NCBI GenBank assembly: GCA_001767195.1
Contig: MEKU01000026.1
Span: 1-48,411, forward strand
Length of the DNA: 48,411 nucleotides
Direction of reading: 5' to 3'
DNA from: Acidobacteria bacterium RIFCSPLOWO2_02_FULL_67_21
GTDB lineage: Bacteria; Acidobacteriota; Vicinamibacteria; Vicinamibacterales; UBA2999
Below the pieces are notes generated by a model. That model made no database searches, was not told the DNA's origin, and was given only the letters and a program-made list of their open reading frames with translations. Positions 1 to 48,411 of this stretch are shown here, one piece after another. The first letter of the stretch is position 1. The number at the start of each line of letters is the position of its first letter. A program made the translations under genes and the position numbers.

Positions 1-8
1 GGGGCGGC

Positions 9-2219
9 TCATGGGATGGGCGGTTTCCAGTTGAGAACAATCGTCAAAGGAGACGGCGCTTCGAGCGAGGAGATGGCGAGGAATCGCTCGCCAATCCGGA
101 TTGCCGCGGGACTGGTAGCGGCAGCGGTTTGGAACAGCGCCACCGGTGTTCCGGGTTTGAGTGTGGTTCCCCCGCCAGCGATCGGCACCGCCATCAGCCG
201 GCCACCCGGCGCCGGAAAATAGAGTTCACGGCCGTCGGCACTCCAGAACGGAGTGCCGGCTCCGTCGGTGGAGATCCTTACTCGTTCTGCCGGGCCGGGG
301 AAGGCCTGCACGTAGGCCTCAGAGCGACCGGTCTCTTGCGAGATGAACGAGATCCACCGTCCATCCGGCGAGAACCGGCCACAGCACTCGAGCGCCGGCG
401 TCTGTACGACCGCAAACGGCTTTCGGTCGCCAGACATCGGCAGCGCCCAGAGATCGTCGGCCGTCGTCGGCGCGGCATCCTGGTAGAGCAGAAACCGTCC
501 GTCCGCCGACCAGTCGCTGGCGGCTTTGCCGTTGGCTGACTCGAGCAACGGCCGCTCGTCATTACCATCAATTGATTTGATGTACAGATCGAGCACGCCC
601 TTCCGACTCGACGTAAATACGAGATGTCTCCCATCAGGCGACCATGCGCCGGGGGCCTCCCAGGCGGCGCTGGTTGTGAAACGCCGCGACGGCTGCACCC
701 CTGCGACGTCGACGAGCCAGACGTCAGTATTGCCGTTGATGGTGCGCGCCATCGCCAGTGTGCGCTGGTCCGGTGACACTCCTACTCTCGTTGCGAGTGC
801 CTCACCCAGGCTACCGATCTCCCGCCCCGCCCGATCCATCAAGACGTATTGGTTACGGCCGGCGCTCAGTCGATAGGCGAGCATCCCGTTGGCGGATGCC
901 GACACAGCGAGGCTGCCGGCCAGACTCGTGTTCGGCGTCGTCCAGTCCACGGCCACTTGTCCAGCGATCGAAATCGGATTGCCGCGCGGTGTCATGTCCG
1001 CGAGGTTGAAGCGCTGCGCGAGCAGGGCCTCCTTGCGGCCAAACAACACGGCGTCTGGTGCGGCGAAGACCGCGGACCCGTCGGAGTCGAGTAGCCGGCG
1101 TGTTTCCAACGAATCGACCGAACCCAGATAGAGCCCCTGGCTGTCCGTCGTGCGCGCAAAGAAAATGAAGCGGCGGCCATCCGGAAGAAATTGCGGATAG
1201 CGATGCGTCCTGTGTCCCGCCTCCAGCCGCGTGACCGGCGTCGTCTCGCCGCCATCGGCGGAGACCCGAAAGAGCGGACTGCCGTCGCTCGACGGCGCGA
1301 ACACAATCGTGCCGGCCGCACTCCAGGTGCCGCCCCTGCCCGACGCTCCCGGCAGACCGGCCACGGTGCGAACCACACCTGACGCCAGGTCGATCCGTTT
1401 CAGGCGGTTGTCGACGAAGAACGCGACCGACTGGCTATCGGGTGACCAGAACGGCAGCAGCGATTCGTTCAAGGACTGCTCCGTGCCGGCGAGCGGTGTG
1501 GCCTCTTCTGACGCGAGCGAACGCAGCCAGAGTTTTCCGTCTGCCTGAAACACCAGGCTGTGACCATCCGGTGACAAGGCGAACGACGTCAGCCGCGCGA
1601 GAGGGGGCAGGACGATCTGCAGCCGCATCTCCGGGGCATTGACCGGTGCGCCGCGCAGCGAAACGCCAACCGCGATTGCCAGCGCCGAGGCCGCGAGGAA
1701 TCCGAGAGCGCTTCCGGTCAGCAGAGTCCTTCGCGCTCGGAACGCACCCGCGAGCCTCGTCGCCCGTGAGCGGCGGGCCGGCCGCGCAGCGGGGGTGATC
1801 GTGCCGAGGCTGGCCGCACCCGCGCCGAGCACCGTCATCACTGCCGCCGACAGCTGCGCCAGCTTCGGCGCCATCGGCGCGGGGAAGCCGTCGGTCCAGT
1901 GATGCCGGGCGAGGTAGAAGCCGAGTGACTTGTCTGGCTGCACATCCTCGACACGAAAAGTGAAGATCGGCAGCTTCGCTGCGAAGGCGTGGTTGACTTC
2001 GTTCTTCACGTACGGCGATCCGTTGGCTGCCGTTGTCAGCACCAGGAGGAAGGCGCCAGCCGACGTGATCGCGTCGACGATCGCCTCATCCCATTGCGCG
2101 CCAGGAGCAACGTCGCGCGGGGCGATCCAGCAGCCCACCCCCTGCGCCTCGAGCTGCGCGCACACCTCCAGCGCGACCGCCTGGTCGTCCGAGGCGTAGG
2201 AGATGAAGAGAGCGCTCAC
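9..2219 (-). CDS. TIR domain protein with TolB-like beta-propeller
   Basis: The 736-residue protein has three parts. Residues 1-125 form a TIR domain: it opens FISYASDD, has the box CWIAPRDVAPG (30-40), and carries Glu74 in SPYVKNEV, the position that is catalytic in NAD-cleaving TIR domains. Residues about 166-188 are one hydrophobic segment. From about 200 to the end there are repeated PD40/TolB-type propeller blades (SPDGHSLVF, SPDSQSVAF, SPDGRHLVF, SADGRELYF). This predicts a cytoplasmic TIR domain joined through the inner membrane to a periplasmic propeller. Similar receptors with other N-terminal domains are common in Acidobacteria. Whether TIR acts as an NADase or only as an adaptor cannot be seen. 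The gene is complete, with its stop 9 bp from the window edge. Confidence 0.85.
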   Translation of the reverse strand: MSALFISYASDDQAVALEVCAQLEAQGVGCWIAPRDVAPGAQWDEAIVDAITSAGAFLLVLTTAANGSPYVKNEVNHAFAAKLPIFTFRVEDVQPDKSLGFYLARHHWTDGFPAPMAPKLAQLSAAVMTVLGAGAASLGTITPAARPARRSRATRLAGAFRARRTLLTGSALGFLAASALAIAVGVSLRGAPVNAPEMRLQIVLPPLARLTSFALSPDGHSLVFQADGKLWLRSLASEEATPLAGTEQSLNESLLPFWSPDSQSVAFFVDNRLKRIDLASGVVRTVAGLPGASGRGGTWSAAGTIVFAPSSDGSPLFRVSADGGETTPVTRLEAGHRTHRYPQFLPDGRRFIFFARTTDSQGLYLGSVDSLETRRLLDSDGSAVFAAPDAVLFGRKEALLAQRFNLADMTPRGNPISIAGQVAVDWTTPNTSLAGSLAVSASANGMLAYRLSAGRNQYVLMDRAGREIGSLGEALATRVGVSPDQRTLAMARTINGNTDVWLVDVAGVQPSRRFTTSAAWEAPGAWSPDGRHLVFTSSRKGVLDLYIKSIDGNDERPLLESANGKAASDWSADGRFLLYQDAAPTTADDLWALPMSGDRKPFAVVQTPALECCGRFSPDGRWISFISQETGRSEAYVQAFPGPAERVRISTDGAGTPFWSADGRELYFPAPGGRLMAVPIAGGGTTLKPGTPVALFQTAAATSPAAIRIGERFLAISSLEAPSPLTIVLNWKPPIP

Positions 2220-2380
2220 GCCGGGCGGATTCTAGCCCGGAACGCGCGGCCGCAGGCAGTTTCCGCCGCCCTCACGCCTTTGCGGCGCAGCAGAAACGAA
2301 CACTGGACGAAGGCGACCGCTCGCATCAGAGCCAGATTGAGCTGGCACAGCTGTCGCTTCAGCCCCGGCGAGAGATGACG

Positions 2381-2578
2381 ATGCTACGATTGACGGAGCG
2401 GCGGCGGGCGATACTCGCGGAGAAATTTGGCGACCTGGCCAACATGGCGGTCGCAGGCCTGGTGTTTGGCCAGATTATCGGGTCGGACGCCTTCTCGGTG
2501 GGCGTGGCCGTCGCAGGGTTTCTGATCTGGTCGGTGTTCCTGGCGGGCGCATATTACATGGCGGGAGAATCCCAATGA
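2381..2578 (+). CDS. Small hypothetical membrane protein
   Basis: This is a 65-residue protein with a charged start (MLRLTERRRAILAEKFGDL) and two hydrophobic stretches (about 22-36 and 41-60), so probably two membrane helices. An ATG at 2375 in the same frame abuts the GAGAG ribosome-binding site (2370-2374), whereas the ATG at 2381 has a normal six-base spacing, so 2381 is preferred. The stop overlaps the next start in an ATGA (2575-2578), which indicates co-translation. Function unknown. Confidence 0.6.
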   Translation: MLRLTERRRAILAEKFGDLANMAVAGLVFGQIIGSDAFSVGVAVAGFLIWSVFLAGAYYMAGESQ

Positions 2579-2694
2579 CAACCGCCCTCTTCATGTTGAG
2601 CCTCATTGCCCTCGCGGTTCTGATCATTTCGCTGCTCGACTGGCTGGGCCGTCGCAAAGACCGCCAATCAAAGGAGCGGCGCGGCGCAGCCTGA
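2575..2694 (+). CDS. 39-residue single-helix membrane peptide
   Basis: This short reading frame begins at the ATGA overlap with the preceding small membrane protein. It encodes one hydrophobic helix (about residues 4-24, MLSLIALAVLIISLLDWL) followed by a basic tail (GRRKDRQSKERR). The overlap, the hydrophobic-plus-basic design and the preference for G or C at third positions support a real gene. It may work with the gene before it. No family recognised. Confidence 0.5.
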   Translation: MTTALFMLSLIALAVLIISLLDWLGRRKDRQSKERRGAA

Positions 2695-2697
2695 CGA

Positions 2698-2779
2698 CCC
2701 GGCCGGGCTGACCACCTTCGCCAAGGCTATGGTGGTCCGCCGAAGCTTCATGCGAAGGCGGAAGCCCGGCACCACGTAC
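2698..2779. repeat. Composite palindromic element (family I with nested insert)
   Basis: Outer arms GCCGGGCT and AGCCCGGC followed by ACCACGTAC match the family-I hairpin half-element seen elsewhere in the window. Its usual two-base GA loop is replaced by about 50 bases that form a second palindrome (CCTTCGC at 2713-2719 with GCGAAGG near 2752-2758), bordered by GA on both sides. This looks like one repeat inserted into the loop of another. Confidence 0.6.
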
Positions 2780-2840
2780 TGACCGATCCGCCGATGATGG
2801 ATTGTGACTCCGAACGCGACGGTGATATTGTCGCGCGGCC

Positions 2841-4529
2841 GTGCCACTTCCCTACGAGCTGCGGATCGGCGTCACCGGCCACCGGAGCGTGTCGGACTGC
2901 TCCGGCGTCGCCGCCGCCATCGACGCGCTGCTCGATCGCATCAAGGGCACGCTGGCCGCCCCCGGCACCCCGCTCGCCTGCGTCCTCGTCTCCCCCCTTG
3001 CCGCCGGCGCCGATCGCATCGTCGCCCGTGCGGCCATGGAGCGGCTCGGCGCGCGGCTCGAGGTCGTCACGCCGTTTCCGGTTGACCAGTACCGGATGGA
3101 CTTCGAGACGGCCGCCGACCGCGCCGAGTTCGACGCGCTGCTGGCGCAGGCGGCGGTCGTCGATGAGCTCCCGGGGACGACGACCGGCGGCGCGCCGGCG
3201 TCGATATCACACGCGGCGCGGCGCGATGCGGCCTACCACCGGGTCGGCGAGCGCGTGGTCGATGCCTGCGAGATGCTCATCGCCGTCTGGAACGGCCGCC
3301 GCGCGGCCGGGACCGGGGGCACCGCCGACATCATCGAACACGCGCTTCGGCGCGAGCGGCTCGTCATCTGGATCAACACCGAACATCCGGAGACCCCGCC
3401 TCGTCTCGTGCGACACATCGCCTACGCCGATCATGGCGACGAAGCGCTGGTGGAGACGACGGAGCTGCCGACGCAGGCGAAGGAGCTGTCACTCGGCTTT
3501 CATCAGCAGTCGGCGTATTTCTGCGATTGCGCGCTCGACGAGCGGCGGGTGGAAGCGACGGCTGCCGAGGTGCGCCAGCGCTTCACGCGCGCGGCAGCGA
3601 AGGCAGGAGTTCCCGAGGGCGCGCTCACGGGCGTGGTCGAGTCGATCGTGCCCGAATTCGCGCGCGCCGACTGCCTGGCGCTGCGCTATCAGTGGCGGCA
3701 CGTGCTGGTGGTGAACGGCGTGCTCCGCATTGCGGCGTCGGCCGTCACCGTGGCGACGTTCCAGGTGTTGTTCTTCCCCGAGCATCTCTGGCTGATTGCG
3801 CTCGAGATCGTCGCCATGCTGGCGGTGCTCGGCCTGTGGTGGGGCGGCCGTCACGGTGCGTGGCACGAGAAGTGGCTGCACGACCGGTTTCTGGCCGAAC
3901 AGCTCCGCGCGGCCATGTTCACCGTGGTCGCGGGCGCGCACCGCGGCGCTCCCGACGACCGCACGCTCGCGTTCTACCGCGGCCCCAGGCACTGGCTCAC
4001 ACACGTCGGCGATGCCCTGGCCGCCCAGGCGCAGCGCGGAATTTCGCCCGTCCCGCTCGGTCCGCTGCGGCGGCTGCTCGTCGACGGCTGGATGAAGGAT
4101 CAGCAGGCGTTTCACGAGCGGAACGCGCGGCGCAAGGCCCGTCAGGCGCACAGCCGCCACCGGATGGGATTTGCGCTCTTCGGCGGCACGCTGCTGATGG
4201 CGCTGCTCCACCTGCTCGGCGTGGGCCACGCAGCGGAAGGGGTTCCGCCGGTTGCGGATCCGAGCGCCTGGATCACGTTCTTCGCGCTGGTCTTCCCCGT
4301 CTGGGCCGGCGTGGTCCACGCGATCACGGCGCAGCTCGAGCTGGAACGCGTGGCCGAACGATCGACGCGGATGGCCGCCACGCTCGCGGGCCTGGCCGAT
4401 CGTGCGGAACGGGCGTTGACCCCGCTGGAGCTCGACGAGACGGCGCGCGAAGCCGCATCGCTGATGCTGCGCGAGACGCACGAGTGGTGGGTGCTCCTCA
4501 GCTTCCAGGACGTGCGGCTGCAGGTGTAG
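2841..4529 (+). CDS. SLOG domain protein with SLATT-like membrane region
   Basis: The 562-residue protein starts at GTG (2841). Residues 1-185 look like a SLOG nucleotide-binding Rossmann domain: GVTGHR at 10-15, then LVSPLAAGADRIVA (49-62) and MLIAVWNGRRAAGTGG (145-160). Four hydrophobic segments follow at about 292-310, 316-334, 441-460 and 476-497; the last pair plus the helix QLELERVAERSTRMA resembles a SLATT domain. In published comparative genomics, SLOG sensors and SLATT pore-forming domains belong to nucleotide-dependent conflict systems in which a bound nucleotide triggers membrane damage. This assignment rests on motif reading only. No clear Shine-Dalgarno sequence precedes the start. 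Confidence 0.65.
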   Translation: MPLPYELRIGVTGHRSVSDCSGVAAAIDALLDRIKGTLAAPGTPLACVLVSPLAAGADRIVARAAMERLGARLEVVTPFPVDQYRMDFETAADRAEFDALLAQAAVVDELPGTTTGGAPASISHAARRDAAYHRVGERVVDACEMLIAVWNGRRAAGTGGTADIIEHALRRERLVIWINTEHPETPPRLVRHIAYADHGDEALVETTELPTQAKELSLGFHQQSAYFCDCALDERRVEATAAEVRQRFTRAAAKAGVPEGALTGVVESIVPEFARADCLALRYQWRHVLVVNGVLRIAASAVTVATFQVLFFPEHLWLIALEIVAMLAVLGLWWGGRHGAWHEKWLHDRFLAEQLRAAMFTVVAGAHRGAPDDRTLAFYRGPRHWLTHVGDALAAQAQRGISPVPLGPLRRLLVDGWMKDQQAFHERNARRKARQAHSRHRMGFALFGGTLLMALLHLLGVGHAAEGVPPVADPSAWITFFALVFPVWAGVVHAITAQLELERVAERSTRMAATLAGLADRAERALTPLELDETAREAASLMLRETHEWWVLLSFQDVRLQV

Positions 4530-4532
4530 ACA

Positions 4533-4547
4533 ATGTACAATGTACAT
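4533..4547. promoter_or_regulatory. Palindromic operator candidate of the toxin-antitoxin pair
   Basis: Two TGTACA half-sites (4534-4539 and 4541-4546) flank a single A and extend by one base pair to a 15-bp palindrome. It lies two bases before the antitoxin ATG. Phd-type antitoxins commonly repress their own operon by binding such sites. There is no room for a Shine-Dalgarno sequence between the palindrome and the ATG, so the message may be leaderless or coupled to the gene upstream. Confidence 0.55.
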
Positions 4548-4549
4548 CC

Positions 4550-4798
4550 ATGAAGCGGTACACCGTATCGGTCGTACGGGAACGGCTCTCGCAGGCGCTC
4601 GACGAGGCTGAACGGGGTCTCCCCGTGATCATCGAACGGAAGGGCGTCCGGTACCGACTGGCCGTCGAGAAGCCGCCCCGGAAGCGGCGGAAGCCCCAGT
4701 TTCGCATCGAGATCCTCGACCCGGCCATCGAAGCCGGCCAGTGGACCTGGGACTGGACTCCTGACGGGCTGCGGTTCAGAGATACCCGTCCGAAGTGA
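4550..4798 (+). CDS. Antitoxin, Phd/YefM-like
   Basis: The 82-residue protein begins MKRYTVSVVRERLSQALDEA, the usual N-terminal DNA-binding fold of Phd/YefM antitoxins, continues GLPVIIERKGVRYRLAV, and ends with a Trp-rich tail (QWTWDWTPDGLRF) that would wrap the toxin. The ATG at 4550 is chosen because the frame upstream runs through the preceding gene in another frame, and because the operator-like palindrome lies directly before it. The stop overlaps the toxin start (GTGA, 4795-4798). It should neutralise the PIN nuclease and repress the operon. Confidence 0.75.
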   Translation: MKRYTVSVVRERLSQALDEAERGLPVIIERKGVRYRLAVEKPPRKRRKPQFRIEILDPAIEAGQWTWDWTPDGLRFRDTRPK

Positions 4799-5157
4799 TC
4801 CTGCTCGACACGAATGCGCTGATCTGGATCGCCACCGGCCATGCGAGATCGCGCCCGCTGCTCAGGCAGCAGGCGCGGTTGTGCGTCTCCCCCGCGTCGC
4901 TCCTCGAACTGCAGATTGCCGTCGAATCCGGCCGCGTGAACCTTCCGCAGCCAATCGAGGCGGCGCTTCAGGACGAACGGTGGCTGGTCGACGATCCGCC
5001 GGCATCCGCGTGGTTCCTGCAGGCAGCCGAGGTGAGCTGGACGCGGGATCCGTTCGACCGGCTCCTCGTAGCGCACGCCCGGCTGCGCCGATGGCGCCTC
5101 GCCACCGGCGACACGCGCATCGTCGAGCACCTTGGCTCGGCAGCAATGGAGCTGTAG
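4795..5157 (+). CDS. vapC: PIN domain toxin, VapC-type
   Basis: A 120-residue protein with the PIN layout: MILLDTNALIW supplies the first acidic residue (Asp5), SLLELQIAVESG the second (Glu), DPFDRLLVAHARL the third and TGDTRI the fourth. These four positions bind Mg2+ in VapC ribonucleases, which cut tRNA or rRNA. The start is GTG overlapping the antitoxin stop, so the two are co-translated. Length and motifs are normal and the gene looks intact. Confidence 0.85.
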   Translation: MILLDTNALIWIATGHARSRPLLRQQARLCVSPASLLELQIAVESGRVNLPQPIEAALQDERWLVDDPPASAWFLQAAEVSWTRDPFDRLLVAHARLRRWRLATGDTRIVEHLGSAAMEL

Positions 5158-5162
5158 CGATG

Positions 5163-5223
5163 AATGGGGTCGGGAGTCATTTTCGCGGAAAGGGTGAATG
5201 CGAAAATGACTCCCGACCCCATT
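5163..5223. repeat. Perfect 24-bp inverted repeat (REP-like hairpin)
   Basis: Arms 5163-5186 and 5200-5223 are perfect reverse complements (the arm begins AATGGGGTCGGGAGTCATTT) around a 13-base spacer. The sequence differs from the GC-rich repeats in the rest of the window. Long AT-containing hairpins of this kind are typical of REP elements mobilised by IS200-like REP-associated tyrosine transposases. No transposase gene is present here. It could also end transcription of the toxin operon. Confidence 0.75.
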
Positions 5224-5255
5224 TATCGCGGCGACCCTACGTACAATAAGCAGAC

Positions 5256-8006
5256 ATGACCGCCAACGAGATCCGCCGCTCCTTTCTCACGTACTTCGAG
5301 CGGCAGGGGCACCGGGTGGTGTCGAGCTCTCCCCTCGTCCCGCACGACGACCCCACCCTGCTCTTCACCAACGCGGGGATGAACCAGTTCAAGGATCTGT
5401 TCCTGGGCCGCGAGACGCGCGACTACCGACGCGCCGCCAGCGCACAGAAGTGCATGCGCGTCAGCGGCAAACACAACGACCTCGAGAACGTCGGCCCCTC
5501 GCTCCGCCACCACACGTTCTTCGAGATGCTCGGGAACTTCTCGTTCGGCGATTACTTCAAGAAGGATGCGATCCCGTTTGCCTGGGAGCTGCTGACCACC
5601 GAATGGAAGATCCCCGCCAATCGCCTTTTCGCGACGGTGTTCAAGGGGGACGCGGCCGTTCCGAGAGACGGCGAGGCGTACGACGTCTGGGCGAAGTTCC
5701 TGCCGGCCGAGCGCATCGGCGAGCTCGGCGCCGCCGACAATTTCTGGCAGATGGGCGAGACCGGCCCCTGCGGCCGCTGCTCGGAGATCTATTACTGCCG
5801 CGGCTCCGACATTTCGTGTTCCGAGGAAGCCGCCGGCGGGCGCTGCCGCGGGCTCGAGTGCAGCTGCGACCGCTATATCGAGATCTGGAACAACGTGTTC
5901 ATGGAATTCGACCGGCAGGCCGACGGCACGCTCAAGCCGTTGCCAGCGCCGTCCATCGACACCGGCATGGGGCTCGAGCGGATCACCGCCGTGCTGCAAG
6001 GGCACCTGTCGAACTACGACACGGACCTGTTCATGCCACTGCTCAACGCAATCGGCGAACGGGCGGCGGTGGAGTACGGCGGCACGGCCCGGCTGAAGCC
6101 GGGCACTACGTACGGGAGTACGTACGATGCGCACGATGCGGATACGTCGATGCGGGTCGTGGCCGACCATACGCGCGCGATGACGTTCCTCATCGCCGAC
6201 GGGGTGATGCCGTCGAACGAATGGCGCGGCTACGTGCTCCGCAAGATCATGCGGCGGGCCATGCGGCACGGCATGCGGCTCGGCATGAAAGAGCCGTTTC
6301 TCTACACTCTCGTCGACACGCTCGTCCGGGACTTCGGCGACGCCTACCCCGAGCTGACATCCGGCCGCGACACCCTCGTCCGGGTGATCCGCAGCGAGGA
6401 GGAACGCTTCGACGCCGTCCTGGCCGAGGGCCTGCCACGGCTCGAGGAGGTGCTCGACGCCGCAGCTGCAGCTGGTGGCACTGTGGCCGGCGACGCCGCC
6501 TTCCGTCTGTACGACACCTACGGGCTGCCGAGAGACTTCATCGAAGACATGGCCGATGAGCGAAAGCTGACGCTCGACCGCGAGGCGTTCGAGCGCGCGA
6601 TGGAGGGGCAGCGCGACAAGGCACGCGCGAAGAGCAAGTTCAAAGGCTCGAAGGCACCAGATATGTGGGTCGTACCAGAACGTGAAGAGGTTGACCTCCT
6701 GAGAGACACCTTCGAGGGATACGACACGACCCGCGCGCAGGGTATTCCGATAGCACTCTTGTATGACGACCGGCCTGTGACTGTGCCTGTGCTCAAAGCG
6801 AATCAGAGCGGTTATGTCGTGCTGCCGAAAACGCCGTTCTACATCGAAGCTGGCGGTCAAGTATCGGATGTTGGATGGATCAAAGGTCCCGCGGGAGAGG
6901 CGGAGGTCGATGCCCTAATTCGTATTCCCCTCAGGCCTGATTTTCCTCGAGCGCACCATGTTCGGGTAACTGCCGGTGAAATTCGCAGAGAGGACATTGT
7001 TACAGCCGAAGTCGACGTCGCCGCCCGCGACGCGACCCGGCGCAATCACACCGCCACGCACCTGCTGCACGCCGCGCTCCGGCAGGTGCTCGGCGCCCAC
7101 GTCAAGCAGGCCGGGTCGCTCGTCGCGCCCGACCGGCTCCGCTTCGACTTCGTCCATTTCGCGCCGCTGACGCCCGGGCAGCTCCTAGAGATCGAACGGA
7201 TCGTCAACGAACACGTGCTCCGGAACACGCCCGTGCAGACGGAGATCAAGAACACGCAGGAGGCGATCGCCGCCGGCGCCATGGCGCTCTTCGGCGAGAA
7301 GTACGGCGACCGCGTCCGCGTCGTATCGGTGCCCGGCTTCAGCGTGGAGCTCTGCGGCGGCACGCACGTCCGTGCCACAGGCGACATCGGGCTGTTTGCC
7401 ATCGTGTCGGAGGGGGGCGTCGCAGCCGGCACGAGGCGCATCGAGGCCATTACCGGGCTCGACGCGATGCGCGCGTTCCAGCGGCAGCGCGACGAGCTGT
7501 CGGCAGTGGCGGCCACGTTGAATGCACGGTCCGGAGATCTGGCAGCGAAAGCATCCGCTCTGCTCGACGAAAGCAAGCGTCTCGCCCGCGAGCTGCAGCA
7601 GGCAAGAATGAAGGCCGCGCTCGGCAGCGGCGCCACCGGCGGTCAGGAGGACGCGATCGACGTTGCCGGGATCAAGCTGGTCGCCCGCGAAGTGGCCGGC
7701 CTCGACAAGGACGGCCTCCGCGCGCTCGTCGACCAGCACCGCTCGCGCATCAAGAGCGGCGTGGTCATCCTCGCTTCACCCTCGGACGGGAAGGTCACCA
7801 TCGTCGTCGGCGTGACGCTGGATCTCGTCGAGAAGGCGCCGGCCGGGCAGATCGTGAAGCAGATCGCGCCGATCGTCGGCGGCGGGGGCGGCGGAAGGCC
7901 GGACTTCGCCGAAGCGGGCGGCAAGGATCCGTCGAAGATTGCCGAGATGCTCGCGGCGAGCCGCGGGATTGTCGAGAAGATGTTGAACGCCGAGCCGGGC
8001 CGATAG
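5256..8006 (+). CDS. alaS: Alanine--tRNA ligase
   Basis: The 916-residue enzyme charges tRNA-Ala and edits mischarged Ser or Gly. It opens FLTYFERQGHRVVSSS and has the class II core (TNAGMNQFKDLFLG), the strongly conserved LIADGVMPSNE, the editing-site NHTATHLLHAAL and CGGTHV, and a C-terminal GGGGGGRPDFAEAGG. All domains are present. Two oddities: a palindromic repeat (6086-6114) lies in frame and encodes ARLKPGTTY before RVVADH; and the stretch from about 6640 to 7020, just before the editing site, is much less GC-rich than its flanks (hand count about 55% in 6781-7020 against about 78% in 7021-7140). Confidence 0.97.
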   Translation: MTANEIRRSFLTYFERQGHRVVSSSPLVPHDDPTLLFTNAGMNQFKDLFLGRETRDYRRAASAQKCMRVSGKHNDLENVGPSLRHHTFFEMLGNFSFGDYFKKDAIPFAWELLTTEWKIPANRLFATVFKGDAAVPRDGEAYDVWAKFLPAERIGELGAADNFWQMGETGPCGRCSEIYYCRGSDISCSEEAAGGRCRGLECSCDRYIEIWNNVFMEFDRQADGTLKPLPAPSIDTGMGLERITAVLQGHLSNYDTDLFMPLLNAIGERAAVEYGGTARLKPGTTYGSTYDAHDADTSMRVVADHTRAMTFLIADGVMPSNEWRGYVLRKIMRRAMRHGMRLGMKEPFLYTLVDTLVRDFGDAYPELTSGRDTLVRVIRSEEERFDAVLAEGLPRLEEVLDAAAAAGGTVAGDAAFRLYDTYGLPRDFIEDMADERKLTLDREAFERAMEGQRDKARAKSKFKGSKAPDMWVVPEREEVDLLRDTFEGYDTTRAQGIPIALLYDDRPVTVPVLKANQSGYVVLPKTPFYIEAGGQVSDVGWIKGPAGEAEVDALIRIPLRPDFPRAHHVRVTAGEIRREDIVTAEVDVAARDATRRNHTATHLLHAALRQVLGAHVKQAGSLVAPDRLRFDFVHFAPLTPGQLLEIERIVNEHVLRNTPVQTEIKNTQEAIAAGAMALFGEKYGDRVRVVSVPGFSVELCGGTHVRATGDIGLFAIVSEGGVAAGTRRIEAITGLDAMRAFQRQRDELSAVAATLNARSGDLAAKASALLDESKRLARELQQARMKAALGSGATGGQEDAIDVAGIKLVAREVAGLDKDGLRALVDQHRSRIKSGVVILASPSDGKVTIVVGVTLDLVEKAPAGQIVKQIAPIVGGGGGGRPDFAEAGGKDPSKIAEMLAASRGIVEKMLNAEPGR
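6086..6114. repeat. Family-I palindromic repeat inside alaS
   Basis: The stem-loop CCCGGCT-GA-AGCCGGG followed by CACTACGTAC lies inside alaS. It is identical over about 30 bases to the intergenic copy at 10231-10257. It keeps the reading frame and encodes residues around 277-287, between NYDTDLF and RVVADH. A second GTACGTAC-like tail follows at 6119. Confidence 0.8.
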
Positions 8007-8009
8007 CCG

Positions 8010-8054
8010 ACGTAGTGCCCGGCTTTAGCCGGGCTGAAGCCCGGCACTACGTAC
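8010..8054. repeat. Family-I double-hairpin repeat
   Basis: Starting ACGTAGTGCCCGGCTTTAGC and ending GCACTACGTAC, the element holds two overlapping hairpins (GCCCGGCT-TT-AGCCGGGC and GCCGGGCT-GA-AGCCCGGC) that share one arm. It fills most of the gap between alaS and the following lipoprotein gene. Confidence 0.85.
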
Positions 8055-8098
8055 ACGGTTCAAACGGTCACACGGCCTCCAGAATGCCTGAGGGAACT

Positions 8099-9034
8099 AT
8101 GACTACGACACGACATCGCCTGCTGTTCACCGTTGCCTTCTGCGCGTCGCTGGCTCTAGCTGCCTGCGGCCGCGGCGAGACACCGGCCGCGCCGCCCGAA
8201 GACGCAGCCATGCCGGCCGGACACGTCATGGGCGGATGGACGGTGACTGACGGCATCGAGACGCCCGAGAGCGTCTGGGTCGATACGGTCAGCGGCACGA
8301 TCTATTCGTCACAGATCGCCGGCGCGCCCGACGGCCGCGACGGCAACGGCCGGATCGTGAAGCTCGACGGCCACGGCCAGATGGTCTCTTCCACCTTCGT
8401 CACGGGCCTGAACGCGCCCAAGGGGCTCCGCGGCCACAACGGGACGCTCTGGACGTCCGACATCGACGAGGTGATCGGGATCGACATGGCCAGCGGCGAC
8501 ATCACATCGCGGGTGAAGATCGACGGCGCGATGTTCCTGAACGACGTCGCCGTCGGGCCGGACGGGACGGTGTACGTGTCGGACATGATGGCGAACCGGA
8601 TCCATGCGGTGCGCGACGGCAAAGCGTCGGTGTTCGCCGAAGGAGAGCAGCTCGAATGGCCGAACGGTCTGCTGGTCGATGGGAACCGGCTGATCGTCGG
8701 CGGATGGGGCAAGCCGAAGCCCGACTTCACGACCGAGGTGCCGGGACGCCTGTTCGCGCTCGACCTTCAGACGAAGGCGAAGACGCCGATCACGCCGGAG
8801 CCGTTCGCCAACATCGACGGCATCGAATCGGACGGCCGCGGCGGGTTCGTGGTCACAGACTATCTGGCTGGCAAGATCCTCCACGTCGGCGCCGCGGGCG
8901 AGGTCCGGGATCTGCGGCAGTTCATGCCCGGCACGGCGGATCTGGCATTCGTTCCCGAGGGCAACGTCGCCATCGTTCCCCACATGAACGAGAACAAGCT
9001 GGCGGCGTACGACCTGTCTGGTGTATTGAAGTAG
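8099..9034 (+). CDS. SMP-30/gluconolactonase-like lipoprotein
   Basis: The 311-residue protein has a lipoprotein signal peptide with lipobox LAAC, Cys23 being the likely lipidated residue, followed by a Pro/Ala linker. The body has repeated propeller motifs (VDTVSGTIYSSQ, DVAVGPDGTVYVSD, GIESDGRGGFVVTDY) of the SMP-30/gluconolactonase/LRE type. Members hydrolyse lactones with a bound metal or only bind ligands; the substrate here is unknown. The ATG at 8099 is chosen because it directly starts the signal peptide and follows GAGGGA (8090-8095); an open frame extends upstream but only through the repeat. Confidence 0.8.
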   Translation: MTTTRHRLLFTVAFCASLALAACGRGETPAAPPEDAAMPAGHVMGGWTVTDGIETPESVWVDTVSGTIYSSQIAGAPDGRDGNGRIVKLDGHGQMVSSTFVTGLNAPKGLRGHNGTLWTSDIDEVIGIDMASGDITSRVKIDGAMFLNDVAVGPDGTVYVSDMMANRIHAVRDGKASVFAEGEQLEWPNGLLVDGNRLIVGGWGKPKPDFTTEVPGRLFALDLQTKAKTPITPEPFANIDGIESDGRGGFVVTDYLAGKILHVGAAGEVRDLRQFMPGTADLAFVPEGNVAIVPHMNENKLAAYDLSGVLK

Positions 9035-9041
9035 GAGAAGT

Positions 9042-9095
9042 GCCGGGTCTGCGGCTCGATATATTGTCGCTCGCCGCAGGACCCGGCCCACGTAC
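9042..9095. repeat. Family-II palindromic repeat
   Basis: A long stem, GCCGGGTCTGCGGC pairing with GCCGCAGGACCCGGC, encloses a loop of about 17 bases and is followed by CCACGTAC. This is an intergenic copy of the element found inside the ETF:quinone oxidoreductase gene and inside deoB. Confidence 0.75.
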
Positions 9096-9105
9096 AACCT
9101 TGTTT

Positions 9106-9157
9106 GTGGGGCGGGTGCCGCCGGAGACTCGGTCGCATCGACCGGCGGACCCGCCGG
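9106..9157. repeat. Family-II-like palindrome, opposite orientation
   Basis: GGCGGGTGCCGCCGG (from 9110) pairs, with a small bulge, with CCGGCGGACCCGCC (about 9142-9155). It faces the copy at 9042-9095 tail to tail around ACGTACAACCTTGTTTGTGG. Together the pair fills the gap between two convergent genes and could end transcription from both sides, although no T-run follows. Confidence 0.6.
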
Positions 9158-9158
9158 C

Positions 9159-10199
9159 CTAAGTCAGATTCACCAGCCCCAGCAGCTCCTGGCTGTACTT
9201 CTTTCGCGCCTCGCCGTAGACCGGGTTCACCGCTGCGACGAACATCTTGTGCTGTTCGGGCGTCAGGTCGATGATCTCGCCGCCCACCTTCCGAATCGCC
9301 GCGGCGGCCTCGTCTTCCTCTTTCAGGTGCAGATCGCGTTGGTACGTGACGGCGTCGCCGATGGCGGCCCGCATCTCCTCCTGCAGCGCGCGTGGCCAGG
9401 CGTCAAACGTCGGCCGGTGCACGAAGATCGGGCGCGTGAGGTACGAGTGATTGGTGGCGGTATGGAACTTGTGCACGTTGTGAATGCCGTACGTCACCGT
9501 GTTCGCAAACGGGTTCTCCTGGCCATCGAGCGTGCCGGCCTTGACCGCAGCCAGCGCTTCGCTCAGGTCCATGATCTTCGGCGCTGCACCGAGCAGCTCG
9601 AACGCGCGCGCGAGGATCTGGCTCGGAAGCACGCGAATCGACAGCCCTTTCAAGTCGGCCGGCGTCCGAACAGGGCGCACACGGTTGGAGACGTGCCGGA
9701 ATCCGTTTTCAAAGTAGCCGAGGATCCGGTAGTTCATGCCGGCTTCGATCCGATCCGTCAGCCCGCTGCCGAAGCGGCCGTCGGTGGCCGCGCGCGCCGA
9801 CGCCGTGTCGGAGAACAGGAACGGCAGATCGCCAACCGCCACGTCCGGCACGCGGTCGGCGAAGTAGCTGCTCGCCATGTACGAGAGCGTCAGCACACCG
9901 CTTTCAACGAGCCAGAGAAGGTCCTCCGCCCGATAGCCGAGATCGAGAATGTTGTAGACGTATTTGACATCGACCTCGCCCTTGAACTTCCCGGCAAGTC
10001 GATCGCCGATCCGCCTCAGCGAGGTGCTGAAGCCGCTGCTCTGGGGCGCATATCCCGCCAGGATGATCGGCATCGGCTTCCTGGTGGACACCGCCGGCGC
10101 GCGCTGCGGGCCTGCCTGGGCCGACAGCACGCCGGCTCGCCCCGCCAGGGTGCCGGCTCCAATCACCGCTGATGTCGTCAGAAAGTCGCGCCTGCGCAT
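9159..10199 (-). CDS. TRAP transporter substrate-binding protein, DctP-like
   Basis: This 346-residue protein begins MRRRDFLTTSAVIGAG, a twin-arginine-type signal ending near SAQA. The mature part has the TRAP receptor features: GVLTLSYMASSYFADRVPD, the DLKGLSIRVLPSQI segment whose Arg contacts the substrate carboxylate, and KAGTLDGQENPFANT. The ATG at 10199 is chosen because AGGAGG (10205-10210) lies five bases upstream. No DctQ or DctM membrane subunits are nearby, so the receptor is an orphan here. Substrate unknown, probably an organic acid. Confidence 0.85.
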   Translation of the reverse strand: MRRRDFLTTSAVIGAGTLAGRAGVLSAQAGPQRAPAVSTRKPMPIILAGYAPQSSGFSTSLRRIGDRLAGKFKGEVDVKYVYNILDLGYRAEDLLWLVESGVLTLSYMASSYFADRVPDVAVGDLPFLFSDTASARAATDGRFGSGLTDRIEAGMNYRILGYFENGFRHVSNRVRPVRTPADLKGLSIRVLPSQILARAFELLGAAPKIMDLSEALAAVKAGTLDGQENPFANTVTYGIHNVHKFHTATNHSYLTRPIFVHRPTFDAWPRALQEEMRAAIGDAVTYQRDLHLKEEDEAAAAIRKVGGEIIDLTPEQHKMFVAAVNPVYGEARKKYSQELLGLVNLT

Positions 10200-10230
10200 C
10201 GTTGCCTCCTGCGGCATTCTACTGCCGTTC

Positions 10231-10257
10231 GGCCCGGCTGAAGCCGGGCACTACGTA
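10231..10257. repeat. Family-I half-element
   Basis: GGCCCGGCT-GA-AGCCGGGC followed by CACTACGTAC. It includes the stop codon of the neighbouring PepSY gene (10251-10253) and is nearly identical to the copy inside alaS. Confidence 0.8.
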
Positions 10258-11195
10258 CGGTCTTGCACCACGACGCTCTGTTGTACGTAGTGCCCGGCTT
10301 TAGCCGGGCCACGTACCACGCGACACCACCACATCGCGAGGCCGGTCGCGAACATGACGGCCGGCACCAGTCCGATGATCACCCAGACCGCCTTCAGCGT
10401 GTGGCTGCGCCACCGCCCGAAGTGCAGCCGTACGAGCCATTCCAGCACCACGTCGCCGGACCGTGGATAGCTGGAGAGGTCCTCGCCCCAGCCCCAATCG
10501 ACGAACCGTCCGAACGGATCGGGAAACGCGAGATAGATCCCTGAGACGGCCCACAGCGCGATCACCGCGAAAAACCAGAAGCCGGTGGCGCTGTGCAGGT
10601 CGAAGCTGAGACGCGGCCACGGCACCCGCCAGTTGATGGTCATGCCTCGCGCCCAGCCGGCAACGCCCCGCCACCAGATCATCGCGCCCGTGGCGCAGAG
10701 CAGGGTCACAAAGAGGCTGCCGAGGCCGTTCCAGTACCGTCCGCGTCCCCCATCGACCATCAGCAGGTCGTCGTGGAGGTCCGCCGTCCAGAGGAGCGCC
10801 CGTGCGAGCCGTGGATACGGGTCTCCGAGATCCGCGCCGGTGTAGGCGTTGAACAGACGCTCGAAAGTGTCCTCGCCGCGCGCGAGCGAAATCCGGACCA
10901 CGGGACTGCGCCGCTCGACGGCGCCGACGCGGGTCACCGTATGCCCCGGATAGGCGCGCCGCGCCGCCTGCGCCAGCGTCTCCTCCGGCAGCAGCCGCAG
11001 CGATTCGTTGAACACGGGCCGTCGCGGACTGAAGGCCCGATCGAGCTCGCGGCGGAACACGAGCGCACTGCCCGTGACGCTCAGCATCACGACGTAGAGC
11101 CCGGTCGCAAGCCCGATCCAGAGATGGAGCTGAAAGGAGACCTTCCGCAGCCGTGTCGAGTGGGGCCGCCGCAGCCACCTCGCCCAGATACCCAT
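10251..11195 (-). CDS. PepSY-associated membrane protein
   Basis: The 314-residue protein has about four membrane helices in the PepSY-TM arrangement: a first helix after RKVSFQLHLWIGLATGLYVV, a periplasmic PepSY region (LPEETLAQAARRAYPGHTV), then LFVTLLCATGAMIWW, SATGFWFFAVIALWAVSGIYL and VIIGLVPAVMFATGLAMWW. Such proteins often accompany siderophore uptake or flavin-dependent iron reduction. It stands alone here. The last 20 or so residues (RGPAKAGHYVQQ onward) and the stop codon are encoded by two family-I repeats and their spacer, so the natural C-terminus appears to have been replaced. Confidence 0.85.
   Translation of the reverse strand: MGIWARWLRRPHSTRLRKVSFQLHLWIGLATGLYVVMLSVTGSALVFRRELDRAFSPRRPVFNESLRLLPEETLAQAARRAYPGHTVTRVGAVERRSPVVRISLARGEDTFERLFNAYTGADLGDPYPRLARALLWTADLHDDLLMVDGGRGRYWNGLGSLFVTLLCATGAMIWWRGVAGWARGMTINWRVPWPRLSFDLHSATGFWFFAVIALWAVSGIYLAFPDPFGRFVDWGWGEDLSSYPRSGDVVLEWLVRLHFGRWRSHTLKAVWVIIGLVPAVMFATGLAMWWCRVVRGPAKAGHYVQQSVVVQDRT
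10283..10310. repeat. Family-I half-element inside PepSY 3' end
   Basis: GTACGTAGTGCCCGGCTTTA followed by GCCGGGCC is the mirror partner of the 10231-10257 copy. It encodes PepSY residues GPAKAGHYV. Confidence 0.8.
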
Positions 11196-11318
11196 GTGCG
11201 GCGAGCATCGTAACAGGCGTTAACGGCGGCGTGCCGCCGGACCGATACAATGTGAGGCTTGAGGCCTGTGCCCTGAGGCCTTCCGTGAGGTAAACTCTTT
11301 CAGCTCAGCTGTTTCCAC

Positions 11319-12029
11319 ATGACCCCCATCCGGACGCTCGTTGTGACGGCCGCGGCAATGCTGTGGGCGATGCCTGCGGCGGCGCAGATCTATGCGTGGC
11401 GCGACGCCGCCGGGACGCTCGTGCTGTCCGACCGCCGGCTCGACCCGGCAGCGGCCACGGCCACCTACGCGGTCCCGGACGCCCCGGCCTTCCGGGCGAC
11501 CCGCCCCGCGCCAGACGACGGGGGCGATGGGAAGTTCGAGCCGATCGTGCAGGAGCACGCTGCGCGGCAGGGGCTGCGTCCGGACCTGGTGCGCGCGGTC
11601 ATCCAGGTGGAATCGGGGTTCAACCCGCGCGCGACGTCGCCGAAGGGCGCGATGGGCCTGATGCAGCTGATGCCGGCCACCGCGCGGGAGCTCGGCGTGC
11701 GCAACCCATACGACCCGGTCGACAACGTGCGCGGCGGCACCGCGTACCTGCGGCAACTGCTCGACCGCTATGAGGGCAATGAAGAGCTGGCGCTCGCCGC
11801 GTACAACGCCGGCTCCTCGGCCGTGGATCGGCACGGCGGCGTGCCGCCGTACGACGAGACGGTCGATTACGTGCGGAAGGTCGGCTCAGCCGCCGATACC
11901 GCCCCCACGACCACGGCACGCGGCAAGCGCGTCATCTACAAGGTGGTCGACATTGTCGGCGGCCGTCCCGTGGTGCGCTACACGACGGAACGTCCGGCGT
12001 CTAGCACGTACGAGATCGTTCAGCGATAA
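11319..12029 (+). CDS. Lytic transglycosylase with DUF4124-like N-terminus
   Basis: This 236-residue exported enzyme has a signal peptide ending near MPAAAQ, a short DUF4124-like module (IYAWRDAAGTLVLSDRR), then an SLT domain: Glu98 in VIQVESGFNPRATS is the catalytic acid, followed by GAMGLMQLMPATARELGV and LALAAYNAGSSAVDRHGGVP. It cleaves peptidoglycan between MurNAc and GlcNAc to form 1,6-anhydro ends. The C-terminal 35 residues (IYKVVDIVGGRPVVRYTTER) lie outside the family core and are of unknown role. Confidence 0.9.
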   Translation: MTPIRTLVVTAAAMLWAMPAAAQIYAWRDAAGTLVLSDRRLDPAAATATYAVPDAPAFRATRPAPDDGGDGKFEPIVQEHAARQGLRPDLVRAVIQVESGFNPRATSPKGAMGLMQLMPATARELGVRNPYDPVDNVRGGTAYLRQLLDRYEGNEELALAAYNAGSSAVDRHGGVPPYDETVDYVRKVGSAADTAPTTTARGKRVIYKVVDIVGGRPVVRYTTERPASSTYEIVQR

Positions 12030-12040
12030 GCACTTACGCT

Positions 12041-12130
12041 AGAATTTACGGATTGACGAATTTACGAATTGACGGATTTCATTGCGGCATTTCAGTTCGT
12101 AAATTCGTAGATTCGTAAATTCGTAAATTC
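12041..12130. repeat. Palindromic 8-bp minisatellite
   Basis: The left arm (12041-12078) is a degenerate tandem of AATTTACG/GATTGACG units; the right arm (12097-12130) is CGTAAATT repeated four times with small changes. The arms are largely reverse complementary around an 18-base centre. AT-rich, unlike the genome. It fills the leader of rpsT. Confidence 0.8.
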
Positions 12131-12144
12131 ACACGAGGTCTTTT

Positions 12145-12414
12145 TTGGCAAAGCGTACGAAATCGGCTCTGAAGGCCAACCGGCAGAACATCAAACGGCG
12201 CGCGCACAACCGTCAGATGCGGTCGACGCTGCGGAGCGCGCTGAAATCCATCCGCGCATCGCTCGACGCCAAGGATCTGACCGGCGCCAAGGCGGCGCTG
12301 CGGCGGACGGTCTCGATCGTCGACAAGATGGCGACGAAGGGGATCATCCACCGCAACACGGCCGCCCGCTACAAGTCCCGCATCGCGGGGCGCCTCACCA
12401 AGACCGCGGTGTAG
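12145..12414 (+). CDS. rpsT: Small ribosomal subunit protein bS20
   Basis: An 89-residue, Lys/Arg-rich protein beginning MAKRTKSALKANRQN with the typical HNRQMRSTLRSALKSIR and the C-terminal KGIIHRNTAARYKSRI. It binds 16S rRNA in the small subunit. The start is TTG at 12145, with a GAGG Shine-Dalgarno at 12135-12138; a weak start codon is common for rpsT because S20 limits its own translation. The leader is occupied by the palindromic minisatellite. Confidence 0.97.
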   Translation: MAKRTKSALKANRQNIKRRAHNRQMRSTLRSALKSIRASLDAKDLTGAKAALRRTVSIVDKMATKGIIHRNTAARYKSRIAGRLTKTAV

Positions 12415-12426
12415 ACGAAGCGGTGT

Positions 12427-12506
12427 GCACGTAGTGCCCGGCTTCAGCCGGGCCGGTGCACGTAGTGCCCGGCTTCAGCCGGGCCGGCCTGAAGGCCGGC
12501 ACTACA
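12427..12506. repeat. Cluster of three family-I half-elements
   Basis: GTGCACGTAGTGCCCGGCTT-CAGCCGGGCC occurs twice in tandem (12427-12453 and 12457-12484) and is followed by a facing copy with stem CCGGCCT-GA-AGGCCGG and tail CACTAC (12485-12506). The cluster fills the gap between convergent rpsT and the DUF1080 gene. Confidence 0.8.
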
Positions 12507-12517
12507 GCCTGACCGTC

Positions 12518-13096
12518 TTACAGCGCGCGGATCTGCACCTTCCGGAACCTCACGGTTCCCGGACCCCCATACTGCAGCGTGACGTGGCCCCGGGCGAACT
12601 GCGTGTGCTCGCCCTCGGCGGTCTTGGTGCCATCGATCGAGACCATCATGCGCGGGCCGCGGGCGTTGATCACGATCGTGCCCCACTGCCCGGCGACCTT
12701 CATGGGCGTGATCACCTTCGCGACGTTGACGATGCCGCCGGTCGCGTAGTCGCCCTCGGGACGCCCGTCCCAGATGTTGACCTCGTAGCAGCCTTTCGGG
12801 CTGATCGCCTTCGGGTCCTGGCAGCGGATGAAGATGCCGCTGTTCGTCTTCGCTGATTCAACCCAGAACTCGGCGGTCAGCTCGAAGTCACCGAACTGGT
12901 CCTGCGACACCAGGTGCCCGCCCTTGCCCTCGGTCGCCTGCACGGCGCCATCGGCAATCGTCCAGTTTGCGTCGCCCACCGGGTTCCACCCGTCCAGCGA
13001 CCTGCCGTCGAACAGCGTCCGCGCACCCATCTGCGCCGACACCAGGCCGGCCATGAGCAACCCGAGCACCACCACCATCATCAACGAACGTTTCAT
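12518..13096 (-). CDS. Secreted DUF1080 protein (3-keto-disaccharide hydrolase family)
   Basis: This 192-residue protein has a clear signal peptide (hydrophobic core MMVVVLGLLMAGLVSA) and the concanavalin-like DUF1080 fold: TLFDGRSLDGWNP, GHLVSQDQFGDFELTAEFW, NSGIFIRCQDP and GQWGTIVINARG. Family members include hydrolases of 3-keto-glycosides; many are uncharacterised. The ATG at 13096 starts the signal peptide and has GGAGG at 13102-13106; the frame runs further upstream but overlaps the next gene. Confidence 0.85.
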   Translation of the reverse strand: MKRSLMMVVVLGLLMAGLVSAQMGARTLFDGRSLDGWNPVGDANWTIADGAVQATEGKGGHLVSQDQFGDFELTAEFWVESAKTNSGIFIRCQDPKAISPKGCYEVNIWDGRPEGDYATGGIVNVAKVITPMKVAGQWGTIVINARGPRMMVSIDGTKTAEGEHTQFARGHVTLQYGGPGTVRFRKVQIRAL

Positions 13097-13124
13097 GTGT
13101 GCCTCCAAAACAGCGTTAAGAGAT

Positions 13125-14381
13125 TCATCGAATGGCTGCGAGATCGAAGTAACGTGGAACGTCTGGTTTCGTGTCCCGCAGGATCTCGACGATCGCGCGC
13201 CGATCGGCGGCCGCCAGCCGCCCATACTTCGGGTCGGTCTCCTCCCCCGACAGGATCCGCCACATCCGGGCGTACACGGCATCACTCGCCATGCCTGGCA
13301 GAGCATCGAACGCCGGCGAGTAGATCAGATAGCTGCATCGATAGCGCAGCAGTCGTGTCGTGAGATCGAGCTCGCGCAGCGAGCGACCCTTCTGATCGCG
13401 CGGCCCGCGCGCCGCAAAGACCTCCGCGAATCCGGACGTTCCCCGCACCGGGACGGGCAGCGGCGCCTCGTCCACGAACAGCAGGTAATCCACCAGATCC
13501 CGGGCGACCTGCATGACGCGCCCGCCGAGGAACCCTTCGTGCTCGACGAGCCGCGCATCCCTGGCGAGCCGCGTGAGCAGGTTCACCATGTGAGTCTGAT
13601 GGTTCAGCACGAGGAGCGCCGCCACGTCGCTTCGCTTCGACGGATAGGTCTCGTCGACGTCGACCTCCTCGACGGCCGGCGCCGCCGGCCGTCGGGCGTA
13701 CGAGCGGTCCGCGCGATGGACGGGCACGTTGCCGAGGTGCACCCGCGGCACCTGGCCACCGGTCACGAACCAGCCACCCCACCGGTCATCGATCGGGGTC
13801 CGGTGGTCCACAGGCCAGCCTTGCGCGTACTCAGATGGATTGTCGGACAGCGGCAGCATGCTCATGGTCAGCAGCCCGGGCACGCCCGCCGTGAACGCCG
13901 TGTCATGGCACTGCAGGCACCGCAGGTCGCGCTCGAACTGCGGCGCCGGCTTGCTCTGCTGGTCGAGCGCGTAGAGCGCCATCCCTTTCCCGGGTTCGAG
14001 CGCGGCAACCTCGAGCACGTCCCCGCCGTTCACCCATCCCACGGCCACCGTATCGTTGAAGTAGAGCGCACGAGGATTGCCGGGGTGGATGTACTGCGGC
14101 TGGAAGCTCGTCTCCGAGAACACCAGTGTCTGGGATTCTACCGGAACGTCGAGCGCCTTCAGGACCGACGTGAGATAGCCGCGCGGACCGTCAAAGGCGA
14201 CCCGCACCTGCCCGGCCTGAATCGCCCGGTTCAGGACAGCCACCGGATCTTCAGGCGGCTCGCCGCTCCGCGCCTCGAGACTCGTCTGCTCAGGGGTCTG
14301 TCCGACCCTCTCGGCCTGCGTCGCGACAACCGTCGCCAGACCCGCCGCCGCGGTCAACATCCACCATCTCGCTGTCGACAT
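13125..14381 (-). CDS. Exported protein with one CXXCH haem-binding motif
   Basis: The 418-residue protein has an N-terminal hydrophobic segment (about 8-22) consistent with export and one c-type haem motif, CLQCH (Cys155, Cys158, His159), followed by DTAFTAGVPGLLTMSMLPLS. The rest matches no enzyme family I can name; SFQPQYIHPGNPRALYFND and LLVLNHQTHMVNLLTRLARD look conserved in style. It is probably a periplasmic monohaem protein. Its stop lies 29 bases before the start of the secreted DUF1080 gene on the same strand, so the two may form one operon. Confidence 0.65.
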   Translation of the reverse strand: MSTARWWMLTAAAGLATVVATQAERVGQTPEQTSLEARSGEPPEDPVAVLNRAIQAGQVRVAFDGPRGYLTSVLKALDVPVESQTLVFSETSFQPQYIHPGNPRALYFNDTVAVGWVNGGDVLEVAALEPGKGMALYALDQQSKPAPQFERDLRCLQCHDTAFTAGVPGLLTMSMLPLSDNPSEYAQGWPVDHRTPIDDRWGGWFVTGGQVPRVHLGNVPVHRADRSYARRPAAPAVEEVDVDETYPSKRSDVAALLVLNHQTHMVNLLTRLARDARLVEHEGFLGGRVMQVARDLVDYLLFVDEAPLPVPVRGTSGFAEVFAARGPRDQKGRSLRELDLTTRLLRYRCSYLIYSPAFDALPGMASDAVYARMWRILSGEETDPKYGRLAAADRRAIVEILRDTKPDVPRYFDLAAIR

Positions 14382-14483
14382 GCCTTGGAAATTCTTCTGT
14401 ACGCGACGTCTGTTTGCAAGGGGCCAGGTTCACGCCGGTGAACAGGCCGAGGTTTCTGATATAACTCCCCGACCGAGATTCTT

Positions 14484-16166
14484 ATGTGGCAGCACAACTA
14501 CGCGCCCGTCGCCGGCAGCATGGGCCTGTCCGCGATCGTCGCGGCGATTCCGATCGTCGTCCTGTTCGTCATGCTCGGCGTGCTGCGGCGGCCGGCATGG
14601 ATGGCGGCCCTGAGCGCGCTGGGGTCGGCGGTGCTCGTGGCGCTCGTCGCCTACGGCATGCCCGTCTCGCTGGCGATCGTCTCGGCGCTCTACGGGGCGG
14701 CGTTCGGCCTCTTCCCCATCGCCTGGGTCGTCTTCGCGTCGGTCATGCTGTACCGCCTGGCGGTCGACACCGGCAAGTTTGAAATCATCAAGGACTCGGT
14801 CGGCAGCCTGACCAACGACCGCCGTCTGCAGGCGCTCTTCATCGCCTTCGCCTTCGGCGCGTTCATCGAAGGGGCGGCCGGGTTCGGCGCGCCGGTCGCG
14901 GTGGCGGGCGCGATGCTCGCCGGTCTCGGCTTTTCGCCGTTCTACGCGGCCGGCATCTGCCTGCTCGCCAACACGGCGCCGGTGGCGTTCGGGTCGATCG
15001 GCATCCCCGTCATCACGCTCGCCAACGTCACCGGGCTGCCCGTCCTGCCGCTGAGCGCCATGGTGGGACGCCTCTCCGCAACGGTCTCGATCATCATCCC
15101 CGCGTACCTGGTCGTGGTGATGGCCGGCGGCCGGCGCGCCCTCGAGGTGCTGCCCGCGATCGTCGCCTGCGGCGTGTCGTTTGCCGGCATGCAGTTCTTC
15201 GTCTCCAACTACATCGGCCCCGAGCTCACCGACATCATGAGCTCGCTCACGTGCATCGTCGTGATGGTGATCGTGCTGAAGGTCTGGAAGCCGAAGACCA
15301 TCATGCGGCTCGAAGGCGACACGCCGGTCATCGCGGCCGTGTCGCATCGGACGCCGGGGGAGGTCTTCATGGCCTGGGTCCCCTACGTCATGCTCGTGGT
15401 GTTCGTGCTCGTCTGGGGCGAGGCGGACGTCAAGGCGGCGATCGACCGCCTGACGCATGCCCTGCTGCCCGGCTTTCTGCCTGTCAGCCCCACCGTGCTC
15501 AACGGGCTGGAAGTACCGTGGCTGCACAATGCGATCACCCGCGTCCCGCCGGTCACGGCGCAGGCGGCGCCCTACGGCGCCGTCTACACGCTCAACTGGC
15601 TGAGCGCGTCCGGCACCGCGTGCCTCCTGGCGACAATCGTTGCCGCCGGTGTACTGAGGGTGAAGCCGCGCCAGTTTGGCGCCGTCTACCAGTCGACGTT
15701 CAGGCAGCTGGCGCTGCCGATGCTGACCATCGCGTCGATGCTCGGCCTGGCCTACCTGATGAATTACTCCGGCATGACGTCGACGCTCGGGCTCGCGCTC
15801 TCAGGGACCGGCGTCGCGTTTCCGTTCTTCAGCGCGGTGCTGGGATGGCTCGGCGTCTTCCTGACCGGCAGCGACACCTCAGCCAACGCGCTCTTCGGCA
15901 ACCTGCAGGTGGTCACCGCCAACGCGCTCGGCCTCAACCCGGTGCTGACCGCGTCGGTGAACTCGGCGGCGGGCGTGATGGGAAAGATGATCTCGATTCA
16001 AAGCATCGCGGTCGCGGTGGCGGCGACCGGCATGACGACGGCCGACGAGAGCCGGCTGTTCCGCTTCACGATCAAGCACAGCCTGCTGCTCATGCTCGTG
16101 ATGGCGGTCATCTCGATGCTGTACGCGTACGTGTTCCCGGAGTTCGTGCCGGTGGTGGGGAGATGA
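14484..16166 (+). CDS. lctP: L-lactate permease
   Basis: A 560-residue membrane protein of the LctP/LldP family with about a dozen hydrophobic segments. Characteristic stretches are GAFIEGAAGFGAPVAVAGAM, LANTAPVAFGSIGIPVITLA and, near the end, FLTGSDTSANALFGNLQ and MGKMISIQSIAVA. It carries lactate (or glycolate) with protons across the inner membrane. The gene is monocistronic here; no lactate dehydrogenase lies nearby. Confidence 0.95.
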   Translation: MWQHNYAPVAGSMGLSAIVAAIPIVVLFVMLGVLRRPAWMAALSALGSAVLVALVAYGMPVSLAIVSALYGAAFGLFPIAWVVFASVMLYRLAVDTGKFEIIKDSVGSLTNDRRLQALFIAFAFGAFIEGAAGFGAPVAVAGAMLAGLGFSPFYAAGICLLANTAPVAFGSIGIPVITLANVTGLPVLPLSAMVGRLSATVSIIIPAYLVVVMAGGRRALEVLPAIVACGVSFAGMQFFVSNYIGPELTDIMSSLTCIVVMVIVLKVWKPKTIMRLEGDTPVIAAVSHRTPGEVFMAWVPYVMLVVFVLVWGEADVKAAIDRLTHALLPGFLPVSPTVLNGLEVPWLHNAITRVPPVTAQAAPYGAVYTLNWLSASGTACLLATIVAAGVLRVKPRQFGAVYQSTFRQLALPMLTIASMLGLAYLMNYSGMTSTLGLALSGTGVAFPFFSAVLGWLGVFLTGSDTSANALFGNLQVVTANALGLNPVLTASVNSAAGVMGKMISIQSIAVAVAATGMTTADESRLFRFTIKHSLLLMLVMAVISMLYAYVFPEFVPVVGR

Positions 16167-16168
16167 CG

Positions 16169-16241
16169 AAAGTCAAAAGGCAAAGGTCAAGAGTCAAAAG
16201 TACGTTCAGTACCTTTGACCTTTGACTTTCGACCTTTGACC
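16169..16241. repeat. Palindromic 7-bp minisatellite
   Basis: Arms 16169-16200 and 16212-16241 consist of degenerate seven-base units (GTCAAAG/GTCGAAA and their complement CTTTGAC) around TACGTTCAGTA. It lies between convergent lctP and holA. The right arm is read as the last residues of HolA (GQRSKVKGQRY). Confidence 0.85.
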
Positions 16242-17162
16242 TGCGGCAGTGGTCAGTTCGACTACCAGTCTCTCCAGCAGCACGCGCGGCTCCCCGGCCG
16301 ATGTCTTCAGCGCCAGGTCGGTGCGGAACACCGCTTCGATTCCCGCGCGCACCCGGGCCGCCGGCAGCCGCTCGGCCGCCACGCGAAGCTGGCCGAGCAC
16401 CATCACGGGGACGGCGCCGGCGTCGAGCGCCAGGTGCAGCTCGTGCAAGGCTTCGGCGGCGTCGTTCTGTGAAATGGCCTTCGCAATGCCGAACTCGGTC
16501 TGCGCCTCGGCCCCGGCGGGTACCGCCTGCCGGACGTCCTCGGCGGTGATCGTCTTCTGGCCGAGCGCATAGAGGGCCAGCCGCTCGAGCCCGCCCCGGA
16601 GCCTGGCGATATCGAGCCCCGCGCGCTGCACCAGCGCCCGCACCGCGCCGGGATCGAGCGGGGCGCCCAGGGTCGCGGCGCGCGTCCTGACCCAGCGCTC
16701 GGCGTCGCCCTCGTCGCCGATGGTGCCGCAATCGACGACCTGCGCCTGCTTCATCAGCAGCTTCACGGCCCGGCGCCGCAGGTCGAGCGTCCCGCAGACG
16801 AACACAATCGTGGCGTGCGGGGGCGCGTCCTGGATGAACGCCTCGAGCCGCTCCTGCTCGGCTTCCGCCGCCTTCGACTCGCGCTTCGGGATGAGCAGCT
16901 TCTCGGCGTCATTGACGATCACGAGCCTTCGAGGGGCCATCATGGGCAGCGTCGCGGACGCCCCGATCAGGTCGTCGACGCTCATCTCGCCGCCGTACAG
17001 GCGATCGACGTTGAACGCCCGCAGCCCTTCGTCCACCATCTCCATGAACTCACCGGCGACCGCGGACTTCTCCACGTCGTCCTCGCCGACGAGCATGTAG
17101 AGCGGATCAGTGGCGCCGGACGCGATCTGCTGACGAAGGGCTGCAGGAGTCAGCGCGGGCAT
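16206..17162 (-). CDS. holA: DNA polymerase III subunit delta
   Basis: The 318-residue clamp-loader subunit opens the sliding clamp. It has the holA layout: PLYMLVGEDDVEKSAVAGEF (a P-loop-like but non-ATPase region), DDLIGASATLPMMAPRRLVI, the cysteine-free lid region PHATIVFVCGTLDLRRRAVK, and a helical C-terminal domain (LARLRGGLERLALYA, KAISQNDAAEALHELHLAL). It follows lptE as in many bacteria, but with an aldolase gene in between. The final eleven residues come from the adjacent repeat. Confidence 0.92.
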   Translation of the reverse strand: MPALTPAALRQQIASGATDPLYMLVGEDDVEKSAVAGEFMEMVDEGLRAFNVDRLYGGEMSVDDLIGASATLPMMAPRRLVIVNDAEKLLIPKRESKAAEAEQERLEAFIQDAPPHATIVFVCGTLDLRRRAVKLLMKQAQVVDCGTIGDEGDAERWVRTRAATLGAPLDPGAVRALVQRAGLDIARLRGGLERLALYALGQKTITAEDVRQAVPAGAEAQTEFGIAKAISQNDAAEALHELHLALDAGAVPVMVLGQLRVAAERLPAARVRAGIEAVFRTDLALKTSAGEPRVLLERLVVELTTAAGQRSKVKGQRY

Positions 17163-18122
17163 CTACCTCGGCGTCGCAAATGGGTCCGCCGGCGGCGGGG
17201 CCGTCTTCGGGTCCTTCAACCGCGGCCGCGCGGCGTTGATCGCCGCCACCGTGCTCCGGATCATCTGCCATCCCTCGCCGACGCGCCTGACGATGTCGTC
17301 GGCCGTGTTTGCGGTGATGTTGCAGGCGATCTTGTGGGCCCGGCACGCCACCAGCACCTTCTGACGGGCGGCCTCGACCTCGGGGTGGTCGATCGGCAGG
17401 CCCATCGCGTGCGCCAGGTCGTTGCCCGCGCCGAGGAAGAGCGACCCGACGCCCGGCGTGGCGGCGATCGCATCGAGATTGGCGATGCCGTCAAGCGACT
17501 CGATCATCATGGTCGCAAGCAGATCGCCGTCGGGATTGAGCGGCCAGAGATCGGCATGCCGCTCGTACTCGTCGGTGGTCAGCCCCCAGATCCAGATCGC
17601 GTTGCCCGCCGCCGATCCGCGCACGCCGCGCGGCATCGGAATCTTCGAGTCGCGCTTCGGCGGATACCGCATGAAGCTCACGGCGCGCCGCGCCTGCTCG
17701 GCCGTGTCGACGCCGTTGAAGATGACGCCGTGCAGGCCCATGTCGAGCGCCTGTTTGACGACCCAGTCCGACTGATCCGCCTCGGGCGGAAACCGGGCCA
17801 TCAACGCGACGTTCGGCTGCAGGTTGCCCTTCTTCAGCACCATCGCACGGTCGGCCATCGCCAGATGAAACTGGTAGAGACCGGGAAGATCCAGCGGGTT
17901 GTGCTCCAGGTCGACGTAGATGTAGTCGGCGGGCGCCCGCGCCGCGGCGCGGGCCGACCCGATGGACATGTCGATGCCGGCCTGCAGCCCGTACACCGTC
18001 CGCCCTTCGGCCAGCTTGGCGATCACGGGGTTGAGGTGCAGCCGCTGCTCCGCGATCTGGGCGGACGGCGCCTGGGCCGTCAGCAGGATCACACCGATCA
18101 GCATCGTCACGAGTCTCGTCAT
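17163..18122 (-). CDS. Exported HpcH/HpaI-family aldolase
   Basis: The 319-residue protein has a signal peptide (TMLIGVILLTAQAPSAQ) followed by an HpcH/HpaI aldolase/citrate lyase domain: DYIYVDLEHNPLD, VALMARFPPEADQSDWVVKQ, MRYPPK, MMIESLDGIANLDAI (metal-binding Glu) and FLGAGNDLAHAMG (metal-binding Asp). The family cleaves 2-keto-3-deoxy acids into pyruvate and an aldehyde. An export signal is unusual for it. It sits between lptE and holA, ten bases after lptE, and ends in a Pro-rich tail. Confidence 0.85.
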   Translation of the reverse strand: MTRLVTMLIGVILLTAQAPSAQIAEQRLHLNPVIAKLAEGRTVYGLQAGIDMSIGSARAAARAPADYIYVDLEHNPLDLPGLYQFHLAMADRAMVLKKGNLQPNVALMARFPPEADQSDWVVKQALDMGLHGVIFNGVDTAEQARRAVSFMRYPPKRDSKIPMPRGVRGSAAGNAIWIWGLTTDEYERHADLWPLNPDGDLLATMMIESLDGIANLDAIAATPGVGSLFLGAGNDLAHAMGLPIDHPEVEAARQKVLVACRAHKIACNITANTADDIVRRVGEGWQMIRSTVAAINAARPRLKDPKTAPPPADPFATPR

Positions 18123-18132
18123 CGGTCCTCCA

Positions 18133-18666
18133 TCAAAATGCCTCGAGGATTGCCGTCACCACCGTCCGCGCCACATCGTCGGCGATCCGGTCGAAGGAGC
18201 TGCGTTCCTGGCTGAGGAAGGTCGCCCCCTCGAGCGCAACGTTGCTGCGGGTGCTGAGCTCGTACTCTTCGCGGAACGTCAGCGCGCTGTTCGACCAGAG
18301 CACCTGGCTGGTCCGCGCGTCGGTGAACTGCACGTTCATGGTCAACGTGAACTGGTAGCGTGAGGCGAGCTGCTGCTCGGTGAAGCCGACCGGCTGCACG
18401 TTGATCGACGTGACGGTGCCGGTGACGACCGCGTCGCCCCCCTCGGCGTCGGACATCACCGTATAGCGCCCGCGGCCGATGAACTCGGTCCTGATCTTCT
18501 CGGTCAGGATCTGCTCCACCTGAAAGAAGGCCGTGTTGTTGACGAGCGCCGGAATCCCGACGACACGGATGTACGCGGGCAGGAACGACCCGCGGCCCGA
18601 CAGCGCGTACCCGCAGCCGGACGTCGCCCAGCCGGCACATATCGCGAGGAGAACCAATTTTTTCAC
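18133..18666 (-). CDS. lptE: LPS assembly lipoprotein LptE
   Basis: A 177-residue lipoprotein: signal peptide MKKLVLLAICAGWATSGCGY with Cys18 as the acylation site and the diagnostic GCGYALSGRG just after it. The body (VGIPALVNNTAFFQVEQILTEKIRTEF) matches LptE. It plugs and helps assemble the LptD outer-membrane pore that inserts LPS. The start lies two bases after the leuS stop, reproducing the classic leuS-lptE-holA order. Confidence 0.92.
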   Translation of the reverse strand: MKKLVLLAICAGWATSGCGYALSGRGSFLPAYIRVVGIPALVNNTAFFQVEQILTEKIRTEFIGRGRYTVMSDAEGGDAVVTGTVTSINVQPVGFTEQQLASRYQFTLTMNVQFTDARTSQVLWSNSALTFREEYELSTRSNVALEGATFLSQERSSFDRIADDVARTVVTAILEAF

Positions 18667-18668
18667 GA

Positions 18669-21230
18669 TTATTGAACCACCAGCGAGACGAGCCGTCCGC
18701 GCGCCACCACAACCTTCTTCACGGTCTTCCCGCTCGTATACGACTGAATGGCGGGGTCGGCGAGCGCCAGCCGCTCGAGCTCCCGCTCGGACACCTCAGC
18801 CGGCACGGTCAGCCGGCTCCGCACCTTGCCGTTCACCTGCACCGGCACGACGATCTCCTCGGCCTTCGCGACCTCCGGATTGAATGCCGGCCAGGCGGCT
18901 TCCGCGATGGGCTGTGCATGCCCGAGGCGTTCCCATATCTCTTCCGCGGTGTGCGGAGCAAACGGCGACAGCATGCGCACCAGGGCCTCGAGCGCCTCGC
19001 GAACCACGCAGATGGCCTCGCGCCGCTCGATGACGCCCGCGCGGTCCACATCTTCGTCCGCGCGTCGGCCCGGCGCCCCGGTCACCGTCTGCTCGCTGAA
19101 CGCGTACAAGTCGTTCACCAGCTCCATCATCGCGGAGACCGCCGTATTGAGCTGCTGCCGCTCCTCGATGTCCGCCGTGACGCGCCGGATGGTGTCGTGC
19201 GCCTTCCGGCGCACGGCGCGTTCGGCCGGGTTCAGCTCCCGGCAGTCGTCCGGGCTGCCGACCCCCTCGCCCCCCACCGTCTCGCACCAGTGATCGACCA
19301 GGCGCCACACACGGGCCAGGAAGCGGAAGCTGCCCTCGAGGCCGGCATCGTTCCACTCCACCTCCTTCTCGGGCGGCGCGACGAACATCACGTACAGCCG
19401 CAGCGCGTCCGCCCCGTACTTCTGCAGCATCGTATCGGGGTCGACGACATTCCCTTTCGACTTCGACATCACCGCGCCGCCCTTCAGCACCATGCCCTGC
19501 GTGAGCAGCTGCGCGAACGGCTCGCTGTGGTCGACGAGCCCGAGGTCGCGAAACACGCGTGCGAAGAACCGCGAGTAGATCAGGTGCAGGATCGCGTGCT
19601 CGACCCCTCCGCTGTAGAAGTCGACCGGCAGCCAGTACTTCACTTTTGCCGGATCGAACGGCATCCCGTCGTTTCGGGGATCGGCAAACCGGTAGAAGTA
19701 CCAGGACGAGTCGACGAACGTGTCCATCGTGTCGGTCTCGCGGCGGGCCGCCCCGCCGCACGTCGGACACGACACGTTGACGAACTCGGGGACCTGCGCC
19801 AGCGGCGAGTCTCCGCGGCCGGAGAACTGCGCCACCTTCGGCAGCACGACCGGCAGCTGCTCGTCCGGCACCGGCACGATCCCGTCCTTCTCGCAGTAGA
19901 TCATCGGAATCGGGGTTCCCCAGTACCGCTGACGCGAGATGCCCCAGTCCTTCAGCCGGTACTGCACGGTGGCTTCCGCCAGCCCGCGCTCGCGCATGGC
20001 CGCAGTCATCCGCGCCTGGGCCTCGGCCGACCCCAGCCCCGAATACGGGCCCGAGTCGACCAGCGTGCCGTACGCCTCCGCCGCCTCGGTCAGCGAGGCC
20101 GCGGGCAGGGGACGGCCGTCCGGCGTGACGACCACGCGGATCGGCAGGTTGAACTTCCGGGCAAACTCGAAGTCGCGCTGGTCGTGGGCGGGCACCGCCA
20201 TCACCGCGCCGGTGCCGTACTCGCCGAGCACGAAGTTCGCCACCCAGATCGGCACCGGCTCGTCCGTGAACGGGTTGATCGCCCGGAACCCGGTATCAAA
20301 CCCCTGCTTCTCGATCTCGCCGCTGATGCGCGCAGCGCGATCCTGCGTCCGGAACGCCTGCGCCTGCCGGCGGAACGATGCTGGATCGGGTGACTGCCCG
20401 GCCATCGCCGCGACGAGCGGATGCTCCGGCCCCAGCAGCACGAACGTGGCGCCGTGGATCGTGTCGATGCGGGTGGTGAAGACCTCGATGGCGTCCGCGG
20501 CCGCGCCGGCGCCCTCCACCTTCCGTTCGAGGGGAAACCTGACGCGCGCGCCCTCCGACCGGCCGATCCAGTTGCGCTGCATCGTCAACACCTTCTCGGG
20601 CCAGCGGGTCAGCGTCGCGGTGTCGCCGAGCAGCTCGTCGGCATAGGCGGTAATGCGGAAGAACCACTGCTCGAGATCGCGCGTCTCCACCGGGGTGCCG
20701 CAGCGCCAGCACCCGCCGTCGACCACCTGCTCGTTGGCGAGCACCGTGTTGCAGCTGGGGCACCAGTTCACCGACGACCGGCGGCGGTACGCGAGCCCCT
20801 TCTCGAACATCCGGATGAACAGCCACTGGTTCCACTTGTAGTACTCGGGATCGCAGGTCGCGAGCTCGCGTTCCCACGCGTAGCTGATGCCGAGCCGCTG
20901 CAGCTGCCCCTTCATGTGTGCGATGTTGCTGCGCGTCGACACGTCGGGATGCAGGCCGCCCTTGATCGCGGCGTTCTCGGCCGGCAGCCCGAACGCGTCC
21001 CAGCCGAACGGATGCAGCACGTTGTAGCCGCGCATCCGCTTCGTCCGGGCGACCACGTCGCCGATGATGTAGTTGCGGACGTGCCCCACGTGCGCGTGGC
21101 CCGACGGGTACGCGAACATCTCGAGACAGTAGAACTTCGGACGCGAGGGATCCTCGGTGACCTCGAAGGCGCGGGACGCCGCCCAGCGCTGCTGCCACTT
21201 CCTGTCGAGTTCCTGCGGGTGGTAATCCAT
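18669..21230 (-). CDS. leuS: Leucine--tRNA ligase
   Basis: An 853-residue class I synthetase. The HIGH signature is [13 protein letters not shown], the KMSKS loop is [14 protein letters not shown], the CP1 editing domain has the Thr-rich [13 protein letters not shown] and [19 protein letters not shown], and the zinc cluster is [13 protein letters not shown]. The C-terminal domain ends [14 protein letters not shown]. No Shine-Dalgarno sequence is visible: the bases before the ATG belong to the palindromic minisatellite, whose arm ends three bases away. Confidence 0.97.
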
Positions 21231-21233
21231 GAG

Positions 21234-21314
21234 CGGCTTCGGGCTTCGGACTTCAGGCTTCGGGCGGGGTGCAGACTCAAGGCCAGAAGCCCAAAGCCTG
21301 AAGCCAGAAGCCGG
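21234..21314. repeat. Palindromic 7-bp minisatellite
   Basis: Arms 21234-21265 (units CTTCGGG, CTTCGGA, CTTCAGG) and 21281-21314 (units AGAAGCC, CAAAGCC, TGAAGCC) are degenerate seven-base tandems that pair with each other. It forms the leader of leuS on the minus strand and the spacer after the HDAC gene. Confidence 0.85.
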
Positions 21315-21331
21315 TGAGCGTCAGTTCCCGA

Positions 21332-22360
21332 TTATATCGTCCAGAAGTGGCGCAGATGTTCGCGCGCGGCTGTGATCGCCGCGTCGCCGCGGCGCGACGA
21401 ACCGCCCGGCGCAGGACGCACGGCCGCCGGCGTGGAGGCGCCGTCGAGCGCGTCGACGACCGCACGCAGCGACGCGGCCAGCGCCGCCAGATCGTACCCG
21501 CCCTCGGTGACCGCGACGACCCGCCCGCCGCAGCACGCGTCGGCCGCACCCGCGATCCGGGCGGTCAGCCGGCCGAACTGCGGCGCCGAGACGCGCATCC
21601 CGCCGAGCGGATCGTCGGCATGCGCGTCGAACCCGGCCGAGATCAGCACCAGCTCCGGCCGGAACTGCTCCAGGAGGGCCGCCGCCGCGCCGTACACGCA
21701 CTCGTAGTCCGCGTCGGTCGCGCCGGCCTCGATCGGAAAGTTGACGGTAAAGCCCGCGCCGGCCCCGGCGCCCACCGCGTCGGCCGCCCCGGTACCCGGG
21801 TAATAGGGGTACTGATGCGACGAGATGAACAGCACGGCGGGATCGTCGTAGAAGCTCCGCTGCGTGCCGTTCCCGTGGTGGACGTCGTAGTCGACGATCG
21901 CGACCCGGCCGAGCCCGCGCGCGCGCGCGTGCGCGGCGCCGATCGCGATGTTGTTGAAGAGACAGAACCCCATCGCACGGCCGCGTTCGGCGTGATGGCC
22001 GGGGGGCCGCACGAGCGCGAGCGCCCGCCGCTGCGGCGCGTCGAGCACGTGGTCGACTGCGGCGATGACCGCACCGGCCGCCAGCCGCGCCACGTCGTAC
22101 GAGTCCGGCGACGTAAAGGTGTCCGGGTCGAGGGCCACCGCCCGGCCGGCCGTTTCCCCGATCAAGCCGACGTAATCCGGGTCGTGTATGCGGAGGAGGT
22201 CCTCCTCAGACGCCGGACGCGGCTCCTCGACCGCGCCGCCTCGCCGCCGGAACTCGGAGGCCACGACCTGCATCACCTCCGCCCGCTCGATCCGCTCGGG
22301 GTGACCCGGCGGCATCAGGTGGTCGGCAAAGCGGTCGGACGTGAAGATCGTGAGCGTCAA
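21332..22360 (-). CDS. Histone deacetylase family protein
   Basis: The 342-residue protein has the full zinc-dependent deacetylase set: MPPGHPERIERAEVM, LVRPPGHHAERGRAMGFCLF (tandem His), IVDYDVHHGNGTQRSFYDD (Asp/His zinc ligands), SSHQYPYYPGTG and SAGFDAHADDPLGGM. Bacterial members remove acetyl groups from polyamines, acetoin-related substrates or acyl-lysine. The start is TTG (22358-22360) overlapping the stop of the ACT protein, so the two are translationally coupled. Confidence 0.92.
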   Translation of the reverse strand: MTLTIFTSDRFADHLMPPGHPERIERAEVMQVVASEFRRRGGAVEEPRPASEEDLLRIHDPDYVGLIGETAGRAVALDPDTFTSPDSYDVARLAAGAVIAAVDHVLDAPQRRALALVRPPGHHAERGRAMGFCLFNNIAIGAAHARARGLGRVAIVDYDVHHGNGTQRSFYDDPAVLFISSHQYPYYPGTGAADAVGAGAGAGFTVNFPIEAGATDADYECVYGAAAALLEQFRPELVLISAGFDAHADDPLGGMRVSAPQFGRLTARIAGAADACCGGRVVAVTEGGYDLAALAASLRAVVDALDGASTPAAVRPAPGGSSRRGDAAITAAREHLRHFWTI

Positions 22361-22731
22361 TCTGTGAGCGCGGCGGTGAGATCCTGCAGGTTGTCGGCGG
22401 CAATCACGAGCCGGTTGCGCGTTGCCAGATAGCTGAACCGGATGTTGACCTTCGCGTCGGCAATGCGGCGGAATATGGACGCTGCCGAGCCGGCCCGGTC
22501 CTCCACCTGTACCAGCACGACCTGCTGCTCCCGCACCACGCGGAACCCGGCCGTCTCGAGGGCGTCGCGGGCCGCCTCCGGATCGGTCGTGAGCACGTGG
22601 ACCACGCCTTCCATCTCGGCGTGCCCCTCGAGATTGATTCCCTCGCCGCTGAGCGCGTGGAGGGCCTTGAGCAGCATGCCGGGGCGATCGTCAGGCAGGG
22701 TCACGGCCAGGTCGGTGGCAATATGGGCCAT
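22357..22731 (-). CDS. ACT domain protein
   Basis: A 124-residue protein with two ACT-like halves: MAHIATDLAVTLPDDRPGMLLKALHALSGEGINLEGH and VVLVQVEDRAGSAASIFRRIADAKVNIRFSYLAT. ACT domains bind small ligands such as amino acids, and stand-alone versions are presumed regulators. The ATG at 22731 is preferred because GAGGA (about 22738-22742) is six bases upstream of it, whereas the alternative ATG at 22737 is adjacent to that site. The stop overlaps the start of the deacetylase gene. Confidence 0.75.
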   Translation of the reverse strand: MAHIATDLAVTLPDDRPGMLLKALHALSGEGINLEGHAEMEGVVHVLTTDPEAARDALETAGFRVVREQQVVLVQVEDRAGSAASIFRRIADAKVNIRFSYLATRNRLVIAADNLQDLTAALTD

Positions 22732-22781
22732 AGGCATTCCTCTAAGATACACTTCTCCGGAACATTGCCAGGAGCAGGCAG

Positions 22782-23027
22782 ATGACCAAGACAGGACGCA
22801 ACGACTTGTGCCCGTGCGGCAGCGGCAGGAAGTTCAAGAAGTGCTGCGAGGCCAGGGAGCGCGGCACCCGCAGCCGGGTGATGATGCTGGTGGTGGGCGG
22901 CGCCGTGGTCGCGGCTATTCTCGTCGGCATTGCCTCGTTCACGGGCGAACGTGCAACCGGCCCGTCACGCGCCTGGTCGACCGAGCACGGCCACTACCAC
23001 GACGCGAACGGCATGGCGGTTCCCTAG
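22782..23027 (+). CDS. SEC-C motif small membrane protein
   Basis: An 81-residue protein beginning with a SEC-C zinc-binding motif, [16 protein letters not shown], the same module found at the end of SecA, followed by a hydrophobic helix (about 33-52, [20 protein letters not shown]) and a polar tail rich in His ([12 protein letters not shown]). A SEC-C domain tethered to the membrane suggests contact with ribosomes or the secretion machinery; its role is unknown. Confidence 0.75.
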
Positions 23028-23038
23028 CATTTTCATAG

Positions 23039-23082
23039 CGTAGTGCCCGGCTTGAGCCGGGCTGAAGCCCGGCACTACGTAC
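23039..23082. repeat. Family-I double-hairpin repeat
   Basis: CGTAGTGCCCGGCTTGAGCC through GGCACTACGTAC, with the two overlapping hairpins of the full family-I element. It sits between convergent genes, the SEC-C protein and the DUF374 acyltransferase. Confidence 0.85.
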
Positions 23083-23102
23083 AAATCACGGAGAGCCGCT
23101 TC

Positions 23103-23774
23103 CTACGACAGCAGCTCGATCGCTCTCCGTTCGAGCGCGCGAAGCCGGATCTCGAGCTCGACCCGCCACCGCTCGAGGTCTTCGTCTGCCGCATCGGCGG
23201 GCACCGCCATCGGCTCGCCGACGACCAGCGCCACCGTGCTGAACGGCTTGGGGATCTGCGTGCGATCCCAGCTGCGCATCGACCAGTGGCGCGAGGCCTC
23301 GAGGTGAAACGGCAGGAGGGGGTTGCCGGTGGTCCTCGCCAGCCAGAGCGCCCCGGGCTGCGCCACCATCCGGGGGCCTCTGGGGCCGTCAAGCGTGAAG
23401 CCGGCCGGCTTCCCCTGCTGCATGTCACGCACCAGTTGCAGCATCGCCTTGCGCGCCCCGCGCGAGGTCGACCCGCGCGCGGTGCCGTACCCGAACCGCT
23501 CGATGATTCTCGCGATCCACTCGCCGTCGAAGTTCTCGCTCGTGATGACCACGATGCCGCGCCGCCGGAAGTAGTACGTCGCCGGCAGGATGCGGCCGTG
23601 CCAGAACGCCATCACCGGCTGCCGGCCCGCCGTCCGGATCGCATCGAGATGATGCAGCCCTTCGACGCGCCACCGCAGCGTGTGCCCGAGAGCGTTGATG
23701 ATGCGGTAGCCGAGTGCCGCGATCGCGGCCGCCTGGAAGCGCTTGAACCGGAACTGACGCCAGTCTTCAGACAT
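23103..23774 (-). CDS. DUF374 lysophospholipid acyltransferase family protein
   Basis: A 223-residue membrane-associated protein of the DUF374 group: PVMAFWHGRILPATYYFRR contains the acyltransferase-like His, followed by ITSENFDGEWIARIIERFGY, RGSTSRGARKAMLQL and GFTLDGPRGPRMVAQPGALW. Members are placed in the lysophospholipid/lipid A acyltransferase superfamily and probably acylate a cell-envelope lipid. The ATG at 23774 (MSEDWRQF) is chosen; a TTG one codon upstream is less likely. Confidence 0.85.
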   Translation of the reverse strand: MSEDWRQFRFKRFQAAAIAALGYRIINALGHTLRWRVEGLHHLDAIRTAGRQPVMAFWHGRILPATYYFRRRGIVVITSENFDGEWIARIIERFGYGTARGSTSRGARKAMLQLVRDMQQGKPAGFTLDGPRGPRMVAQPGALWLARTTGNPLLPFHLEASRHWSMRSWDRTQIPKPFSTVALVVGEPMAVPADAADEDLERWRVELEIRLRALERRAIELLS

Positions 23775-23862
23775 CAACCACGAATGCCACGATGATCACG
23801 AAGTGCACGAAAACCATCCAGATCGTTCGTGGTCTTCGCGTCCTTCGTGGTCGTCGTGGTTG
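23775..23862. repeat. Palindromic 9-bp minisatellite
   Basis: The left arm (23775-23814) has nine-base units around CCACGAATG, CCACGATGA and TCACGAAGT; the right arm (23824-23862) has the complement (CTTCGTGGT, CTTCGCGTC). It separates the ETF:quinone oxidoreductase and DUF374 genes on the minus strand and has the same unit type as the element at 27288-27373. Confidence 0.8.
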
Positions 23863-23867
23863 AAGGA

Positions 23868-25532
23868 CTACATTCCATTGTACTGAGGACCTCCGCCGCC
23901 TTCGGGCGGCACCCACGTGATCACGCCGTACGGGTCCATGATGTCGCACGTCTTGCAGTGCACGCAGTTCGAGGCATTGATCTGCAGACGCGGTCCACTG
24001 TCCTCCCGAACGATGTCATAGACGTTCGCGGGACAGAACCGCGTACACGGATGGCCGTACTCGTCGCCGCAGATGGAGCCGCATACCTCGGTGTGCACGA
24101 GCAGGTGCGACGGCTGATCCTCGTCATGCGCGGTGCCCGAGTAGTGGACGTTGGTCAGCTTGTCGAAGGTCAGACGACGATCGACCATGGCGGGTCCGCG
24201 GCTCGATGACTCGTCGCTCACCGCGGGACCCGCCCCACGGTAATACTGTAGGAGCGTCTGCATCCGATCGTGGCCGGCGTGGCCGTGCAGATCCCCAAAC
24301 CACCGGCCGCGCGTCAGCAGCGCGACACCGGCGAACGCAAGGCCGGCGACAAGCCCCACGTCGAACGCCTGATGGACGTTGCGCACCGGGTAGAGCTCCG
24401 ATCTGACCGCACTCCGGTCGATCCGGACCTGGTATCCCGCCAGGCGTGCCGCCGACGTGTCGCCCGCGCGCACCGCCTCAAACGCCGTCTCGGCGGCCAG
24501 CATGCCGGTTCGCATCGCCAGGTGGATGCCCTTGAGCCGCATCGAATTGAGAAAGCCGGCCGCGTCGCCCGCAATCAGCGCCCCGTCCACGTACGGCTGC
24601 GGAATGCTGTTCCAGCCCCCCTCGGGCAGCGCCTTGGCGCCGTACCGGATCATCTGCCCCCCCTCGAGCAGGCGGGCCACCAGCGGGTGCTGCTTGAACC
24701 GGTTGAACGCCACGTGCGGGTCGAACAGCGGATCACGGTAGTTCAATCCGGCGACGAACCCCACGGAGGCCCGTCCCTCAGGCAGCCCGTAGATGAAGCC
24801 GCCGCCGAACTCTTCGCGGCGCAGCGGATAGCCCATGGAGTGGATCACCGTCCCCGCCTCGAGGCGCCCGTCGGGAAGCTCCCACAACTCCTTGAGCCCG
24901 AGGGCGAACTGCTCCGGCTGCCGCCCGCGGCCGAGCTGAAAGCGCCGCAACAGCTCCTTCGTCAGATTGCCACGCACGCCGTCGCAGAAGATCGTCACCT
25001 TCGCATGGATGTCGACGCCAGGCTCGAACGCCGGCTTCGCCTCGCCCTGCCGGGTGAGGCCGCGATCGCCGGTGCGAACGCCGACCACGCGCTCGCCGTC
25101 GGTGAGGACGTGCTGACCCGCAAAGCCGGTGAAGAAGTCGATGCCCTGCCGCTCGGCACGCTCGGCCAGCCAGCGCACGAACTGATTGAGGGAGATGACG
25201 AAATTGCCGTGGTTGCGGAGCGGCGGCGGAATGACCGGAAACCGGACGCCCGCATTCCGGGTCAGGAAGTACACCCGGTCGCGGCGGACCTCGGCGGTCA
25301 GCGGCGCGCCCTGCTCCCGGAAGTCGGGGATCAGATCTCGAAGCGCGGACGGATCGAGGACGGCGCCCGACAGCATGTGCGCCCCCGCGTCGCGCGCCTT
25401 CTCCAGCACCGCGATCGAAAGCCTCTCGCCGCTCTGCTGCCGCTGAAGCTGCGCCAGGCGCAGCGCGGCGGAGAGCCCCGCGGGGCCGCCGCCGACGATC
25501 AGGACGTCGACGTCGAGGGAATCACGATTCAA
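23868..25532 (-). CDS. etfQO: Electron transfer flavoprotein:quinone oxidoreductase
   Basis: The 554-residue flavoprotein passes electrons from ETF to the quinone pool. Features: the FAD-binding VDVLIVGGGPAGLSAALRLA, HMLSGAVLDPSALRDL, GALIAGDAAGFLNSMRLKG, and a C-terminal 4Fe-4S domain (FCPANVYDI and NCVHCKTCDIMDPYGVITW) ending PPEGGGGPQYNGM. The TTG at 25532 lies four bases after the etfA stop and begins just before the FAD motif; the open frame upstream only overlaps etfA. A family-II repeat is embedded at residues about 431-448, where family members usually have a PIxYPKPDG-type segment. Confidence 0.92.
   Translation of the reverse strand: MNRDSLDVDVLIVGGGPAGLSAALRLAQLQRQQSGERLSIAVLEKARDAGAHMLSGAVLDPSALRDLIPDFREQGAPLTAEVRRDRVYFLTRNAGVRFPVIPPPLRNHGNFVISLNQFVRWLAERAERQGIDFFTGFAGQHVLTDGERVVGVRTGDRGLTRQGEAKPAFEPGVDIHAKVTIFCDGVRGNLTKELLRRFQLGRGRQPEQFALGLKELWELPDGRLEAGTVIHSMGYPLRREEFGGGFIYGLPEGRASVGFVAGLNYRDPLFDPHVAFNRFKQHPLVARLLEGGQMIRYGAKALPEGGWNSIPQPYVDGALIAGDAAGFLNSMRLKGIHLAMRTGMLAAETAFEAVRAGDTSAARLAGYQVRIDRSAVRSELYPVRNVHQAFDVGLVAGLAFAGVALLTRGRWFGDLHGHAGHDRMQTLLQYYRGAGPAVSDESSSRGPAMVDRRLTFDKLTNVHYSGTAHDEDQPSHLLVHTEVCGSICGDEYGHPCTRFCPANVYDIVREDSGPRLQINASNCVHCKTCDIMDPYGVITWVPPEGGGGPQYNGM
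24189..24242. repeat. Family-II palindromic repeat inside etfQO
   Basis: GGCGGGTCCGCGGCTCGA pairs, through TGACTCGTCGCTCA, with CCGCGGGACCCGCC followed by CCACG. The 54 bases (18 codons) stay in frame and encode RGAGPAVSDESSSRGPA. The stem matches the copy inside deoB. Confidence 0.8.
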
Positions 25533-25536
25533 CTGC

Positions 25537-26501
25537 CTACTTCTTCTCCAGCTCCGCGACGAGCGCGGGCACAATCTCAAAGAGATCGCCCACGATACCG
25601 TAATCGGCCACTTCGAAGATCGGGGCGTCTGCGTCCTTGTTGATGGCGACGATCGTCCGCGAGCCCTTCATGCCGACCAGGTGCTGAATCGCCCCGGAGA
25701 TGCCGAGCGCGACGTAGAGCCGCGGCGCCACCGTCTGGCCCGAGCTGCCGATCTGCCGCTCCATCGGCAGCCAGCCGCTGTCACAGATGGGACGCGACGC
25801 GGCCAGCTCGGCGCCGAGCGCCCGCGCCAGCGACTCGGCAACCGGCAGCTGATCCTTCGACTTGATGCCCCGCCCCACGGCGACGATGCGGGCGGCCTGA
25901 CTCAGATCGACGGCCCGCTGTGCTTCCCTGAAGGGCGGCTCCGGAACCTGCCGCACCGTTCCGGCCTCTATGGCCACCGGCCTGGCCGTCACGGCGGCGG
26001 CGGCGGCCTTCTGCAGCTGGTCGGCCCGAAAGGCGCCAATCTGGACGGTGACGAAGCACGGGCTGCCCCCGGTGGGACGGACGTCGGCCGACAGCTTGCC
26101 CTGAAACATCGGCCGGCTGAAGGTCACGCCGTCCGCGCCGGCTGCGATCCGGGTGACGTCCGCGATCAGGGGCCTGTCGAGGCGCGCGGCCAGCGCCGGC
26201 ACGTAATCGCGCGCCTGATAGGTGTGCGCCAGCATGACGAACCGGGCGTCGAGAGACTGGATGACGTCCGCGAGCGCGGCGGTATAGGCGTCCGGCGTGT
26301 ACGCCTCCAGCGCGGGGCTGTCGACGAGCAGCACCTCGCCGGCCCCGGACCCCGCGAGCGTCTCGGCGACGGCCCGGTTGCCTGGCACGAGGACCCTGAC
26401 CGGCACACCTCCGGTCAGTGCGGCGAGCTGCTGGGCGGCCACGAGCGCCTCCCAGGTCGCGCGGTTGAGCTCGCCGCCGGCGAGCTCGGCGATGACGGCG
26501 A

Positions 26502-26505
<4 letters not shown>
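25537..26505 (-). CDS. etfA: Electron transfer flavoprotein subunit alpha
   Basis: The 322-residue FAD-binding ETF subunit. The C-terminal half carries the signature: VGRGIKSKDQLPVAESLARALGAE, GQTVAPRLYVALGISGAIQH, GMKGSRTIVAINKDADAPIF and VADYGIVGDLFEIVPAL. It forms a heterodimer with EtfB and feeds the quinone oxidoreductase downstream. The start is GTG, overlapping the etfB stop (GTGA), so the pair is co-translated. Confidence 0.96.
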
Positions 26506-27269
<764 letters not shown>

Positions 27270-27287
27270 GGCGCTGCGATCACTCCA

Positions 27288-27373
27288 AACCACGAAGGCA
27301 CGAAGATTACGAAGAACACGAAGAGCAAAGAAGGATGCTTCGTGGCCTTCGAGACCTTCGTCTCTTCGTGGTT
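27288..27373. repeat. Palindromic 9-bp minisatellite
   Basis: Arms 27288-27325 (CCACGAAGG, CACGAAGAT, TACGAAGAA, CACGAAGAG) and 27338-27373 (CTTCGTGGC, CTTCGAGAC, CTTCGTCTC) are nine-base degenerate tandems that pair with each other. It lies between the end of fabF and the start of etfB, both on the minus strand. Confidence 0.85.
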
Positions 27374-27375
27374 GA

Positions 27376-28617
<1,242 letters not shown>

Positions 28618-28622
28618 TCCGG

Positions 28623-28865
28623 CTACTTCTTTCCCTTGGCGTGGGCGTCGATGTACTCGATCGCTTCCTTCACGCGCGTAATCTTCTCGGCGTCCTCGTC
28701 GGGAATCTCGATCCCGAACTCCTCCTCGAACGCCATGACGAGCTCCACCGTGTCCAGCGAGTCGGCGCCCAGATCGTCCACGAACGAGGCATCCGGGGTC
28801 ACTTCCTCTTCATCGACGCCCAGCTGCTCCACGATGATGCTCTTCACTTTGTCTGCAACGGCCAT
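28623..28865 (-). CDS. acpP: Acyl carrier protein
   Basis: An 80-residue acidic protein with the phosphopantetheine serine in [20 protein letters not shown]. It carries growing acyl chains for FabD, FabF and FabG encoded beside it, and for lipid A enzymes. GGAGG at 28870-28874 precedes the ATG. The gap to fabG upstream is filled by a palindromic minisatellite, which may give acpP its own expression level. Confidence 0.98.
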
Positions 28866-28874
28866 TACGCCTCC

Positions 28875-28957
28875 AGTCGCTAGTCGGTAGTCGGTAGTCG
28901 GTAGTCGGTAGTCGGTAGTTGACAGTTACAAGCTACCGACTACCGCCTACCGACTAG
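28875..28957. repeat. Palindromic 7-bp minisatellite
   Basis: The left arm holds about seven copies of AGTCGGT (28875-28925); the shorter right arm (about 28933-28957) holds CTACCGA-type units in reverse complement. The centre is GACAGTTACAAG. This is the most regular of the tandem palindromes here and lies between acpP and fabG, both on the minus strand. Confidence 0.9.
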
Positions 28958-29698
28958 TCACATGTACATGCCGCCGTTTACGGCCAACACTTGCCCAGTA
29001 ATATACGCTGCCTCGTCCGACGCAAGGAAGCAGACGGCCGCCGCCACGTCCGACGGTTCGCCGAGCCGGCCGAGCGGAATCCGCGCGGCCCAGTCGCCCT
29101 GGGCCTTCCCGGTGATCGCGCGGGTCATGTCCGTATCGATCAGCCCCGGCGCCACGACGTTGACCGTGACGCTGCGCGACGCGACCTCGCGGGCGAGCGC
29201 CTTGGTGAAGCCGATGAGCCCCGCCTTCGAGGCCGCGTAGTTCGCCTGGCCGGCATTGCCCGTCTGCCCCACCACCGAGCTCACGCTGATGATCCGGCCG
29301 CTCCGCTGCTTGATCATCGGCCTGATCACCGCCTGGGCGCAGACGAACGCCGCGGTCAGGTTCGTGGCGATCACCTGGTCCCATTCGTCGCGCTTCATCC
29401 GCAGCAGCAGCTGGTCGCGCGTGATGCCGGCATTGTTCACGAGCACATCCACGCGGCCGTGCCGGTCGAGGACGGACGCGACCATCCCCTCGATTGCGGC
29501 GCTGTCGGTGACATCGAGCGACACCGCCTCCGCCCGGCCGCCCGTCTGCTGAATGGCGGCGGCCGTCTCGGCGGCATGGTCGCCGCGGGCGGCGGCCAGC
29601 ACGTGCGCGCCCCGCGCGGCGAGCAGCGTGGCCACCGCGCGGCCAATCCCGCGCGACGCGCCGGTCACGATGGCCACTTTACCGGAGAGGGTGAACAT
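28958..29698 (-). CDS. fabG: 3-oxoacyl-ACP reductase
   Basis: A 246-residue short-chain dehydrogenase: GASRGIGRAVATLLA binds NADPH, NNAGITRDQLLLRM follows, and the catalytic Ser-Tyr-Lys lies in SVSSVVGQTGNAGQANYAAS with KAG after it. It ends with the typical TGQVLAVNGGMYM. It reduces 3-ketoacyl-ACP in fatty-acid elongation. It starts two bases after fabD. Confidence 0.97.
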   Translation of the reverse strand: MFTLSGKVAIVTGASRGIGRAVATLLAARGAHVLAAARGDHAAETAAAIQQTGGRAEAVSLDVTDSAAIEGMVASVLDRHGRVDVLVNNAGITRDQLLLRMKRDEWDQVIATNLTAAFVCAQAVIRPMIKQRSGRIISVSSVVGQTGNAGQANYAASKAGLIGFTKALAREVASRSVTVNVVAPGLIDTDMTRAITGKAQGDWAARIPLGRLGEPSDVAAAVCFLASDEAAYITGQVLAVNGGMYM

Positions 29699-29700
29699 TC

Positions 29701-30648
29701 CTACTTTGCACCGGCGAGCACGGCCTCCAGATCCTCTGGCTGGCCGAAGGCGAGCACCGTCGCATCCCGGTGGATCTTCCTGACGAGCCCTCCGAGCACG
29801 CGCCCCGGACCCACCTCAACATACGTGGTGACGCCTGCCGACGCAAGGCGGCGAACGGACTCTTCCCACCGGACCGGCGCCGACACCTGCCGCACGAGCG
29901 CCTCGATCGCGCTCCGCGCATCCTCCTTCGGCTGTGCGTCCACGTTGGCGACGATCGCGACGCGCGGGTCGCGGGCGGCCAGCGCGCGCAGCTCCGGCGC
30001 GAGCCGATCCTCCGCGGGCTTCATCAGCGCGCAATGGAACGGCGCGCTGACGGGCAGCGGCAGCGCCCGCTTCGCGCCACGCGCCCTGGCCCGCTCGATG
30101 GCCCGCTGCACGGCGGCGACCGCCCCGGCGATGACGATCTGATCGGGGCCGTTGATGTTGGCGGGGCTCACCACCTCGCCGCTGGCGGCCTCCTCGCACG
30201 CCCGCTGGACGCCGGCGAGGTCCAGACCCAGAATCGCCGCCATCGCGCCCTGCCCGACCGGCACCGCCTCCTGCATGTAACGGCCGCGCCGCCGGACGAT
30301 TCCAACCGCATCGCCAAACGCGAACGTGCCGGCGACGACGTTGGCAGAGTACTCGCCGAGGCTGTGGCCCGCCACGATCTGCGGCTCGAGGCCACGCGCC
30401 CCCAGCACCCGCGCCGCCGCGACGCTCATGGTCAGGATGGCCGGCTGCGTGTGCTCGGTGAGCATGAGCGCGTCCTCCGGCCCTTCGAAACAGAGCGCGC
30501 TCAGGGCGGGACCGGCGCCGGATCCCGCAGCCGCAAACGCCGCATCCGCCTCGTCGAACGCGGCACGCGCCTCGGGGAAGGCGTCGGCGAGCGCCTTGCC
30601 CATGCCGACCGTCTGCGAGCCCTGCCCGGGGAACAGAAACGCGATCAT
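29701..30648 (-). CDS. fabD: Malonyl-CoA:ACP transacylase
   Basis: The 315-residue enzyme loads malonate onto ACP. It has FLFPGQGSQTVGMGKALAD at the start, the nucleophile in IVAGHSLGEYSANV and the active-site His in VSAPFHCALM, and it ends with VGPGRVLGGLVRKI. The ATG overlaps the plsX stop (ATGA), showing coupling. In many genomes fabH lies between plsX and fabD; here there is no room for it. Confidence 0.97.
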   Translation of the reverse strand: MIAFLFPGQGSQTVGMGKALADAFPEARAAFDEADAAFAAAGSGAGPALSALCFEGPEDALMLTEHTQPAILTMSVAAARVLGARGLEPQIVAGHSLGEYSANVVAGTFAFGDAVGIVRRRGRYMQEAVPVGQGAMAAILGLDLAGVQRACEEAASGEVVSPANINGPDQIVIAGAVAAVQRAIERARARGAKRALPLPVSAPFHCALMKPAEDRLAPELRALAARDPRVAIVANVDAQPKEDARSAIEALVRQVSAPVRWEESVRRLASAGVTTYVEVGPGRVLGGLVRKIHRDATVLAFGQPEDLEAVLAGAK

Positions 30649-31655
30649 GGATGCGGCACGGAGGCGGAGGCGATGTCCTGCTCGACCCGGCTCAGGAAGT
30701 CGCTCGAGGCCAAGCGGTGCGCCATCGCAATGGCGTTGCGCACGGCCTTGGCCGACGAGCGCCCGTGACCGACGATGACCAGCCCGGCGACGCCGAGCAG
30801 CAGCGCCCCGCCGTACTCCGAGTAGTCGACGCGCCGCCGGAACCGGCGAAAGGCGCGGCGCGAGAGCAGGTAGCCGACCTGGCTCGAAAACGTCCCCTGG
30901 AGCTCGTCCCCGAGCATCGTCTCCACGGCGTCGACCAGCCCTTCGCTCGTCTTGAGCACGATGTTGCCCGTGAAGCCGTCGCAGACGATCACGTCCGCGA
31001 TACCGCTGAAGACCTCGCGCCCTTCGACGTTGCCGATGAACGTGATCGGCGCCCCCTTCAGGAGCTGGTGCGCCTCGCGGGTCAGCTCATTCCCCTTGGT
31101 CTCTTCTTCGCCGATCGAGAGGAGTCCGATTCTCGGCTGCTCCACCCCGAGCGCCACGCGCGCGAATACCCCGCCCATGACCGCAAACTGCAGGAGGTGC
31201 CGCGGGCGGCACTCGACGTTTGCGCCGGCGTCGAGCAGGACAGCCGGGCGGCGGCAGGTGGGAATCGCCGTGGCGAGCGCCGGCCGGTCGACGCCGGGGA
31301 TTGTCCCGAAGGCCCCGTAGGTCGCCATCACGGTCGCCCCCGTGTGCCCTGCGCTGAAGAGCGCCGCCGCCTGGCCGCCGGCCACCAGATCGGCGGCCAC
31401 GCGGATCGTGGCACGGGGCTTCCGACGCAGCGCTGCCGCCGGCGGCTCGTGCATCTCCACGACATCCGGCGCGTCGACGATCTCGAGCCCGAGCCTCCTC
31501 CAGTCGGGGTACGGCTCCAGGGCGCGTTCCACCTCTGCGGCCGGGCCGACGAGCGCCACCTGCACCGCCAGATACCGCGCGGCCGACAGCGCTCCCTCGA
31601 CGACGGCCGCCGGGGCGTGATCGCCGCCCATCGCATCAACCGCGATGCGAATCAT
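30645..31655 (-). CDS. plsX: Phosphate acyltransferase PlsX
   Basis: The 336-residue enzyme makes acyl phosphate from acyl-ACP to start phospholipid synthesis. It begins MIRIAVDAMGGDHAP and contains SAGHTGATVMATYGAFGTIPG, LDAGANVECRPRHLLQFAVMG, GLLSIGEEETKGNELTREAH and DVIVCDGFTGNIVLKTSEGL. It is peripheral to the inner membrane. The position after rpmF and before fabD is the usual one. Confidence 0.97.
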   Translation of the reverse strand: MIRIAVDAMGGDHAPAAVVEGALSAARYLAVQVALVGPAAEVERALEPYPDWRRLGLEIVDAPDVVEMHEPPAAALRRKPRATIRVAADLVAGGQAAALFSAGHTGATVMATYGAFGTIPGVDRPALATAIPTCRRPAVLLDAGANVECRPRHLLQFAVMGGVFARVALGVEQPRIGLLSIGEEETKGNELTREAHQLLKGAPITFIGNVEGREVFSGIADVIVCDGFTGNIVLKTSEGLVDAVETMLGDELQGTFSSQVGYLLSRRAFRRFRRRVDYSEYGGALLLGVAGLVIVGHGRSSAKAVRNAIAMAHRLASSDFLSRVEQDIASASVPHP

Positions 31656-31667
31656 CTAGTTGGGAGA

Positions 31668-31850
31668 CTACTCTTCGTTGACCGGTCTCACCTGGCGCTG
31701 CCGGTAGTAGCCGCAATGAGGGCACACGCGGTGCGGCGCTTTCGGTTCGTGGCACTGGGGGCAGAGGCCCGTGGCGGGCGACCGGAGCGCATCGTGCGTC
31801 CGGCGCTTGGCCGTCCGCGTCTTGGAATGTCGGCGTTTTGGATTTGGCAT
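31668..31850 (-). CDS. rpmF: Large ribosomal subunit protein bL32
   Basis: A 60-residue protein, MPNPKRRHSKTRTAKRRTHD, with a zinc ribbon made of two Cys pairs (LCPQCHEPKAPHRVCPHCGY). All four cysteines are present, so this is the zinc-containing type. It lies seven bases after yceD, the common yceD-rpmF-plsX order. Confidence 0.97.
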   Translation of the reverse strand: MPNPKRRHSKTRTAKRRTHDALRSPATGLCPQCHEPKAPHRVCPHCGYYRQRQVRPVNEE

Positions 31851-31857
31851 AACCTTC

Positions 31858-32385
31858 TCAGGACGTGCGGCTGCTCTTCAGATTCTTGAGGTTCGCCAGC
31901 CGTGGATCCTCCCATACCGGAGCACACTCACAGGTCCCCGTATTCAGATTCGTCCCACACTGCGGGCAGAGGCCCTCGCACTCCTCGCGGCACAGCGGCT
32001 TCATCGGCAGCGCCAGATAGAACTGCTCGCGCAGCAGCTCGTTCAGATCGACCCGATCGTCGCGGTAATAGCTCATTTCGAGGTCGTCGTCCGCCACCTC
32101 GTGCTCGGCCTCGATCGACGCCTCCGACGCGGGCAGATACCGGATGTCGAAGGGCGCATCGATCCGGAGCCGATACGGGTCGAGGCACCGGCCGCAGGAC
32201 AGCTCCAGCTCGGTCTCGACGTGTCCCACGAGACGGAACTTCTCCTTATCCTTATGAATATCGAAGCCGAGCTGCACCGGCGCGGCGATACGGTACGGGT
32301 CGCTGTCGTCGGCCACCTCTTCCGGGCCGAACGTGCGGTCGAACCGGTCGAGCGGCCGCCGATAGCGCGTGAGATCCAGCTGCAT
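31858..32385 (-). CDS. yceD: DUF177 protein YceD (23S rRNA accumulation)
   Basis: The 175-residue protein has the DUF177 hallmarks: ELELSCGRCLDPYRLRIDAP and, near the C-terminus, LALPMKPLCREECEGLCPQCG with NTGTCEC, a cysteine set likely to bind zinc. It is tied to 23S rRNA accumulation in other bacteria and is nearly always encoded before rpmF, as here. It is the first gene of the cluster running to fabF. Confidence 0.92.
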   Translation of the reverse strand: MQLDLTRYRRPLDRFDRTFGPEEVADDSDPYRIAAPVQLGFDIHKDKEKFRLVGHVETELELSCGRCLDPYRLRIDAPFDIRYLPASEASIEAEHEVADDDLEMSYYRDDRVDLNELLREQFYLALPMKPLCREECEGLCPQCGTNLNTGTCECAPVWEDPRLANLKNLKSSRTS

Positions 32386-32414
32386 CGGAAAAAAGGGTCA
32401 GAGAAACCCCATAA

Positions 32415-33473
32415 TCATAACTGATTCCACGAGATAGGCCCGATCCAGGGTTTGGGAATGAAGAGCCGCTCATAGAGCATCACGGCGTAGCGATCGGTCA
32501 TACCGGCCAGGAAGTCGCGCGCCGCCACGTCCAGCCCCTCGGCCTCGATGATCTGGCGGTCGAGAAACCCCTCCGGCCGATCGCGCACCTTCTCCCAGAG
32601 GCCGGTGAGGATCCCTGACGCCTTCTTGAATTCGGCCGTGGCCACGTCGTTTTCGTACACGGCGTCAAACAGAAAGCGGCGCATGGCCAGCGTCGCCGCC
32701 AGCACGTCGTCGCTCATCCGAATCTCGGTGAGACCGCTCCGCTGCGTCTCGGTGACGACATCCTTGACCATCCGCGCGATGCGCGACGACGAGGTCGAGC
32801 CGAGCGTCTCGACCGGCGCTCGTGGCAGGTCCGCCGCGTTCAGCATGCCCGCCCTGATCGCATCGTCGATGTCGTGGTTGACATACGCAATGAGGTCCGC
32901 CACCCGCATGATCTGCCCCTCGAGCGTCCCCGCGCGCTTGGAGGCGTCGAGGCCAACCGGCGACCCCTCCCTGCCCTTGGAGTGCCGCGCGATGCCGTCT
33001 CGGACCTCCCACGTCAGGTTGAGGCCGTGGCCGTCGTTCTCGAGCACGTCGACGATACGGAGGCTCTGCTCGTAATGGTTGAAGCCGCCGGGGATGAGGC
33101 CGGCCAGCACCCGCTCGCCCGTGTGGCCGAACGGGGTATGTCCGAGGTCGTGGCCGAGCGCGATCGCTTCGGTCAGCTCCTCGTGGAGCCACAGCACCTT
33201 GGCAATGGTCCTGGCAATCTGCGAGACCTCGAGGGTATGCGTCAGCCGGGTTCGGTAGTGGTCGCCGGCCGGCGCAAAGAACACCTGGGTCTTGTGCTTG
33301 AGACGACGGAAGGCCTTGCTGTGGATGATCCGATCGCGATCGTGCTGAAACGCCGGCCGCACGTCGTCTTCGGGTTCAGCGCGCAGGCGGCCGCGCGACC
33401 CGGCGCTCTTGGCCGCCTGCGGCGCGAGCGTGTCGTGCTCGCGCTGCTCCAGCGCCTCACGGATGTTCGACAC
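32415..33473 (-). CDS. dgt: dGTP triphosphohydrolase-like HD protein
   Basis: The 352-residue HD-domain enzyme hydrolyses dNTPs to deoxynucleoside and triphosphate. Metal ligands lie in RLTHTLEVSQIARTIAK and ALGHDLGHTPFGHTGERVL, with GFNHYEQSLRIVDVLE and DLIAYVNHDIDDAIRAGML after them. The GTG at 33473 (VSNIREAL) is chosen because GGAG at 33481-33484 is well spaced and the longer frame overlaps deoB in another frame. It overlaps the deoB end by 17 bases. Confidence 0.92.
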   Translation of the reverse strand: MSNIREALEQREHDTLAPQAAKSAGSRGRLRAEPEDDVRPAFQHDRDRIIHSKAFRRLKHKTQVFFAPAGDHYRTRLTHTLEVSQIARTIAKVLWLHEELTEAIALGHDLGHTPFGHTGERVLAGLIPGGFNHYEQSLRIVDVLENDGHGLNLTWEVRDGIARHSKGREGSPVGLDASKRAGTLEGQIMRVADLIAYVNHDIDDAIRAGMLNAADLPRAPVETLGSTSSSRIARMVKDVVTETQRSGLTEIRMSDDVLAATLAMRRFLFDAVYENDVATAEFKKASGILTGLWEKVRDRPEGFLDRQIIEAEGLDVAARDFLAGMTDRYAVMLYERLFIPKPWIGPISWNQL

Positions 33474-34713
33474 GTCGCGCCTCCAGCACGTCGTCGAGGA
33501 AGCTGGTGCCCTGCGCCAGCCGCGGGACGCCGAAGTTGTCGGCAATCGTCTGTCCGAGATCGGCAAACGTCGGGCGCGTCCCGAGATTCACACCCGCCAG
33601 GACCTGCGGGCCGGCCAGCAGGACAGGCACGTATTCACGCGAATGGTCGGTGCTCGGTGTGCTCGGATCGTTGCCGTGATCGGCCGTGACGGCGAGCAGA
33701 TCGTCGCGTCGAAGCATCGGCAGGATCCCGGCGAGACGCGCGTCGAAGCGCTCCAGATTCTCCGCATATCCGTCCACGTCGTTCCGGTGCCCGTACACCG
33801 TGTCGAAGTCGACCAGGTTGACGAAGATGAGCCCCGACGGGGTGTCGGCCATCGCCGTTTCGAGCTGGTCGAGGCCGTCGCTGTCGCTCCTGCTCCGCAG
33901 CGCGCGCGCAATGCCGCGGCCGCCGAACAGATCGTGAATCTTTCCGATCGCCACGACCGGAATCTGCTGCGCCGCCAGCCGATCCAGCAGCGTGTCGCCG
34001 GTGGGCTCGAGCGCGTAATCGCGCCGGTTGGCGGTGCGGGTGAATGCACCGGGGGCTCCGATGAAGGGACGCGCGATCACGCGGGCCACGCCGATGCCTG
34101 TCACAAAGAGGTCGAACGCCGTCTCGCACATGCGGTACAAGTCGTCGACGGGGATCACCGCTTCATGCGCCGCCACCTGAAACACGCTGTCTGCGGACGT
34201 GTACACGATCGGATTGCCGGTGCGAAGGTGCTCGGCGCCGAGTCGCTCGATGATTTCCGTGCCGGACGCCCCGACGTTGCCGAGAATGCGGCGGCCGATG
34301 CGGCGCTCGAACTCGGCGATCAGATCGGCCGGAAACCCTGAGGGAAAGGTCGTAAACGGCCGATCGAGCACCAGCCCCATCAGTTCCCAGTGCCCTGTCA
34401 CCGAGTCCTTCCCCGGCGAGGCCTCGGCCATACGCCCGAATGCACCGCGCGGGGCATCGGCGGGTCCGCGGCTCGAGATACTCGTTGGCTCGCCGCGGGA
34501 CCCGCCCCACGTACGTTCTTGTTCGCCCAGCGCCACCAGCCGGTCCAGGCCGAGCGACCGCAGGTTCGGGATTCGCAGCATCGTCTGCCGGGCTATGTGG
34601 CCGAGCGTGTTGCTGCCCTGGTCGCCGTACGCGGCGGCATCGGGCAACTCACCGATCCCGACGCTGTCGAGCACGATGAGGATGACACGCGCGAACGGGG
34701 GGACACGCGTCAC
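33457..34713 (-). CDS. deoB: Phosphopentomutase
   Basis: The 418-residue enzyme interconverts ribose-1- and ribose-5-phosphate in nucleoside salvage. Metal-binding motifs are ILIVLDSVGIGELPDA, IVYTSADSVFQVAAHE and AVTADHGNDPSTPSTDHSRE; the substrate Thr is in SPGKDSVTGHWELMG. The GTG at 34713 lies just after the hfq stop. Residues about 67-86 (RTWGGSRGEPTSISSRGPAD) are encoded by an embedded family-II repeat, which makes the segment between LGL and the RMAEAS strand about 16 residues longer than in the homologues I recall. Confidence 0.93.
   Translation of the reverse strand: MTRVPPFARVILIVLDSVGIGELPDAAAYGDQGSNTLGHIARQTMLRIPNLRSLGLDRLVALGEQERTWGGSRGEPTSISSRGPADAPRGAFGRMAEASPGKDSVTGHWELMGLVLDRPFTTFPSGFPADLIAEFERRIGRRILGNVGASGTEIIERLGAEHLRTGNPIVYTSADSVFQVAAHEAVIPVDDLYRMCETAFDLFVTGIGVARVIARPFIGAPGAFTRTANRRDYALEPTGDTLLDRLAAQQIPVVAIGKIHDLFGGRGIARALRSRSDSDGLDQLETAMADTPSGLIFVNLVDFDTVYGHRNDVDGYAENLERFDARLAGILPMLRRDDLLAVTADHGNDPSTPSTDHSREYVPVLLAGPQVLAGVNLGTRPTFADLGQTIADNFGVPRLAQGTSFLDDVLEARRVEHP
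34459..34514. repeat. Family-II palindromic repeat inside deoB
   Basis: GGCGGGTCCGCGGCTCGA pairs with CGCCGCGGGACCCGCC, followed by CCACGTAC. It has the same orientation relative to the gene as the copy in etfQO, and both give SSRGPA at the 3' end. The 56-base length differs from the other copy, so the upstream half is read in a different frame without a stop. Confidence 0.8.
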
Positions 34714-34717
34714 GCGG

Positions 34718-34981
34718 TCAGGCGTGCTGAGTCGGAAGGTAGCTGCCGAGCCCGCGCGGGGTCGCAATCGTCGCGATGGCGTGCTTGAAGACGAGCTGGT
34801 CGGCGCCCTCCACCTCGAGCACGACCGCGAACCGATCGAAGTTCTTGATCCGGCCGACGAACTCCCGTCCGTCGAGCAGGTGCACGATCACCGCGAGCCG
34901 CTCGCGGCGGACATGATTCAGAAAGACGTCCTGAATGTTCGGCGGGGCTGAAGAGGCGCGCGATTCCGAAACCTGGGTCAT
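34718..34981 (-). CDS. hfq: RNA chaperone Hfq
   Basis: An 87-residue Sm-like protein: NIQDVFLNHVRRERLAVIVH (Sm1) with GREFVGRIKNFDRFAVVLEV, then LVFKHAIATIATPRG (Sm2). The family motif YKHA appears as FKHA, a conservative change. It forms hexamers that bind small RNAs and mRNAs. The miaA-hfq order is the usual one; deoB follows immediately. Confidence 0.95.
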   Translation of the reverse strand: MTQVSESRASSAPPNIQDVFLNHVRRERLAVIVHLLDGREFVGRIKNFDRFAVVLEVEGADQLVFKHAIATIATPRGLGSYLPTQHA

Positions 34982-35001
34982 CAGGCAGCTTCTCCTCGCG
35001 G

Positions 35002-35967
35002 CTAACCGGCGGGGGCCGCGCCGCGCGCGGCGAGCGCTTCCTGCACACGGACCAGCGTCTCAGGCCGCTCGCCGGGGCCGTCGAGCCAGACTAGATTAGG
35101 CTCTTTACGGAACCAGATCAACTGGCGGCGCGCGTAGCGGCGATTCTCCTGCACGATGAGCGCGCGCGTCGCGGCTTCGTCGCGCACGCCGTTCAGCATC
35201 TCCATCACCTGCCGGTAGACGAGCCCACCGAACGGACGCGCCGTGGCGGGTACGCCCTGCGCCAGCAGCTGCCGGACCTCAGCCACGATGCCGCGCGCGA
35301 ATTGTTCGTCGACCCGGCGCGCGACGCGCTCCGCCGTCCGCGCCGCCGGCAGCCGCAGCGCCACGGCCACCACCTCACAGTCGGCAATGAGCGACGCCGT
35401 GTCGGCGAAGTGGTCAGAGAGCGGACGCCCGGTGGTCAGATACACCTCCAGCGCGCGGATGATCCGCTTTCGGTCGCGGGGCATGATGCGGCCGGCCGAC
35501 TCGGGATCCGCGCGTGCAAGGATGCGGTGGAGGCACTCGACGCCGCGCCGGTCGGCCACGCGGCTGAGGCGCCGGCGCAGCTCCTCGTCCGCACCAGGGC
35601 CCGGAAACAGCCCCCGCGTCAGCGCCCGGTAGTAGAAGCCGGTCCCCCCGACGAGAATCGGCAGGCGTCCCCGCTCGTGAATGTCGCGGATGGCGCGGGC
35701 CGCGTCCCGGGCATACTGCGCCGCCGTGTAGACCTCGGTCGGCTCGGCAATGTCGATGAGATGGTGCGGAATGCCCCGGCGGGCTGCCACCGGCGGCTTG
35801 TCCGTCCCGATGTCGAAGCCGCGATACACGGCCGTCGAGTCGCAATTGACGACCTCGCCTTCGAAGCGCTCGGCAAGCGCCAGGCCGAGCGCGCTCTTGC
35901 CCGACGCGGTCGGGCCGAGCACCGCCAGGACGAGCCGGCGCCCTGCCTCCGAACCGCCCGTCACCAT
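35002..35967 (-). CDS. miaA: tRNA dimethylallyltransferase
   Basis: The 321-residue enzyme adds a dimethylallyl group to A37 of tRNAs reading UNN codons. The P-loop is LGPTASGKSALGLALAERF; NCDSTAVYRGFDIGTDKP is the substrate region (the usual DSMQVYRG here reads DSTAVYRG), then LVGGTGFYYRALTRGLFP and YARRQLIWFRKEP. It starts at ATG 35967, overlapping by 7 bases the end of a 27-residue peptide gene, and hfq follows. Confidence 0.95.
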   Translation of the reverse strand: MVTGGSEAGRRLVLAVLGPTASGKSALGLALAERFEGEVVNCDSTAVYRGFDIGTDKPPVAARRGIPHHLIDIAEPTEVYTAAQYARDAARAIRDIHERGRLPILVGGTGFYYRALTRGLFPGPGADEELRRRLSRVADRRGVECLHRILARADPESAGRIMPRDRKRIIRALEVYLTTGRPLSDHFADTASLIADCEVVAVALRLPAARTAERVARRVDEQFARGIVAEVRQLLAQGVPATARPFGGLVYRQVMEMLNGVRDEAATRALIVQENRRYARRQLIWFRKEPNLVWLDGPGERPETLVRVQEALAARGAAPAG

Positions 35968-36044
35968 GCGACGCGAAGGAGCACGTAGACGACGAACGCC
36001 GTCAGCAGGATGAGCAGGCCAAGCTGCTGCACGCGCGTGGGCAT
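35961..36044 (-). CDS. 27-residue single-helix membrane peptide upstream of miaA
   Basis: The frame encodes MPTRVQQLGLLILLTAFVVY plus a short VLLRVAW tail: one hydrophobic helix with a positive start. Third codon positions are almost all G or C, as in real genes here. Its stop overlaps the miaA start (GCATGGTGA), so it is probably translated with miaA. The palindromic minisatellite lies just upstream. No strong Shine-Dalgarno is visible and no family is recognised. Confidence 0.55.
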   Translation of the reverse strand: MPTRVQQLGLLILLTAFVVYVLLRVAW

Positions 36045-36053
36045 TTCGATCTA

Positions 36054-36130
36054 AGCCACAGAGTCACAGAGACACAGAGGCACATCCACTAGATGGCTTC
36101 CTATCTCGGTGTCCCTGTGTCTCTGTGGCT
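36054..36130. repeat. Palindromic 8-bp minisatellite
   Basis: Left arm 36054-36083 has units CACAGAGT, CACAGAGA, CACAGAGG; right arm 36109-36130 has the complement (GTGTCCCT, GTGTCTCT, GTGGCT). It separates the TonB-like gene from the miaA group. The same unit recurs as a single arm at 39994-40023. Confidence 0.85.
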
Positions 36131-36147
36131 CGTGATTCACGGCTGCG

Positions 36148-37068
36148 TCAGTTCGGCGGCTCCTCGTTGTAGTAGAAGGTCACGGTAAAGAGCGCCTTGT
36201 CGGTCGGGTACTCCGGCGGCAGCGGCGCCGTCGGGTTCGACGAGACGATCGCGCCGTAGGCCGCGTTCGTGAACGCGTCGATGGTGGACGGCTGGACGAC
36301 GACGAGATCGGTGATCGAGCCGTCGCGGTGGATGTTGAACTGCAGCACCACGTGGCCGCTCAGCACCATGGCCGCCTGCGGGATGAACCAGTTGCGGCGG
36401 ACCTGGGCGACGAAGCGGCGGAGCCACGGGCCGAACTCGACGCCCATCGTGTCGAACTGGATGGTGGCGCCCGGGCGATCGTTCCCCCCCTGCGGGTTGT
36501 CGAACCGCTCGTTCTGCACGTACTGCTGCAGATTGCGGAGCGCTTCGCCAAGCGATCCCCCGACCTTGGGGAGCGGGGTCAGTGGCGGCCGATATCCGGT
36601 CTCGGCCCGGGGGAGCGCCCGCGTCATCTCGCTCTCCGGCTTCGGCTCCGGCGCCTCGCCGGCGCCCCTCGCGCGCTCCGCCTCCGCCTCTTCCACCCGT
36701 TCGGACGAATTGCCCCTGGAGTACGGCAGCGGGTTCTCGGGGGCGCGGGCGATCACCGGGTCCTGCGCCTGGCGGTCCAGATCGGACAGTTCGCCCCGCT
36801 CCGGCGGCTGCAGGGCCGGCATGTCGACGCGAGGCTGCACGAACACCATCCGCCGGAACGCCGCCTCGCGCTGGCGCTCCAGCTCGGCCTGCCGGCGCTC
36901 GAGATCCTCGGCGCTCGGCTGAAAAATCGACAGCTGCGGCCCGAAGATCAATCCGACGGCAATCAGCGCGTGAAAGATCGTCGACAGGAGAAGGCCGTCG
37001 CGCGGGGCAATCGCGTGGCCGACGACGTTGTCGTCCTGATACCGATCATCGAAATCGAAATGAATCAC
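36148..37068 (-). CDS. TonB-like energy transducer protein
   Basis: A 306-residue protein with an N-terminal cytoplasmic stretch, one membrane helix (about 25-45, LLLSTIFHALIAVGLIFGPQ), a charged coiled-coil region (DLERRQAELERQREAAFRRM), a Pro/Glu-rich periplasmic linker, and a C-terminal TonB domain (HVVLQFNIHRDGSITDLVVV, then FTNAAYGAIVSSNPTAPLPP). It likely spans the periplasm and passes energy or force to an outer-membrane partner. No ExbB/ExbD genes are adjacent. It could instead be a TolA-like protein. Confidence 0.8.
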   Translation of the reverse strand: MIHFDFDDRYQDDNVVGHAIAPRDGLLLSTIFHALIAVGLIFGPQLSIFQPSAEDLERRQAELERQREAAFRRMVFVQPRVDMPALQPPERGELSDLDRQAQDPVIARAPENPLPYSRGNSSERVEEAEAERARGAGEAPEPKPESEMTRALPRAETGYRPPLTPLPKVGGSLGEALRNLQQYVQNERFDNPQGGNDRPGATIQFDTMGVEFGPWLRRFVAQVRRNWFIPQAAMVLSGHVVLQFNIHRDGSITDLVVVQPSTIDAFTNAAYGAIVSSNPTAPLPPEYPTDKALFTVTFYYNEEPPN

Positions 37069-37113
37069 GCGCGTGAAGGCGCATTATAACATCCAGCAGG
37101 ACAAGGACTTACA

Positions 37114-37171
37114 GGTGCGATTGCGCCGCTGCGCTGGTGCGATGGCACCGGCAAATCAGTGCAATCGCACC
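37114..37171. repeat. Inverted repeat between menG and the TonB-like gene
   Basis: GGTGCGATTGC (37114-37124) pairs exactly with GCAATCGCACC (37161-37171). The loop holds a smaller hairpin (GCTGGTGCGATGGCACCGGC). Its sequence is unrelated to the GC-rich element families, and it may be a further tandem palindrome or a terminator without a T-run. Confidence 0.6.
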
Positions 37172-37178
37172 CCCAGCG

Positions 37179-37892
37179 TCAGCGCCCTCGCACCCCCGTA
37201 TAGAGATAGACGATGCCGAGCGTCAGCGGGTCTGCGCGAACGGCGCGGAAGCCGGCGCGCGTGAGCATGGCGGCGAATTCGGCGGGGGGCGGGAAGGCGC
37301 CGACCGAGGCCGGCAGATAGGAATAGGCCGCGCGGTGGCCCGAAACCAGCCGGCCGACGAACGGCAGCAGGTATTTGAAGTACGCGAGATACAACGCGCG
37401 GAGCCCCGGCACGCGCGGGACGCCGAACTCGAGAATGGCGAGCCGCGCCCCCGGGCGCATGACGCGCGCGAGCTCGGCGCAGGCCCGGTCCGGCCGTTCG
37501 ACGTTGCGAATGCCGAAGGCGATGGTCGCCGCATCGACCGCGGCATCGGGCACCGGCAGTGCCGTGGCATCGCCGCGCACGAGCGTCACACGGCTCGCCT
37601 CCCGGGCGGCGTTCACCTTCTGCAGCCCGATACGCAGCATCGCGGCGGCAAAGTCCACGCCCACGACGCGCGCTGCTCCCTCGGCCTGCAGCGCGACGTC
37701 CGCGGTGCCGGTACAGACGTCGAGCAGCGTTTCACGTCCCGTCAGCCGGAGGGAACGGATGGCGCGCGCCCGCCATCGGCGATCGATCCCGAGGCTCAGC
37801 GCGTGGTTCAGAAAGTCGTACCGCGGGGCGATCGCGTCGAACATGCCCGCGATGCGGTCGGGGGCCTTGTCGGGACCGGCCTGGTGGGTCAT
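37179..37892 (-). CDS. menG: Demethylmenaquinone methyltransferase
   Basis: The 237-residue SAM methyltransferase performs the last step of menaquinone synthesis. UbiE/MenG signatures: GMFDAIAPRYDFLNHALSLG, LLDVCTGTADVALQAEG (SAM site), AFGIRNVERPDRACAELARV and SGHRAAYSYLPASV. The ATG at 37892 overlaps the stop of the prenyltransferase gene (ATGA). Its position at the end of a run of mqn genes supports menaquinone rather than ubiquinone as product. Confidence 0.93.
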   Translation of the reverse strand: MTHQAGPDKAPDRIAGMFDAIAPRYDFLNHALSLGIDRRWRARAIRSLRLTGRETLLDVCTGTADVALQAEGAARVVGVDFAAAMLRIGLQKVNAAREASRVTLVRGDATALPVPDAAVDAATIAFGIRNVERPDRACAELARVMRPGARLAILEFGVPRVPGLRALYLAYFKYLLPFVGRLVSGHRAAYSYLPASVGAFPPPAEFAAMLTRAGFRAVRADPLTLGIVYLYTGVRGR

Positions 37893-38740
37893 CCAACCAC
37901 GAGCGAGAGTGCGATGGCGGCGAAGTAGACGATCCCGACGTAGCCGTTCAGGTCGAAGGCCCTCTTCACCTGGGAGAGATCGCGCGCGCTGACGAGCGAC
38001 TGTTCGTACGCGAGCAGGCCTGCGACCACGGCCACCCCCCCGAGATACAGCGGCGACAGGTCCGACGCCCCCCAGAGCGCCGCCATGGCCACGATGGTCG
38101 CGACGTGCATCACGCGGGAAAGGCGGATCGCCGCCGGGACGCCGAATCGCACCGGGATCGACCGGAGCCCCTGCGCGCGGTCGACGTCGGCGTCCTGGCA
38201 CGCATACAGAATGTCGAAGCCGCCGACCCAGAGCCCGATGGCAAGGCCGAGCAGCCACGGCTCCATGCCCCCCTCCCCGCCCGCCGCGATCCAGCCGCCG
38301 ACCGGCGCAACCGCCATCGCCAGCCCGAGGAACAACTGCGTGTACGACGTGTAGCGCTTCGCGAGCGAGTACCAGAACACGATGGCGAGCGCCACCGGCG
38401 CGAGCAGGAGGCACAGGACGCTGAGACGTCCGGCCGCAAAGACGAAGAGGACCGAGACGGCCACCACGAACACGATCGCTTCGCGCGTCGACATCGCCCC
38501 CGTGGGCAGCTCGCGCGACGCGGTGCGGGGGTTCAGCGCGTCGAACCGCGCGTCGACGAGCCTGTTGAAACCCATCGCCGCGCTGCGCGCCGACACCATG
38601 CAGACGACAATCCAGACCACCTGCCACCAGGAGAACGGATGCGTGCGCCACGCGAGCAGCGAGCCGGTGAGCGCAAACGGCAGCGCGAACACCGAATGGC
38701 TGAAACGGACGAACGAGAGGTATGTCTGGAGCTTACGCAT
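37889..38740 (-). CDS. mqnP: UbiA-family prenyltransferase (MqnP-like)
   Basis: A 283-residue membrane enzyme with about eight helices. The two Asp-rich prenyl-diphosphate sites are MGFNRLVDARFDALNPRTAS and DILYACQDADVDRAQGLRSI. Annotation pipelines would call this 4-hydroxybenzoate octaprenyltransferase; with mqnA, mqnC and an MqnX-like gene next to it, attaching the isoprenoid tail in the futalosine pathway (MqnP) is the better guess. Coupled to menG by an ATGA overlap. Confidence 0.85.
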   Translation of the reverse strand: MRKLQTYLSFVRFSHSVFALPFALTGSLLAWRTHPFSWWQVVWIVVCMVSARSAAMGFNRLVDARFDALNPRTASRELPTGAMSTREAIVFVVAVSVLFVFAAGRLSVLCLLLAPVALAIVFWYSLAKRYTSYTQLFLGLAMAVAPVGGWIAAGGEGGMEPWLLGLAIGLWVGGFDILYACQDADVDRAQGLRSIPVRFGVPAAIRLSRVMHVATIVAMAALWGASDLSPLYLGGVAVVAGLLAYEQSLVSARDLSQVKRAFDLNGYVGIVYFAAIALSLVVG

Positions 38741-38748
38741 ATCTCATG

Positions 38749-38781
38749 TCAAATCCCGGTTTGGTCATTGGGATTTGGGAT
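38749..38781. repeat. Short 7-bp palindromic repeat
   Basis: TCAAATCCCGG faces GGGATTTGGGATTTA (units GGGATTT) across a short centre. The right arm also holds the stop codon of the MqnX-like gene (38782-38784). A small member of the tandem-palindrome class. Confidence 0.65.
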
Positions 38782-39987
38782 TTAGCGATCCAGCCACGTG
38801 ATCGCATCGGGCTGGATTCCGCTGACGAGGTATTCTTCCACATCATCGACGCCCACCGGCACGCGGACGGAGATGAGCGATGCCTCCTTCCCCCCTTCGA
38901 GGGTGCCGAGGCGATCGCCGAAGCCGAGCGCGCGCGCGCCGTGCCAGGTGGCGCTCTCGATCAGGGCGCGCGCCGGCACACGAGGGGCCAGCGCCCTGGC
39001 CCGCGCCAGCTCCTCAAACAGATTCAGATCGTCCACGCTGGCCAGGCTGTCGGTCCCGAAGGCGACCGGCACCCCTGCCCCATAGAACGCGTCGAGCGGA
39101 GGATCGCCGGCACCCACCCAGCGATTGCTGCGGGGGCACGAGACAACCGTCGCGCCCAGCGCCTTCAGGGCGGCCAGATCGTTGCCGGTGCACTGCACCG
39201 CGTGCACGGCCAGGACGCGCGAGTCGAGGAAGCCGAGGGTCGTCAGGTACGCCACAGTCGACAGCCCGGGCGGCTGCCAGCCGTCAGGAAGGACGCCGAG
39301 CTCGCTCAGGAGCTCACGCCACACGCCGGTGCCGGCCTGCAGGAATTCGGTCTCTTCTCTGGACTCGGCCAGGTGCACGCTCGTGACCTCGGACGGGTGG
39401 GCATCCAGGTCCCGGCGAAGCGCCGTAAACAACCCGGGCGCCACCGAGTAGGGCGCGTGTGGCGCCAGGCTCACCCGGACACGGCCTGACCCGTCGCCCA
39501 GCGCGCCGAGCGCCCCACGGGCCGTCCGCACGCAACCGGCCGGATCGTCGGCATTGAAGCCGAGGAGCTCGTAGAACACACGGGCGGAGACGCCCGCCTC
39601 CTCCAGCAGCGTCACGGTGACGAGCGTGTTGCTGATATCCCCCAGCAGTCCCGTACCGCTGGCCTTCGCCTCGCCGAGCGCAGCCCGCGCGGCGCCAAGG
39701 ATCCGTCGATCCTGCGGATCCGGATACTCCCGGCGCGCCGCCATGACGGCGCGAATCCAGTCGACGAACCGGCCGGCGGGAGGAACGCAGCCGCGCAGAT
39801 ACGACAGCTCGAGATGCGTGTGCGCGTTGACGAGGGCGGGAAGGATCGCGGCGTCGCCCAGATCGATCGCATCGGGCTTCGCGCCACGGCCGACGCCGGC
39901 AATCGATCCGCCCTCAACGGCCACCCAGCCGTCGCGCATGGGCGGCGAGGCGATCGGCAGAACCCACGCCGCGCGGAAGACGGTCAT
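38782..39987 (-). CDS. mqnX: Amidohydrolase, aminodeoxyfutalosine deaminase-like
   Basis: A 401-residue amidohydrolase with a mononuclear metal site: ALVNAHTHLELSYLRG (His56, His58), SLAPHAPYSV, SVHLAESREE and AFGTDSLASVDDLN. The family includes S-adenosylhomocysteine/cytosine-type deaminases and 6-amino-6-deoxyfutalosine deaminase. The mqn neighbours favour the last, which removes ammonia before futalosine is split. The ATG at 39987 (MTVFRAAWVLP) is chosen; the longer frame reads only through repeats upstream. Confidence 0.78.
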   Translation of the reverse strand: MTVFRAAWVLPIASPPMRDGWVAVEGGSIAGVGRGAKPDAIDLGDAAILPALVNAHTHLELSYLRGCVPPAGRFVDWIRAVMAARREYPDPQDRRILGAARAALGEAKASGTGLLGDISNTLVTVTLLEEAGVSARVFYELLGFNADDPAGCVRTARGALGALGDGSGRVRVSLAPHAPYSVAPGLFTALRRDLDAHPSEVTSVHLAESREETEFLQAGTGVWRELLSELGVLPDGWQPPGLSTVAYLTTLGFLDSRVLAVHAVQCTGNDLAALKALGATVVSCPRSNRWVGAGDPPLDAFYGAGVPVAFGTDSLASVDDLNLFEELARARALAPRVPARALIESATWHGARALGFGDRLGTLEGGKEASLISVRVPVGVDDVEEYLVSGIQPDAITWLDR

Positions 39988-39993
39988 GTGATC

Positions 39994-40023
39994 ACGAGCC
40001 ACAGAGACACAGAGGCACAGAGT
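39994..40023. repeat. Single-arm 8-bp tandem repeat
   Basis: GCCACAGAGACACAGAGGCA and a further CAGAG form about three copies of CACAGAG(A/G). It matches the left arm of the palindrome at 36054-36130 but has no facing arm here. Confidence 0.65.
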
Positions 40024-40048
40024 TTCGCCAGAAGCGGTTGCATAACCG

Positions 40049-40093
40049 ACGTAGTGCCCGGCTTTAGCCGGGCTGAAGCCCGGCACTACGTAC
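40049..40093. repeat. Family-I double-hairpin repeat
   Basis: ACGTAGTGCCCGGCTTTAGC through GGCACTACGTAC, matching the copy at 8010-8054. It lies in the gap between mqnC and the MqnX-like gene, interrupting an otherwise compact operon. Confidence 0.85.
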
Positions 40094-40112
40094 CGGATCG
40101 GAGCGGCCCGTC

Positions 40113-41315
40113 TCAGTGCGCCAACCGCAGCTGCTTGCCGGCGCGGCTGCGAGCCTGGTATCGCTGCAGCTCCTCGGGCAGGGAGGCGTCCCCCTCGGCG
40201 CGGGCCGTGCCGAGCGCGAGCATCCGCGGGAGGTCGCGCTCGCGGAAGATCGGATCGCCCAGGATCTCGTAGTGCATGTTGCGGCGCTTCGGGATGAAGC
40301 CGGCATCCTCGATGTTGGTCACGATCTCCACTTCGTCCATGCAGTAGCTCGCGCCGGCCGCGCGGACGACGTTCTCCTCGATCATGACGCTGCCCATGTC
40401 GTTGGCGCCGTAGGCGAGGCTGAGCTGGCCGACCTTTCCACCCTGCGTCACCCAGGAGGCCTGCAGGTTGTCGAAGTTGTCGAGCACCAGCCGCGCCAGC
40501 GCGAGCGTCCGCAGGTACTCGACGCCGGTAGCCTCGGTTCCCCCGCGCTCGGTGTGCTCCGGCTGATAGCTCCAGGTGATGAACGCCGTGAACCCGCGGG
40601 TTTCGTCCTGCAGATCGCGCAGCCGGAAGAGATGCTCGACCCGCTCCTCATCCGTCTCGACCGACCCGTACATCATCGTCGCCGTCGAGCGGAGCCCGGC
40701 GCGATGGGCCTGGCGCATGACGTCGAGCCATTCGTCGGCCGACGCCTTGCTGTAGCAGTTCAACAGCCGGCGCACGCGGTCGACGAGAATCTCCGCGCCG
40801 CCGCCGGGGATGCTGTCGAGGCCCGCGGCGACCAGGCGTGCAATGACATCGGGAACCGGAATGCGATTGATCCGCGAGATGTGCAGCACCTCAGGCGGAG
40901 ACAGCGCGTGAAGCCTGAACGCGGGATAGCGCGCCTTGACGGCCCGGAAGAGATCCTCGTACCAGTCAATCGGCAGGTCCGGGTTGTGGCCGCCCTGCAG
41001 CAGCAGCTGATTGCCCCCGACCGCAACGGTGTCATCGATCTTGCGGAAGATCTCCTCGAAGCCGAGCACATAGCCCTCGGCGGAGCCGACCGGGCGGTAG
41101 AACGCGCAGAAATTGCACCGCGCGAGGCACACGTTCGTGTAGTTCACGTTGCGATCGATGATGTAGGTGACGATCCGGCCCGGATGTTTGCGCGCGCGGA
41201 TGGCGTCGGCCGCCCGCCCGAGCGCGAGAGTGGGCGCCTGACGATAGAGCGCGAGCGCCTGCTCGCGCGTGATCCGCGCGTCGTCGGCCGCCCGGGCGAT
41301 GAGCCGTTCCACCAT
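40113..41315 (-). CDS. mqnC: Cyclic dehypoxanthinyl futalosine synthase (radical SAM)
   Basis: The 400-residue radical-SAM enzyme cyclises dehypoxanthinyl futalosine. The cluster motif is CLARCNFC (Cys63, Cys67, Cys70) within DRNVNYTNVCLARCNFCAFY. MqnC-type stretches are GGNQLLLQGGHNPDLPIDWY, SIPGGGAEILVDRVRR, TATMMYGSVETDEERVEHLF and GANDMGSVMIEENVVRAAG. It abuts mqnA, ending transcriptionally coupled genes before the repeat at 40049. Confidence 0.94.
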   Translation of the reverse strand: MVERLIARAADDARITREQALALYRQAPTLALGRAADAIRARKHPGRIVTYIIDRNVNYTNVCLARCNFCAFYRPVGSAEGYVLGFEEIFRKIDDTVAVGGNQLLLQGGHNPDLPIDWYEDLFRAVKARYPAFRLHALSPPEVLHISRINRIPVPDVIARLVAAGLDSIPGGGAEILVDRVRRLLNCYSKASADEWLDVMRQAHRAGLRSTATMMYGSVETDEERVEHLFRLRDLQDETRGFTAFITWSYQPEHTERGGTEATGVEYLRTLALARLVLDNFDNLQASWVTQGGKVGQLSLAYGANDMGSVMIEENVVRAAGASYCMDEVEIVTNIEDAGFIPKRRNMHYEILGDPIFRERDLPRMLALGTARAEGDASLPEELQRYQARSRAGKQLRLAH

Positions 41316-42106
41316 CAGAAGAATTCCAGGCCGCGCCGGCGCGGCGCCGCACCGATCTCCACGGCGTAGTCGAGGAAAGTCTGCAGTCCCGCCGCCTCTT
41401 CGGGACCGAGGCCGTACCGGACATTATGGCGTAGATAGACCGCGGCCCGCGCCGTCGCCGCCGGATCGCCGGCGCCGTATTCCTCGGCGATCGCGTCGGT
41501 CGACGCGGTGCCTTCGACCTGCGCCGCCTGCAGCGCCGCCACATCCCCGTCGTCCACGGCGCCGGGACGTCCGGCCCAGGCAGCGTAGATGAAGGGCAGC
41601 CCGGTCATCGCCGTCCATTCCTCACCGAGGTCCACCTTCTGAGCGCCGAGTGCCGCATGGTCGGCGTCCAGCGCCGGATCGCCAATCAGCAGCGCGGCGT
41701 CGAACCCGCGCAGCATGGCCTGCAGATCGGGCCCGTGCGGCACCAGCTCGGGCGCGATCCGGAACCGGTGGCGGCACAGCACCTTCAGCAGGGCGACCGA
41801 CGTCCGCGAGCTGGTGTCGGCCGCAATCCGCCGAATCGACGCGACCGGGACGCGCGAAAAGAGCGCGACGGAGGCCACCGGACCGCGCGACCCGACCCCG
41901 ACGCCGGGGACGAACCGGTAATCCGAGGCGCTCAGGTACTCGATCGAGGGGATCAGCCCGAGGTCCACCTCTCCGGCGTGCAGCAGCGCGGCGCACACCG
42001 ATGGCACGTCGTACCGGATCTGCCAGCGTTCGGGAGCGCGGTCGAGCGCCCACGTCAGCGGCCGGGCGTTCAGATAGCCGACCGCGCCCAACCGGACGGG
42101 GTTCAC
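41315..42106 (-). CDS. mqnA: Chorismate dehydratase MqnA
   Basis: The 263-residue periplasmic-binding-like enzyme converts chorismate to 3-[(1-carboxyvinyl)oxy]benzoate, the first step of the futalosine pathway. Family motifs: VRLGAVGYLNARPLTWALD, GEVDLGLIPSIEYL, ADTSSRTSVALLKVLC and DLGEEWTAMTGLPFIYAAWA. The GTG at 42106 is chosen because the preceding in-frame codons (MLAALGVGS) derive from the tandem palindrome; the repeat's GGGAG could serve as ribosome-binding site. The stop overlaps the mqnC start by one base. Confidence 0.92.
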   Translation of the reverse strand: MNPVRLGAVGYLNARPLTWALDRAPERWQIRYDVPSVCAALLHAGEVDLGLIPSIEYLSASDYRFVPGVGVGSRGPVASVALFSRVPVASIRRIAADTSSRTSVALLKVLCRHRFRIAPELVPHGPDLQAMLRGFDAALLIGDPALDADHAALGAQKVDLGEEWTAMTGLPFIYAAWAGRPGAVDDGDVAALQAAQVEGTASTDAIAEEYGAGDPAATARAAVYLRHNVRYGLGPEEAAGLQTFLDYAVEIGAAPRRRGLEFF

Positions 42107-42173
42107 ACTCCCAACTCCCAAAGCGGCCAACACCCACCGTTGGAAGTTGGGAAGCTGGGAGTTGGCAGTTGGC
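42105..42173. repeat. Palindromic 7-bp minisatellite
   Basis: The left arm has ACTCCCA units and CCAACACCCACC; the right arm (42140-42173) has TTGGGAAG, CTGGGAG and TTGGCAG units that pair with it. It lies between the MqnE-like gene and mqnA, and its left edge provides the sequence just before the mqnA start. Confidence 0.8.
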
Positions 42174-43070
42174 TCATATCACGTTGAAGCGCCCGTCGCG
42201 CTCGGCGGGCGAGAGCGCCGCCGCCTCGATGTTGCGGCGGACCTCCTGCACGGGCGCGCGCCTGTGGCCGTCAGGCGCGGCGTCGGAAGCGGTCACGTTG
42301 TCGAGATCGTCGGCGCCAAAGGTCAGCGCCACCTGCGCCAGCTTCGGCCCATAGCGCAGCCAGTCGACCTGAATGGTGGGAATGTTGGGCGCGGCCAGCC
42401 GGGCCAGCGCGACGGCCTTTACGTCCTCGTATCCGGTCGTCGGCCGCGCGGACGTCACGACCGTGGGGAGAGGGTTCAGCACGTGGATACCGCCGGCCCG
42501 GTCCTGAGCCGCCGCGGCGCGCAGCAGCAGCGCCGTTCGCTCGGCGGGGGGCGCCTGCGCGCAGGTCAGCCGCAGGCGCTCGAAGCCGGTCTCCGCCAGC
42601 ACCGCGACCACGGCGTCCAGGTCGGTCACGCCATCGATCGGCACTTCGGCGAGCGCGTCGAGCCCCGCAGCGCGCAATTCCCGCAGCGCGTCCGGCAGTG
42701 CCGTGCGGCCCCGTGCGGCCAGCGCCTCCACGTCCGGCCAGGAGAAGCCCGACACCGTCCGCTCGCCGGCAATCGCCCTCGCGCTGCGCACGGCGGCGAC
42801 GGCGACGGCCAGCGTGCCGGGCGCGCCGCCGATCCGAATCTCGCGCGCCGCCGGCGGCACGCACTCGGCAAACGACGCGTCGAAGGCGCAGCCGGCGACG
42901 CGCAGGTAGGTCACGCGGGTACCGTGCAGCCGCCGTCGGACGGTGTCGGCCATCATGCCGAGCGCCAGGATGTCGGGCGTGGCCGCGAGATCCGCGATCT
43001 CGGCGGCCGAGAGCCGCTCGCCGGCGCCGACCCGCTCGAGCAGGCGATCGAGAGCGGGTGCCATCTCCAT
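42174..43070 (-). CDS. MqnE-like protein lacking the radical-SAM cysteine motif
   Basis: The 298-residue protein aligns by eye with aminofutalosine synthase MqnE at both ends: N-terminal LGMMADTVRRRLHGTRVTYL and C-terminal IPTIQVDWLRYGPKLAQVAL, FGADDLDNVTASDAA and RRAPVQEVRRNIEAA. Where MqnE has the CX3CX2C 4Fe-4S motif, this protein has only RVAGCAFDASFAECV (Cys61, Cys70), and the chain is about 70 residues shorter than usual. The reading frame is unbroken with normal codon use, so a frameshift is unlikely. It is probably a pseudoenzyme or a partner subunit. A true MqnE would be needed elsewhere. Confidence 0.7.
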   Translation of the reverse strand: MEMAPALDRLLERVGAGERLSAAEIADLAATPDILALGMMADTVRRRLHGTRVTYLRVAGCAFDASFAECVPPAAREIRIGGAPGTLAVAVAAVRSARAIAGERTVSGFSWPDVEALAARGRTALPDALRELRAAGLDALAEVPIDGVTDLDAVVAVLAETGFERLRLTCAQAPPAERTALLLRAAAAQDRAGGIHVLNPLPTVVTSARPTTGYEDVKAVALARLAAPNIPTIQVDWLRYGPKLAQVALTFGADDLDNVTASDAAPDGHRRAPVQEVRRNIEAAALSPAERDGRFNVI

Positions 43071-43994
43071 CTACATCAACTCCGCCACGCGCGTGGCGAG
43101 CTCCAGCGCCGCGCGGCCGTCAGCGCCGGTGACGACCGGCCGGCGCCCCTCCCTCACCGCGGCCACGAAATCGGCCAGCTCCCGCCGCAGCGGCTCGTCG
43201 TGCGCGACATCCACCGGCCCACCCTCGATGGACGGCCGTCCGCCGTTCGAGGCCACGAGGCGATACATCTCGAGCTCCTGCGCCGCGTAGTCGATGGAGA
43301 TGTAGGCATCCTGCTGGAAGAATCGCGCCTTCCGCACCCGGTCGCGGCTGATCCGGCTGGCGGTCACGTTGGCAATGCAGCCCGAGTCGAACCGGATCCG
43401 GGCGTTGGCGATATCGACCTTCGGCGTCAGCACGTTCACGCCGACCGCCTCCACAGCGGCCACCGGCGATCCGACCGTCGTGAGCAGGATGTCGAGATCG
43501 TGAATCATCAGGTCGAACACCACGTCGATGTCGAGGCTGCGCTCGGGGAACGTTCCCAGCCGGTGGACCTCCACGAACCGCGGCGACGCGACAAGCGGCA
43601 GCGCGGCCGTCACTGCCGGGTTGAAGCGCTCGGTGTGGCCGGTGGCGAGCACGGCCCCGCGCGCGGCGGCGGCCGCCACGATCCGATCGGCCTCGGCCAG
43701 CCCCGACGCCAGCGGCTTCTCGACGAGCACCGCGGTCCCCTGCGCGAGGAACGGAAGCGCCACCTCGACGTGCGACACCGTCGGCGTCGCCACGCACACC
43801 GCGTCGACGCGGCCGATCAGGTCACCGCCCCTCGAAAAAGCGGCGGTGCCGTACTTCGCGGCAATGGTGCCGGCGCGCGCCGCATCGATGTCGGCGACCC
43901 CCACGAGCTCGACGTCGGGCATGGCCGCCAGGATGCGGGCGTGATGCTGGCCGAGATGACCGACCCCGATGACTGCGACACGAAGCCTGTTCAT
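43071..43994 (-). CDS. Gfo/Idh/MocA family oxidoreductase
   Basis: A 307-residue NAD(P)-dependent oxidoreductase: [20 protein letters not shown] binds the nucleotide, [16 protein letters not shown] carries the family EKP motif, and [10 protein letters not shown] and [17 protein letters not shown] include the active-site His region. The start overlaps the lpxI stop (ATGA) and its stop touches the MqnE-like start. Next to lpxA and lpxI, a GnnA-like role (oxidising UDP-GlcNAc at C3 for amide-linked lipid A) is possible, but no GnnB aminotransferase is seen. Confidence 0.85.
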
Positions 43995-44812
43995 CTGGAG
44001 GCCCGGCCAACGATTGAGATTCCTGCACTGTCCGCCGCGGCCATTACCGCATCCCCGTCGATCACGAGCGCGCGCCCGGCATCCACCGACAGCACCGCGG
44101 CCCCGGCCGCCTTCATCGCCTCAATCGTCGCCACACCGACGACCGGCACGTCGAAGCGCATGTCCTGGCGCGGCTTGGCGACCTTGACGATCACGCATCC
44201 GGCACCGGCAAGGCGCCCGGCCCGCGCAATGACCTCGTCGGTCCCTTCCATCGCCTCGACCGCCACGACGGCCTGCTGCTTGACGGCCACCGTCTGGCCG
44301 ACATCCAGGCCGGCAATCGTATCCGCCATCCGATAGCCGAACGCCAGGTCGTTCTGCTCGTCGGCGGTCGGCGCGCGGCGCGTCAGCACGCCGGGCCCGG
44401 CCAGCAGCGGCTCCAGGAGCGCCGTCGAGTCCATGACCTCGATCCCGTGCTGGCCGAGCACCCGGGCAACGGCGCCGATGACGCCATCGGTATTCTTCGA
44501 CACCAGCTGCCTGAGCACGCTGAGGAACAGCATGTCGGGGACGATGCCGCTGGAAAAGATCTTGTTGTGCTTGACCTGCCCGGCCATCACGGCATGGGTG
44601 ACGCCGGCCGCCTTCAGCAGATCGATGCAGGCGCGGAGCTGCCCGAGCGAGATCCAGTGGATGGGCGCCGCATGCCGCGCGGCGGCGTCGGTCAGCTCCG
44701 GACACGTCTCTTCCGTCGCCGCGATGATCGTGACGTCGTACCCCTGCGCGCGCGCCGCGTCGAGAACCAGGAACGGGAAGCGACCGTTGCCCGCGATAAG
44801 CCCAATATGCAT
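43991..44812 (-). CDS. lpxI: UDP-2,3-diacylglucosamine pyrophosphatase LpxI
   Basis: The 273-residue enzyme makes lipid X from UDP-diacylglucosamine in lipid A synthesis and replaces LpxH. LpxI features: [74 protein letters not shown], and [20 protein letters not shown]. The start is separated from the fabZ-lpxA fusion by a palindromic minisatellite. Confidence 0.93.
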
Positions 44813-44815
44813 TGC

Positions 44816-44896
44816 CGAATCTACGAATTTACGGATTTACGAATTTGATCCACGCCGCACAATCCGTCAATTCGTAAATTCGTAAATTCGTAAATC
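44816..44896. repeat. Palindromic 8-bp minisatellite
   Basis: Left arm 44816-44847 has units CGAATTTA/CGGATTTA; right arm (44861-44896) has CGTAAATT repeated. The same unit as the element upstream of rpsT (12041-12130). AT-rich against a GC-rich genome; it lies between lpxI and the fabZ-lpxA fusion and reaches the latter's stop codon. Confidence 0.85.
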
Positions 44897-46168
44897 TCAT
44901 TCATCTGCCACCAGCTCCTCGGTGCGCCGGCTCGGCCGGCGCAGAATCACACCGCGCTGGGACGTGCGGATGAAGTCCACGAGATAGCGGACCTCGGGCG
45001 ACGCCAGGCTCGCATCCCGCTCGATCTGCACGAGCGCGCGCGACGTGTTCAGCTTCGACTGGAGCAGATACCGGTACGCGCGCTTGAGCTGGCTGATGGT
45101 GTCGGCGGTGAAGCCCCGCCTCGCCAGGCCGATCGTGTTCAGCCCGTACATCCGCGCGCGGTTGCCCACCGACTTACCGAACGGCAGCGCGTCCTTCGTA
45201 ATCACCGAGTAGCCGCCCACGTACGCGTGGCGGCCGACGCGGCAGAACTGATGTACGCCCGAATAGGCGCTGACGGTGGCGAAGTCCTCCACGTCCACGT
45301 GGCCGCCCAGCGTCGCGCCGTTGCCGAAGATGGTGTGATGGCCGATGTGGCAGTCGTGGGCCACGTGCACGTACGCCATGAACAGGTTGTGGTCGCCGAT
45401 GGTGGTCTGCCCGCCGCCGCCGAGCGTGCCGCGGTTGATGGTCACGAATTCGCGGAAGGTGTTGCCGCGGCCGATGGTGAGCCTGGTCCGCTCGCCCTTG
45501 TACTTGAGATCCTGCGGGGCCAGACCGATCGACGCCATCGGGTAGATCCGTGTGTCGTCGCCGATCTCGGTCCAGCCGTCGATCACGACCGAGGCGCCGA
45601 TCTGACAGCGGGCCCCGATCGCGACCTCCGGGCCGATCTGGCAGTGCGGGCCGATGGTCGCGGCGGCGCCGACCCGGGCCGACGGATGCACGTGCGCGGT
45701 CGGATCGATATACGCCGCGCCGGGATCGATGGCGAGCAGCAGGTCCGCCTCGGCGACCATCTGCTCGTCCACGTGTGCGATCGCGCGCGCCCGCGCCAGC
45801 CGCGACCGGGTGCGCCCGAGCGCCACTTCCAGCCGGAGTCGATCGCCGGGCACGACCTGCCGCCGGAACTTGGCGTTGTCGACCCCCCGGAGCCAGACGC
45901 GGGCGGTTCCAGGCGCGTCCGACCGCTCGAGCAGCAGCACGGCGGCCACCTGCGTCAGCGCCTCGATCATCAGCACCCCGGGCATCAGCGGCGAGCCGGG
46001 AAAGTGCCCCTGGAAGAACTCTTCGTTGACCGTCACGTTCTTGACCGCCACGAGCCGGACGCCGGGATCGTGCTCGGCGACCGTATCGATCAGGAACGAG
46101 GGATAACGATAGAAGACGCGGTCGAGGAGGGCGGGGAGGTCTATCGCCACAGAGAACCTGTCGTTCAC
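44897..46168 (-). CDS. FabZ-LpxA fusion (acyl-ACP dehydratase / UDP-GlcNAc acyltransferase)
   Basis: One 423-residue frame joins two enzymes. Residues 1-150 are FabZ: FYRYPSFLIDTVAEHDPG, NEEFFQGHFPGSPLMPGVLM with catalytic His55 and Glu69. Residues 151-423 are LpxA: left-handed beta-helix hexapeptides from AYIDPTAHVHPSARVG on, catalytic His271 in YVHVAHDCHIG, GATLGGHVDVEDFA and VHQFCRVGRHAYVGG, then a helical C-terminus. LpxA adds the 3-O acyl chain to UDP-GlcNAc. The start is GTG at 46168. Separate but adjacent fabZ and lpxA genes are the norm. Confidence 0.93.
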   Translation of the reverse strand: MNDRFSVAIDLPALLDRVFYRYPSFLIDTVAEHDPGVRLVAVKNVTVNEEFFQGHFPGSPLMPGVLMIEALTQVAAVLLLERSDAPGTARVWLRGVDNAKFRRQVVPGDRLRLEVALGRTRSRLARARAIAHVDEQMVAEADLLLAIDPGAAYIDPTAHVHPSARVGAAATIGPHCQIGPEVAIGARCQIGASVVIDGWTEIGDDTRIYPMASIGLAPQDLKYKGERTRLTIGRGNTFREFVTINRGTLGGGGQTTIGDHNLFMAYVHVAHDCHIGHHTIFGNGATLGGHVDVEDFATVSAYSGVHQFCRVGRHAYVGGYSVITKDALPFGKSVGNRARMYGLNTIGLARRGFTADTISQLKRAYRYLLQSKLNTSRALVQIERDASLASPEVRYLVDFIRTSQRGVILRRPSRRTEELVADE

Positions 46169-46207
46169 CCCTTCTATGTGCTCGCGTCGCGACGGTTCGC
46201 GGCGCGC

Positions 46208-46894
46208 TCAGTTCGCCGGCTTCGGCGGAGCGGCCGGCGCGGGCTTGGGCGCGGCGGCCGCCGGCGCCGGCTTCGGCGCGGACGCCGCGGCGGCCGGCTT
46301 GGCCATCGCATCGAACTTCTGGATCACCTCGGTCGTGATGTCGAGCGACGGATCCGCCCACACCAGACCGCTGTCCACGACGCTGAACAGAAGATGCAGC
46401 CCCTTCTCGCTGGCGATGGCATCGATGACCGGCGAGAGGCGCCGCTGAAATTCCTCTTGGAGCTGCGCCTGCAGCGTATTGACGTCCTGCTGCGCGTCTT
46501 CCGTGAAGCGCTGGATGTCGATCTGCATGCGCTCGACCTCCTTCTGGAGCTGCGCGGCGGCGGTCGGGCTCATGACGGACGCGCCGGCCTCCAGCTTCTG
46601 CTGCGCACCCTGGAGCGCCTTGTTCTTCTCGTTCAGCTCGGCGACCTTCTGCTGGTTGAGCGCCGACACTTTGGCCGTCGACACCTTGCCTTCGGCCGAC
46701 TCGGTCGCAATACGCTGGATGTTGACGAAGGCGTATTTCGTGCCGGTGGGAAACGGCCGCTGGACCTGCGGCGCGGGTGCCTGCGCGGCGGGCGCAGGGG
46801 CGGCGGGCGTCTGACCCGCGGCAGCCTGGGAGGCCGAGGCCGGTCCCGTTGCCAGCGTCAGGGACAGCGCCACGGCACCAATGAACACTCTCAT
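46208..46894 (-). CDS. skp: OmpH/Skp family periplasmic chaperone
   Basis: The 228-residue protein has a signal peptide ending near PASAS, a Pro/Ala linker, then the Skp domain: KYAFVNIQRIATESAEGKVS, a long coiled coil (NQQKVAELNEKNKALQGAQQ through LQAQLQEEFQRRLSPVIDAI) and VVDSGLVWADPSLDITTEVI. It ends in an unusual Ala-Pro-Lys-rich tail. It shields unfolded outer-membrane proteins on the way to BamA, encoded just upstream. Confidence 0.9.
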   Translation of the reverse strand: MRVFIGAVALSLTLATGPASASQAAAGQTPAAPAPAAQAPAPQVQRPFPTGTKYAFVNIQRIATESAEGKVSTAKVSALNQQKVAELNEKNKALQGAQQKLEAGASVMSPTAAAQLQKEVERMQIDIQRFTEDAQQDVNTLQAQLQEEFQRRLSPVIDAIASEKGLHLLFSVVDSGLVWADPSLDITTEVIQKFDAMAKPAAAASAPKPAPAAAAPKPAPAAPPKPAN

Positions 46895-46917
46895 ATCAGT
46901 CGTCGTCCTTTCGCATT

Positions 46918-46973
46918 AGGCGGACCTGAAGGTCCGCCTCTACACACGTAGAGGCGGGTCTTTAGACCCGCCT
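46918..46973. repeat. Family-III double-hairpin repeat
   Basis: AGGCGGACCT-GA-AGGTCCGCCT and AGGCGGGTCT-TT-AGACCCGCCT are perfect ten-base-pair hairpins on either side of the small palindrome CTCTAC-ACAC-GTAGAG. The layout is that of a family-I pair with different stems. It lies between bamA and skp and touches the bamA stop codon. Confidence 0.85.
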
Positions 46974-48411
46974 TAGAATGTTGACCCTACCGCAAACCGG
47001 AACGTGAAGTTCTTCGCGGGACGGAAGCTGTTGTCGAGCACGCCCGCGCGCTGCGGGTTCGCGGCGAAGATCAGCCGGAACGGCACGTTCAGCACCGGCA
47101 TGAAGAAGCGCACCTCGGCGCCCGTCGAGGTCCGGAAGTTCTTCATCGCAAACGGCTGCCGGTCGTCGGCCACCTGGCCCGCATCATAGAAGGCAATCAG
47201 CCTGACCTGCGAGACGATCGAGAACAGGTACTCGGCATTGAAGAGCAGGCTCTTGTTGCCGCCGAGCACCAGGCCGGTGGTCGGATCGGACGGTCCCACC
47301 GACCGGATGTCGAAGCCGCGGATGGTGTACTCGCCGCCCATGTACAGCTTCTCGAAGATCGGGAGCGTCGTGGTGTCGCCGACCGGGGCGATGAACTCGT
47401 ACAGGCCGCGGAAGCCGATCGAGGTCCGCGACGTGTGGCGGAAGAACTTGATGCCCTCGACGCGCGGCTTGTAGAACTGCGTGTTGCCCCCGAGCATCGC
47501 CAGGTCGATCGAGAGGGTCAGCCGCTCGCCCACATTCGGGAAAATGGGGTTGTCCACCGTGTTGTGCACGAAGCTCGGCACGATCTTGCTGACCGTCCGC
47601 CGCCCGCCCGCGCCGAGGAGCAGCGAATCGAACACGAAAGGGTTCCGCCGCAGGTTCTCGAGCGTGTCGGCGTTGATCGTCGACAGGTCGGTGAGCGAAA
47701 TGGTCGTGCAGCCGCCCTCGCGCAGGAAGCAGTTCGGATCGATGAAGGCCTCGTTGAGGTCCGACATCCTGGTCGCTTCGTACGCGTACTGGACGAAGAC
47801 CCGGCTGAAATCGGCCACCGGGAAGCCCGTCATGATGTTGCCGCCGGTCGACTTCTGCGTGTAGTAGCCGATGTACTGCAGCGAACGCTTGAAGACGTCG
47901 AAGCCGGCCGTGATGTTGCGCTCGAAGAGAAACGGCTCGGTGAACGCCAGCTGGTAGTTCTGCGCGCGGTCGCCGGCCTGCAGCGACAGCGTCAGGCTCT
48001 CGCCGCGGCCGAGGAAGTTGGCCGTCTGGAACGCCAGCTGGCCGAAGACGCCTTCGTACTGCGACACGCCGGCGCCGAAGGTCAGCTGGTTGCGGTTCTG
48101 CTCCTTCAGCGTGAGCGTGACGTCCATCTGGTTCTCGCGGTCGGCCGCCTTCTCCGTCTTGATCGCCTGCTGGTCCTGCTCGTTGATCTGCTCGAAGTAG
48201 CCGAGCTGATTCAGCCGCCGCACGCTGTACTTGAGCGCCTCGGTGTTGAACACCGCACCCTCGACGAGCCGCATCTCGCGCCGGATGACGTTGTCGCGCG
48301 TCGTGGTGTTGCCGACGAAGGTAATCCGATTGACGAAATACTGGGTCCCTTCCTGCACGCGCATCGTGACGTCGGCGGTCGGCGGCCCTTCGGGGGCGAC
48401 GACGAGGGCCG
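46973..48411 (-). CDS. bamA: Outer membrane protein assembly factor BamA (partial)
   Basis: The 3' part of bamA; the 5' end lies beyond the window. The visible 478 residues hold the end of the last POTRA domains (TQYFVNRITFVGNTTTRDNV, REMRLVEGAVFNTEALKYSV) and the whole 16-strand barrel, with the loop-6 motif in EYTIRGFDIRSVGPSDP and the C-terminal signal FRFAVGSTF ending in Phe. It folds outer-membrane proteins. A short insert with two cysteines (DPNCFLREGGCTTISLTDLS) forms a likely disulfide loop. Confidence 0.95.
   Translation of the reverse strand, partial: ALVVAPEGPPTADVTMRVQEGTQYFVNRITFVGNTTTRDNVIRREMRLVEGAVFNTEALKYSVRRLNQLGYFEQINEQDQQAIKTEKAADRENQMDVTLTLKEQNRNQLTFGAGVSQYEGVFGQLAFQTANFLGRGESLTLSLQAGDRAQNYQLAFTEPFLFERNITAGFDVFKRSLQYIGYYTQKSTGGNIMTGFPVADFSRVFVQYAYEATRMSDLNEAFIDPNCFLREGGCTTISLTDLSTINADTLENLRRNPFVFDSLLLGAGGRRTVSKIVPSFVHNTVDNPIFPNVGERLTLSIDLAMLGGNTQFYKPRVEGIKFFRHTSRTSIGFRGLYEFIAPVGDTTTLPIFEKLYMGGEYTIRGFDIRSVGPSDPTTGLVLGGNKSLLFNAEYLFSIVSQVRLIAFYDAGQVADDRQPFAMKNFRTSTGAEVRFFMPVLNVPFRLIFAANPQRAGVLDNSFRPAKNFTFRFAVGSTF

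Follow-up and report, generated by a model that had tools for sequence, protein, structure and literature searches.

Two radical-SAM enzymes of the futalosine pathway to menaquinone (vitamin K2), MqnE (aminodeoxyfutalosine synthase, NCBIfam model TIGR03700) and MqnC (cyclic dehypoxanthinyl futalosine synthase, TIGR03699), are the closest described relatives of the protein reported here. Both carry the cluster motif CX3CX2C; MqnE also has the full set of loops on the SAM side of its barrel, and MqnC is ∼350–400 residues long. Radical-SAM enzymes are usually deemed useless without their cluster, and relatives that lack it are dismissed as decay or error. Two other systems offer models of how such a relative might work. 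PDX1.2 of plants is a non-catalytic TIM-barrel protein, and its hetero-oligomerisation with PDX1 is established. Titles cited in PMC5897740 pair PDX1.2 with PDX1, the vitamin B6 synthase, and, as far as titles go, suggest that a barrel paralogue without catalytic activity helps to sustain synthesis of the cofactor. In Dph1–Dph2, two homologous subunits act as one non-canonical radical-SAM enzyme (PMC11048331). For the phylum considered here, a 2014 survey that leaves MqnE unmentioned counted mqnA, mqnC and mqnD in five Acidobacteria (PMC3914697). We found no description of a cluster-less MqnE or MqnC in the open literature, a coverage that takes in few subscription papers.

The window analysed here is a stretch of 48,411 nucleotides, contig MEKU01000026.1 of Acidobacteria bacterium RIFCSPLOWO2_02_FULL_67_21 (order Vicinamibacterales), from a draft genome (G000) of 107 contigs and 4.19 Mb that is 99.5% complete. 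It encodes a cluster-less MqnE/MqnC-family protein of 298 residues (42174–43070, minus strand), and such a relative is fixed in the menaquinone operon of the entire order, beside intact MqnE and MqnC. It resembles MqnE in its predicted fold as a whole, in the sequence of its N- and C-terminal parts and in its operon slot upstream of mqnA, but it lacks the motif and the full SAM-side loops, and a canonical MqnE coexists with it. To MqnC it is likened by its CofH_C region, by the signatures G-x-K..Q and TTG/ATG and by a near-equal model score, although it is the shorter protein, lacks the motif and is encoded two genes upstream of a functional-looking MqnC. PDX1.2 is a parallel in mode of action from an unrelated barrel family, with a known hetero-oligomer where ours is proposed. 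Dph1–Dph2 would be a model for a pairing of our protein with MqnC as homologous subunits, with the difference that both Dph subunits bind Fe-S clusters whereas our protein has no conserved cysteine.

Sequence and predicted fold of the cluster-less protein

The initial annotation of this DNA had described an intact frame without CX3CX2C, and this description holds for the protein and extends to 110 orthologues, all of which lack the motif. Pfam recognises only CofH_C (the CofH/MqnC C-terminal region, PF19288; 34.5 bits, E 2e-8, above the gathering threshold of 27 bits), which 29 of 30 orthologues match at E up to 0.01, and finds no Radical_SAM domain in the protein. The MqnE model TIGR03700 reaches 78.2 bits against a cut-off of 434.55, in two stretches, one covering the N-terminal ∼45 positions and the other positions 217–351, in keeping with the earlier statement that both ends match MqnE. 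The MqnC model TIGR03699 is nearly tied at 75.2 bits against 428.1. By the tests that define the two families the protein is a member of neither, and it is a conserved variant within the branch that they form.

In an alignment with a close MqnE, 68 residues of the enzyme have no counterpart. About 70 missing residues had been noted earlier, a figure that is right as a sum but not as a single gap, since the losses are spread over every SAM-side loop: 28 residues with the cluster loop are missing after residue 61, and then 3, 3, 4, 8, 4, 5 and 5, with five residues absent at the C-terminus. Alignment with canonical MqnE and MqnC places the main excision point between residues 61 and 62 (42887–42888, minus strand). 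The SAM-side loops that read GGxNPD, PGGGAE and TMLYGH in the enzymes are shortened and non-conserved. Judged from these alignments, trimming has affected the SAM side as a whole and is not confined to the cysteines.

An AF2 model of the protein (pLDDT 94.4, pTM 0.91) has MqnE as its best match in the PDB (6xi9/6xig; Z 28.9, 292 residues, rmsd 2.8 Å, 21% identity). BioB, PylB, ThiH, HydG and HydE follow at Z about 18–20, the next family after MqnE having 20.0, and Foldseek places four MqnE chains in the top ranks. The model retains the TIM-barrel radical-SAM fold and not the unrelated fold that the initial annotation had named as grounds for dropping the case. Because the cluster-binding residues and SAM-side loops are lost, radical-SAM chemistry should be absent, and aminodeoxyfutalosine synthase activity would have gone with the cluster.

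Operon context and the canonical pathway enzymes

The gene lies in an operon-like run on the minus strand, preceded by skp, an lpxA/fabZ fusion, lpxI and gfo and followed by mqnA, mqnC, a deaminase gene, ubiA and ubiE. Its ATG comes directly after the stop codon of the upstream Gfo/Idh gene. Directly downstream is mqnA, encoding chorismate dehydratase (41315–42133; PF02621, 177 bits), and its stop is overlapped by the start of mqnC (40113–41315; 487.5 bits on TIGR03699, over the cut-off of 428.1; CX3CX2C present). Both genes are intact, as they had earlier appeared to be. There follow, all on the same strand, an amidohydrolase that is a probable aminofutalosine deaminase (38782–40086, start codon uncertain; PF01979; 139.8 bits on NF006269, below the cut-off of 320), a UbiA-type, MqnP-like prenyltransferase (37889–38740; PF01040; MqnP models 213–287 bits, below their cut-offs) and a UbiE/MqnG-like methyltransferase (37179–37892, start approximate), assigned from the sequence of the open reading frame 37179–38651 in which it lies and as the conserved last gene of the operon.

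The lipid A block adjoins the mqn block in most loci examined. In the window, at 44897–46168, lpxA is apparently fused to a FabZ-like dehydratase domain, and lpxI and the Gfo/Idh dehydrogenase gene come next; we take the latter enzyme to be GnnA-like, hinting at a lipid A with amide-linked sugars. In the spacer between our gene and mqnA (42105–42173) a short, repetitive sequence resembling AACTCCCAACT occurs together with its inverse, and this stretch apparently extends as far as the start region of mqnA. Gene fusion was considered as a clue to a partner, and no fusion was seen: the long open frames upstream run across the Gfo gene in a different reading frame.

The gene opens the mqn part, immediately behind the lipid A genes, and its product could be a ligand-sensing regulator, which would bind an intermediate and tune MqnA/MqnC, or couple the upstream lipid A operon to menaquinone supply. 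A barrel and conserved face kept without a catalytic cluster would suit such a role. We regard it as distinctly improbable, since neither a DNA-binding nor a signalling domain is present in the protein, and in two genomes (loci L095 and L086) the lipid A genes are 1.5–2.9 kb away, yet the cluster-less gene stays with mqnA.

A search of the genome located a canonical MqnE elsewhere (G000:C39:19300–20256), with 446 bits over the cut-off of 434.55 and CX3CX2C intact; the motif is likewise present in 20 of 20 canonical MqnEs fetched from relatives. The initial annotation had offered two possibilities, another MqnE or a different route to aminodeoxyfutalosine, and the first is what was found. With a canonical MqnE elsewhere and the motif kept in MqnC, no other chemical route is needed, and the radical steps of the pathway would be done by these separate canonical enzymes. 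Near its end, mqnE meets a short N gap (L001, G000:C39:17800–21756), and the open frame continues into nadA (quinolinate synthase); this read-through probably arose in assembly and does not reflect a true fusion. The two genes are neighbours. An MqnD-like protein is encoded on contig C89 (251 bits on PF02621). No MenB scored over its cut-off in 14 genomes, hence there is no sign of the classical pathway.

The genome encodes no MqnB, the PF01048 domain occurring there only in PNP and MTA phosphorylase, and among 40 relatives MqnB exceeds its cut-off in 11. The deaminase-type gene implies a futalosine intermediate despite the missing MqnB here and in most relatives, and PNP or MTA phosphorylase may replace it. 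This bears on the main rival to the reading that we prefer, namely that the cluster-less protein is a re-tooled non-radical enzyme acting on a pathway intermediate, for example in (amino)futalosine cleavage where MqnB is missing. The many invariant charged and aromatic residues of its C-terminal half do resemble a ligand site. Nine genomes (G001, G005, G006, G010, G012, G014, G016, G024 and G031), however, have MqnB and the cluster-less gene together, so the latter is no simple MqnB replacement; the step could be performed by either phosphorylase, and neither a hydrolase motif nor a metal site was recognised in the protein. On these grounds we consider a re-tooled enzyme unlikely. Replacement of MqnB as such was rejected, the presence patterns of the two genes being unmatched.

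Conservation across the order and the MqnC tail

Orthologues were found in 34 of 40 relatives and in 13 of the order's 14 families; in a few cases the end of a contig interrupts the gene. They are present in all 34 relatives with MqnC and in none of the six without it, a co-occurrence confounded by the adjacency of the two genes, in which joint absence may reflect a missing contig. Among 149 genomes sampled across the phylum, full-length orthologues are confined to the order, where 14 of 14 have one. A scan of a larger genome collection returned 238 loci encoding a relative, mostly from records labelled Acidobacteria, Vicinamibacteria or Vicinamibacterales; the few from other groups are probably mislabelled bins. 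Of the best 80 of these 238 loci, all 80 lack CX3CX2C, 78 have mqnA adjoining on the same strand and 72 have mqnC. The MqnC motif is intact in 71 of those 72, and the exception has an X at one cysteine.

Since 110 aligned orthologues have the same cluster-less state, chance is excluded. The identical excision in these sequences from independent assemblies, along with the orthologues in two single-contig genomes (G026 and G038), also refutes a sequencing or assembly error that hides the motif, in spite of the draft status of our genome and the assembly gap at its canonical MqnE; such an error had been named beforehand as what would overturn the case. The initial annotation had proposed a check of pseudo-active-site conservation across relatives: the motif is lost in all aligned relatives and the C-terminal half is strongly conserved. 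About fifty positions are at least 90% conserved over the 110 sequences, and the majority lie within residues 200–291 (42198–42473, minus strand), where the columns at that level read PL...P.TGY.D...A.ARL...IQVDW..YGPKLAQVALTFGADD.D.V....G.RR.....RN..AA......R; residues 191–260 are the best conserved stretch. There is no conserved cysteine column, cysteine never exceeding 15% of any column in these sequences. An alternative cluster from other cysteines was thereby ruled out.

For two same-genus pairs dN/dS is about 0.25 and 0.31, and by this measure the gene is under purifying selection. No internal stop occurs in any match found within the order. It could still be argued that a decaying copy persists only by accident or because its translation is coupled to that of mqnA, given that no enzyme is needed from it where a canonical MqnE is present and that it evolves faster than its neighbours (mean identity 43% against 77% for MqnC in 13 operons). 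We strongly disfavour decay, because the frame is uninterrupted and kept in all operon-bearing genomes sampled, as well as in 80 of the best 80 of 238 scanned loci, at dN/dS values as low as these and with near-invariant residues over 110 sequences. The same fast evolution exceeds what would be expected of a tightly docked subunit and counts against the subunit reading as well.

The best explanation, and on balance a probable one, is that selection retains a cluster-less barrel of the MqnE/MqnC/CofH branch to serve the futalosine pathway as a non-catalytic accessory subunit. A regulatory or scaffold subunit had been suggested earlier; its fixed position in the operon, its joint occurrence with MqnC, the missing SAM side and the strong conservation of the remainder all agree with the suggestion, and the interaction itself we infer. 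Going by sequence features, the most likely partner would be MqnC. The MqnC of the order has a conserved C-terminal tail (residues 353–400; 40116–40259, minus strand) of ∼48 residues after the family core, with the consensus GDPxFRERxVPRMLELATARxxGDxSVPxELxxYPARSRAGK... It is present in 78 of 78 complete MqnCs from partner-bearing loci, and up to residue 390 its conservation is 0.77, against 0.86 for the core. The 25 MqnCs sampled elsewhere in the phylum, which have no such partner, carry 0–25 unrelated residues in its place (0/25 with the tail), and the tail of the sister order's MqnC is short and different. Tail and partner mark one clade, so this is one evolutionary coincidence or event and not 78. 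The tail would look like an expected docking segment; in an AF2 model of MqnC made without the partner its pLDDT is middling, at about 72–81.

A subunit of this kind could form a hetero-complex with MqnC, possibly through the order-specific tail, and/or with MqnA. It might stabilise an oxygen-sensitive enzyme, or hold and pass on an intermediate by way of its conserved C-terminal face, which would comprise D216, R224, D236-W237, K243, Q246, D255, D257, R270-R271 and R279. If the protein is a subunit, a pathway discussed as a drug target in other bacteria has an unrecognised component, and one that annotation pipelines will keep missing. The gene also provides a clean case for studying how the barrel of a radical enzyme is reused after the loss of its chemistry.

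Six relatives (G008, G013, G015, G019, G023 and G034) are missing both mqnC and the cluster-less gene. Four of them have a single PF02621 protein scoring like MqnD and two have none; one of the six, G015, is 98% complete, and partial pathway loss may therefore be real rather than the result of assembly gaps.

Place in the mqnE slot, possible origin and a parallel in family f22

The order mqnE-mqnA-mqnC, with a motif-bearing MqnE, is found in the sister order (G096, family f15) and in families f20, f25, f26, f37, f38 and f62, with a wider gap in f20; in f49 and f51 mqnE and mqnC are neighbours with no mqnA seen between them. By this gene order the cluster-less gene occupies the mqnE slot. In trees, the canonical MqnE of our order clusters, with weak support, with its operonic counterparts in f15 and f25; vertical inheritance is thus probable for it, although its gene is now found away from the operon. 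MqnC likewise clusters with that of f15 and f25, again with weak support. The cluster-less sequences form a single clade, whose long branch falls outside MqnE as well as MqnC. The AU test rejects descent from neither (p=0.23 for a position within or with MqnE and 0.35 as sister to the order's MqnE; 0.64 within or with MqnC and 0.098 as sister to the order's MqnC). An MqnE origin is favoured by the fold and by the slot in the operon, which speak for the label of MqnE homologue in the initial annotation; the retained C-terminal signatures G-x-K..Q and A/T-T-G (TTG/ATG) look more MqnC-like, and the AU result is compatible with either parent. The most likely course of events would be that the canonical mqnE of this order ended up away from the operon, that a copy remaining in the mqnE slot, or placed there by insertion, lost the cluster and kept the other half of the barrel, and that selection keeps this copy as an accessory futalosine-pathway subunit.

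Family f22 of the same phylum provides an independent case of a copy that was retained after losing its cluster, with a second homologue present beside it. There the cluster loop has been cut from the MqnC orthologue in 7 of 15 sampled genomes, leaving proteins of 302–317 residues (L079:3219–4124, L080:1652–2596, L081:2957–3895, and L212–L215). All seven genomes have an additional, divergent MqnC-like gene with CX3CX2C intact (L257–L263), which scores 300–317 bits on TIGR03699 and has MqnC as best match for the two that were scanned. No such extra gene was found in G091, G150, G071 and G046, all with a canonical MqnC; in four other genomes the canonical MqnC is accompanied by an additional homologue whose score falls in a different class.

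The likeness to our locus is that the cluster loop was excised in a copy that was kept while a motif-bearing homologue is present too. The f22 protein differs in that it arose independently within MqnC and partly keeps its SAM-side loops, and its location outside any mqn operon counts against the parallel. Taking the two cases together, we tentatively raise a stronger proposal, with the chances rather against it: the MqnC of our order would be an obligate hetero-complex, with the cluster-less barrel docked on the new tail and binding substrate or product, and a course of displacing a copy, stripping its cluster and keeping it as a partner would have been taken at least twice in acidobacterial menaquinone synthesis. 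The f22 gene adjoins a glycosyltransferase gene, and its surroundings are partly conserved among genomes.
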